Shown here piece by piece: positions 1-42,466 of a stretch of 42,466 nucleotides of DNA. The notes under the pieces are model-generated. The model was not told the origin of the DNA and ran no database searches. It saw only the letters and a program-made list of their open reading frames with translations. The stretch comes from Acidobacteriota bacterium (lineage in GTDB: Bacteria; Acidobacteriota; UBA6911), in the NCBI GenBank assembly GCA_016933615.1, contig JAFGAO010000115.1, forward strand, positions 1 to 42,466, in the 5' to 3' direction. Positions within the stretch are counted from its first letter, which is position 1. The number at the start of each line of letters is the position of its first letter. Both the position numbers and the translations under genes were made by a program.

Positions 1-64
1 GATCCATGCTAATATTCATCCGGCATCCGATGTCATTGTATAAAATGTTGGAGGAAAATGAACG

Positions 65-301
65 ATGTCTTTGAAAATCACGGAAGAATGCATCAACTGC
101 GGCGCCTGCCAACCTGAATGCCCCAATGAGGCGATTTATGCCGGCGGCGAAGATTACGAACTCAACGGAGAAACCAAGGAAGCCCTGTCCGAGGATTTCT
201 ACTATATCGTCCCCGACAAGTGCACGGAATGTAAGGGTTTTCACGACGAGCCGATGTGCGCGTCCGTATGCCCCACCGACGCCTGCGTGAAGGACGAGTA
301 G
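65..301 (+). CDS. 2[4Fe-4S] ferredoxin, YfhL/Alvin type
   Basis: This is a small soluble electron carrier of 78 residues. It has two cysteine clusters. The first is C-x2-C-x2-C-x3-CP near residues 10-20 (INCGACQPECP). The second is C-x2-C-x8-C-x3-CP near residues 53-69 (CTECKGFHDEPMCASVCP). The widened spacing in the second cluster and the acidic insert between the clusters are typical of Alvin-type and YfhL-type ferredoxins. The start is supported by GGAGG at 50-54, ten bases upstream. The gene stands alone and is followed by an intrinsic terminator at 389-425. It probably supplies electrons to low-potential oxidoreductases, but its partner cannot be told from the neighbours. The family call is secure and the physiological role is inference. 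Confidence 0.93.
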   Translation: MSLKITEECINCGACQPECPNEAIYAGGEDYELNGETKEALSEDFYYIVPDKCTECKGFHDEPMCASVCPTDACVKDE

Positions 302-388
302 GTTTTAATTTATCGTTGCAATTTCACGAAAAAAAGATGAGGAGCCGCAACCGTGAAAGCGCGGCGTCCCTCAATCCCCCGCTTTTGG

Positions 389-425
389 AAAAGCCCGCGG
401 GGGCATCACCCTGCCGCGGGCTTTT
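389..425 (+). terminator. Intrinsic terminator after the ferredoxin gene
   Basis: A perfect 12-bp stem, AAAAGCCCGCGG (389-400) against CCGCGGGCTTTT (414-425), encloses a 13-base loop and ends in a T run. It lies about 90 bases past the ferredoxin stop. The A run on the left side means it could also act on the opposite strand. Confidence 0.85.
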
Positions 426-848
426 CAATCTGTTTCCCGCATCCAGAATCCATCTCGCGTTTTTTCGATCCCGATACCGACTCCGGCCCCGATTTTACTT
501 GGCGAACGACTTAATAGGAACAATCGGATCTCACCGACACTCTATTCAATAATTAAATGAATTCCGGGAACGGGAAAATGCCCCCCCCCCGGGGTTTTGC
601 GAATAAATGTGACCTTCTCCACCGAAACCGCCGATAGGTATTTCTACGGAGCGGGTTTTAACGGTTAATGCGTACGGATGGATGGGTATTTCAGCGCATT
701 GACTTTAAAACCGGATATACCTTAAATGGAGAAAACAACAAAAGCGCCGGTATCGCGCCCAAAACGGCAGCCATCCTCCGACGCGAACGCAGGCCGCGCT
801 TTTTAAATGCTCAGGTTGCTTCGAAACCGACAACGATCGTGAGGTGTT
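426..848. other. Gene-free stretch with C10 homopolymer
   Basis: I see no convincing gene here. A short open frame at 668-871 has no good ribosome binding site, resembles nothing I know, and overlaps the next gene. The stretch contains a run of ten C at 581-590 followed by GGGGTTTT. The promoter of the downstream zinc-finger gene should lie here, but I cannot point to clear -35/-10 boxes. Confidence 0.5.
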
Positions 849-1049
849 ATGAGCGCATGCAGTTTTCATAAACTGGTTCAATTGCTGGACAAGCAATTGG
901 GGCTGGATGAGAAGCTGGAGGTTCTGACACACCTGGAAACCTGTTCCATATGCCGGGACACGGTGTATCAATTATCCCGCGACCGGGATGAGGCCTATTT
1001 CATCCATCGCCCGTACAACATTAAAAAGATACGGCGCCTGATTGCATAA
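849..1049 (+). CDS. Small zinc-finger (ZAS/anti-sigma-like) protein
   Basis: This is a 66-residue protein whose centre carries H28-x3-C32-x2-C35 (HLETCSIC) between two predicted amphipathic helices. That is the H-x3-C-x2-C pattern of the zinc-binding anti-sigma (ZAS, zf-HC2) domain. Full-length anti-sigma factors also have a membrane segment and an output domain; both are absent, so this is a stand-alone cytoplasmic module with a basic tail. The start follows GAGGTG at 841-846. No sigma factor gene lies next to it; the nearest is at 12244, with its own ZAS-containing partner. It may bind a sigma factor elsewhere or sense redox through its cysteines. Both functions are inference; the motif is directly visible. 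Confidence 0.7.
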   Translation: MSACSFHKLVQLLDKQLGLDEKLEVLTHLETCSICRDTVYQLSRDRDEAYFIHRPYNIKKIRRLIA

Positions 1050-1403
1050 AACGGGGGGCAGCCGTTCCGCCGGAAGAAAGACGTATCCGCCGCGCACGCA
1101 AAGCCGGGCCCCGATCGCTATTCCTCAGGCCGGGTTCGGGAATCAGCGCTTTTCCCCGCCTGCATAGCGGCCGCGGCTATGGTACCGGCATCCCGATTTA
1201 CGGACAAACGGGATGCGCGGGCAGGGCCGGCGCGCGCAATCGCAACAATCAAACAGAATTTTCACATTGAAGGCGCCCGCGCGCCACTCCCACATTTTCA
1301 TTTCCGGCACGTTCTTTACTACTCCGGCACGGGACGGAATGCGCCGCCGTATTGCGGCGGGAATCCGCTTTCAATCCCCGCCGCAACAGAGGTGCGGCTT
1401 TCT
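1050..1403. other. Intergenic region with terminator-like hairpins
   Basis: No gene is evident between the converging genes on either side. GCCGCA (1380-1385) and TGCGGC (1393-1398) form a 6-bp hairpin followed by TTTCTT, a possible weak plus-strand terminator. A second GC-rich inverted repeat, CGCCGC/GCGGCG, lies near 1341-1359. Confidence 0.4.
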
Positions 1404-1676
1404 TCAGAAATTAAGCAGGACAAAAAGAAGCAGCATCACAAGATAATTGGCAATGACGACGTGGTTGACCTTCTGAAGCGCCTCCCGGTCGTCCAGTATG
1501 TTGCACAGACGCCACCAGCGGAAGTGATTGACAACAAGGACGGTCAAGGCAGCCAGGGCAACCACCAGCCTGTAATCCGGCATTCCGGATATATTCAATG
1601 CCAGCCACGAAAGACCGGCCAGTATAAGCACAAATCCAACCAGGTGGCAGACAAAAATCATAGAACGAGACGCCAT
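1404..1676 (-). CDS. Small membrane protein, possible immunity partner
   Basis: This protein of about 90 residues has three hydrophobic stretches. One follows the start (FVCHLVGFVLILAGLSWLAL), one is in the middle (LVVALAALTVLVV), and one is at the C-terminus (NYLVMLLLFVLLNF). A basic/aromatic HFRWWR patch lies between the second and third, so an integral inner-membrane protein is likely. The start at 1676 is chosen because GGGAGG sits four bases upstream; an earlier ATG at 1697 lacks a site and would overlap the preceding gene. It lies 14 bases downstream of the exported cysteine-rich precursor and is surely co-transcribed with it. Small multi-helix membrane proteins commonly act as immunity proteins beside peptide antimicrobials. 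That role is inferred from position only. Confidence 0.65.
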   Translation of the reverse strand: MASRSMIFVCHLVGFVLILAGLSWLALNISGMPDYRLVVALAALTVLVVNHFRWWRLCNILDDREALQKVNHVVIANYLVMLLLFVLLNF

Positions 1677-1690
1677 AATTCCTCCCCTTG

Positions 1691-2473
1691 TCAGCAAAGA
1701 TCGGGGTCACATCCCCCCAGTGCATCCATCAATGTTTCAAGCGCCAGAATAACGGCGGCGGGCGCACAGCACGGCACGCAGCCCAGGGCGCATAAGATTA
1801 CCAGGATAGAACCTTCGACAACCATCGCCTTGCACAGGCAGTCTAGATCTATTCCGATAAACGAATGGAAGTCCAGCACCAATTCGGCTGGTTTTATCTC
1901 AGGTGCAGCGGGTCTGCGTGCGGGGGGAAACACGACCTTTTCCCCCCGGGCAATGGGCCCGCCCCGAAAAACCGCCGTTTCCGAATTTCTTGCTTTGCGC
2001 TCCAGGGCTTCCGCCAGGCTCTCGTGCAGAGCCCGGACCCCGCCTCTTTTCTTTATCCCTTTTTTCATCGAGCCGTAAGAATTCATGTCAAATGAAATCT
2101 GATCTCTCAAATTATTCTCATTGATCAGTATGCCGTGTTGCCTCCAGTAATCCGAAACCATCCCAACCGTGCGATCCGGGTCCAGGAGATGATAGTCGTC
2201 CTCATCCAGCCTGTTGTCTATTTTTTTATTCACGCCCCCGACATCAAGATGCGCGTCAAGAATACGGATCTGGGCGGCGTATTGCCGGAAATGGCCGGCG
2301 ACGAACCCGTTGCGGGCGCCGTCGAAAGTCGTTCTGGCAAATTCGTCCGCGAGCGCATCCATTACAGGATCCGGGATGTCCAGGCAGGCCCTTTCATCCT
2401 TGGCAAATCCATTCATGATAGGAAGCGCCAGAAGGGTGGTGCCGCAAAAAACGCGGCGATCCATTTTTTGCAT
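1691..2473 (-). CDS. Exported precursor with Cys-rich C-terminus (halocin C8-like candidate)
   Basis: This is a protein of about 260 residues. The N-terminus (MQKMDRRVFCGTTLLALPIM) has a twin arginine followed by a hydrophobic core and an A-x-A-like end, so a Tat or Sec signal peptide is likely. A hydrophilic middle region of about 180 residues resembles nothing I can name. The last 49 residues are hydrophobic and contain eight cysteines (about residues 212, 214, 228, 232, 235, 236, 255 and 260), with the last cysteine being the final residue. Tat-type precursor plus a compact, hydrophobic, cysteine-rich C-terminal peptide is the architecture known for halocin C8, where the C-terminal part is released as the antimicrobial and the rest gives immunity. 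The start at 2473 is set by AAGGAGA six bases upstream; the longer form starting at 2527 has no such site. A small membrane protein gene follows. The signal and cysteines are seen; the bacteriocin role is inference. Confidence 0.6.
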   Translation of the reverse strand: MQKMDRRVFCGTTLLALPIMNGFAKDERACLDIPDPVMDALADEFARTTFDGARNGFVAGHFRQYAAQIRILDAHLDVGGVNKKIDNRLDEDDYHLLDPDRTVGMVSDYWRQHGILINENNLRDQISFDMNSYGSMKKGIKKRGGVRALHESLAEALERKARNSETAVFRGGPIARGEKVVFPPARRPAAPEIKPAELVLDFHSFIGIDLDCLCKAMVVEGSILVILCALGCVPCCAPAAVILALETLMDALGGCDPDLC

Positions 2474-2591
2474 AAATGTCTCCTTGGGACCGGGAAGTGG
2501 TAAACAGGCATCGAAGAGCCCCGGCAAGCCTTCCGCGCCCTGGACTTAAAAGAATTTCTTTTCGCCGCCCGAAGTTAAGGCGGACCTGTTT

Positions 2592-4148
2592 TCAGGAAAC
2601 CGTTTCGAAACCCTGGCGCCAGCAGGCGCCATCGAGCGCCCGGTACTGTATCGCCTCGGCGACATGCCGCGGCAGAATTCTGCCGCAATTGTCGAGATCG
2701 GCGACGGTGCGGGAAACGCGCAGAATCCTGGCATAGGCTCTTGCGGACAATCCGAGCCGCGTTACGGCACTCTCCATCTTCTTTTCCGATTCCGGATCGA
2801 GACTGCAGTGGCGCCGGAGCGCCTTTTGGCTCATCTGGGCATTGCAGCGGATGCCGGAGGATTCCAGCCTGCGGGCCTGAATGTCGCGCGCGGCCACAAT
2901 CCTTTCCCGCACCGATTCGGATCCTTCCGCTTTTTCCTTCTGAACCAGTTCCTTCAACCGGACGGCCGGAACCTGGATATGAAGGTCGATACGGTCGAGC
3001 AGGGGGCCGGAAATCCGGGCCAGATAGCGCTGGATCAGCGGGGGCGTGCAGGTGCACTGGCGCACCGGGTGCCCGTAATATCCGCACCGGCACGGATTCA
3101 TCGCCGCCGCGAGCATGAAGCGGGCCGGGTAGGCCACGGACATCGACGCGCGGGAAATGGTCACCGTCCCGTCCTCGAGCGGCTGGCGCAGCACTTCCAG
3201 CACGCGTCGGTGAAACTCCGGGAGTTCGTCCAGAAAAAGCACGCCGTTGTGCGCCAGGCTCACCTCTCCCGGACGCGGTATCTTCCCTCCGCCGATCAAA
3301 CCCGCGTCGGAGATCGTATGGTGCGGGGCGCGGAAAGGACGCGCGGCGACCAGGCCGGTCCTGGCCGAAAGCAGCCCGGAAACGGAATGTATCTTGGTGA
3401 TTTCGATCGCCTCCTCGAAACTCAGGGGGGGCAGGATGGAAGGCAGACGCCGGGCCAGCATGGTCTTCCCCGCTCCCGGAGGCCCGATAAGCAGGATGTT
3501 GTGCCCGCCGGCGACGGCAACTTCCAGAGCCCGCCGCGCCTGGTACTGGCCCTTGACGTCGCTGAGATCCGCATCGTAGGCCCTTTGCCGGGCCAGAAGC
3601 TGTCCGGGATCGACCTCGACCGGGGACCACGGCTGCCGGTCTCGCAGCAGATCCACAACCTGCGGCAGCGAATAGGCCGCATACGCCCGGACTCCATTCA
3701 CCACAGCCGCCTCCCGCGCATTCGCTTCGGGGACGATGAGCCTGTCGAGCCCTATCTCGCGCGCCATGGATGCCATGACAAGAGTGCCCTGAATCGGGCG
3801 TATGGAGCCGTCCAGGGAAAGCTCCCCCATAAACAGGCAGGCGGACAGATCCTGTTTCGGCACGCACCCCGAAGCGCCCAGGATTCCCACCGCCATCGGC
3901 AAATCGAACGCCGATCCCTCCTTCTTCAGGTCCGCCGGCGCCAGGTTGATGGTGATGTGGTGCGGAGGCAGCATGTAGCCGCAGTTGCGCAGCGCCGCGT
4001 GAATCCTCTCGCTGCTTTCGCGCACGGCGGTATCCGGCAATCCCACCATCTTCAGATCGAGCTTCTGGCCGGAACTGAGGTCCACTTCCACCGAAACCAG
4101 ATGGGCCTGGATGCCGAACACGGCGGCTGAATAGACGCGATAGAGCAT
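2592..4148 (-). CDS. comM: YifB/ComM family Mg-chelatase-like AAA+ ATPase
   Basis: This is a 518-residue protein, the usual length of the family. Residues 1-180 form the Lon-protease-like (ChlI) N-terminal domain, with GLPDTAVRESSERI near 36-49. The AAA+ Mg-chelatase domain has Walker A GPPGAGKT at 222-229 and Walker B GVLFLDELPEF from 302. A four-cysteine patch (NPCRCGYYGHPVRQCTC, 351-367) may bind a metal. The C-terminal helical domain carries GLSARAYARILRVSRTVADL. In naturally competent bacteria ComM is a hexameric branch-migration helicase that helps integrate incoming DNA; in many other bacteria its role is undefined. A possible ribosome site GAGGA lies 12 bases before the start. No competence genes are adjacent. 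The family is certain; the function in this organism is inferred. Confidence 0.95.
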   Translation of the reverse strand: MLYRVYSAAVFGIQAHLVSVEVDLSSGQKLDLKMVGLPDTAVRESSERIHAALRNCGYMLPPHHITINLAPADLKKEGSAFDLPMAVGILGASGCVPKQDLSACLFMGELSLDGSIRPIQGTLVMASMAREIGLDRLIVPEANAREAAVVNGVRAYAAYSLPQVVDLLRDRQPWSPVEVDPGQLLARQRAYDADLSDVKGQYQARRALEVAVAGGHNILLIGPPGAGKTMLARRLPSILPPLSFEEAIEITKIHSVSGLLSARTGLVAARPFRAPHHTISDAGLIGGGKIPRPGEVSLAHNGVLFLDELPEFHRRVLEVLRQPLEDGTVTISRASMSVAYPARFMLAAAMNPCRCGYYGHPVRQCTCTPPLIQRYLARISGPLLDRIDLHIQVPAVRLKELVQKEKAEGSESVRERIVAARDIQARRLESSGIRCNAQMSQKALRRHCSLDPESEKKMESAVTRLGLSARAYARILRVSRTVADLDNCGRILPRHVAEAIQYRALDGACWRQGFETVS

Positions 4149-4454
4149 GGTTCGTAAAGTTCCTCTGCCCTATCCAACCGCCGCGGAGCGGTTTGAGCGA
4201 AAAAATATTTGTTTCAGACGGGAGAGCCGATAGCTCCGAATTGCGTAAAAGAGAACGGACGGATGCTGCAGCGGGGAATTCTATTGTTACAGGATTACGA
4301 TTTCATGGGGTCATTCAGGAAAAAACGCATTCTCAGTGGGGGCAGCGGCCTGATGCGCCGAACGGTCCGGGAGTGACGGTCGCGCGGCGGCGCGCACCGA
4401 ACACATGGGTGTTCGGCTCCCTCACACCGGTTTTTCAGTCAGCGGGAGGGCCGA
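4149..4454. other. Intergenic region with hairpin
   Basis: No gene is recognised. A perfect 8-bp hairpin, CCGAACAC (4397-4404), loop ATGG, GTGTTCGG (4409-4416), lies downstream of the reverse-strand methyltransferase unit. It has no T tract, so it may be a processing or attenuating hairpin rather than a classic terminator. Confidence 0.4.
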
Positions 4455-4664
4455 TCAACAATGCCGGACGTAAGTTTCCACCTGCCCTGCAAGGAACCCG
4501 GACAAGAGCTCTTTCGCGGCAGTGAACCGGATCGGATACCGGCTGTTATCAAGGTCCGGGAGTTTGCATTTCCCGGCATACATGCCGTGCATATACTGCA
4601 TCCCCTGCCACGGCGGGTAGGTCTTGCCCTTCCCGGGGACTGCAAGCCTGGTGAGCTTGATCAT
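4455..4664 (-). CDS. Hypothetical small protein downstream of methyltransferase
   Basis: This is a 69-residue open frame starting three bases after the methyltransferase stop codon and in the same reading frame. I do not recognise it. It is basic, rich in G, Y and M in the middle (GKGKTYPPWQGMQYMHGMY), and has two cysteines and no membrane segment. No strong ribosome site is visible, so translation would depend on coupling to the gene before it. It could be a real small protein, a chance extension, or remains of a longer product. Confidence is low. Confidence 0.3.
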   Translation of the reverse strand: MIKLTRLAVPGKGKTYPPWQGMQYMHGMYAGKCKLPDLDNSRYPIRFTAAKELLSGFLAGQVETYVRHC

Positions 4665-4667
4665 GAG

Positions 4668-5198
4668 TCACGCCGCTTTCATGAAAGTGTATGTTTTCTC
4701 ACCCTTGCGGACGAATCGGAATATGCCGGCGCCGGTCACCTGCTGGAGCACCTGCTCTTCTTTCATATGGTGGTCGCTGAAAGACAATTTCCCGTCGGCT
4801 TTCAGCACCCTGTGGATCTCCCGCAGGACTTCGTCGGGGCGATCAAGGTCATGGAAGACATCGTGCAGAAGGGCCGCGTCCACACTATTGTCCCGGAGTC
4901 CGGTAGGGCCGTCGGATTCGATCGTTTCGACGTTTGCATATCCTTTGCTCTTCGCCATCTTTCTGACCCCACAAACGGCCAGGGGATGCATGTCGAGCGC
5001 GTAGATTCTGCCCGAAGGCCCCACCAATGCAACAAGGGGCGGGATATACCCCCCGGGACCGCAGCCGAAGTCGAGCACGACGAATCCGGGTTCTATCCCG
5101 GCCTCGTTCAGAACATCCGAACGGGGCCGTAGCAGATCCCGCGCCTTGAACATGAGACTCATGAGCTTGAAGCCCAAGCCCGACATCGGCCTTTTCAT
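4668..5198 (-). CDS. Class I SAM-dependent methyltransferase
   Basis: This protein of about 176 residues has a Methyltransf_11/UbiE-like core. Motif I is VVLDFGCGPGGY, the acidic loop that binds the ribose of SAM is IYALDMHP, motif II/III is DAALLHDVFHDL, and the family feature VLKADGKLSFSDHH precedes the C-terminal part. A helical lead (SLMFKARDLLRPRSDVLNEAGI) is common in small methyltransferases acting on small molecules or on arsenic-type substrates, so the substrate is unknown. The start at 5198 is preferred because GGGAGG lies four bases upstream; a longer form from 5237 has no site. The gene follows the GMP synthetase subunit by 66 bases on the same strand and may share its transcript. 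Confidence 0.85.
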   Translation of the reverse strand: MKRPMSGLGFKLMSLMFKARDLLRPRSDVLNEAGIEPGFVVLDFGCGPGGYIPPLVALVGPSGRIYALDMHPLAVCGVRKMAKSKGYANVETIESDGPTGLRDNSVDAALLHDVFHDLDRPDEVLREIHRVLKADGKLSFSDHHMKEEQVLQQVTGAGIFRFVRKGEKTYTFMKAA

Positions 5199-5264
5199 GG
5201 CGCCTCCCACCTTCCGGCCCTCCCCCCTACACAGCAATTCGTCTTTCTCGAACAGTGCATCCCG

Positions 5265-6227
5265 TCAGACCGCTTCGATGGTCGAAGGTGGCTTGGTCGC
5301 GATATTGTAGGTGACGCTGACAACACCCGGCACTTCCCCCATGATCCCGGCCGCGATCTTTTCCAGGACCTCAAACGGAAGCCGGGTCGGGCTTGCCACC
5401 CGGGCATCCGTGCTTTCCCAGCAGCGCACTTCGATCTGCTGGCCGAATTCCCTTTTCCCGTCGCGAATGCCGGTGACCCGGTCCTCGTGGAGAATCGCCA
5501 TATACTGGAAGGCCCCGGTATCCCTGAGCAGGTTTTCCACCACCGCGGTCGCCTTCCTGACGGTGGCGATGCGCTCCGGGTTCGCTTCGCCGATCACGCG
5601 GGCCGAGAGCGCCGGTCCGGGGAAAGGGATGCGTTCGAAAAGCTCCGGGGGGAATCCCAGCGCCCGGCCCACTTTCCTGACTCCGTCCTTGCGCAGACGG
5701 ATGAGCGGCTCGATAATTTTGTAGCCGAAGGCCTCCTCGGGATCGATGCCGAGCTGGGCAAAGACGTTATGCTGCCGCTTGATGCCGGCAACCGTTTCGT
5801 CGACGTCGGTCAGTATCGTCCCCTGCAGCAGGTATTTTGCGCCGCTTTCTTTGACGAGGCGGCCGAAAACATCACGGTAGAAGGTCTGGGTGATGGCCTC
5901 CCGCTTCTCTTCGGGATCGGTTATCCCCTCGAGGGCGGAGAAGAAATCCCGGCGGGCATCCACCAGGTCGACCGGGACTCCCAGCTCCCGGAAAAACCCG
6001 GCCACCCGCTCCGGTTCGCCTTCACGCATGAGGCCGTTGTCGATGAAAACGGTTTTGAGCCGCGTTCCCAGCGCCCGGTACCCGATCATCGTGACCGTGG
6101 ACGAATCCACGCCGCCCGAAAGAGCGTTGATCGCCGTCCCGTCCCCCACCGCGTCTTTGATTTCCCTGATGCGTTCCTCGATAAAACGATCCGCATCCAG
6201 TTCCTGTGCCGTAATTTCCTGGATCAT
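5265..6227 (-). CDS. guaA: GMP synthase ATP-pyrophosphatase subunit (stand-alone)
   Basis: This protein of about 320 residues corresponds only to the C-terminal part of bacterial GuaA, which is normally near 520 residues. The N-type ATP-pyrophosphatase loop SGGVDSS lies near residues 37-43. It is followed by VFIDNGLMR, LLQGTILTDVDE, IKRQHNV, and the GMP synthetase dimerisation domain starting at PFPGPALSARVIGE. The end (NIATKPPSTIEAV) matches the family KPP-x-TIE tail. The enzyme adenylates XMP and aminates it to GMP. The glutamine amidotransferase domain is absent, as in the two-subunit archaeal form, and no amidotransferase gene is in the window. AAGGAG is spaced eight bases from the ATG at 6227 and only two from the ATG at 6233, so 6227 is preferred. 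Confidence 0.88.
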   Translation of the reverse strand: MIQEITAQELDADRFIEERIREIKDAVGDGTAINALSGGVDSSTVTMIGYRALGTRLKTVFIDNGLMREGEPERVAGFFRELGVPVDLVDARRDFFSALEGITDPEEKREAITQTFYRDVFGRLVKESGAKYLLQGTILTDVDETVAGIKRQHNVFAQLGIDPEEAFGYKIIEPLIRLRKDGVRKVGRALGFPPELFERIPFPGPALSARVIGEANPERIATVRKATAVVENLLRDTGAFQYMAILHEDRVTGIRDGKREFGQQIEVRCWESTDARVASPTRLPFEVLEKIAAGIMGEVPGVVSVTYNIATKPPSTIEAV

Positions 6228-6477
6228 CGACATATCTCCTTTTCCCCGGGAACCGCCCCTCGGAGACGCCCCGGATCGCTATTGAACACAAAATTCCGCC
6301 CGGCTTTTTAAAGTTCAAAAGAAAAAGACGACTGCAATATTTATAACCTTCCGCGCCGACTTGCCACAAAAATCTGGGTCGTTGGTATTGGGGCGGGCCG
6401 GGATAAAACACCGAAGGCAAAAACCGAACCCGCTTCGGCGGGCCCTCGAATTCTCTTGATGTCGTCCGGATCCTTTA

Positions 6478-8133
6478 GTGATAGATTTACGGATTGGAGA
6501 GGGACCTATCGAACAGATAAGCGGAAACACACTGGGCCTCAAACAGTCGCAGCGGCGCGCTCTGGAAAGGACCTACCGAAGGCGCGTTGCGCCCGATCAA
6601 GTGGTGTCCCCGGAGCTGGCGAAGCATCTGGCGTCCATATCCGGGGAACTGGGGCAGCAGGTCGGCGTCCTCATTTCCAGGGAGGGGGCCGTCAGCCACG
6701 TGATCGTGGGGGACGCCGCGCGCCTCGAGCTGCCCGATATCGGCCGGCTGCGCGGGGGCGCAGGCCGTTTCCGGGGGCTTCGCCTGGTGCACACGCACCT
6801 GCGGGGGGAATCCCTGACCCAGGACGACCTGAACGATCTGGTGCTGCTGCGCCTCGACCTGGTTGCCGCGATCCAGCTGGAGGCGGACGGGAACCCCGGG
6901 AAAATCGAACTGGCGCACATCCTGCCCGGACGGGAAGAAGATCTTGACGCCAAAGAGCCTTTCCGCAAAGTGGAAGCCCGCGACATCTACCGGCTTCGCT
7001 TCAATTTCGAAGAGGAGATCCAGAGCCTGGAGAGGGAATTTTCCAGGGTGACGGGAAGGCGTCCGGAGGAAACCCAGAAGGAACGCGCCCTCATTATCGT
7101 CGTCAGCCCCGGCAAAACCGCCCGGGCCGAAATTACGGAGCTGGTGCGGGCGGCGGGCGTCGATATAGCGGAAACCCTTCATTTTTCCGGCGGCAGAATT
7201 CATCCGCGCACCGTTGTCGGCCGGGGGAGGCTCCAGCGCATCGCGCTCAGCGCCATGCGCTCGAGCGCCGATGCGGCCATTTTCGACATCGATCTGAAGC
7301 CGGCGCAGGCCAGGGCTTTTGAAGACAGCACGGGGCTGAAAGCCGTCGACCGCACGCAGCTGATCCTGGATATCTTCGCGCAGCGCGCCCGGAGCCGGGA
7401 CGGCAAACTCCAGGTGGAACTGGCCCAGCTGAAATACTCCCTGCCGCGCTTGACCGAAAAAGACGCGGGGCTTTCCCGGCTCGTGGGCGGGATCGGCGGA
7501 AGGGGCCCGGGCGAAACCGTCCTCGAAATAGGCCGCCGCCGGGCGCGGGACCGGATCCGCAGCCTGGAAAAGGAGATCGACAGGCTTTCCCGCCAGCGCG
7601 GCGTGCGCCGGAAGCGCCGGATCCGGCAGGGGCTCCCGGTGCTTTCCATCATCGGGTATACGAACGCGGGCAAAAGCTCCCTGCTCAACGCGCTCACGGA
7701 AAGCCGGATCGACACGGACGACCGGATGTTCGTCACGCTCGACACGACCTCCCGGCGACTCCGCTTTCCGCGCGAAGGAGACGTCATCATCACCGACACG
7801 GTCGGCTTCATCAACGATCTTCCCCCGGACCTGCTCGCCGCTTTCCGGGCCACGCTGGAGGAGCTGGCCGACGCCGATCTGCTGCTTCACGTGGCCGATG
7901 CGTCGGACGCGAACCTGGACCGGAAACTAGAGGCCGTCAACAGGGTCCTCGCGGGCCTCGATCTCAAATCGATTCCGCGGCTGCTTGTGATGAACAAGGC
8001 GGATCTGGTCGAGCCCTCCGTTATCGAAGGCCTGTGCCGGCGCTACGACGCCGTTGCCGCCAGCGCCCTCGAGCGTAAAGGGCTGGACGGCCTCATTCAA
8101 AGAGCCGAGTCGATCATCAAAGAAAACAAATAA
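6478..8133 (+). CDS. hflX: Ribosome-associated GTPase HflX, long form
   Basis: HflX is a translational GTPase-family protein that splits stalled or stressed 70S ribosomes. The GTP-binding domain has G1 GYTNAGKS (393-400), G3 DTVGF (440-444) and G4 NKAD (506-509). Before it come the glycine-rich [10 protein letters not shown] loop (337-346) and a coiled segment typical of the HflX domain, which starts near residue 205. The protein is 551 residues, against about 430 in E. coli. The extra first 190 residues (with [22 protein letters not shown] near 58-79) form an additional N-terminal domain found in some bacterial HflX proteins. The start codon is GTG at 6478, with only a weak ribosome site. 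It is divergent from the GMP synthetase gene. A GC-rich hairpin follows. Confidence 0.95.
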
Positions 8134-8147
8134 TTAATCTGGTTTCA

Positions 8148-8176
8148 GGCCGGATGGGCGCCAATTACATCCGGCC
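8148..8176 (+). terminator. Hairpin after hflX
   Basis: A perfect 9-bp stem, GGCCGGATG (8148-8156) with CATCCGGCC (8168-8176), has an 11-base loop and starts 14 bases after the hflX stop. No clear T run follows, so it is a terminator only by position. Confidence 0.45.
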
Positions 8177-8396
8177 GCGCTCGATAGATTTATGGGATTC
8201 CCGATTGTTGGAACGCTTCGGTTCCCCAATAAATCCCTGAATGAATTCGTGCCGATCCGGCCCGACGCCAAATTATCCCGTTTCTGCTTGTAGGGCGGCA
8301 TGGGGTTGTGCTAAAAACAGCGAAATCAAGGATATATTGAACGGGAGCGTTCAGGAATCATCAATCGAAATAAAAGGATTGAAGGGAAGGAGAAAC

Positions 8397-10145
8397 GTGA
8401 AAAGAAAGCATCTAATAATAAGCTTGCTGCTGCTCGTCGCGGCGGCTGCAGCTTACACCGGACTGTCTCCGGATCAGACGCAGCTCCAGGCGGCCGATCA
8501 GCCCAAGATCACGGTCATGAACCCGGCCGTCACCAGCAAAATGGCGGACCGCGAGCCGTTGGGCCCCCGGCTCGACAATCTCGAAGGGAAAACGATCTAC
8601 ATGGTCGACATCAGCTGGGGCGGACCCGATGCGGCCCGCGTCGTTTTCGAAGAAATGACCGCATGGTTTGCCCAGAACATACCGACCGTCAAGACGGTCA
8701 TCAAAAGAAAAGCCGGGATGTACTCGCAGGACGATCCGCCGCTATGGAAAGAGATCGCCGCAAACGGAGACGCCGCCATCATCGGCGTATCCGGCTGAGA
8801 CGGCTGCACGTCGGCCGTGAGCCAACATGCAAAGATTCTCGAGAAAATGGGCATCCCGACTCTAGGCGCTGCGGGCGACAATGTCGTACGCTACGCCGTA
8901 GGATACAATTTCCAATACACAAACGGCATGCCGATCCGTTATATTGGAATCCCTTTCCCGGTTGCGGGGCAGCCGAGGGAAGTGCTTCACAGTTATGTTT
9001 TCGACAGGAACGACACACTGAGCGGCAAGCCGATGATGAAAGCCGTCGTCGACGCTTTAACCGCGCCGCCGACGCCGGAAGAAAAGATTTCAGGCCAGCC
9101 GCCGGAAGCGAAGGCGGAGCCTAGATTCCTGGCGCCCGATACGGCGGATAACCTGCAGCAGCTGTTCAAGGACAAGGACTGGACCGACTACAATCCCATC
9201 ATCCTTCCGACGGAAGAAAAGGTGAAGGAGATGCTCAAAGGAACCAGCCAGCCTCCTGACAAAGTCGTCAAGGTCATCTCCTGGCCGGGCGGAAACCGCT
9301 CCCTGACAGTTGAAAAGGTTGCCGTGTGCGCCGTAATGGCCGGGGCGAAGCCGAAGCAATTCCCGCTTATCCTGGCTGTTGCCATGTCGGTACCCTTCGG
9401 CAACTCGACCAGTTCCATGGCCAACATGATCCTGGTCAACGGACCCATCCGGAATGAACTCGAGATGAATTACCGGCTGAACGTCATGGGGCCCCACAAC
9501 GAGGTCAACTCGGTGGTGGGCCGCTGCTACACCCTGATGTCGAAGACGGCCGGAAACCTCCATTCAGGCAAAACGACCTTCAGCGGCCTCGGAAGCAACA
9601 TTCAGTACAACAACCTCTGCATCGCCGAAAACGAGGAAGCCCTGCCGGCGGGATGGGAACCCACCCACGTGCTCAAGGGATTCAAGGCCACCGAGAGCGT
9701 CGTCGCCGTCGGGACCGGCTGGAGCTACATCTCGAGCGTCGGCGAGGTTCAGCTGAAGTACCCGGTGCAGAACCTGATTCGCGACTACATGCGGTCGCTG
9801 ACCGGAATGGGAGCCACCGTCATCGTGACACCCGAGACCGCCGGCCTTCTCAGGGATGCGCAGGGATTCAAAACCAAGCGCGACCTCAGCGCCTGGCTGG
9901 CGAACAACGTGGAAAAAACCATCGGCTCCTACTGGGGCAACGGCGTTATCTCTACGATGAATACATCCATGGCACTCCAGGGCATGGAACCCTTGGCATC
10001 CCAGCTCAAGGCGGACCCTGAAACGATGATGAAGCCTTTCCAGGCGGGACAGGTGAACATTGTCGTGGCGGGCCAGGGACAGACCACCTGGTTTGTCACC
10101 GATTTCGGAGTCGGACGCGGCACACGGGTCGACAACTGGAGATAA
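8397..10145 (+). CDS. Exported UGSC-family selenoprotein (Sec134, UDGC motif)
   Basis: This is read as one gene of 582 residues through an in-frame TGA at 8796-8798. It starts at GTG 8397, four bases after AAGGAG. Residues 1-27 form a Sec-type signal peptide (MKRKHLIISLLLLVAAAAA). The UGSC-type domain follows: EGKTIYMVD, then IIGVSG-U-DGCTSAV around residue 134, then LEKMGIPT. Upstream and downstream parts share one frame with no other stop, and the join falls exactly at the family's redox motif U-x-x-C. The C-terminal 440 residues include LQQLFKDKDWTDYNPIILPT and VCAVMAGAKPKQFPLILAVA, both matched in the paralogue at 10281-11951. A hairpin fitting a bacterial SECIS lies just after the TGA. 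It probably acts as a periplasmic thiol/selenol oxidoreductase. Family and Sec assignment are strong; substrate is unknown. Naive gene calling would split it at the TGA. Confidence 0.85.
8796..8798 (+). other. In-frame TGA read as selenocysteine (Sec134)
   Basis: The TGA lies between codons for ...IIGVSG and DGCTSAV..., giving U-D-G-C. The paralogue has U-S-V-C at the equivalent place, and the family is named for U-G-S-C, so a selenol with a cysteine two residues on is the expected active site. The next possible start (GTG 8817) has no ribosome site, so re-initiation is unlikely. Confidence 0.85.
8802..8823 (+). promoter_or_regulatory. Candidate bacterial SECIS hairpin
   Basis: Three bases after the TGA, GGCT (8802-8805) pairs with AGCC (8820-8823) and CACG (8807-8810) pairs with CGTG (8816-8819). 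This leaves one bulged G (8806) and a five-base loop TCGGC. That is eight base pairs with one bulge inside the coding sequence. The bulge-stem-small-loop design and the position fit a bacterial SECIS that recruits SelB, although the bulged base is G and not the U of E. coli fdhF. Confidence 0.65.
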
Positions 10146-10164
10146 ACGAAGAAACATTGATACC

Positions 10165-10184
10165 GGCGAACCTTGTGTTCGCCC
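10165..10184. repeat. Palindromic intergenic repeat, copy in reverse sense
   Basis: GGCGAACCTTGTGTTCGCCC is a short imperfect palindrome just after the first selenoprotein gene. The same element in the opposite sense lies at 10251-10269, and several copies occur at 42203-42466. Confidence 0.75.
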
Positions 10185-10200
10185 TTAAAACTACAAACAA

Positions 10201-10235
10201 AAGCCCCGGGCAAAACCCGGGGCTTTTTTTATTTT
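10201..10235 (+). terminator. Strong bidirectional intrinsic terminator
   Basis: AAGCCCCGGG (10201-10210), loop CAAAA, CCCGGGGCTT (10216-10225), then a T-rich tract to about 10235. The perfect 10-bp GC-rich stem ends transcription of the plus-strand selenoprotein gene and sits between two convergent genes. Confidence 0.92.
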
Positions 10236-10236
10236 A

Positions 10237-10276
10237 GGCGTAGGGGCGAAGCGAACACAAGGTTCGCCCATACGCC
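10237..10276. repeat. Extended palindromic repeat between convergent selenoprotein genes
   Basis: GGCGTAGGGGCGAA (10237-10250) and TTCGCCCATACGCC (10263-10276) are inverted repeats with one mismatch. They enclose GCGAACACAAGG, so the core GCGAACACAAGGTTCGCCC is embedded in a long hairpin. It lies four bases past the stop of the reverse-strand gene and may also serve as its terminator. Confidence 0.75.
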
Positions 10277-10280
10277 TGTT

Positions 10281-11951
10281 TTATCTCCACTCGTCGATAT
10301 TGATGGACCGGGTGGGCACCATGCCGCCCGCCATCCAGTAGTTGTTGTTGGACCCGCCGGTAACGACAACGTGGAAATTGCCGCCGCCCATGCCGAAACC
10401 GCCGGCTTTCCCTTTCGGCTTCGGCTGCGCCGATGCGCCCGTCACGTATTCGGTGAACTTATCCATCGTATCGTACCCGTCATCGGCGATGAAATTGGCG
10501 ATGGGAGGGCTCAAGACCAGCAGCGTCCCGAACAGATCGGGCGACTGCTGTTCGTAGATGTCCTTGGCAATTTTAGGGTAATCCATGACGGTCTGCCAGA
10601 CGTTGGCTTTCCAGTTCTTGGCGGAAAGAAGACCCCACCCAGTAAACAGCGTGACGACATTCTCGCCTTTCCGGAACCCTCTCCTGACCGAAAGCGGCTG
10701 GAAGGGGGACTTCTCTTCATTTTCGGCCATTATGAGAGCGAGCGCATTCTGGGCATTGCCTACAGTGCCCATGTAGGTCGTCCCGACTTTCCCGCAGTTT
10801 CCGCCGTTGATGGACAGCAGGTTCCAGGCTCTTCCTATGGCCGTATTGGCATGGGCATAGGGGCCTACGGCCCCCTCCTCGTAATTGAGCCCGATTTCGT
10901 CGCGGATGTCGCCGTTGATGACCGCGCCCGCCGCGAAGCCGTTGTCGGAAACATTCACGGCCGTCTGCCCGCTCGAACCCAGCGCCAGAATGACCGGGAA
11001 ATATTCCGGTTTGGCTCCAGCCATCACCGCATTGATGGCGGCCGTTTTCACCGTATAGGTCCATGTCTCGCCGGCCCCGGAACCCGGATTCATTCTTCCC
11101 AGCTGCTCGTCCGGATCGTGGCTGGTGGCCTTCAGCATTTCATCGACCAGTTCTTTGGTGGGAAGGATGACCGGCATGAAGTCGGTGTACCTCTTTTCGA
11201 GAAACAGCTGCTGAAGCTCGGCAGCCGTCCCGGTGTAGGCAGGCGGTCCCATATCGCGCTCTATCTGTCCTGTCTTGGTATCTTCGGGAGCCAAAGGCCG
11301 GGTGAGTTTATCAACGATTTCCTCGGCGACGGCTTTTCCTGTAAGCGGATTTTTGCCGTATACAACGGATTTGCGCAGCTGCTCGCCCGTTTTGGCCCAG
11401 ACAGGCCCCTGGATATATTGAACACGCATTCCAGGCATCCCTCTGAACCTGGAGACTCCTATCAACTGCTCTTCAAATTCGGCGAGAGCGACTGGTATGG
11501 CGGGTTTTCTTAATGTTGCTTCGAAATCTATCGCTTGCTCGGTGACCCCGGGCGCACAGACGCTTCAATGTCCGAGGGGAATGATCATGGCATCGGCCTT
11601 TTCCGCCATTTCATCCCACAGAGCCTGGTCCCTGCCTCCCATACCGCCTCGTTTATCCTTATAAACAAAGGTCGTATCAGGGAACTGTTCGCTGAATCCT
11701 TTTTGCATCTCCGCGCACAGAATGTTCGAGCCCGGATAGCCGTCATTCACGATATAGATGGTCTTGCCTTCTATCGCGTCCAGACGGGGCGCCATCGGTT
11801 TCAGTTCGATGGGAGGCGGCGTGCCCATCGGATTGAGCACGGTGAATTTTTCCGCGGATGCCGCCTGCGCCTGGTCGTTCCACGGCGGGAAGCCGCAGAA
11901 CAGGCCCAGGCAAATCGCTGTCATTGCAGCCGCAAACACATAGCGCTTCAT
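10281..11951 (-). CDS. Exported UGSC-family selenoprotein paralogue (Sec129, USVC motif)
   Basis: This is read as one gene of 556 residues through an in-frame TGA at 11565-11567. It starts at ATG 11951, eight bases after AAGGAGG. A signal peptide occupies about residues 1-31 (MKRYVFAAAMTAICLGLFCG). The UGSC-type domain has EGKTIYIVNDGYPG, then MIIPLGH-U-SVCAPGV around residue 129, then LRKPAIPV. The 34 codons between the TGA and the next ATG are open and continue the alignment with the paralogue at 8397-10145. Shared blocks include ELQQLF-x3-R/D-x-TD-x2-PVILPT, NAVMAGAKPEYFPVILAL and a C-terminal D-x-WR ending. A glycine-rich insert (GGFGMGGGNF) near the C-terminus is private to this copy. 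A periplasmic selenol/thiol redox protein of unknown substrate is inferred. The two genes converge on a shared terminator. Confidence 0.82.
11565..11567 (-). other. In-frame TGA read as selenocysteine (Sec129)
   Basis: On the reverse strand the TGA follows ...MIIPLGH and precedes SVCAPGV..., giving U-S-V-C. Its position matches Sec134 of the paralogue. By eye the downstream RNA gives only a weaker hairpin (CU-GUG pairing with CAC-AG across a ten-base loop), so the SECIS here is less certain than in the other gene. Confidence 0.78.
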
Positions 11952-12243
11952 ACTTCAATCCTCCTTTTTTTGAAACAAATTGCGCAGTTTATCTGCGTTT
12001 CCCCGGCTTAAACAAATTAAAAAGTATCTCAATCCCGTTATTAGGAGATGTTTTCACTCTAGGCAGTACACCGGGGCATGTCAAACAAATTTCGCGGGCG
12101 ATCCGATAGGAAAAAAAGGACAGACGTTTCAACGTCGGATGTTGAACGTTCAGACGTTTCGGCAATCAACCTTTTCACGAAATTTTATTTTTTTATGTAA
12201 TAATTCCACGTCCCGCACGTTTGGATGGTTGAGGTGACCGGAC

Positions 12244-12765
12244 ATGGGAACATTCCAGGGTCTTGCAAACGTGCGGCCCATCGCCATGACATCGTCGACG
12301 GACATTACCGATCTGTATGAGCGCCACTGCGAGGCCGTCTACCGCACGGCTCTGCGCGTCACCGGGAATCCGGAGGACGCCGAGGACGCCCTTCAGACCG
12401 TGTTCCTTCGCATTCTCAAAGGCGCCAAAGGTTCGGAAATCGAATCCATGCCGGAAGCCTATTTCCGGCGGGCGGCCGCGAATGCGGCCCTGGACCTGCT
12501 GCGCCGCAGGGTCCTGCGCGCCGAAACGGAGCTCAACGAAGCATCGTTCCATGCTGCAACGCAAGACCGGCCTCTACTGAAAGAACGGCTGCGGCGGGCG
12601 ATCGCCTCGCTGGAAGAGGACGACGCCGTCCTGTTCCTGCTGCGCTACGTCGAAGGGCTGTCCAACGGAGAGCTGGCATCCCTGCTCGGACAGGAAAAGA
12701 ACAATATCGCGGTTCGGCTGCACCGCATACGCCAATCCCTGCAAGCCGAAATGCAACGCCATTAA
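12244..12765 (+). CDS. ECF-type RNA polymerase sigma factor
   Basis: This is a 173-residue sigma-70-family protein with only regions 2 and 4. Region 2 spans LYERHCEAVYRTALRVTGNPEDAEDALQ (about 23-50) and includes the core-binding helix and the AEDALQTVFL element; region 4 covers about residues 120-170 (ALFLLRYVEGLSNGELA-type helix-turn-helix, ending HRIRQSLQAEM). The start at 12244 follows GAGGTG (12231-12236). Twelve bases after its stop begins a membrane protein with a zinc-binding anti-sigma domain, which is the usual arrangement of an ECF factor and its cognate regulator. Its targets probably include its own operon and perhaps the ABC genes downstream; this is inference. The AACGT-rich sequence upstream (12121-12160) may matter for expression. 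Confidence 0.92.
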   Translation: MGTFQGLANVRPIAMTSSTDITDLYERHCEAVYRTALRVTGNPEDAEDALQTVFLRILKGAKGSEIESMPEAYFRRAAANAALDLLRRRVLRAETELNEASFHAATQDRPLLKERLRRAIASLEEDDAVLFLLRYVEGLSNGELASLLGQEKNNIAVRLHRIRQSLQAEMQRH

Positions 12766-12777
12766 AGGAGGTCTGCG

Positions 12778-15219
12778 ATGCCTGACGATCGCCTGGATAA
12801 AGCAATCGATGCAATGAGAAACGAACCCGTCGATCCCGCAAAGCTGGAGATCGCACAAACGCGCGTCCGGCGCAAGCTGGAAGGGGAAGCGCATTCGGTA
12901 TGCACGGAGTTCCGGAAAGATCTGCAGGGCTACCTCGAGGAAAGCCTGGCCGCCGGCCGGCTGCTGCTGCTGGAAGACCACCTGGGCCGCTGTCCCGGAT
13001 GCCGCGCGCATCTGGCCGAACTGAAAGGGGGGCACAAAGTTGCGGCAATGCCCGTAAGGCGGGCTGCCCGCTGGCCGCGCCGGGCCGCCTGGGCCGCGGC
13101 CGCAGCCATGATTCTGTTCGCCCTCTACCTTGGCCGCGGCGCCCTTTACAGCATTCTTCCCGCGCAAGGCACGGTCGCCGCGGTGGATTCCGTCGCCGGG
13201 AAACTACACCTGGTTTCCGGCGGCGTGCTGAAACCGGGCGACTCCATAAGCCGGAACGATGCCGTGCGCACCCCGACCGGCACGCGCGCCCGGCTGCGCC
13301 TTCCAGACGGATCGCTGGTCGACGTCAATGAAAGCACCGAACTAACCATACAAAGCGCCCTGAACGGACGTTCCATTCAGCTCAAACGGGGCGACATCCT
13401 CGTCCGGGCCGAGAAACAGCACCTGGGTCACCTGCGGGTCGCGACGCGGGATTCGCTGACATCGGTAAAGGGAACCGTGTTCGCCGTTTCTTCGGGAATC
13501 GGCGGCACCCTGGTATCCGTTATTGAAGGTTCCGTCGCTGTGGCCTACTCGGGCACGGATGTTGTTCTGAGTCCCGGGGAGCAGGCGGCCACGAACCCGG
13601 CGCTCGAAAGCTCGGTGCCGCAGGCGATATCCTGGAGTCCCGACGCCGATGCCTACATCGGCATGCTGTCGGCCCTGGTGCGGGTTGAAAAGCGGATGGC
13701 AGAACTTCCCCCACCGCTTCTGCCCGCGCAATCGCGGCTGATTCCATGCGTCCCGCCCAACATGGTCCTTTACGGAGCCTTTGCAAACATCGGCGACAGC
13801 CTGGATCAGGCGACCGCCATACTGGAACAACAGGCCATGGAAAATGCCGATTTCGGCCGCTGGTGGGACTACGTCAACGACAAAGGCCTGCAGTCCATGA
13901 TCGATCTTGTCCGGAACATAAACGCGCACCTGGGGAACGAAATCGTCTACGGACTCACCTCAATCCAGCCCGGAGCGACTGAAAAAATTCCCCTGATCCT
14001 GGCCGAGGTGAAACCGGGCGATCAATCGCAGCTGGAAGACGCCCTAGGGTTGCTGTCCGGCGGTGAGAATTCCTTCCCCCTGCCCTATTACCTGGACGAC
14101 ACGCTGCTGCTAGTGTCCAACACGCAGCAGAATCTCGACTGGCTGTGGGCCAACCTGGGGCAGGGCGCCGCGGCTCCATTTACTTCAGCCCTTGCAGCCC
14201 GCTACAGCAGCGGAATAAGCTGGCTGCTGGGCGTAGACATGGAATCCATTATTCCCCTGTCGGGCAACGCGCCTGACTTCATGCCCGCTCGGCAGGTAAA
14301 ACATCTGTTTTTCGATCAACGCAGCGTTCTTGGAATTCCCGAGAATGAAATGCTGGTCGCGTTCAACGGGCCGCGCATGGGACTTGCCTCTGCCATGGCG
14401 GGCTCGGGCTCAGGCGCCGCCGCCGAATACATAACGGCAGATGCTCTTGCCGCCGGCTATGTTGCGATCCGGGAACCGCAGCAGCTTTTCGAGGAACTCC
14501 TCGCGCAATCCGCACGGCTCAATCCCGCGGTTGCCGAAAACCTGTCTCAGGCGGAATCCCGGCTCGGGATCGATTTCTCCAACGACCTCGCCCGGACCCT
14601 GGGAACGGAATCGGCCTTCTCGCTCGAGAGCATCTCCACGGCGGGACCGGCGTGGAGCCTGGCCATTCTTGTATACGATGCCGCAGCCCTGGAGGAATCC
14701 GTCTTCAGGCTCGTTGATTTCTGCAACATGGAGCTGGAAAATGCCGGGAAAACAACACGGATTTTGTATTCCCGGGACACTGTCGACGGAAGAACCTGGA
14801 CAACGGTGCAATCGACGGAACATCCGTCCAAAATCACATGGACCTTCGACCGGGGGTACCTTGTGGCGTCGTCCGACCGCGCGATCGCCCTGCGGGCGAT
14901 CGCCACGCGCGACGGCGGGCTGCCGCTGGTCTTCTCATCCGCCTTTCAGCAGCAGCTGCCGGCGTCGGCGGGACTGCACCCATCCGGATTTCTCTGGCTG
15001 AACACACAGGGAGCATTCAGGAACCTGGGAGCCCTTGTTCCCGATCCCTCGATCCGGGAATTAACTATGGAACGCGATCCGATTCTGGTAGTTTTTAATG
15101 CCGCGGCGGAACAAATCCGCGCCGCCAGCCGTACCAGACTATCGAGCGTGTTCATGGATCTTATGCTGCTGGAGGGGCTGGGCCGAAACATAGCCGGACG
15201 GCAGCAGACAGCCATGTAA
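12778..15219 (+). CDS. ZAS-TM-FecR protein with long C-terminal region
   Basis: This is an 813-residue membrane protein. Residues 40-85 carry a zinc-binding anti-sigma motif H68-x3-C72-x2-C75. One transmembrane helix lies at about 102-119. A FecR domain follows at about 140-245 (GDSISRNDAVRTPTGTRARL, SVKGTVFAV, SVIEGSVAV), then a long, presumably periplasmic, C-terminal region of about 550 residues that I cannot assign firmly. That region has repeated PPNMVLYGAF/LVAFNGPRM-like segments reminiscent of DUF3352-type surface proteins. AAAGGAGG nine bases before the ATG gives a strong ribosome site, and the gene follows the ECF sigma gene by 12 bases. It likely holds the sigma factor and releases it on a periplasmic signal. 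It is far larger than usual FecR or anti-sigma proteins. Confidence 0.85.
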   Translation: MPDDRLDKAIDAMRNEPVDPAKLEIAQTRVRRKLEGEAHSVCTEFRKDLQGYLEESLAAGRLLLLEDHLGRCPGCRAHLAELKGGHKVAAMPVRRAARWPRRAAWAAAAAMILFALYLGRGALYSILPAQGTVAAVDSVAGKLHLVSGGVLKPGDSISRNDAVRTPTGTRARLRLPDGSLVDVNESTELTIQSALNGRSIQLKRGDILVRAEKQHLGHLRVATRDSLTSVKGTVFAVSSGIGGTLVSVIEGSVAVAYSGTDVVLSPGEQAATNPALESSVPQAISWSPDADAYIGMLSALVRVEKRMAELPPPLLPAQSRLIPCVPPNMVLYGAFANIGDSLDQATAILEQQAMENADFGRWWDYVNDKGLQSMIDLVRNINAHLGNEIVYGLTSIQPGATEKIPLILAEVKPGDQSQLEDALGLLSGGENSFPLPYYLDDTLLLVSNTQQNLDWLWANLGQGAAAPFTSALAARYSSGISWLLGVDMESIIPLSGNAPDFMPARQVKHLFFDQRSVLGIPENEMLVAFNGPRMGLASAMAGSGSGAAAEYITADALAAGYVAIREPQQLFEELLAQSARLNPAVAENLSQAESRLGIDFSNDLARTLGTESAFSLESISTAGPAWSLAILVYDAAALEESVFRLVDFCNMELENAGKTTRILYSRDTVDGRTWTTVQSTEHPSKITWTFDRGYLVASSDRAIALRAIATRDGGLPLVFSSAFQQQLPASAGLHPSGFLWLNTQGAFRNLGALVPDPSIRELTMERDPILVVFNAAAEQIRAASRTRLSSVFMDLMLLEGLGRNIAGRQQTAM

Positions 15220-15240
15220 GGAATAATCGTAAAACGTTGG

Positions 15241-15265
15241 ACGTCAAACTTTAAAAGTTTGACGT
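15241..15265. repeat. Perfect 11-bp inverted repeat, possible operator
   Basis: ACGTCAAACTT, spacer TAA, AAGTTTGACGT, centred between the FecR-like gene and the ABC operon. There is no T tract on the plus strand right after it. It could be a regulator binding site, a terminator-like hairpin or an intergenic repeat; similar AACGT/ACGTT-rich strings occur at 12121-12160, 16280-16305 and 38157-38200. Confidence 0.55.
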
Positions 15266-15299
15266 TCCGACCTTTTGCGTTCAACGGAAAATCTATTTG

Positions 15300-16268
15300 A
15301 TGCCTCCACCGGTTGTAGAACTGGAAAGCCTGAGAGTGCGTCTCGGCAACCGGGAGATCCTCCACGACATTTCCCACCGTCTCGGTGTTTCCGGAACGGG
15401 AAAAGCCATCGGTTTGCTCGGACCCAACGGTGCCGGCAAATCCACCCTGATCCTTACACTGCTGGGATTCCACAGGCCGGCGGCGGGCAAAGCCCGCGTG
15501 CTGGGCTATGACTGCCGGCGGCAGGCGTTCGAGGTGCGCGCGCGCGTCGGATACATGCCCGAAACAGAAAGCTACATCGCCGACATGACCGCCGTCGCGA
15601 CGCTGCGGCTCATGGCGGAACTGTCCGGCCTTCCACCCAGAACCGCTCTTGAGAAGACGCACGAGGCCCTGTTTCACGTCGGCCTCGGCGAAGCGCGCTA
15701 CCGGGAACTGCGGACCTATTCGCTGGGCATGAAACAGATGGCCAAACTCGCCCAGGCCATCGTCCACGGCCCGGAACTGCTCATCCTGGACGAACCGACC
15801 AACGGGCTGGACCCGTCCGCGCGGCAGCGGATGCTGCGGATGATCCGCGAAATGAAGGAAAATCAGAACATGAACGTGCTTTTATGCTCCCACCTGCTGG
15901 GCGACGTCGAACAGGTGTGCGACGAAGTCGTCATCATGAACGAAGGAAAGATCGTGTACGAATGCAACCTGGAGGCCGAACGCCGCTCCAACAGGTGCTT
16001 CGTCGAGCTTGAAGTCACCGGAGACGACACGGGACTCGGCGCGGCGCTTGCCGGGATCGGGGCGGAAGGCGTCGCGGAAGGCGGGGGCAGATGGCGCATC
16101 GTTCTCGAGCCCGGGTCGGAGACGGATGTCCTCTGGGACCTGCTGGCGCGCGAGAACCTGCTGGTCCGGAAACTGACCCACCGGCGCGACACCCTGGAGG
16201 AGATATTCCTGAAAGCGGTCGGCCGCATCGCGCACACTCCGGGGGAGCACGGCCAGGCGAGGGAATGA
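15300..16268 (+). CDS. ABC transporter ATP-binding protein
   Basis: This ATPase of about 322 residues energises an ABC-2-type export system. Walker A is GPNGAGKS near residue 40. The signature region reads YSLGMKQMAKLAQAI, where the canonical LSGGQ is replaced by SLGMKQ as in many ABC-2 (CcmA/DrrA-like) ATPases. Walker B is LLILDEPTNGLDP, and the H-loop is CSHLLGDVE. The C-terminal 70 residues (EVTGDDTGLG to TLEEIFLKAVG) form the regulatory tail seen in DrrA-type proteins. ATG 15300 is preferred over an adjacent TTG. It is the first of four consecutive transporter genes. The substrate is unknown. Confidence 0.93.
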   Translation: MPPPVVELESLRVRLGNREILHDISHRLGVSGTGKAIGLLGPNGAGKSTLILTLLGFHRPAAGKARVLGYDCRRQAFEVRARVGYMPETESYIADMTAVATLRLMAELSGLPPRTALEKTHEALFHVGLGEARYRELRTYSLGMKQMAKLAQAIVHGPELLILDEPTNGLDPSARQRMLRMIREMKENQNMNVLLCSHLLGDVEQVCDEVVIMNEGKIVYECNLEAERRSNRCFVELEVTGDDTGLGAALAGIGAEGVAEGGGRWRIVLEPGSETDVLWDLLARENLLVRKLTHRRDTLEEIFLKAVGRIAHTPGEHGQARE

Positions 16269-16333
16269 ATGCCCCTGTACATTCGAACGTTTGAACGTTT
16301 CGGGCACTGCGATCGATCAGCTGGAGACATCAC

Positions 16334-17200
16334 ATGGCGGTTTACAAGCGCGGATATAGCCGGTACCGGGGCCCGGTGCGGGGACGCTGGGCGCGCATGA
16401 CGGTACTGCCCCGTTTTGCGTGGCGCCGCCTGTTTCAGCAGCGCCTGGTTGTCCTGCTCGTAGCCATATCCATGATCTGGCCGCTGGTGTGCGCGTTTAT
16501 GCTGTACATCGGGAACAACGTCGAGCTTCTGACCGGCATGCGCATCGAGCCGGAATTCATAGGCTTCATCCGGGGAAACGGACAGTTTTTCCTGGTGTTT
16601 ATGAGCGTGCAGGCCGTATTCGCCTTATTTCTCGCCGCGCTCACGGGGCCGGGATGCATTGCACCCGACCTGGCCAACAACGCCCTGCCCCTGTATTTCA
16701 GCCGACCCATTACCCGGACGGAATACGCGCTCTCGCGGCTGGCCACTCTGTCGGGTCTTTTGTCGGTCGTCAGCTGGGTCCCCGGGTTGATCCTGTTCGC
16801 CATGCGGTCCTCCATGGCCGGGTCCCCGTGGCTGCGGGAAAACTGGAGGATAGGGGCGGGATTGTTCGCAGGATTCCTCCTATGGATCCTGCTGGTCAGC
16901 CTGGTGGCGCTGGCCGGTTCCGCCTATGTGAGAATGAAGGTTGTCGCGGGGGGGCTCGTTTTCGCATTTTTCTTTGTCCTGAGCGGCGCATCGGGGATTA
17001 TCAAACTCGTCTTTCGCAGTGATTGGGGCAATATCGTCAATCCCGCATGGGCGACCCGGCGGATCTGGTACGCCATGCTGGAAATCGAACCGCCGGCCGG
17101 GCCCGGCGTGCTCGCGTGCCTGTGCATACTGGCTGCAACCATGATCCTGCTGGCCCTGGTTCTCAAACGCAGGCTGCGTCCGGTTGAGGTGATCCGGTGA
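16334..17200 (+). CDS. ABC-2 type transporter permease
   Basis: This is a 288-residue integral membrane protein with about six hydrophobic segments, including LVVLLVAISMIWPLVCAFML, FFLVFMSVQAVFALFLAALTG, LSGLLSVVSWVPGLILF, LFAGFLLWILLVSLVALAG and a C-terminal CLCILAATMILLALVL. The element ISRPITRTEY-like NALPLYFSRPITRTEYALSR after the second segment is typical of ABC-2 permeases. GGAG (16323-16326) lies seven bases before the ATG. Its stop overlaps the start of the next ATPase by four bases (GTGA), so the two are translationally coupled and presumably pair in one transporter. Confidence 0.9.
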   Translation: MAVYKRGYSRYRGPVRGRWARMTVLPRFAWRRLFQQRLVVLLVAISMIWPLVCAFMLYIGNNVELLTGMRIEPEFIGFIRGNGQFFLVFMSVQAVFALFLAALTGPGCIAPDLANNALPLYFSRPITRTEYALSRLATLSGLLSVVSWVPGLILFAMRSSMAGSPWLRENWRIGAGLFAGFLLWILLVSLVALAGSAYVRMKVVAGGLVFAFFFVLSGASGIIKLVFRSDWGNIVNPAWATRRIWYAMLEIEPPAGPGVLACLCILAATMILLALVLKRRLRPVEVIR

Positions 17201-18129
17201 CTGAATCCAAAGTCGCGCTCCTGGAAGTCTCAAAGTTCTACGGCGAGGTGCTCGGCGTAAACCGGGTCACGGTCGAAATCCCGCCCGGGATCACCAGCCT
17301 GGTGGGTCCCAACGGCTCGGGCAAGACTACCCTGATGAACCTGATGTCCGGCCTTATCCATCCCGACGCGGGATCGATCCGGATGCGCGGCATTTCGCCC
17401 CGCGAACCCGAACGCCTGATGCGCATTACCGGGTACGCGACCCAGTACGACGCGGCGCCCCGCTGGTCGACCGGTCTCAGCTTTCTCACCGCAGGCCTGC
17501 TGCTGTTCGGGCACGACCGCTCCGAAGCCGAGAGAAAGGCATGGGCGGCCCTGGACCGCCTGGGCCTCACCGATGCGGCGCACCGGAAGATGGCCGCCTA
17601 CTCCAAGGGGATGCGGCAGCGCGTCCGCCTGGCGCAGGCAATCGCGCACGAGCCGGAAATTCTCATCCTCGACGAACCTCTCAACGGGCTGGACCCGCTG
17701 GTCCGCGCCGAAACCATCGCCCTTTTACGGGAATGGGCCGCCATGGGGCGGCACGTGATTCTTTCCAGCCACGTTCTCCAGGAGGTGGACCTTATCAGCG
17801 ACCAGGTCATCCTGATCGCCAACGGCATGATCGTGGCCGAAGGCGGAATCCGCAACGTGCGGGAGGAGATACAGGAACATCCCAGCCAGTTCATCCTGCG
17901 CTGCCGCGACGCCTCCCGCGTTGCGGCGCAACTGTTCGAGGAAGATCACATCACCGAGATCCGGTTGAACGACGACAGGATGGGTCTGCTGGTGCTGACC
18001 CGGGACCGGGAGCGTTTTTCACGGGCGCTCGGGCGCATCGCGGGCGGCGGATACAAAATCGACAGCCTCATCCCGGCCGACGAGAACGTGGATGCCCTGT
18101 ACGAATACCTGATCGGGGAGGAAAAGTAG
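17197..18129 (+). CDS. ABC transporter ATP-binding protein (second ATPase)
   Basis: This is a 310-residue ABC-2-type ATPase. Walker A is GPNGSGKTT, the Q-loop region is ATQYDAAPRWSTGLSFL, the signature is YSKGMRQRVRLAQAI, Walker B is ILILDEPLNGLDP, and the switch is SSHVLQEVD. The C-terminal tail (EDHITEIRLNDDRMG to LIPADENVDALYEYLIGEE) is the usual DrrA-like extension. The start is GTG 17197, overlapping the permease stop; GAGG lies seven bases upstream. Two ATPases with two permeases in one operon suggest either a heterotetrameric exporter or two related exporters. The cargo is unknown. Confidence 0.93.
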   Translation: MTESKVALLEVSKFYGEVLGVNRVTVEIPPGITSLVGPNGSGKTTLMNLMSGLIHPDAGSIRMRGISPREPERLMRITGYATQYDAAPRWSTGLSFLTAGLLLFGHDRSEAERKAWAALDRLGLTDAAHRKMAAYSKGMRQRVRLAQAIAHEPEILILDEPLNGLDPLVRAETIALLREWAAMGRHVILSSHVLQEVDLISDQVILIANGMIVAEGGIRNVREEIQEHPSQFILRCRDASRVAAQLFEEDHITEIRLNDDRMGLLVLTRDRERFSRALGRIAGGGYKIDSLIPADENVDALYEYLIGEEK

Positions 18130-18138
18130 AGACCGGAA

Positions 18139-19653
18139 ATGAAACAGCTCTCATGGTGGCAACAGGCCCGGACGATCGCAAGAATCGAGATGCGCCGCGC
18201 ATTTTTCTCCAGACGCGCATTCTGGGTGTATGGGCTCGCCCTGTTCCCGACGGTCATCTTTCTGGGGCATTTTGCCCAGGTAAAATTCCAGCGCGTCCGG
18301 CTTTCCTCGACGGAAACGGTGCGGCCGGCCCTGCTGGACAGTCTGCGGGAAGGCGAAACGGAGGAAGCCGTCCTCGAGCGCCTGGGCAAGGCGCCCGTAG
18401 ACTACGATTGGGAACGCAGGCAGCGCATCCTGGACAGGGAAGATGCGACCGGAATCACCACTCATGGGATTGAGCCGGCGGTGACGGCCCGTTACATACG
18501 GTTGAACGTCATCCGGCCGACGGTCACGGCGGACCGTTCCGCGCGGATTGGCGAGTTTGAAGTTTACGGCAATAGCGGCGTCAATCTGGCCCTGGGCCGC
18601 CCGGCCTCCGGCAGCGCGCCCTGCAGCGACGGAGAGGGCCCGGAAAAGGCTTTCGACGGCGATCCTCGGAATATCTGGTGCTCCGGCGCAAGGAGCAAAT
18701 ATCTCCAGGTGGACCTTGGAGAAGCCTTACCCGTCAGCCGCATCGTTCTCAAACACGCCAGCGCGGCGGGCAAACCGAAGGAGCTGGATACGGGCGCATT
18801 CAGCATTGAGGCCAGTACGGACAACCGGAGGTTCGAAACCGTCGTCAACCTAACAGGCGCGCGGCTGGTGGATGAAATCACGCGATATCGCCGCATGAGC
18901 TATTTCGACGGGAAGCGGAGGGCGGATCTTCAATTTGTCGAAGGGAAACTGGCTTCGATAGATATCGAGCCTCTGCTGAATTTCGAAGAGGACCGGTCCA
19001 TATTTGCCGGGGTGTTTCAGCTTTTCTATCTGCGGCTGGCGATCTTTTTCGGCTGCCTGGGCATCTTCATGAACCTGTTCAGAGGAGAGGTCCTGGACAG
19101 AACCCTGCATTTCTGGTTTCTCGCCCCTGCGAAGCGCGAAGTGCTGCTGCTCGGGAAATACGGCGCCGGGCTGATCGCTTCCGTGGCGATTTTTACCGGC
19201 GGCGCGCTTGTGTGCTTTGCGGTTCTGATGGGCTTTCACGATCCCGCCGAGGTTCAGTCGTATCTCAACGGTGCTGGCATGCGGCATGTGTTTTGGTACG
19301 CGACCGCCGCCGTCATGGGCTGCGTCGGGTACGGAAGCGTTTTCCTGGCCGCCGGCCTGCTGCTGCGCAACCCGATCATTCCGGCCGCCGTGCTGCTGGG
19401 ATGGGAGAGCATCAACAGCTTTCTCCCGGAATTTCTCCAGAAACTCAGCGTGCTGCACTATCTTCAGTCGCTGTGCCCTGTACCGGTTCCGATGGACGAC
19501 AGCGCGCCCGGGCTGCTGCGGCTTCTGGTGGCGCCGGCGGCTCCTTCTTCGCGCATCGGCGCCATCCTGGGACTGATCCTGCTGACGGCGTTCCTTCTCT
19601 CTATCGCCGCGCTCGCCATCCGCCGCATGGAAGTCTCCTACAGCACCGAATGA
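18139..19653 (+). CDS. ABC-2 permease with discoidin-like (F5/8C) insertion
   Basis: This is a 504-residue protein. A first transmembrane helix lies at about 27-45, then a long extracytoplasmic loop to about 290, then five more helices (for example YLRLAIFFGCLGIFMNLF, LIASVAIFTGGALVCFAVLM). The loop carries a discoidin-like module: ARYIRLNVIRPT and RIGEFEVYG at 117-144, then NLALGRPASGSAP, KAFDGDPRNIWCSG, YLQVDLGEALPVSRIVL and FSIEASTDNRRF up to about 235. In a normal F5/8C domain the ARY-x-RL...EFEVYG part comes last, so here it precedes the other parts. Discoidin domains usually bind carbohydrates or lipids outside the cell. The position in the exporter operon suggests a role in recognising a polymer or envelope ligand; this is inference. 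Confidence 0.85.
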   Translation: MKQLSWWQQARTIARIEMRRAFFSRRAFWVYGLALFPTVIFLGHFAQVKFQRVRLSSTETVRPALLDSLREGETEEAVLERLGKAPVDYDWERRQRILDREDATGITTHGIEPAVTARYIRLNVIRPTVTADRSARIGEFEVYGNSGVNLALGRPASGSAPCSDGEGPEKAFDGDPRNIWCSGARSKYLQVDLGEALPVSRIVLKHASAAGKPKELDTGAFSIEASTDNRRFETVVNLTGARLVDEITRYRRMSYFDGKRRADLQFVEGKLASIDIEPLLNFEEDRSIFAGVFQLFYLRLAIFFGCLGIFMNLFRGEVLDRTLHFWFLAPAKREVLLLGKYGAGLIASVAIFTGGALVCFAVLMGFHDPAEVQSYLNGAGMRHVFWYATAAVMGCVGYGSVFLAAGLLLRNPIIPAAVLLGWESINSFLPEFLQKLSVLHYLQSLCPVPVPMDDSAPGLLRLLVAPAAPSSRIGAILGLILLTAFLLSIAALAIRRMEVSYSTE

Positions 19654-19797
19654 ATGCATTCGGGTGACAGTCACCGAAATTAAAGGCTTCCTCTTGTTAT
19701 CCCCGTCGGCGGCAAGTAAAATCCACACGTCCGCAATTCAGAAATTCCCCGGGCGGGCATTCTAAACGCCGGCAGGATACATCCATAGAGAGGGAAA

Positions 19798-21927
19798 ATG
19801 GCAAACAGTCTGTACATCGCTTCAGCGGAACCCTACAGCGGCAAGATTCTGGTTTCCCTTGGAGTCATGAGCGCCCTTCAGAAGACGACGACGCACCTGG
19901 GCTTTTTCCGCCCCGTCGCACGCCCCTATCGCCTGCAGGGAACCGGAAAAACCGTTACGGACAGGGACGCGCACCTTATCCGGAACGTCTTCGGGCTGGA
20001 GCAGGCGGAAGAGGAAATGTACGGACTGGACGCCGCGGAAGCCGAGTCCCTGATGGCCGACTCCCGGGACCAGGCCCTCTACGACCGGATCCTGGCCGCC
20101 TTCAAGCGGGTCGAGGAGAAGGTGGATTTCGTCGTCTGCGAAGGAACGGACTTCCTGTCCGCGGCGTCTTCGACCGAAGAGAATCTGAATATCGAAATCA
20201 TCCGCCACCTGAACACACCGGTCCTTCTGGTTCTTGACGGCTCTTCGGGGGATTCCGGCGCAATCTGCTCCAAGGCGAAACTCGAAGTGGAAAGCTTCAA
20301 GAACCGGGGATGCGAAATAATCGCCGTATTCATCAACAAGGCGGCTCCAGGCACCGAGAACGAACTGCGCCGGGCGGTGGAATCCCAGCTCGTGAGATTT
20401 TCCGTTCCGATGGTGGTGTGCATACCCTACGACGTAAATCTGTCGACGCCGCGAATGAGCGAAATCCTGGCCCATTTCGGGGACACGCTTCTTTTCGGAC
20501 GGGATTACCTGCACAACAAGGTATCCAAGCCGATTGTCTGTTCCGGCGCTCTGGACACCATCATCCCGCTGCTGGACAACCAGGCGCTTTTGATTTCCCA
20601 CCTCGACCGCCACGACGTCCTGTTCATGATCATGACGGCGCTGTCCGCCCCGACGGCTCCGAATGCCGGCGGCATTATTCTGACCGGCCACGGGGAAATC
20701 TCCGAGCCCGTCTTCAGGCTGATCCAGGAGGCGCCGGGCCCCAAGGTTCCGATCATCCGCTCCAACATGAACAGCTATGAGACCGTTATGGAGCTGGCGA
20801 AGGTGAAGCCGGGCATCGAGCCAGAAAACACCCGAGAAATCGAGATCGCCCGGCAGCTGTTCGAAACGCACGTGGATGTGGAAAAGCTGCTGGACGCAGC
20901 CTACATCAGCAGGCCGAGGCTGACGAGCCCGGCCATGTTCAAGTATGAAATCATCCACCGCGCCCGCCGGGACAAAAAAACCATCGTGCTGCCCGAAAGC
21001 GGCGACGAGCGCATATTGAAAGCAACCGACGCCCTGCTGCGCCTGAAAGCCGTCGACATCCTGCTCCTGGGCAATCCGGAAGACGTTCGCAACCGCGCCG
21101 GCCAGCTGGACCTGGACCTGTCCCAGGCGCGGATCATCGCGCCGCAGGACTCGGGCTGGATCGAGGAATTCGCGGAGATATATCACCAGGCCCGTTCCGG
21201 CAAAGGGAAAGGCGTCGCCCTGGACGCGGCCAGGGATATCGTGCAGGAGCCTCCCGTCTTCGGAACCATGATGGTGCACACGGGGCGGGCGGACGGCATG
21301 GTGGCGGGCGCCACGCACTCGACGGCGATGACGATCCGGCCCGCGCTGCAGATCATCCGGACGCAGCCGGGGCACTCGATCGTTTCGTCGGTGTTTTTCA
21401 TGTGCCTGGAAGACCGGGTGCTTGTCTACGGCGACTGCGCCATCAACCCGGACCCGAACCCGCAGCAGCTTGCGGAGATCGCCATCGCTTCCGCCGAAAC
21501 CGCGAAGAGGTTCGGCATCGAACCGGTCGTCGCCATGCTTTCCTATTCCACGGGCGACTCGGGCATGGGAGACGACGTCGACAAGGTGCGCCGGGCGGTG
21601 GAAATCGCCAACCGGCTGGCGCCCGACCTTGTCCTCGAAGGCCCGCTGCAGTACGACGCCGCCGTCGATGCCGGCGTTGCCAGAACCAAATTGCCCAACT
21701 CCCGGGTGGGCGGCAAAGCCACCGTCTTCATATTCCCCGACCTGAACACGGGAAACAACACCTACAAGGCCGTGCAGCGCTCGGCCCGGGCCGTCGCCGT
21801 CGGACCGATCCTGCAGGGGCTGAAAAAGCCCGTCAACGATCTCAGCCGGGGCTGCCTGGTCGAAGACATCGTCAACACGGTCGCCATCACGGCCATCCAG
21901 GCCCAGTCGCTGAGCCGGCCGGAATAA
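19798..21927 (+). CDS. pta: Phosphate acetyltransferase
   Basis: This enzyme exchanges acetyl-CoA and phosphate for acetyl phosphate and CoA. At 709 residues it has the long Pta architecture: an N-terminal P-loop-like (BioD/CobQ-type) domain at 1-210, with SAEPYSGKILVSLGV where the phosphate loop would be; a DRTGG domain at about 215-325 (PIVCSGALDTIIPLL, GIILTGHGE); and the catalytic PTA_PTB domain from about 379 (IVLPESGDERILKAT, VAGATHSTAMTIRPALQ, SYSTGDSGMGDDVDKV, DGPLQYDAAVD-like EGPLQYDAAVD). GAGAGGG precedes the ATG. No acetate kinase gene is nearby, so the pathway partner is encoded elsewhere. A GC-rich hairpin follows the gene. Confidence 0.96.
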   Translation: MANSLYIASAEPYSGKILVSLGVMSALQKTTTHLGFFRPVARPYRLQGTGKTVTDRDAHLIRNVFGLEQAEEEMYGLDAAEAESLMADSRDQALYDRILAAFKRVEEKVDFVVCEGTDFLSAASSTEENLNIEIIRHLNTPVLLVLDGSSGDSGAICSKAKLEVESFKNRGCEIIAVFINKAAPGTENELRRAVESQLVRFSVPMVVCIPYDVNLSTPRMSEILAHFGDTLLFGRDYLHNKVSKPIVCSGALDTIIPLLDNQALLISHLDRHDVLFMIMTALSAPTAPNAGGIILTGHGEISEPVFRLIQEAPGPKVPIIRSNMNSYETVMELAKVKPGIEPENTREIEIARQLFETHVDVEKLLDAAYISRPRLTSPAMFKYEIIHRARRDKKTIVLPESGDERILKATDALLRLKAVDILLLGNPEDVRNRAGQLDLDLSQARIIAPQDSGWIEEFAEIYHQARSGKGKGVALDAARDIVQEPPVFGTMMVHTGRADGMVAGATHSTAMTIRPALQIIRTQPGHSIVSSVFFMCLEDRVLVYGDCAINPDPNPQQLAEIAIASAETAKRFGIEPVVAMLSYSTGDSGMGDDVDKVRRAVEIANRLAPDLVLEGPLQYDAAVDAGVARTKLPNSRVGGKATVFIFPDLNTGNNTYKAVQRSARAVAVGPILQGLKKPVNDLSRGCLVEDIVNTVAITAIQAQSLSRPE

Positions 21928-21962
21928 TATAGATATCATTCCAAGCAATCATAAAAATCCTA

Positions 21963-22004
21963 GGGGCTCGCGCCAAAATTTAAGCTTATTTTAGCGCGAG
22001 CTCC
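21963..22004 (+). terminator. Terminator-like hairpin after pta
   Basis: GGGGCTCGCGC (21963-21973) pairs with GCGCGAGCTCCC (from 21994), and AAAA/TTTT extend the stem inward. The loop is about ten bases and GTTTCCTTCATTTCC follows. It probably serves pta and perhaps the converging reverse-strand gene. Confidence 0.6.
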
Positions 22005-22098
22005 CGTTTCCTTCATTTCCAGAGAAATATCGTAAAAAATCGGCAGGCTCCGCCTTTCAGTCCGGTTGCAACTGCGGCAATCCACAGGTGCAACCCCA

Positions 22099-22749
22099 TC
22101 AAATCCGGGTCAGCAGGACGCCCGTCCCGCCCGGTCCCTCTGCCGCGCGGCACAGGTAACACTGGATGCGCGTGCAGGCGATGCGCTGCGCCGCGCACCG
22201 GAACATCGCGGAAAACTTCGGAGCGACAAGAAGAAGCCGGGGATGGGCGGAAAAATCGACGGCGCGGTCGCGGTACATGCGCCCCACGATGGCGACATTG
22301 CGGACGAACCAGTCGAAGTGGCAGATCCCGCGCAGAAGCAGCGCGTCCCCGCCCGATGTGTCGATATCGACGAGGCACAGTTTGTTGAACCGGTCCACGG
22401 CGACCAGGTCTACTGCAGTGGCGCAATCCATGGGAACGTTCGTGTCGATTGCCCTGAGCCCGTCTTCGAGAACGCCCGCATGCGCGTCGAGAAGCGAAAC
22501 CAGGCTTTCCTTCTCCGGGATCCGGGACCGATCCTCCAAAAGGAAGAGAGCGGGCTCCCCGTCATGTGCGGGAATCCGCCCGGTGGAGCTTCCGGGAGCC
22601 GGATCCGGGGAACCGGCCCCGGCGTTTCTTCTGGAAAGGAACAGATGGGACACATCTTCCAGGCTCCTGGCCAGATGCCTTTCCGCGCGCGCGGGCGCGT
22701 GGTCCCGTCGCTCCGTCTCTTCCTTTTCGTCCTGGCTCAAGGTATCCAC
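22099..22749 (-). CDS. Hypothetical protein downstream of ParA-CBM48
   Basis: This 216-residue protein starts at GTG 22749, five bases after the stop of the ParA-like gene, and so is very likely co-translated with it. Its first 70 residues are charged and disordered-looking. The rest contains LEDGLRAIDTNVPMDCATAVDLVAVDRFNKLCLVDID, which loosely recalls a PD-(D/E)XK-like beta hairpin (D-L-V-A-V-D followed by V-D-I-D), but the usual lysine is missing. Four cysteines cluster near the C-terminus (FRCAAQRIACTRIQCYLC). I do not recognise the family. Function is unknown; the tie to the ATPase is the only clue. Confidence 0.6.
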   Translation of the reverse strand: MDTLSQDEKEETERRDHAPARAERHLARSLEDVSHLFLSRRNAGAGSPDPAPGSSTGRIPAHDGEPALFLLEDRSRIPEKESLVSLLDAHAGVLEDGLRAIDTNVPMDCATAVDLVAVDRFNKLCLVDIDTSGGDALLLRGICHFDWFVRNVAIVGRMYRDRAVDFSAHPRLLLVAPKFSAMFRCAAQRIACTRIQCYLCRAAEGPGGTGVLLTRI

Positions 22750-22754
22750 ATCCT

Positions 22755-23879
22755 TTATTTCAGGTCAATCACGGAGTCGTATTCCCCGTAAGGACTGCGC
22801 TCCACCTCGGGATTCGACGGGTCCGCCCTCCATTCCCCGTCCACGACATAGCGGTACCGGTACCTGCCGGGCACGAGCGAAATCATGGCCCGCCACACGC
22901 CGTTGCTGAACTCCATTTCGCCGCCCGCCGGCTCCCAGGAGTTGAAATCCCCAGCTATCTGGACGCGCTCCGCCGCGGGCGCCTCAAGTGTGAACAGGAC
23001 ACCCTCTTCCGTCAAAACCGGCGCGGACGCCGCGGGAACATCCGCCGCTTCAGGTTCGAAACCCGCGGATTGATCCGCGTCCCCGATGCTGCCGGAGAGC
23101 ACGGGCCGGCGTTCCTCCTGCCGGAGAATTTCGGCCGTGACCATCCCGTAGTCCTCGAAGCCGGCGCAGTGTTTGCAGTATTCCACTATGGGAAGGCCGT
23201 GGCTTGCCGCCTCCGCGAGTTTGACGCTGAAGCGGACAACCGTGTCGAAGACCCTGCCGGGCAGGTGCTTGCGGATGTCGGCCACAACCTCCCTGAAAAA
23301 ATCGGCGCGGCCCGTATAGAGCGTTATCAGGGCTCGGGATTCCATGTCGTGATCCGCCCGGCGCGCCAGCACATCGAGGGTCTCCATCAGCTTTCCGACT
23401 CCGTGCAGGGAGAAAAAGCTCGGGTCCACGGGAATGATCGTTTCCGAGCAGGCAATGAGCGCATTGAAGGTCAGCAGGCCGACGCCGGGAGGGCAGTCCA
23501 CAATTACGTAATGATACATGCCGCGCACTTCGGCAAGCGCTTGCGCCAGCCTGTATTCCCGCCCGGAAACTGCCGAGAGCCTTTCAGGAACCCCGCTGAG
23601 CACAATGTCGGCGGGGACCAGATCGAGCCCCGGCAATACCGTGCGCCGGACATCCCGCAGGCCCGGACTTTCCTCCTTCGATTCTCTAAGCAGGACTTCG
23701 CTTATGGTCCCGGCCGGATGGACAGGATCGGTCTGCAGCCCCAGGGTGGCGTGCCCCTGGGGATCCATGTCGATGAGAAGGACTTTGCGTTGTCGCCTGG
23801 CCAGAAAAGCCGAGATGTTGATGGCCGTGACCGTCTTTCCACAGCCGCCTTTTTGATTCACTACTGCAATGGTTCGCAT
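22755..23879 (-). CDS. ParA/MinD-type ATPase fused to glycogen-binding (CBM48-like) domain
   Basis: This is a 374-residue protein. The N-terminal 260 residues are a ParA/Soj-type deviant Walker ATPase: NQKGGCGKT at 8-16, LLIDMDPQGHAT (Walker A'), VIVDCPPGVGLLTFNAL (Walker B). A 40-residue linker follows, then an early-set AMPK/CBM48-like domain at about 290-374: VLFTLEAPAAERVQIAGDFN, SW, VWRAMISLVPGRYRYRYVVDG and EWRADPSNP. The W and the GxYxYRYVVDG strand match glycogen/starch-binding modules. The start is ATG 23879, eight bases after AAGGGGGG, not a TTG six bases further up. No ParB gene or parS site is seen. ParA proteins position cargo in the cell; an added carbohydrate-binding domain suggests positioning of a polysaccharide granule. 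That is inference. Confidence 0.9.
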   Translation of the reverse strand: MRTIAVVNQKGGCGKTVTAINISAFLARRQRKVLLIDMDPQGHATLGLQTDPVHPAGTISEVLLRESKEESPGLRDVRRTVLPGLDLVPADIVLSGVPERLSAVSGREYRLAQALAEVRGMYHYVIVDCPPGVGLLTFNALIACSETIIPVDPSFFSLHGVGKLMETLDVLARRADHDMESRALITLYTGRADFFREVVADIRKHLPGRVFDTVVRFSVKLAEAASHGLPIVEYCKHCAGFEDYGMVTAEILRQEERRPVLSGSIGDADQSAGFEPEAADVPAASAPVLTEEGVLFTLEAPAAERVQIAGDFNSWEPAGGEMEFSNGVWRAMISLVPGRYRYRYVVDGEWRADPSNPEVERSPYGEYDSVIDLK

Positions 23880-24071
23880 AGGCAAGCCCCCCTTTTAAGG
23901 AAGCTCAGTGCAGTGAAGATCACTCTGAATTGTTACCGAATGCTATCAGGTCCGCCAGTCGAAATCAACAATAAGTTGCGTGTGAAAGAAAGAAGGACCC
24001 AATATGTTGGGTATTTTGTCCGTCCGGCGAAAATCTTCCATGTTGCAAATAACCGGTAGCGGCACATCTGA

Positions 24072-24620
24072 TTGTACGAAACCGAGATTCCGAAGGAGAC
24101 CGTACGTCGATACACAACGTTGCTGGAAGACACGCTGCTTATCTTCCGTTTGCCCGCATTCTCTCCCCGCCGGAAAATTACCCGACGCATCGCACAACGG
24201 GACAAATTTCTTTTCTTCGATATCGGAGTCCGCAATGCAATTCTCGGAATTCACCGCCGGCCGATCACGCTTGAACAGAAAGGTCCGGCATTCAAGCAGT
24301 GGTTGACGCTGCAGGTTATCTATATAAATCGCGCGCTTCGCAAAGACTGGCGCCTTTCGAGCTATCGCACCGAAAGGGGCGCAGAGGTGGATCTGCTAGT
24401 GGAGCGACAGGACGATATCCTGGGTGTGGAGATCGAATCAGGACGCAACGTGTCTCCCGCCGACAGCCGCGGTTTGTTTTCCCTTGCCGAAACCGTCGGC
24501 GACTACAAGCCGGTCCGCAAGTGGATAGTCTACACGGGCATGCGAAGGCAGTTGTTGGAAAACGGGGTACTGGTTCTTCCCTATGCGGAAGCCCTGAAAG
24601 AACTGGATGCGTCTTTTTAG
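24072..24620 (+). pseudogene. 5'-truncated DUF4143 (ATP-binding protein) remnant
   Basis: The open frame encodes about 182 residues matching only the C-terminal half of the ATP-binding DUF4143 proteins: ETVRRYTTLLEDTLLIFRLPAF, KFLFFDIGVRNAILG, then TERGAEVDLLVERQDDILGVEIESG with the PD-(D/E)XK-like end. The N-terminal AAA ATPase half (Walker A, Walker B) is missing. In-frame stop codons (TGA 24069, TAG 24057) sit directly upstream, and the first usable codon is TTG at 24072 with no ribosome site. The 180 bases before it do not encode the missing part in any frame I could see. I judge it a decayed gene; such ATPases are often mobile and variable in copy number. Confidence 0.75.
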
Positions 24621-24699
24621 CGCGTATCGATTCCCAGGCTTCGTTTATGCCCCTGCATTGCACGCTGATTGGGAGCAGGTCATCATCAACTCAAACAAG

Positions 24700-24717
24700 G
24701 CGGCAGCAAGCTGCCGC
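24700..24717. repeat. 8-bp inverted repeat GCGGCAGC-AA-GCTGCCGC
   Basis: A perfect palindromic hairpin in the gene-poor strip between the DUF4143 remnant and the MFS gene. It has the look of a short intergenic REP-type element. No T run follows. Confidence 0.5.
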
Positions 24718-24822
24718 ACTTCCAAGGAAGCCCCGGGATTACGATATTTGATTGCATTAGTTTCGCCACATTCATTCATGCAACCCGATGCACCCAAGTG
24801 CATGAAAATTGAATAGGTCATT

Positions 24823-25986
24823 TTACTTTTTTGTGGAAACCGCCGGGGACTTGAAAGCGAAAATGACGGTATAGACGATAAGCAGCATCCCGGCGACGAC
24901 GTACATCGTGCGGTATCCGGCCGTATCGGAAATCCAGCCGAACAGGGGGGAGCCCAGCCCCATCCCGGCGTCGAACAGGGACATGTACAGGCCGAGCGCG
25001 AAGGCCTTGTGTTCGTGGCCGAGGAAATCGATCAGGTAGGCGCTGAGGGCGGGAAAGATCAGACCCTGCCCCAGTCCGGCTACAAATCCGCAGACGACGA
25101 AGCTCGTGTAGCTTTGCATCCCCGCGATCCAGAACAGGTTGCCGCCGATCAGCAACGCCGACGGCAGGATGACCCTCATGCGGCCGTAGCGGTCGGAAAC
25201 ATCCCCGATGCCCAGCCGCGTCAGCACGGCCGCCGCGGAAAAAGTGAGGAAAAACGGCGCCACGCGGTCGAAACCGGCGCTTTTCCCGAAAAGGACGATA
25301 AAGTTGATCACCGACCCTCGAGCGGCGCCGTGAATCACCATCATCAAGGCAATAATGGCCAGCGTTATCAGGGGGTATTTGCGAAGAAGGAGGATTGTGG
25401 GCAGCCCGCTTTTTCTGCCTGCCCGGGACGGCTCCCGGATGGCCCACACGCAGGCGGCCGCGACCGCCAGAAACACGAGGCTGGTGTTGAAAAGGCCCGG
25501 GAAGCCCGCATAACGGACGACCTCCTCGCCGAAAACCGGCCCGATGGCTCCGGCCACGATCCCGGAGGCTCCGATCACTCCGAGGGAATACGCCAGCCGG
25601 TCCCTGGGAGCCAGGTCGGAGCACAGCGCCATGATGGCGACCATACAGATTCCCCAGCCCGCCCCCATCAGGGCCCGCAGCAGGAATGCGAATAACCCGG
25701 CGCTGTGCACCAGGTGGAACCACGGCACGAAGACGAACATGGCGGCGAGGCTGTAGACCGTCAGCCTTTTCGGGCCCCACTCGTCGATGATGCGGCCGAA
25801 GAAGGGCCGGATCAGGATGGCGGTCAGGCTGTAGACGCCCATAATCAATCCCACCCGGGTCTTCGACGGCTGGAACTGCTCCAGGAAAAGGGGGAAGAGG
25901 TAGAACAGCGTGTGGCTTAAAAAGGCGAAAAACAGCGCCAGCAGGCTGAGCCAGAAATCTCGCTTTTTATAACCGTCCTTCAACAA
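24823..25986 (-). CDS. Major facilitator superfamily transporter
   Basis: This inner-membrane transporter of about 387 residues has twelve predicted helices. The MFS loop motif between helices 2 and 3 is GRIIDEWGPKRLTVYS, and the repeat in the second half is DVSDRYGRMRVIL. A central hydrophilic loop (REPSRAGRKSGLPTILLLRKYP) separates the halves. The preferred start is TTG at 25986 (MLKDGYKKRDFW), six bases after AAGGAG (25993-25998); the earlier ATG at 26079 would add 31 proline/arginine-rich residues and has only TGAGG two bases away. The substrate is not evident; its proximity to the glycosyltransferase gives no clear clue because the two are divergent. Confidence 0.88.
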   Translation of the reverse strand: MLKDGYKKRDFWLSLLALFFAFLSHTLFYLFPLFLEQFQPSKTRVGLIMGVYSLTAILIRPFFGRIIDEWGPKRLTVYSLAAMFVFVPWFHLVHSAGLFAFLLRALMGAGWGICMVAIMALCSDLAPRDRLAYSLGVIGASGIVAGAIGPVFGEEVVRYAGFPGLFNTSLVFLAVAAACVWAIREPSRAGRKSGLPTILLLRKYPLITLAIIALMMVIHGAARGSVINFIVLFGKSAGFDRVAPFFLTFSAAAVLTRLGIGDVSDRYGRMRVILPSALLIGGNLFWIAGMQSYTSFVVCGFVAGLGQGLIFPALSAYLIDFLGHEHKAFALGLYMSLFDAGMGLGSPLFGWISDTAGYRTMYVVAGMLLIVYTVIFAFKSPAVSTKK

Positions 25987-26252
25987 AACCTTCTCCTTCG
26001 AATCCGGCCCGCGTCGGCGGGCGGGTGCGTCTCCGCGGGCCCACAGAATACTACCATTTTCCTGCGGCAAGGTCCTCATTGCCTCAATACCGCTTCAGGC
26101 GGATGCGCCGTGCGAAGAGAAAAGTATGGCATCCGGCCCCGATATGAGATATTGGTAAAGAATTGCGGCGGCATAAATCCCGGATAAGGGCTTCCCAGTC
26201 AGAGCGCGGGCTACGGGACGTGCCCGGCGCATCAGGAATCGGAGGTTCGCGG

Positions 26253-27416
26253 TTGGCCGGCACAGGGAATCCGTTCGAGAGCCCGGCGACTCTCAGCGTG
26301 GTCATTCCATGCTACAACGAGGAGCGCACCCTGAGGGAATGCGTGGAGGCGGTTCTCGGGATTCAGGATGAAAACCTCGGCGTGGACATCGTAATCGTGG
26401 ACGACTGTTCCACGGACCGAAGCCACGCCGTCGCGCTCGAGCTCGAGGGAGAATACCCCCAGGTCCGGGCCGTGCGGCATTCCCGGAACAGGGGGAAAGG
26501 AGCCGCGCTGCGCACCGGCTTCGGCCGGGCGACCGGAGACTTTGTCGCCGTTCAGGACGCGGATCTCGAGTACGACCCGGAGGATCTGAAAAAGATGCTG
26601 GCTCCCCTGATCCAGGGCCGGGCGGACGTGGTGATCGGATCCAGGTTCCTCTCCACCGGGATGCACCGGGTCCTCTATTTCTGGCATTACGTGGGCAACA
26701 GGTTTTTGACCTTCCTGTCGAACGTATTCTCCGACCTCAACCTGACCGACATGGAAACCTGCTACAAGGTGTTCCGGCGCGACGTTCTCGACAAAATCCA
26801 AATCCGCGAAAACCGGTTCGGCTTCGAACCCGAAATCATCGCCAAAATCGCGCACCTGCGCGTCCGGATTTTCGAAACCGGCGTTTCCTATTACGGGCGG
26901 ACCTACCGGGAGGGGAAAAAGATCGGCTTCAGGGACGGCCTGCGCGCCCTCTACTGCATCCTGAAATACAACAGCCACCACGCTCCCCTGCCGGTGCAGT
27001 TTTTCCTGTACCTGTTCGTCGGGGGGCCGGCGGCGATACTGAATCTCTTCGTGTTCCTGGAACTGCTTTCGGCCGGCGCCGGACCTGCAGCCTCAGCGCC
27101 GGCCGCTTTCTTCGCCGCCGCCTGCCTGAACTATTTTCTGTGCATCCGGGTGCTTTTCCGGCACCGGGCGCGCTGGGATTTCCCGAAGGAAATTCTGATA
27201 TACCTGGCAGCGGTTGCGGTTCTATCCGGTCCGGACCTGGCTTTGACGGGGATTTTTTTGAACTACTCCGGCCCGGCAATCGCAAAACTTCTTGCCTCGG
27301 CTGCCGTCTGGATCCCGAACTTCCTCGTCCGCCGCTTTGTCGTTTTCCCGGAACCCGCGAGCGGGGAGTGGCGGCCCCAGGCATCCGCGCGAAAACTGGG
27401 AAAAACGGGGACATAA
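26253..27416 (+). CDS. GT2 glycosyltransferase with C-terminal GtrA domain
   Basis: This is a protein of about 387 residues. The N-terminal 240 residues are a family-2 glycosyltransferase of the dolichyl/undecaprenyl-phosphate sugar synthase type: LSVVIPCYNEERTL, VDIVIVDDCSTD, NRGKGAALRTGF, VQDADLEYDPEDL with the D-A-D metal motif, and MLTDMETCYKVF-like DMETCYKVFRRDVL. Four hydrophobic helices at the C-terminus (from VQFFLYLFVGGPAAILNLFVF) form a GtrA-like domain that may flip or anchor the lipid-linked sugar. The start is TTG 26253, seven bases after GGAGG (26241-26245); a longer form from TTG 26163 would add 30 unrelated residues with no site. It probably makes a polyprenyl-phosphate sugar donor for surface glycans. 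Confidence 0.9.
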   Translation: MAGTGNPFESPATLSVVIPCYNEERTLRECVEAVLGIQDENLGVDIVIVDDCSTDRSHAVALELEGEYPQVRAVRHSRNRGKGAALRTGFGRATGDFVAVQDADLEYDPEDLKKMLAPLIQGRADVVIGSRFLSTGMHRVLYFWHYVGNRFLTFLSNVFSDLNLTDMETCYKVFRRDVLDKIQIRENRFGFEPEIIAKIAHLRVRIFETGVSYYGRTYREGKKIGFRDGLRALYCILKYNSHHAPLPVQFFLYLFVGGPAAILNLFVFLELLSAGAGPAASAPAAFFAAACLNYFLCIRVLFRHRARWDFPKEILIYLAAVAVLSGPDLALTGIFLNYSGPAIAKLLASAAVWIPNFLVRRFVVFPEPASGEWRPQASARKLGKTGT

Positions 27417-27454
27417 TACTTTTCTGTAAGAAAAAAATATTTGTCCCCGTTTTT
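27401..27454. terminator. Bidirectional terminator between convergent genes
   Basis: AAAAACGGGGACA (27401-27413) pairs perfectly with TGTCCCCGTTTTT (27442-27454); the loop is 28 bases and AT-rich. The stem overlaps the ends of both flanking genes, so it would stop transcription arriving from either side. Confidence 0.7.
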
Positions 27455-28437
27455 CAGCCCTGCAGCTCCGCGATGGCGTCGGCGGCGGCTTCGGCCACGT
27501 CGGGATCGGGATCCCGCGTCAGGGGTTCGAGCCGTGGGATCACCCCCGGATCGCCGATCTTGCCCAGCAGGTCGGCGATATCCCCGCGGATGCGGGCGTC
27601 GCCGTGCGACAGCATGGGAAGGAGCGACGGCACCATGGCCCGGACCGAATCCGGGTTTTGCGCGAGCGCCTTCTCGACGACCACGAGGGCGCTGAGCCGC
27701 TTGGAAAATTCGACATCCTTCAAAAGATCCAGGACAGCGGCGCGCCCTGCATCGCCTCCGAGGCTTCCGGCCGCCTCCGCGATCGCCTGCCTTTCTATCA
27801 GGGACCGGACCCGCTCCCTCTCGAATCCCGGAGTCCCCCGGCTTTCAACCAGTTCCTTTATGCGCCCGGCGGCCAAGGCCCCGATCAGTACGATTTTACG
27901 GTCCAGCACCGTCGCGGGAACCGACTGGATTTTGTACTCCTTCACGAATCCCTGAAACTGCATGACGTCCGCGACAGAGGCCAGAACCGAAGGATCCGCG
28001 CAGGCGACCGTTCCGGCGGCTTCCACCGCCAGCGGGCATCGGGGGCAGCTGTCGGAGATAAGAATCAGCAGCTCGGCCCGCGATGCATCCGGCAAAGCTT
28101 CGTCTTGCAGTACGGGCTGTGCGGCGGTGCCGAGCGCCTCGAGGATCTTCACAAACGGGGGGAACTGGTGCCCCACGGGCAGGGCCGCGTATGCGATATT
28201 CGAACGCCCCCCGACGCCTATTTTAAAACAGGGAATCACAGGCGGTGCCGTATCCGAAGAATCCTCGACGGCGACACACTTCCCGCCCGAAATGCCGCTT
28301 ACAATGGCAACGCAGCTTTCCAGCTTGCGGCCGAAGGCATTGTCGGCCGTCCCGCATAGAGATAATTCAACCGTATTCGTGAATCTTTGAAACAGTGTCC
28401 TCAGTTGCGTGATTTCGCTTTCATCAAACATGATCAT
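27454..28437 (-). CDS. Thioredoxin-fold protein with C-terminal HEAT repeats
   Basis: This is a 327-residue protein. Residues 1-110 resemble a first, inactive thioredoxin-like fold without a C-x2-C. Residues 120-200 form a second fold with active site CPRC (131-134, in SDSCPRCP) and the cis-proline loop SVPAT near 173, as in glutaredoxin/PDO-type or AhpF N-terminal domains. From about 210 on, the sequence switches to alanine/leucine-rich HEAT repeats with PBS-like units (LLGKIGDPGVIPRLEPLTRDPDPDVAEAAADAIAEL). No signal peptide is present, so it is probably cytoplasmic. The HEAT part likely docks a protein partner whose cysteines are reduced or isomerised. The partner is unknown. Confidence 0.85.
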   Translation of the reverse strand: MIMFDESEITQLRTLFQRFTNTVELSLCGTADNAFGRKLESCVAIVSGISGGKCVAVEDSSDTAPPVIPCFKIGVGGRSNIAYAALPVGHQFPPFVKILEALGTAAQPVLQDEALPDASRAELLILISDSCPRCPLAVEAAGTVACADPSVLASVADVMQFQGFVKEYKIQSVPATVLDRKIVLIGALAAGRIKELVESRGTPGFERERVRSLIERQAIAEAAGSLGGDAGRAAVLDLLKDVEFSKRLSALVVVEKALAQNPDSVRAMVPSLLPMLSHGDARIRGDIADLLGKIGDPGVIPRLEPLTRDPDPDVAEAAADAIAELQG

Positions 28438-28560
28438 TTGCCGCAGCCCGAATTATCCAAAGTGTCGTTGAAGGTTCGAACGTGTGAATTTTGAATGTTA
28501 AAACTGCGCCACTGATCTTGTAATATCTATTGTTAATTTGCAACTGCTAAGGAATTCCGC

Positions 28561-31203
28561 ATGCAGGGAGAAATATTGAGCGCCCTTCAAAAGGGGGAAA
28601 CGGTCATAACGGCGACGCGGCGCCTCGCCCGCGCTCTTGGCCGGGAGTACGGCACATTGCAGCAGGCAAAGGGATTGAGCGCATGGGAATCCCCCCAAAT
28701 AAGGACCTGGTCGGACTGGATGGCCGATTTGTGGCAGCAGCTGCTTTATAAAAGCGAAAATCCGCGGACACTATTAAGCAGCTGGCAGGAACAGACACTA
28801 TGGGAGCGCGTCATCGGAAACTCTCCCGCAGCCCGCGAGTTGCTGCAACCTTACAGCGCCGCGTCGGTCGCCCAGGAGGCCTGGCGCCTCGCCTGCCAAT
28901 GGCGGCTGGGCGTGTCGCAGGTTGAGAGCCTGGGAAACGAAGATTCCCGTGTTTTTGCCGACTGGGCCGACCGCTTCCTTTCTTCTTGTAACAGCGGCGG
29001 CTGGCTGGAGCAGGCCCGGGTTGCCGATGTTCTGCGCGATGCAATAACCCAGCTGCAGCCGCCCGGCGGCGTCCTTTTAACCGGCTTCGACGAACTGACG
29101 CCCCAACAGCGGGATTTTCTTGAAGCGGCTTCAGTAGCTGGCTGCAGCGTTAAAAGGCTCGATGTTGAAACGCCGGAAACCAATGCCGGCGCGGTTTGCG
29201 TCCCCTTTCCTGATCCTGAGCGGGAAATTGAAGCGGCCGCGCGATGGGGGCGGGCCCTGCTCGAATCGGGGGTGCGGGGAAGAATCGGCGTTGTCGTTGC
29301 CGGACTGGCTTCGCGAAGAAACCGGGTGGAAAGGATTTTCCGCGCAATCCTTGAACCGGCTGCACAATTGCCGGGCGGAATCCAGCCGTCCGAACTGGTC
29401 AATATTTCCGCCGGCAACGCTCTCTCGTCCTATCCCATGATTAAAAGCGCGCTCGCTCTTCTGAGCTTTTCTCCGGGCGAGAATGAGTGGAATGAAACCG
29501 GCAATCTCATTCGCAGCCCGTACCTGCTTGGTGCGGATACGGAACACACCGGCAGGGCTTTGCTCGACAAGCGCCTCCGGCAGAATTGCGGGAACCGGGT
29601 GCAGGCATCCAACCTGCTCCGGCTGTGCAGGCGGAGCGACTGCGCCTGCCCGCTGCTGGGGCAAATTCTAGAAAAGTGGCTGGAGGCGACCGGCAAATCG
29701 CCGTCGCTTCAAACGGCGGTGTCGTGGAGTCGCACATTTTCCTCCATCCTCGAGGCCTTTGGGTGGCCCGGCGAACGCCCGCTCGGCAGTACTGAATTTC
29801 AAACGATGCAGTCCTGGAACGAGCTTCTGTCGAACTTTGCCTCTGCCGGCTTGACCGGGGAAAAGATGACGCGAGGGGAGGCCGTCTCTGCGCTCAAACG
29901 CATCGCCGGACGCATTATGTTCCAGCCGGAAACCGGTGACGCGCCCGTGCAGGTTCTCGGAATGCTCGAGGCCTCCGGGCTTTACTTCGACCATCTTTGG
30001 ATTGCAGGTCTCCACGATGAAGCCTGGCCGGAGCCCTGCAACCCGAATCCCTTCCTCCCGATCACGCTTCAACGGGAAAAGGGGATCCCGAGGAGTTCGC
30101 CGGAAAGAGAGCTGGAATTCGCCGCCATGATAACCAAACGCCTTCTGTCAAGCGGCGCCGGCGTGGTTGTAAGCTATCCCGAAACGACGGAGGACCGCGA
30201 ACTGGACGCCAGCCCCCTGATTGCGGGCATCCCGCGCATCGAGGCCTGCGACCTGAATCTTTGGAGCGGCCCCTCGGTGACGGAAGCAATCGGGAAATCG
30301 GGAAAAATCGAAACCTTCGTGGACGAAATGGCCCCACCCCTGGGAGATGCGGCCTGGCAACGGGGTGGAACCAGGGTTTTCCAGTACCAGTCCGGTTGTC
30401 CGTTCCGTGCGTTTGCCCAACTCAGGCTGGGTGCGGAAGCCCTTGAATTCCCGGCACCCGGACTGGACCCCAGGGAGCGCGGCACGCTCGCGCACACCGT
30501 TCTCGAAGAAGTGTGGAAACATCTAAAAACACACGCGGCCCTCAGCTCCAGCCGGAATCTGACCGAAATCATCGATAAATCCGTTGATATTGCAATGACC
30601 CGCCTCGAACGGAATCGGGGAAGCGCTCTTCCCGAAAGGTTTGCCGCGCTGGAAAAAGAAAGGCTGCGGAAATTAGCCGCCGACTGGATGGAAATTGACA
30701 GAAACCGTCCGCAGGCTTTCGAGGTCCTTAAACCTGAGGAGGAAAAATTTGCGGAAGTCGGCGGCATCCGCTTCAAAGTCAAGATGGACCGTGTGGACCG
30801 GTTGGCCGATGGAAGAGAAGTGATTATTGATTACAAGACCGGGGTAACGAGTCCAAGATCCTGGGACTCGGACCGGCCGGACGAACCGCAGCTGCCGCTG
30901 TACAGCACGATTCATGAAAAGCCCCTGGCGGGGGTTCTGTTTGCCCGTGTCAGGACCGGGGATATGCGTTTTCTCGGTCTCGTCAACGGTGATTTGTCCA
31001 TGAAGGGGTGTGATCCGGTGGATCTGGCGGCAAGGATTCGCCAGTGGCGCAGCGTATTGGAAAAGATCGGATCGGATTTCAAGGCGGGACACGCTCAAGT
31101 AGACCCGAAAGACACGGCGAAACAGTGCCGCTATTGCGACCTGGCCTGTCTTTGCCGCATATCCGGGCTGAATGCACCGAACGAAGAGGAAGCCGACCGA
31201 TGA
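28561..31203 (+). CDS. AddB-like PD-(D/E)XK nuclease family protein
   Basis: This is an 880-residue protein, the partner of the helicase-nuclease that follows. The N-terminal two thirds has the degenerate helicase fold of AddB-like proteins (for example GGVLLTGFDELTPQQRDFL, GLYFDHLWIAGLHDEAWP). The C-terminal third is a RecB-family nuclease with EVIIDYKTG near residue 753. One cysteine at GCPFRAF (about 614) and three near the end (CRYCDLACLCR, about 856-866) fit the four-cysteine [4Fe-4S] pin of AddB-like nucleases. The family is the one annotated as a probable DNA repair PD-(D/E)XK protein in proteobacteria. AAGGAA precedes the ATG. Its stop overlaps the next start (ATGA). The pair probably resects double-strand breaks for RecA. 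Confidence 0.88.
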   Translation: MQGEILSALQKGETVITATRRLARALGREYGTLQQAKGLSAWESPQIRTWSDWMADLWQQLLYKSENPRTLLSSWQEQTLWERVIGNSPAARELLQPYSAASVAQEAWRLACQWRLGVSQVESLGNEDSRVFADWADRFLSSCNSGGWLEQARVADVLRDAITQLQPPGGVLLTGFDELTPQQRDFLEAASVAGCSVKRLDVETPETNAGAVCVPFPDPEREIEAAARWGRALLESGVRGRIGVVVAGLASRRNRVERIFRAILEPAAQLPGGIQPSELVNISAGNALSSYPMIKSALALLSFSPGENEWNETGNLIRSPYLLGADTEHTGRALLDKRLRQNCGNRVQASNLLRLCRRSDCACPLLGQILEKWLEATGKSPSLQTAVSWSRTFSSILEAFGWPGERPLGSTEFQTMQSWNELLSNFASAGLTGEKMTRGEAVSALKRIAGRIMFQPETGDAPVQVLGMLEASGLYFDHLWIAGLHDEAWPEPCNPNPFLPITLQREKGIPRSSPERELEFAAMITKRLLSSGAGVVVSYPETTEDRELDASPLIAGIPRIEACDLNLWSGPSVTEAIGKSGKIETFVDEMAPPLGDAAWQRGGTRVFQYQSGCPFRAFAQLRLGAEALEFPAPGLDPRERGTLAHTVLEEVWKHLKTHAALSSSRNLTEIIDKSVDIAMTRLERNRGSALPERFAALEKERLRKLAADWMEIDRNRPQAFEVLKPEEEKFAEVGGIRFKVKMDRVDRLADGREVIIDYKTGVTSPRSWDSDRPDEPQLPLYSTIHEKPLAGVLFARVRTGDMRFLGLVNGDLSMKGCDPVDLAARIRQWRSVLEKIGSDFKAGHAQVDPKDTAKQCRYCDLACLCRISGLNAPNEEEADR

Positions 31204-34200
31204 AAATTCCCGACAGCGCACAGAGAGAACGGGCTCTTGATCCGGGCAGGTCGTTCATCGTTCAGTCTCCTGCCGGTTCGGGGAAGACAGAGCTTCTCAT
31301 ACAGCGATATCTGGCTTTGCTGGGCATCGTAAACAAACCCGAAGCAGTGGTGGCGATTACTTTTACCCGCAAGGCTGCGGGGGAAATGCGCCGGCGTGTC
31401 GTTACGGCGCTCTTAAATTCGGATAAAGAATGCCCGGCGGAGCCGCACAAAGCCCGCACTTGGGATCTGGCCTGCAGGGTGCGAGAACAAAGCAATGCCC
31501 GGGGGTGGGATTTAAGGAATAATCCCGGCAGGCTCCGGATACAGACGATCGATTCGCTTTGCGCCTCGCTGGTGCGCCGGATGCCGTGGCTTTCCCGGCT
31601 GGGGGGAATGCCGCAGATTATCGAGGACGCGGAAGAGCTGTACCGGGAGGCGGCGCGTTCAACCGTCGGGCTCGTCGAGGCCGACGATTGGTCGGCTGAT
31701 GTCGGGGCGCTTCTTTCCCACGTCGATAACAATTTCCAGGCTTTGGAACAATTGATAGCGGGCATGCTGGCCGGGAGAGACCAGTGGCTTGGTCACATTG
31801 CCTCGGCAGACTTCAACAACAGCAGGGCCGCGTTGGGGCGCACCCTGCGCAATGTCGCGCGGGATGCCGTCGCGGATATCCTGAAAGCCGTTCCCAAAGA
31901 CAAGGCTGCGGAGATTGTCTTTATAACCGCTGCCGCAGGGGTTAACCTTGTGAGAGACAACCGGGAGGGGCCGGCCAGGGCCTGCGTCGATCTAATCGAG
32001 CTGCCGGGTCCGGACGAACTCGACGCCTGGCTGGGCATAATGGATACACTCCTCACACAGAAAGGGACCTGGCGCAAGTCCGTCAACGCGAACAACGGTT
32101 TCCCTGCCGACGACAAACCGCTGAAGCGACGATACGCTCGATTGATTGCGGACCTGGCCGAAAACAAGGCTTTGCGCTCTTCACTGGACGAACTTCGCTA
32201 CCTCCCGGATATGCAGTTTTCCGAAACTCAGTGGAAACTCCTGGGATCGATGGTGAACATCCTGCCGGTCGCGGTGGAGAAGCTGAGAGACGTTTTTCGG
32301 GCGCGGAATGCGGCGGATTTTATCGAAGTCTCAATGGCGGCCCGACGATCCATGGATGATTCCGGCGAACCTTCCACCCCCGACCTCGGCATTGACCGCC
32401 GGATAGAACACATTCTGGTGGATGAGTTTCAGGATACCTCCATCAGTCAGTACTCCTTCCTGGAAGCGCTTACCTCCAAGTGGAGAAGCGGGGACGGGCG
32501 AACGATTTTTGCCGTTGGCGACCCCATGCAGTCCATTTACCGATTTCGCGAGGCGGAGGTCGGCCTTTTCCCAAAAACCTGCCGTGAAGGCATGGGCGAC
32601 ATCGCCATGGAGTCGATCCGGCTTTCCGCTAATTTCAGATCGGACAAAGGCATCGTCGACTGGGTGAACAATTCTTTCCTCGGCGTCATGCCGGAAGGGG
32701 AGAACATCACGACCGGGGCCATACCGTTTTGCGCTTCGGATCCGGTTCACGGCCCGGAGTCATATTCTGCCGTCACTTTACACCCATATATCGGCCGCGA
32801 TGACGAAGCGGAAGCCGCCCGGGTGGTGGAAACCGTCCGCTCCGCCCGGGGAAAGGGCAAAAAAGTCGCCATCCTGGTTCGGGCCCGAACCCATTTGACC
32901 TCGATACTTCCGGCTTTGCGCAACGCGGGTCTGAGATTCAGGGCTGTCGAGATCGACCCTCTGGCTGAGGTTGCAGTCGTGCGGGATCTTACCGCATTGA
33001 CCCGCGCCATGCTGCACCCGGCCGATCGTGTGGCCTGGCTTGCCCTCCTGCGCGCGCCCTGGTGCGGGTTGACATTGGAGGAGTTGCACACCCTCGCCGG
33101 GGATGATCCCGAGTCGGCAATCCTGGATCTCGCGAGAGACGAATCCAGGGTCCGGCTGCTGGCCGACGCCGGCCGCAGGCGGCTTGCCCGTATCCGTTTG
33201 GTGCTTGAAACCGCTTTGGAGAATAGGCCCGTTTCGCTGCGCTCCCGGGTCGAGAATGCTTGGCATGCCCTGGGTGGGCCGGCGTGTACGGAAAAGGCCG
33301 CCGAAGCGGAGAATGCCGAGGCCTTTTTCAACCTTCTCGATGCTATGGATGACGGCGGGATCATCGATCCGGTCGCGTTCGAGCGGCGCATCCGGGAGCT
33401 TTTCGCCCGGCCCGATTCCGAAGCGGACGACTCCTTGCAGATCATGTCCATCCACAAGGCCAAGGGTCTGGAATTCGATGTGGTGATCGTGCCCGGATTG
33501 GGCCGTCCCCCAAAGGCCGAGGAATCACGCCTGATGCTGTGGCTACAGCGGCCCCGCCTCAACGAGGAAACGGACCTTCTGCTTGCACCCATTCACGCGA
33601 CCGGCGCAGAGGAAGACAAAACATACATGTACCTGAAGCGTGTGGATTCCTTTAAATCCGAGCATGAATCGGGACGGCTGCTCTACGTCGCCGCGACGAG
33701 GGCCAAATCGGAGCTGCACCTCTTCGGACATACCGGATACGGCCTAAAGGATGACGGATTTGAATTGAAGAAGCCGGCATCCGGCTCCCTTCTGAGATGC
33801 ATGTGGGCGGTTGCCGCAACGGCATTTCAGGCAGCTCTTGCCGAATGGAAACCACCGCTCGAGCACGAGCCGCCCGAGAAAAGACGCCCGCCCCAGGTGC
33901 TACGCCGGCTTTCACCGGATTGGGATTTGCCGGATCTGCCCGCAAGCGTTCCATGGGCGACCGAACCGGTTTCCGCCGACGCCGGGGAAAGCGCCGTGAG
34001 TTTTCACTGGGTCGGCGACACGCTGAGGCACATAGGCACCGTGATGCACCAGGCGCTGAGGCAGATAGCGAATGATGGGGCATCTCAGTGGGATGCGTAC
34101 AGGATTCGGAGAAGCAGGCCGTCCTTTGTATCGGCTCTCGCATCCCTGGGGGTGCCGTCGGATGAATTGAATGGAGCCGCAAACCGGGTTGAAACCGCGC

Positions 34201-34535
34201 TGCTGCAGGCAATAAAGGCTGAACGCGGGAAATGGCTCCTGGATAAGCGCGAAAATTCCGCATGCGAGTACTCAATGAGCGGAGTCCTCGAAGGCCGGAT
34301 CGTGAACGTCCGTATAGACCGGACTTTCGTTGACGACCAGGGCACGCGCTGGATCGTCGACTACAAATCCAGTCTGCACGAAGGCGCCGGAATCGAGGCG
34401 TTTTTGGACAACGAGTGCGAACGTTACCGAGAACAATTGGCGAGATATCGATTACTTTTCGGTTCGGTGGAAAACAGGCCCGTACGTACGGCTCTCTATT
34501 TCCCGCTCCTGAATGCCTGGCGCGAAGTGGAATAG
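31200..34535 (+). CDS. AddA-like UvrD/Rep helicase-nuclease
   Basis: This is a 1111-residue superfamily 1A helicase with a C-terminal nuclease. Motif I is SPAGSGKT (23-30), motif Ia is ITFTRKAAGEM, motif II is VDEFQDTS near 407, motif III is GDPMQSIYRF near 440, motif V is MSIHKAKGLEFDV near 749 and motif VI is YVAATRAK near 829. A PD-(D/E)XK end (TRWIVDYKSSLH, with the D and K of the active site) lies near 1050. The start is ATG 31200 overlapping the upstream stop by four bases; an open frame extends further up but duplicates the partner gene in another frame. Together with the AddB-like partner it forms an AddAB/RecBCD-type end-processing enzyme; function follows from family. Confidence 0.92.
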   Translation: MKIPDSAQRERALDPGRSFIVQSPAGSGKTELLIQRYLALLGIVNKPEAVVAITFTRKAAGEMRRRVVTALLNSDKECPAEPHKARTWDLACRVREQSNARGWDLRNNPGRLRIQTIDSLCASLVRRMPWLSRLGGMPQIIEDAEELYREAARSTVGLVEADDWSADVGALLSHVDNNFQALEQLIAGMLAGRDQWLGHIASADFNNSRAALGRTLRNVARDAVADILKAVPKDKAAEIVFITAAAGVNLVRDNREGPARACVDLIELPGPDELDAWLGIMDTLLTQKGTWRKSVNANNGFPADDKPLKRRYARLIADLAENKALRSSLDELRYLPDMQFSETQWKLLGSMVNILPVAVEKLRDVFRARNAADFIEVSMAARRSMDDSGEPSTPDLGIDRRIEHILVDEFQDTSISQYSFLEALTSKWRSGDGRTIFAVGDPMQSIYRFREAEVGLFPKTCREGMGDIAMESIRLSANFRSDKGIVDWVNNSFLGVMPEGENITTGAIPFCASDPVHGPESYSAVTLHPYIGRDDEAEAARVVETVRSARGKGKKVAILVRARTHLTSILPALRNAGLRFRAVEIDPLAEVAVVRDLTALTRAMLHPADRVAWLALLRAPWCGLTLEELHTLAGDDPESAILDLARDESRVRLLADAGRRRLARIRLVLETALENRPVSLRSRVENAWHALGGPACTEKAAEAENAEAFFNLLDAMDDGGIIDPVAFERRIRELFARPDSEADDSLQIMSIHKAKGLEFDVVIVPGLGRPPKAEESRLMLWLQRPRLNEETDLLLAPIHATGAEEDKTYMYLKRVDSFKSEHESGRLLYVAATRAKSELHLFGHTGYGLKDDGFELKKPASGSLLRCMWAVAATAFQAALAEWKPPLEHEPPEKRRPPQVLRRLSPDWDLPDLPASVPWATEPVSADAGESAVSFHWVGDTLRHIGTVMHQALRQIANDGASQWDAYRIRRSRPSFVSALASLGVPSDELNGAANRVETALLQAIKAERGKWLLDKRENSACEYSMSGVLEGRIVNVRIDRTFVDDQGTRWIVDYKSSLHEGAGIEAFLDNECERYREQLARYRLLFGSVENRPVRTALYFPLLNAWREVE

Positions 34536-34587
34536 GGCAAAATATCGTTGCAGATTGAACCTTGCAACATGCCCACGCTCAACGGTT

Positions 34588-35130
34588 TTATTTCAGTTCT
34601 TTCCCGTACTGGTAGCCCCGGTCGAAGGCCTTGAGGTTCATGACTTCGGTGCCCTGCGGGACGGAATCTTTTACCGCTTCCCTGGCGGATTCGTAGCCGA
34701 CCAGGCCGGTAACCGCGGTGAAGAAGCCCACCATGACGATGTTCAGGATCATCTTGCGCCCCAGCTCCTCAGCAATGCGCGTCGCCGGGATCCCGTACAG
34801 CTTCATGCCCGGCTTCAGCCCCGTAGCCTTGACGAGCTCCTCCTCGATGATGACGGTGGCGTCGTCGGTCGTCTCCGGAAGGAACTTGTTGAAGGCCTCC
34901 TGCGACATGGCCATCAGGATCTGCGGCCGCGTCACATAGGGGTACAGAACCTGGTCTTCGGACACGATCAGCTGGGCGCTGCATGCGCTGCCGCGGGCTT
35001 CCGGGCCGAAACTCTGCGTCAGCGTGGCGAACTTGTTGTCGTAAATGCTGGCGGCGCGCCCGAAAATGATTCCGGCAAGTATGACGCCCTGGCCGCCGAA
35101 TCCGCTGAATTTGATCTCGGTCGCGCTCAT
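34588..35130 (-). CDS. korC: 2-oxoacid:ferredoxin oxidoreductase, gamma subunit
   Basis: This 180-residue protein is the POR/KOR gamma domain: IKFSGFGGQGVILAG at the N-terminus, SFGPEARGSACSAQLIVS, and LVKATGLKPGMKLYGIPAT. It is the last gene of the reverse-strand kor operon. ATG 35130 overlaps the beta-subunit stop by four bases (ATGA), so the two are translationally coupled; longer starts are inside the beta gene and are rejected. With alpha, beta and delta subunits it forms the enzyme that oxidises a 2-oxoacid (probably 2-oxoglutarate) with CoA and ferredoxin, or carboxylates succinyl-CoA in the reverse TCA direction. The exact substrate is inferred. Confidence 0.93.
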   Translation of the reverse strand: MSATEIKFSGFGGQGVILAGIIFGRAASIYDNKFATLTQSFGPEARGSACSAQLIVSEDQVLYPYVTRPQILMAMSQEAFNKFLPETTDDATVIIEEELVKATGLKPGMKLYGIPATRIAEELGRKMILNIVMVGFFTAVTGLVGYESAREAVKDSVPQGTEVMNLKAFDRGYQYGKELK

Positions 35131-35978
35131 AGTACTCCTTCGTATGGTTTGTAGGAGGCTCCCAGCCGAGCCGTCATCCTCTCGTTGTACCTTTCGAGAT
35201 AGGTGGGCCTTTCGCGGTCGATGAACTTTCCGCACACGATGCCGCCCTTGAAGTCCAGCCCGACCTCTCGGGTATCCGCGCCGTTGCGGACCGTGCTTTT
35301 TTCCTTGAAAGCCCGCATCATCTCCAGTCCGTCGCCCAGCTTGTTCCTTCTTCCGTAAAGGGTCGGGCAGGGGCTGATGATTTCCACGAAGCTGAATCCC
35401 GATTTCTGGACGGCTTCCTTGATGGACTTGATCAACTGCCGCACGTGGAACGTGGTCCAGCGCGCCACGTAAACGGCGCCGGCCGATTCCGCCAGGTGCG
35501 ACAGATTGAACGGTTCCTCGGTATTCCCATAGGGCGTCGTGGATGCAATTGCCTCGATCGGGGTGGTGGGAGTGACCTGCCCCCCCGTCATGCCGTAGGT
35601 AAAGTTATTGACGCAGATGATCGTCATGTCCGTGTTGCGCCGGGCGGCGTGAATGAAATGATTGCCCCCTATGGAGAAAAGATCTCCGTCTCCGCTGCAC
35701 ACGATCACTTTCAGTTTGGGATTGGCCAGCTTGAGCCCGGTTGCAAAGGGGATCGGGCGTCCGTGCGTGGTATGGAAGCTGTCCAGCTTCAGGTATCCTG
35801 CCATCCGGCCGGTGCAGCCGATCCCCGATACGACGCTGATGAGATCCCTCGGAATATCGCAGGTTTTAATCGCACGCACAAAACAGTTCACCACGGTGCC
35901 CAGCCCGCAGCCGGGACACCAGATATGAGGGATGCGATCCATCCTGAGGTAATCCACAACCGGATTCTTTGGTTCCAC
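35127..35978 (-). CDS. korB: 2-oxoacid:ferredoxin oxidoreductase, beta subunit (TPP-binding)
   Basis: This 283-residue protein binds thiamine diphosphate. The CPGCG motif near residue 21 (HIWCPGCGLGTV), SGIGCTGR and THGRPIPFATGLKLANP are typical of KorB. The TPP motif GDGDLFSIGGNHF with the downstream NN (ICVNNFTYGMTGGQ) is complete. It follows the alpha subunit by 23 bases and overlaps the gamma subunit. The order delta-alpha-beta-gamma is the classic KOR/VOR arrangement. The LAESAGAVYVARWT and ISPCPTLYGRRNK elements resemble 2-oxoglutarate oxidoreductases more than pyruvate ones. Confidence 0.95.
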   Translation of the reverse strand: MEPKNPVVDYLRMDRIPHIWCPGCGLGTVVNCFVRAIKTCDIPRDLISVVSGIGCTGRMAGYLKLDSFHTTHGRPIPFATGLKLANPKLKVIVCSGDGDLFSIGGNHFIHAARRNTDMTIICVNNFTYGMTGGQVTPTTPIEAIASTTPYGNTEEPFNLSHLAESAGAVYVARWTTFHVRQLIKSIKEAVQKSGFSFVEIISPCPTLYGRRNKLGDGLEMMRAFKEKSTVRNGADTREVGLDFKGGIVCGKFIDRERPTYLERYNERMTARLGASYKPYEGVL

Positions 35979-36001
35979 GCTTTTTTCTCCTTATTCCGCT
36001 T

Positions 36002-37159
36002 CTACTGGACGGCTTCCTTTATTTTGCGGTATATCACCTCGGGATCGTGCACGGTCCCGCCCCCATGGGGCACCAGGAGCGACCGGGTTCTGCCTTGCAC
36101 GACGCGCTCGAGCTCCAGGTACATCTGGCCGTAGTTGAGTTCCGGCATGACAAAAGCCTTTCCCTGGTCGGCCAGCCGGCGGATCCGGTTTTCGGGGAAG
36201 GGCCAGGCGGTGACGAGGCGCATATGCCCCACCTTGATTCCTTCCGCTTGAGCCATTGAAATGGCTTTGAGGGCGACTCTGGATGTTATCCCGTAGGAAA
36301 CGACCACCACGTCCGCATCCTCGATTTCCGCCTCCCGCAGGCGGACAATGGCATCGGCGTTCTCCCTTATCTTGTTCACGATCCGGTGCACGCATTTCTC
36401 CTGGGCCTCCGCGTTCATCACCGGGTAGCCCCTTTCATCGTGGGTCAAACCGGTCATATGGAAATAATGGCCGTCGCCCGCCTTCACCATCGGGGGAACC
36501 CAGTTCCCGTTGGTTTCGTAGGGCAGGTATTCCCCGGGCTTGGCGCCGGTGAACCGGCGCTCCGCGATCTCGATCGCATCGGCTTCGGGAATAACGACCT
36601 TTTCCGTCATGTGCCCGACGCATTCGTCGAGCATCAGCATCACGGGCACGCGGTAAATCTCCGCCATATTGAAGGCCTCGATCGTGAGGTCGAAGCATTC
36701 CTGAGGGGAATTGGGGCAGAAAGCGATGACTTCGTAATCCCCGTGGCTGCCCCACCGAGCCTGCATCATATCCGCCTGGCCCGGCAGCGTGGGCAGGCCG
36801 GTGGAAGGCCCCCCGCGCTGCACGTTCACAAAAACACAGGGCGTTTCCAACATCGCGGCCAGCCCGATATGCTCCATCATGAGGGAAAATCCGGGCCCCG
36901 AAGTGACGGTCATGGCTTTCGCCCCCGCCCAGACCGCGCCCTGAATCGCGATGGAGGAGGCGATCTCGTCCTCCATCTGAATGAACATGCCCCCGACCGC
37001 CGGAAACCGGGCGGCGATTCTTTCCACGACTTCCGTCGACGGCGTGATGGGGTATCCCGCCACGAACCGGCACCCGGCGGCAAGGGCACCCTCGCAACAT
37101 GCGTGGTCCCCGTCCAGGAAGTGGGCTCCCGTCATGACTCCCTTGGGATCGGCTTTCAA
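36002..37159 (-). CDS. korA: 2-oxoacid:ferredoxin oxidoreductase, alpha subunit
   Basis: This is a protein of about 385 residues. The N-terminal half has GNHA-like DGDHACCEGALAAGCRFVAGYPITPSTEV, QMEDEIASSIAIQGAVWAGAKAMTVTSGPGFSLMMEHIG and NVQRGGPSTGLPTLPGQADMMQ. The C-terminal half carries VVVSYGITSRVALKAI, and TAWPFPENRIRRL. The start is TTG 37159, which has AAAGGAGG five bases upstream; an in-frame TTG at 37174 overlaps that ribosome site and is less likely. It follows the ferredoxin-like subunit by 11 bases and precedes korB. Confidence 0.95.
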   Translation of the reverse strand: MKADPKGVMTGAHFLDGDHACCEGALAAGCRFVAGYPITPSTEVVERIAARFPAVGGMFIQMEDEIASSIAIQGAVWAGAKAMTVTSGPGFSLMMEHIGLAAMLETPCVFVNVQRGGPSTGLPTLPGQADMMQARWGSHGDYEVIAFCPNSPQECFDLTIEAFNMAEIYRVPVMLMLDECVGHMTEKVVIPEADAIEIAERRFTGAKPGEYLPYETNGNWVPPMVKAGDGHYFHMTGLTHDERGYPVMNAEAQEKCVHRIVNKIRENADAIVRLREAEIEDADVVVVSYGITSRVALKAISMAQAEGIKVGHMRLVTAWPFPENRIRRLADQGKAFVMPELNYGQMYLELERVVQGRTRSLLVPHGGGTVHDPEVIYRKIKEAVQ

Positions 37160-37170
37160 TGAGCCTCCTT

Positions 37171-37419
37171 TCAAGCAACCGCTTTCATCAAAATTCCAAA
37201 AATGGCGAAATCAGGGCAGTAAATTCCGCACAGGTCGCATCCCGTGCAGTTCTCGGGTCTCGCCGCGGCGGGCGGATGATAGCCCTTGGAGTTGAACGTG
37301 TTCGAAAATTCCAGAACATTGGTGGGGCAGAACTCAATGCAGAACCCGCACCCCTTGCACAACTCCGAATTGATGAAAACTTTTCCCCGAGGTTCTTTGG
37401 ATTTCTTGGATTCGGCCAT
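37171..37419 (-). CDS. korD: 2-oxoacid:ferredoxin oxidoreductase, delta (ferredoxin) subunit
   Basis: This 82-residue dicluster ferredoxin-like subunit has C-x2-C-x2-C-x3-CP (CKGCGFCIEFCP) and a second C-x2-C-x2-C-x3-CP (CTGCDLCGIYCP), holding two [4Fe-4S] clusters that pass electrons from the TPP site to soluble ferredoxin. ATG 37419 is chosen because GGGAGG lies seven bases upstream; the longer frame to 37569 has no site. It is the first gene of the kor operon. Confidence 0.94.
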   Translation of the reverse strand: MAESKKSKEPRGKVFINSELCKGCGFCIEFCPTNVLEFSNTFNSKGYHPPAAARPENCTGCDLCGIYCPDFAIFGILMKAVA

Positions 37420-38281
37420 TCCGATTCCTCCCCGTAATATTGCACCATAATCTACGCTTACATTACTGGGAGCCGCAACACATATATTCCCGAAAAATGA
37501 AGAAATATTTCCGTTTGCGTTCGCGCCGTTCCGCCTGCGGGGCAAGCTCCATATACAATATTGCATCAAGCGGATTCCGCTATTTCCGCACCACGCGTTC
37601 CCGGAGGAAAAAGGCGCGGACGGTCGTCAATGCAGGCCGGATGCCGACCGCGCGCAATCCCATTGGCTTAAGGACCGAAGCGGTCCCTCCGGCCTCGCTC
37701 CGAAGATGCATTTCGGCCGTTGCCGGCTAAAACTTGAAACAAACGCCTTTTTATTAGTTTGACTTATAAAACGATAAGGTTTCAGCCTGCGGGACCGGAG
37801 ATCTTCCTGAATGCAGTCCGTTTGTGGAGCGGTGGCGGGCGGATACTGCCCGATTCGGGGACCGGCGATCAAGGGCGTCCCACCTTTTGCTGAGCGCATG
37901 ATCCCCGTTTTCGGGTTCAAACGCCAAGCGCCGGATGGTATCCGCGGCGGGCAAGGACGACCCTTGAATTCCCAACATTACCGGGGTCGCCTCCTGCCCG
38001 GACACAATCCCGAAGATGTTCGAATCGCGGAATCATCCCCGCCACGGTTCCCTATTAAGCCCGAAATCAACCGGCGATACAATGCAGGGAAACACCCAAA
38101 CGCCGTTAGGCGGTTACACGCAGGGTTTTATTGGTAGAAATACCCAAATCAATGCACGTTGCGCACCGCACGTTAAACGTTTCACGTCAAAAGCAAACTG
38201 CCCCGTTGCACGTGCTACGGAGTCACAGATTGTTCAATCCGGCCTCCGGCCTCCGGCCGGGCCGGCTTCTTACTTCTGCGT
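37420..38281. other. Long intergenic region upstream of korD
   Basis: About 860 bases between the kor operon and the molybdoenzyme operon contain no gene I can support; several open frames here have no ribosome site or recognisable content. Seen in it are a hairpin GGACCG-AAG-CGGTCC (37672-37686), ACGTTAAACGTTTCACGTC-type strings (38157-38200) like those at other intergenic sites, and a GC-rich block (38239-38266) just past the stop of the molybdoenzyme gene. The kor promoter should lie near its left end, and the terminator of the molybdoenzyme operon near its right end. Confidence 0.45.
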
Positions 38282-40693
38282 TTATATTTTCCCAAGCGCC
38301 CTCAGGACCCTCTCCGGGGTTGCGGGATGGTGGAGGACCCATTTTCCCGTCGCATTGTATATCGCCGAAGTCGCGATGCCGGCCATGGCCGCGCCGATAT
38401 TTTCCGCAATCCCGTAAGCCCCGAAGGCGGCATAACCGAGGTGGCTTTCGTTGATCAGGCACGTGGAGGAGGGGTAGTCGTTCATGGTGCCGATGCGGTA
38501 GTCGATCATGTCGTAGTTCAGGGCGACCCCGGTCGAGGGGCACCACGCATGCTCTTCGGTCAGGCTCCGGCCCAGCCCCATGACCGCGCCGCCGTACTGC
38601 TGCGCCGCGGCCCCCCGGGGATTGAACAGATGCCCGACGTCGTTGACGACGACGATGTTCTTCACATCGACGACGCCGGTTTCCGTGTCCACTTCGACCT
38701 CGATGAAATGCGCCTGCCGGCCCATGACGTACAGCGTGGGATCGGGTTTGCCGTCCGCGGTCAGCGAATCGACTCTGCCCACAACCGGGTGCGTGATTGC
38801 GGGATCCGCATCCCAGAAGATATCCGCCACTTCGCGGACGCTTTTCCTGCTGGCCGGATTCGCCTTCTCAAAAACATAGCTGTCCCTGATATCGAGATCC
38901 CCGGGTTTGCAGCCGGGGAATGCCGCGGGCCCCGGGTTGTAAAAAAAGTGGCTGGAGTTGTAGGCCGGGGTCGGTTTCACGGCATATTCCAGAAGTTTCT
39001 TTTTCAGTTCCCTGGCGGCCAGCGCCAGCTGCGTATTAATGTAGGCGGTTGAAAAGGAGCCGCCCGGCTGCCACATGTAGAAGCTGCTGTTGTCCGAACG
39101 CCGCTCGAGCACCACGGTGTCCTCATATCTCAGGCCGAGCTCGGAAGCCACGACGTGGCGCGCCCCCGATTCGGTGTCCGACCCTATGTCGCTGCGCACG
39201 CCGACGATGGCGACGATGCCGTTTCGCAGCATCAGGCAGGCGAAGGACATTGCGGGCTCGGGCGCCTGCCAGGTCCACTCGTTGATCGACATGAATCCCA
39301 TGCCGTGCATCTTCCCGTTGGCAAGCCTCCGCGCTGCGGGCGGATGCCGTTTCCCGTCCCAGCCGATGGCAGCCTTGCCTTTTTCCACAACCTCCTTGAG
39401 GCTCCACCTTCTGGGGAAACCGTTTTCCTGCTGGTAGCGCGTGATCCAGTCCCAGTCGCGCCCCCGGCAGCCGTCGTTGCGCAGCGCGACTTCGACCGGA
39501 TCCAGCCCGAACTCGGCCGCGACTTTGTCGAACATGACGTTGTGCGGGATGCAGCTGTGGGAACCGTGCCGGATGCAGATCAGGTGCCCCCTGTTGATCA
39601 GGCCCCATTCGTTTGTGCCGCGGATGTTGGAAATTTTTGTGCACTCGTAGGTTTTTTCAACGGCCGCGTTTCGCGGGCCCACCACGTGCCAGTCGTAGGC
39701 CGTAATGGTTCCGTCCTTCCTGGCGCCTACTTTGCAGGTGTAGGTTCCGGCCTCGTCCCCCAGGGTGTAGTGATTGCTTTCGTCGTACAGAAGCTTCACC
39801 GGCCTGCCGCTGGCCCGCCGCGCCAGTATGACCGCGAGGCGCGTGAAGCACGACGAGTATCCGAGCCAGGAAAACCCGCCGAACATCGCCCCCTGAAAGG
39901 GCATCGTGACCGTTATCTTGGACCACTCGGCCAGGGGCCGGAGCGGCACATCTCTCGCTTCGGACGGCCGCACCAGGAACCATTGCGGGATATCCTGGTG
40001 ATGGGCCCAAATGTCGAGAAAATCGCCCCGCCACTGGGCGACGCAGACCGCCGGCTCCACGCCGGCGGGAGAGGTCATTTCGCGGGTTATTTTGTATTCG
40101 ATGACCGTATCCGCTTCGGCGAAGCCCTTTTCGACATCCCCGATTTCCTGCTCTTCGGCCAGCACCGTGTTCGGCTCCCTGGCGCTTTCCTTCACGCGGT
40201 TGACATCCGCCATGACCTTGACGGCGTCCGGCTTCACGGACTCCTCCATATCCAGGATGAACGGGCTCTCCTCCCAATCAATTTCTATCAGCCTCAGGGC
40301 CCGGTCGCAGATCTCCTCGCTGTCGGCGACCACGGCGGCGCCCATAGGGTGATTGTAAAAATCGCCGGTCCCCGGGAGCGTCAGAAGGTCGTAGCTGCCG
40401 GAGATTTCGTACCATGCCCCAGTCCCGTGGTCGTGGGCAATATCCGGATCCGAATATTTCAGCACGTCTCTCACGCCCGGCAGCGCTTCCGCTCTGCCCG
40501 TATCCATGCGGACGATTTTTGCATGGGCGTACGGAGAAGTCAGAATCTTCGCGTACAGCATGCCGGGCAGCGCGATATCCCGGGTATAAACGGCTTTTCC
40601 GCTCGCCTTTTCATAGGCATCCTGCCGGCGAATCGCCTTCTGCGACTCTTTGTACTCCTGCGGCGCCCTCCAGGTCCACGGGCGATAATCCAT
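38282..40693 (-). CDS. Xanthine dehydrogenase-family molybdopterin-binding subunit
   Basis: This is an 803-residue large subunit of the xanthine dehydrogenase / aldehyde oxidase / CO dehydrogenase-type family. The small N-terminal domain has KASGKAVYTRDIALPGMLYAKIL. The molybdenum-cofactor domains include QGAMFGGFSW (in place of the usual GGGFGGK), MFDKVAAEFGLDPVEVALRN and GAYGIAENIGAAM, whose E is at the place of the catalytic glutamate. AAAGGAA lies five bases before the ATG. The iron-sulfur and FAD-binding (CoxM-like) subunits normally encoded beside it are not in the window. It is downstream of an FAD-dependent oxidoreductase gene by 24 bases. Its substrate is unknown; hydroxylation of an N-heterocycle or aldehyde is the family norm. 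Confidence 0.92.
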   Translation of the reverse strand: MDYRPWTWRAPQEYKESQKAIRRQDAYEKASGKAVYTRDIALPGMLYAKILTSPYAHAKIVRMDTGRAEALPGVRDVLKYSDPDIAHDHGTGAWYEISGSYDLLTLPGTGDFYNHPMGAAVVADSEEICDRALRLIEIDWEESPFILDMEESVKPDAVKVMADVNRVKESAREPNTVLAEEQEIGDVEKGFAEADTVIEYKITREMTSPAGVEPAVCVAQWRGDFLDIWAHHQDIPQWFLVRPSEARDVPLRPLAEWSKITVTMPFQGAMFGGFSWLGYSSCFTRLAVILARRASGRPVKLLYDESNHYTLGDEAGTYTCKVGARKDGTITAYDWHVVGPRNAAVEKTYECTKISNIRGTNEWGLINRGHLICIRHGSHSCIPHNVMFDKVAAEFGLDPVEVALRNDGCRGRDWDWITRYQQENGFPRRWSLKEVVEKGKAAIGWDGKRHPPAARRLANGKMHGMGFMSINEWTWQAPEPAMSFACLMLRNGIVAIVGVRSDIGSDTESGARHVVASELGLRYEDTVVLERRSDNSSFYMWQPGGSFSTAYINTQLALAARELKKKLLEYAVKPTPAYNSSHFFYNPGPAAFPGCKPGDLDIRDSYVFEKANPASRKSVREVADIFWDADPAITHPVVGRVDSLTADGKPDPTLYVMGRQAHFIEVEVDTETGVVDVKNIVVVNDVGHLFNPRGAAAQQYGGAVMGLGRSLTEEHAWCPSTGVALNYDMIDYRIGTMNDYPSSTCLINESHLGYAAFGAYGIAENIGAAMAGIATSAIYNATGKWVLHHPATPERVLRALGKI

Positions 40694-40717
40694 AAAAATT
40701 CCTTTCCAAATATCAGG

Positions 40718-42154
40718 TCAGTGTGTTCCGTACAGAATGACGCCCTGTTTCTCAAGGATTTCCTGCAGTTCGGTTACGCCCTCTTCAAGTTGCCTCGGGG
40801 TGATCCCTTTCAGGGCGGAAAGGGCCGCCGCCGCGCCGGCCGCCTGCCCGGTCACCATCGTGATCTGCAGGAAGCGGGCGTAGGAATCCCGGTCCGTCGA
40901 GATCGCCTTCCCGCCTACCAGGAGATTGTCGACGACCTTCGGGACGAGGCATCTGTAGGGAATATCATACGACCCTCCATCCTTCGGATAGACGATCCCT
41001 TCGAGATCCAGCGTATCCGTCGTCGCGATGTGCTTGGCGCCGGACGAAAACGAGCTCTTGCCGATCACGTCCTTGAACTTCCTGGCCTCCGCCACGTCTT
41101 TCTTGGTGAGCACGTAATCGCCCACGATCCTCCGGCTCTCCCGTATCCTGAGTTCCGGGCACACCCTGGACAGGTAGGAATTCTCGAATCCCGGCATGTA
41201 CTTCTTGATGAATTTCAGGGCCATGGTCACCTGTTTCCGGCACTCGATCTCGCAATAGGTCAGGTCCCGGACGTCGGTGGGATCGACGTTCCCGACCTGG
41301 GAGGAGTGCTGGAAGTGGGCCTGGAACCTGCCGTTGTCCCGGGGCATGATGAAAAAGCCCACGCCGCTGTATGGGTGCCACTCGCCCGCGGCCAGAGCCT
41401 TGTCCCTCAGGGAGTAATACCCCATGAAGTTGCTGATCTCGGTGATATCCTTCACCTTGCTGATTCGCTCCGCGACCTGCTTCGGAGTCCAGTCGAGGTA
41501 TGGATGCGTCAGGGGATTGAATTCATATTCGGCATTGTCCCGGACATAGTCGAGAACTGCATCCCAGTCCACGCCGTCGACGGTGAAGGAGATCGTGTGC
41601 GGTTCCAGATCTTCCTTCGGCGGCTGTTCGTAAGGCGCTCCCGCCATGGCGGAAACATGCCCCTCGCCCGTACAGTCGATGACCACCTTGCCGAGAACCG
41701 CCTGGCGGCCGGATGGATTTTCCACAATCACCCCTTGTACCGCACCGCCTTCTTTCAATACGTCGACCACGAGCGAATGCAGCTGCAGGTGCACCCCGTT
41801 TTCTTCCATCATTTCGAATATCATCAGCCCCCAGTAATCCGGGTCGACCAGCGAAAAGCTGTATCCGACGCGAAAGTCGGGCGTCGTGTGCGGAACGGCC
41901 AGACCCTGCTCGAGCAGCCTTTTGTGAGTTTCCTCCATGATGCCGCCGATAATCTGCTCTTTACGCGGATTGAACATGTAGGCGTAGGCGAAACCCGGCG
42001 GGCCCGATACATTCAACTGCCCGCCGAGCGTTCCAAGACGTTCAATCAGGATCGTATTCGCGCCGGCGCGGGCCGAAGCAATCGCGGCGGCAACACCGGA
42101 TGTTCCGCCCCCGGCAACTACAACATCATATTCACCGTAAATTTCCATCTTCAT
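40718..42154 (-). CDS. FAD-dependent oxidoreductase
   Basis: This 478-residue flavoprotein is of the FAD_oxidored (PF12831-like) family. The Rossmann motif is VVVAGGGTSGVAAAIASARAG at the N-terminus, followed by the acidic end ILIERLGTLGGQL. Mid-protein VVIDCTGEGHVSAMAGA and C-terminal DNLLVGGKAISTDRDSYARF, with ITMVTGQAAGAAAALSA, complete the FAD fold. AGGAAG sits just before the first ATG and is better spaced for the next ATG (42148), so the true start may be two codons later. It is the first gene of a two-gene operon with the molybdoenzyme subunit and may hand electrons to or from it. Its substrate is unknown. The family includes dehydrogenases and hydrolytic-type thioredoxin-disulfide relatives. 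Confidence 0.92.
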   Translation of the reverse strand: MKMEIYGEYDVVVAGGGTSGVAAAIASARAGANTILIERLGTLGGQLNVSGPPGFAYAYMFNPRKEQIIGGIMEETHKRLLEQGLAVPHTTPDFRVGYSFSLVDPDYWGLMIFEMMEENGVHLQLHSLVVDVLKEGGAVQGVIVENPSGRQAVLGKVVIDCTGEGHVSAMAGAPYEQPPKEDLEPHTISFTVDGVDWDAVLDYVRDNAEYEFNPLTHPYLDWTPKQVAERISKVKDITEISNFMGYYSLRDKALAAGEWHPYSGVGFFIMPRDNGRFQAHFQHSSQVGNVDPTDVRDLTYCEIECRKQVTMALKFIKKYMPGFENSYLSRVCPELRIRESRRIVGDYVLTKKDVAEARKFKDVIGKSSFSSGAKHIATTDTLDLEGIVYPKDGGSYDIPYRCLVPKVVDNLLVGGKAISTDRDSYARFLQITMVTGQAAGAAAALSALKGITPRQLEEGVTELQEILEKQGVILYGTH

Positions 42155-42202
42155 TCTTCCTATCCATTAAAGCCCACTTAGAATGCGGGCTGCCTGGGGT
42201 CA

Positions 42203-42466
42203 CAGGGCGAACACAAGGTTCGCCCCACAAATCTTCTGATCGCCCGCAGGGCGAACACAAGGTTCGCCCCACAAATCTTCTGATCGCCCGCAGGGCGAAC
42301 ACAAGGTTCGCCCCTACAACATCCTTTTCCATTTTTTTAACTGCCTGTAGTCGACCTCCGGCCACGGATCGGCAGAGGACGAACACAAGGTTCGCCCCTA
42401 CAACATCCTTTTCCGTTTTTTAACTGCCTGTAGTCGACCCCGGCCACGGATCGGCACAGGGCGAAC
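42203..42466. repeat. Tandem palindromic repeats at the right edge
   Basis: Two copies of a 44-base unit start at 42203 and 42247 (CAGGGCGAACACAAGGTTCG, then CCCCACAAATCTTCTGATCG, then CCCG). A third copy then passes into a longer unit of about 83 bases (starting near 42296 and 42380) that contains CTGCCTGTAGTCGAC. Each unit carries the palindrome GCGAACACAAGGTTCGC. The array continues past the window end. It lies upstream of the FAD oxidoreductase gene, so it could influence its promoter region. Confidence 0.9.

Follow-up and report, generated by a model that had tools for sequence, protein, structure and literature searches.

The window analysed here (contig JAFGAO010000115.1 of an Acidobacteriota genome bin, 42,466 nucleotides) carries on its plus strand a gene encoding 582 residues (8397–10145), which starts with GTG, ends with TAA (10143–10145) and contains a single in-frame TGA (8796–8798). 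A ribosome-binding-site-like AAGGAG lies upstream of the GTG start on the same strand (8387–8392). We read the TGA as selenocysteine 134 of a U-D-G-C motif. The sequence-only reading of this DNA had described one frame that passes through the TGA with no other stop, and a U-x-x-C motif in the context IIGVSG-U-DGCT. Translation recovers the 582 residues with U at residue 134, and confirms that one frame crosses the TGA. Facing this gene on the minus strand is a second, convergent paralogue (10281–11951) of 556 residues, also a predicted selenoprotein, with a USVC motif and an in-frame TGA at 11565–11567 (minus strand, residue 129). In three sister genomes (L050, L051 and L052) two convergent paralogues lie opposite a relative 72–74% identical to the window gene. 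The flanking genes encode what we take from its domains to be an HflX-like GTPase, and an ECF sigma factor with a FecR protein. The window also encodes, on the minus strand at 5265–6233, the C-terminal half only of a GMP synthase (322 residues; 296.2 bits to TIGR00884, whose cut-off is 338.75).

From base composition alone, the chance of 447 further open codons following the TGA is about 4 × 10−7. Compared with six close relatives, dN/dS is 0.083–0.174 after the TGA and 0.121–0.183 before it (computable for five of the six), ratios that are rough because synonymous sites are near saturation, and that indicate purifying selection both before and after the TGA. By scanning public contigs we obtained at least 591 pattern matches, 565 of them encoding a relative, and kept the best 80. 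Of these best 80 of at least 565 relatives, 63 have TGA at the site and 17 have Cys, and none has Trp. The sequence-only reading had suggested looking for members with Cys at position 134, and had named close homologues ending at the TGA position as evidence against it; none of the 80 ends there. The matched stretch has no further TAA or TAG in 79 of the 80, and one Cys form (L093) has a stop 94 residues past the site. This sequence was left out of alignment A3, which comprises 43 of the 80 loci, picked for spread, and the window protein, and was retained among the 80 best relatives and the 17 Cys rows of the hairpin comparison below. Neither C137 nor residue 134 varies in the 44 rows of A3. 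Viral contigs were scanned as well and yielded no relative.

The Cys forms belong to Alpha- and Betaproteobacteria, including Ramlibacter and Chelativorans, and to one unplaced proteobacterium. Cys is also found in plasmid relatives from Neorhizobium galegae and Acidovorax, and the N. galegae plasmid record loses its frame beyond mid-gene. A tree of 96 rows made with FastTree, from which L015 was excluded (as it was from alignment A1), requires at least three changes between Sec and Cys; the positions of the long branches L013, L014, L016 and L017 in it are unsure. The motif had been said to depart from the family name, UGSC. It is indeed UDGC, yet this is no oddity within the branch of the window gene, because U-x-G-C and U-S-x-C are frequent there.

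Two readings of the TGA other than selenocysteine have to be weighed against these results. If it were a true stop, there would be two separate genes, the second beginning at GTG 8817. A mechanical open reading frame does run from 8817 to 10145, and two haloarchaea encode the two domains of the protein separately. However, the haloarchaeal split comes after the entire UGSC domain and not at the active site, all 80 best relatives have Sec or Cys at the site, selection is similar on either side of the TGA and the hairpin described below covaries, so that we regard a true stop as very unlikely. Reassignment of TGA across the genome, for example to Trp, might be suspected from the sixteen copies with an internal TGA that this one genome contains, but is scarcely credible: TGA is the stop codon of 8 of the 21 putative neighbouring genes in the window, the internal-TGA paralogues L007 and L014 were read as also stopping at TGA, the alternative residue at the site in the best 80 relatives is Cys and never Trp, and the genome has the genes for selenocysteine. 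The latter were checked for in the bin (3.62 Mb, 298 contigs, 81.9% complete), where selA, selB, selC and selD are all present, on contigs different from that of the gene. The tRNA-Sec encoded by selC has the anticodon TCA (73.3 bits), SelB and SelA score 382.6 and 560.9 bits, and selD occurs twice (G000:C97, L034; G000:C203, L035), each time with one in-frame TGA. From the sequence evidence as a whole, we consider it close to certain that 8397–10145 encodes a selenoprotein.

A SECIS-like hairpin can be drawn at 8805–8831 (plus strand), with the apical loop CGTGA at 8816–8820, on the basis of covariation among 22 sequences of the clade. Judged by eye, nine of the ten counted pairs can form in the window sequence. 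Its own minimum-energy fold is a different structure, and the sequence is unremarkable against synonymous shuffles (z −0.6); on its own it is not convincing. An Rfam scan of the whole window gave no matches. Across the 22 clade sequences, from members of which the structure was itself derived, the hairpin has a five-base loop centred at +19 and 75.0% of its cells are paired. Covariation is 0.293 compared to 0.008–0.113 when the partners are slid by 1–3 columns, and none of 500 shuffles reaches this value. Two of the five measures made on this alignment are less clear, with 46 and 20 of 500 shuffles as high, and the four pairs of the lower stem fail in 6–13 of the 22 sequences.

We also compared Sec and Cys rows in the USxC branch, the protein sequences of which are similar at the hairpin. 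For the four inner pairs, 88.7% of cells are paired in 31 distinct Sec rows (alignment A5) against 52.9% in the 17 Cys rows (set A6); the outer stem pair is present in 28 of the 31 Sec rows and in 2 of the 17 Cys rows. Covariation in A5 is not above shuffles (500 of 500 as high), the stem varying little, and partners slid by −3 pair equally often (88.7%); in A6 the same slide pairs in 69.1% of cells, compared to 52.9% for the structure itself. Since slides and shuffles do not single out the A5 stem, only the contrast between Sec and Cys counts in this branch. When the predicted hairpins of all Sec sequences were pooled (79, namely the 63 relatives and 16 copies from the genome of the window), a loop centre at +19 was counted 43 times, against 2 times in the 17 Cys sequences. 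The mean z of the site stretch against synonymous shuffles is −0.83 for Sec and −0.05 for Cys (p 0.005, rough as are all the hairpin p-values because the 79 sequences are related), and that of a control stretch 150 bases on is −0.14 and −0.49, respectively. The pairing tests cover two groups that were formed after the folds had been viewed and that hold 58 of the 79 Sec sequences (22 and 36, becoming 22 and 35 once L015 was dropped), the other 21 falling outside them. In the clade of this gene, a covarying hairpin occupies the place expected of a bacterial SECIS element.

The product appears to consist of three parts, all encoded on the plus strand. Residues 1–34 or thereabouts (8397–8498) resemble a signal peptide, with a hydropathy of 2.97 and a helix predicted by AlphaFold2 at residues 3–20. 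The Sec-type signal peptide proposed earlier is thus borne out as signal-like by hydropathy, its periplasmic destination being a prediction only, and export of the product is plausible on sequence grounds. Residues 40–199 (8514–8993) form a UGSC domain, predicted to be alpha/beta with U134 opening a helix, which matches Pfam PF24696 at 58.4 bits (cut-off 25; E 1.3e-15), as do all 44 members of the alignment (E up to 0.1). The NCBIfam equivalog model of UGSC, NF041046, is matched at 43.3 bits, below its cut-off of 125; membership of a UGSC-like family therefore stands at the level of the Pfam domain and not at that of the equivalog. Residues 238–582 (9108–10142) make up a C-terminal domain delimited by comparison and by the AlphaFold2 model, which is encoded by a separate gene in two haloarchaea and has no Pfam match.

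The AlphaFold2 model, built from 44 sequences, has a pLDDT of 89.6 and a pTM of 0.85. In it strands and helices alternate and U134 opens the helix following the third strand, an order of elements from which the Sec domain would read as Rossmann-like. A thioredoxin fold was considered for the Sec domain and rejected on this predicted topology. For the whole model, a Foldseek search gave nothing at E 0.001 or better; by target TM-score the better look-alikes of the N-terminal domain are lumazine synthases (about 0.5, E > 0.001). The same holds for the model of the C-terminal domain (pLDDT 90.4), which had no match at E 0.001 or better. The top rows here were class I fumarate hydratases and Toblerone-fold cyclic amide hydrolases (TM about 0.2, rmsd 11–19 Å), a resemblance between predicted folds that we treat as a lead only. 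The best match in a sequence search of the PDB had an E of 0.32.

We considered whether the protein belongs to the selenoprotein B family of glycine, sarcosine and D-proline reductases. Among the 44 alignment members there are weak matches to GrdF (three), PrdB (two), GrdB, GrdH and the general model (one each), the best with an E of 0.0038, and in the window protein the GrdF match covers the U-x-x-C site. However, the window protein reaches 13.2 bits where the GrdF cut-off is 800, and unrelated models match about as weakly in the same scan. We hence think it improbable that the protein is a selenoprotein B.

The genome of the window has 17 matches to this family at E 0.01 or better, an eighteenth row at a looser limit being the end piece of another match. 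Sixteen carry TGA at the site, among them the convergent neighbour at 10281–11951. Their motifs are UDGC (three copies), USTC and USVC (two each) and, once each, UHGC, UWGC, UPGC, USSC, USQC, USLC, UGSC (L013), UGAA and UUGC; the seventeenth copy, L017, has neither Sec nor Cys there. A strongly hydrophobic start (hydropathy of at least 1.87) is found in 14 of the 17 and is absent in L004, L006 and L017. One of the sixteen TGA copies, L015 (G000:C44:6213–6821), has a TAA inside and has lost most of the C-terminal domain, which we take to indicate that genes arise and are lost in this family.

In a search of 60 genomes, 170 family matches fell, among the matches listed, in ten genomes of this genus: 18 in that of the window and 20, 14, 15, 14, 11, 19, 11, 24 and 24 in the other nine. 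These counts are approximate, as fragments may be included and some first-look candidates were left unscored in five genomes. The 50 genomes outside the genus gave, among the matches listed, 6 matches in 4 genomes. Matches without TGA are also present among those listed. Twelve sister-genome stretches were viewed, of which ten belong to the genus and were chosen as odd or as lacking a listed TGA. Eight sister-species copies (L143–L150) have no Sec at the active site and instead show sequences like SSSTTS (three), GGGSGK (one), LDTC (one) and the DMGTS of L017 (three). In the tree, the copies of the window's genome are spread across several branches that also hold other phyla. Because of this interleaving, much of the family's variety would be older than the genus, as the sequences suggest, with the proviso that phylum labels of bins can err.

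One paralogue has four in-frame TGAs, at residues 131, 132, 566 and 568, giving UUGC at the active site and a C-terminal UVU (L016, also L134; G000:C14:1103–2875). A copy in another species that is 88% identical to it (L135; G008:C289:13969–15741) has the same four. This form occurs in at least two of 297 genomes of the phylum, at most four candidates having been scored per genome. The 25 codons past the last TGA are 92% identical between the two copies (dN/dS 0.114), and by eye the tail of L016 resembles the C-terminus of other copies. Each TGA pair is followed in both species by a hairpin of 6–8 pairs that has a three-base loop and is placed at about +20 from the second TGA. The first hairpin does not stand out from synonymous shuffles (141 and 62 of 500 equally low), and the second does better (35 and 12 of 500). 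The four-Sec paralogue remains a candidate because no Cys form of the U-V-U tail was found. According to a 2026 review (PMC13188914), a small subset of multi-Sec families has two or three Sec residues, numbers that the four-TGA paralogue, if real, would surpass.

We tentatively suggest, as a possibility that stays well short of even odds, that this genus has multiplied one selenoprotein family to 11–24 or more copies as a set of extracytoplasmic selenium-based reductases, each tuned to a different substrate. The copies mostly have predicted export signals in the genome examined, the residues beside Sec vary and one member may have four Sec residues, features that are part of this suggestion. 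Reductive dehalogenases are likewise multiplied in organohalide respirers.

A gene for a thioredoxin-reductase-like flavoprotein (Pyr_redox_2) is found in 15 of the 80 loci, namely in 11 of the 17 with Cys and 4 of the 63 with Sec, a lower bound because the flanks of the loci are unequal. The copy at L122 has a CASC motif. Twelve of the 15 genes lie on the same strand as the family gene and within about 250 bases of it; the flavoprotein lies about 1.2 kb off on the opposite strand in L107 and L118, and about 2.3 kb upstream in L092. Clustering of neighbouring open reading frames was dominated by antisense frames of GC-rich DNA, the Pfam scan of neighbours was made on 20 hand-picked frames from Cys loci, and the reductase alone was taken further. 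We judge the likelihood of chance adjacency in Proteobacteria to be small. Seven genomes of the window's genus have one to three such flavoprotein genes each. The three matches in the window's genome are all on contigs without family copies, and in G006 and G007 one flavoprotein gene lies about 11 kb from a non-TGA copy. These placements speak against a general link, as does the consideration that a cytosolic reductase would be out of reach of exported copies.

The same three components are found in a row on plasmid pHTUR01 of Haloterrigena turkmenica, as a CGSC protein of 193 residues, a C-domain protein of 371 and a flavoprotein of 303, the last 39% identical to that of L122. Halalkalicoccus jeotgali has the CGSC and C-domain genes side by side, and the 13 kb viewed there contain no such flavoprotein; a second C-domain gene lies upstream of the pair on plasmid 2 (L155, 4894–5919). 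Since the split genes stay together in these haloarchaea, we regard the C-terminal domain as a natural partner for the Sec or Cys domain.

The results as a whole support the interpretation in the sequence-only reading of an exported, UGSC-like selenoprotein, and are in our judgement very probably best explained by one exported two-domain selenoprotein of the UGSC family, which would act as a thiol/selenol reductase. SelB with Sec-tRNA would decode UGA 134, the protein would be exported, and U134 and C137 would form a reversible selenenylsulfide at the start of the helix. The substrate would be a small molecule bound to the C-terminal domain. The electrons would, in some relatives, probably come from NAD(P)H by way of the thioredoxin-reductase-like flavoprotein of the adjoining gene, and paralogues with different active-site residues may serve different substrates. 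Alternatively, the Sec of a real selenoprotein could bind a metal or metalloid, or trap an electrophile, with no reductase cycle. This would suit the paralogue without the second Cys (UGAA) and the sister-species copies with neither Sec nor Cys, and PMC13188914 states that in other families Sec may coordinate a metal. It fits poorly with the lack of variation at C137 and residue 134 across the 44 aligned rows, and with the recurrence of a disulfide-reductase-like gene beside relatives, and we consider it unlikely. The expansion in the genus, the Cys forms of cultured aerobes (Ramlibacter, and the plasmid of Neorhizobium galegae), the recurring reductase neighbour and the divided archaeal version open the family to testing: they offer a probable electron donor, two subunits that could be purified, and active-site residues that differ naturally from copy to copy. 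The unusually large gene set of this uncultured genus hints at a set of selenium-based enzymes.

The UGSC family dates back in the literature to 2008 or earlier, and continues to be listed as uncharacterised in function (PMC2398784, PMC13188914). Independently of UGSC, PMC13188914 describes a Methylomirabilota bin with 63 selenoprotein genes, so that selenoprotein-rich bins as such are already known. The parts of PMC13188914, PMC2398784, PMC9312934 and PMC7539508 that were accessible make no mention of the Acidobacteriota expansion, the reductase neighbour or the four-Sec forms. The family is thus a known one, the fused, exported and lineage-expanded form of which we did not find described in a search that left preprints and most subscription journals outside its range. 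With the UGSC family (PF24696, NF041046) the window protein shares the Sec domain, the U-x-x-C site and the existence of Sec and Cys forms; it differs in its UDGC motif, its score below the equivalog cut-off, the fused domain of about 345 residues, the signal-like N-terminus and the many copies per genome. The UGSC/Unknown_1 fusion from Global Ocean Sampling (PMC2398784) likewise joins UGSC to an uncharacterised conserved domain, a likeness of description. That paper expects a Trx-like fold for UGSC, unlike the window model, which shows none. GrdB and PrdB have the U-x-x-C site in common with the window protein and give weak profile matches, none of them significant. Glycine and D-proline reductases couple to a thioredoxin-type system. 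A further parallel is the run on pHTUR01, where the CGSC protein, the C-domain protein and the flavoprotein correspond to the components considered here, but, unlike the window gene, are encoded separately and with Cys in place of Sec.
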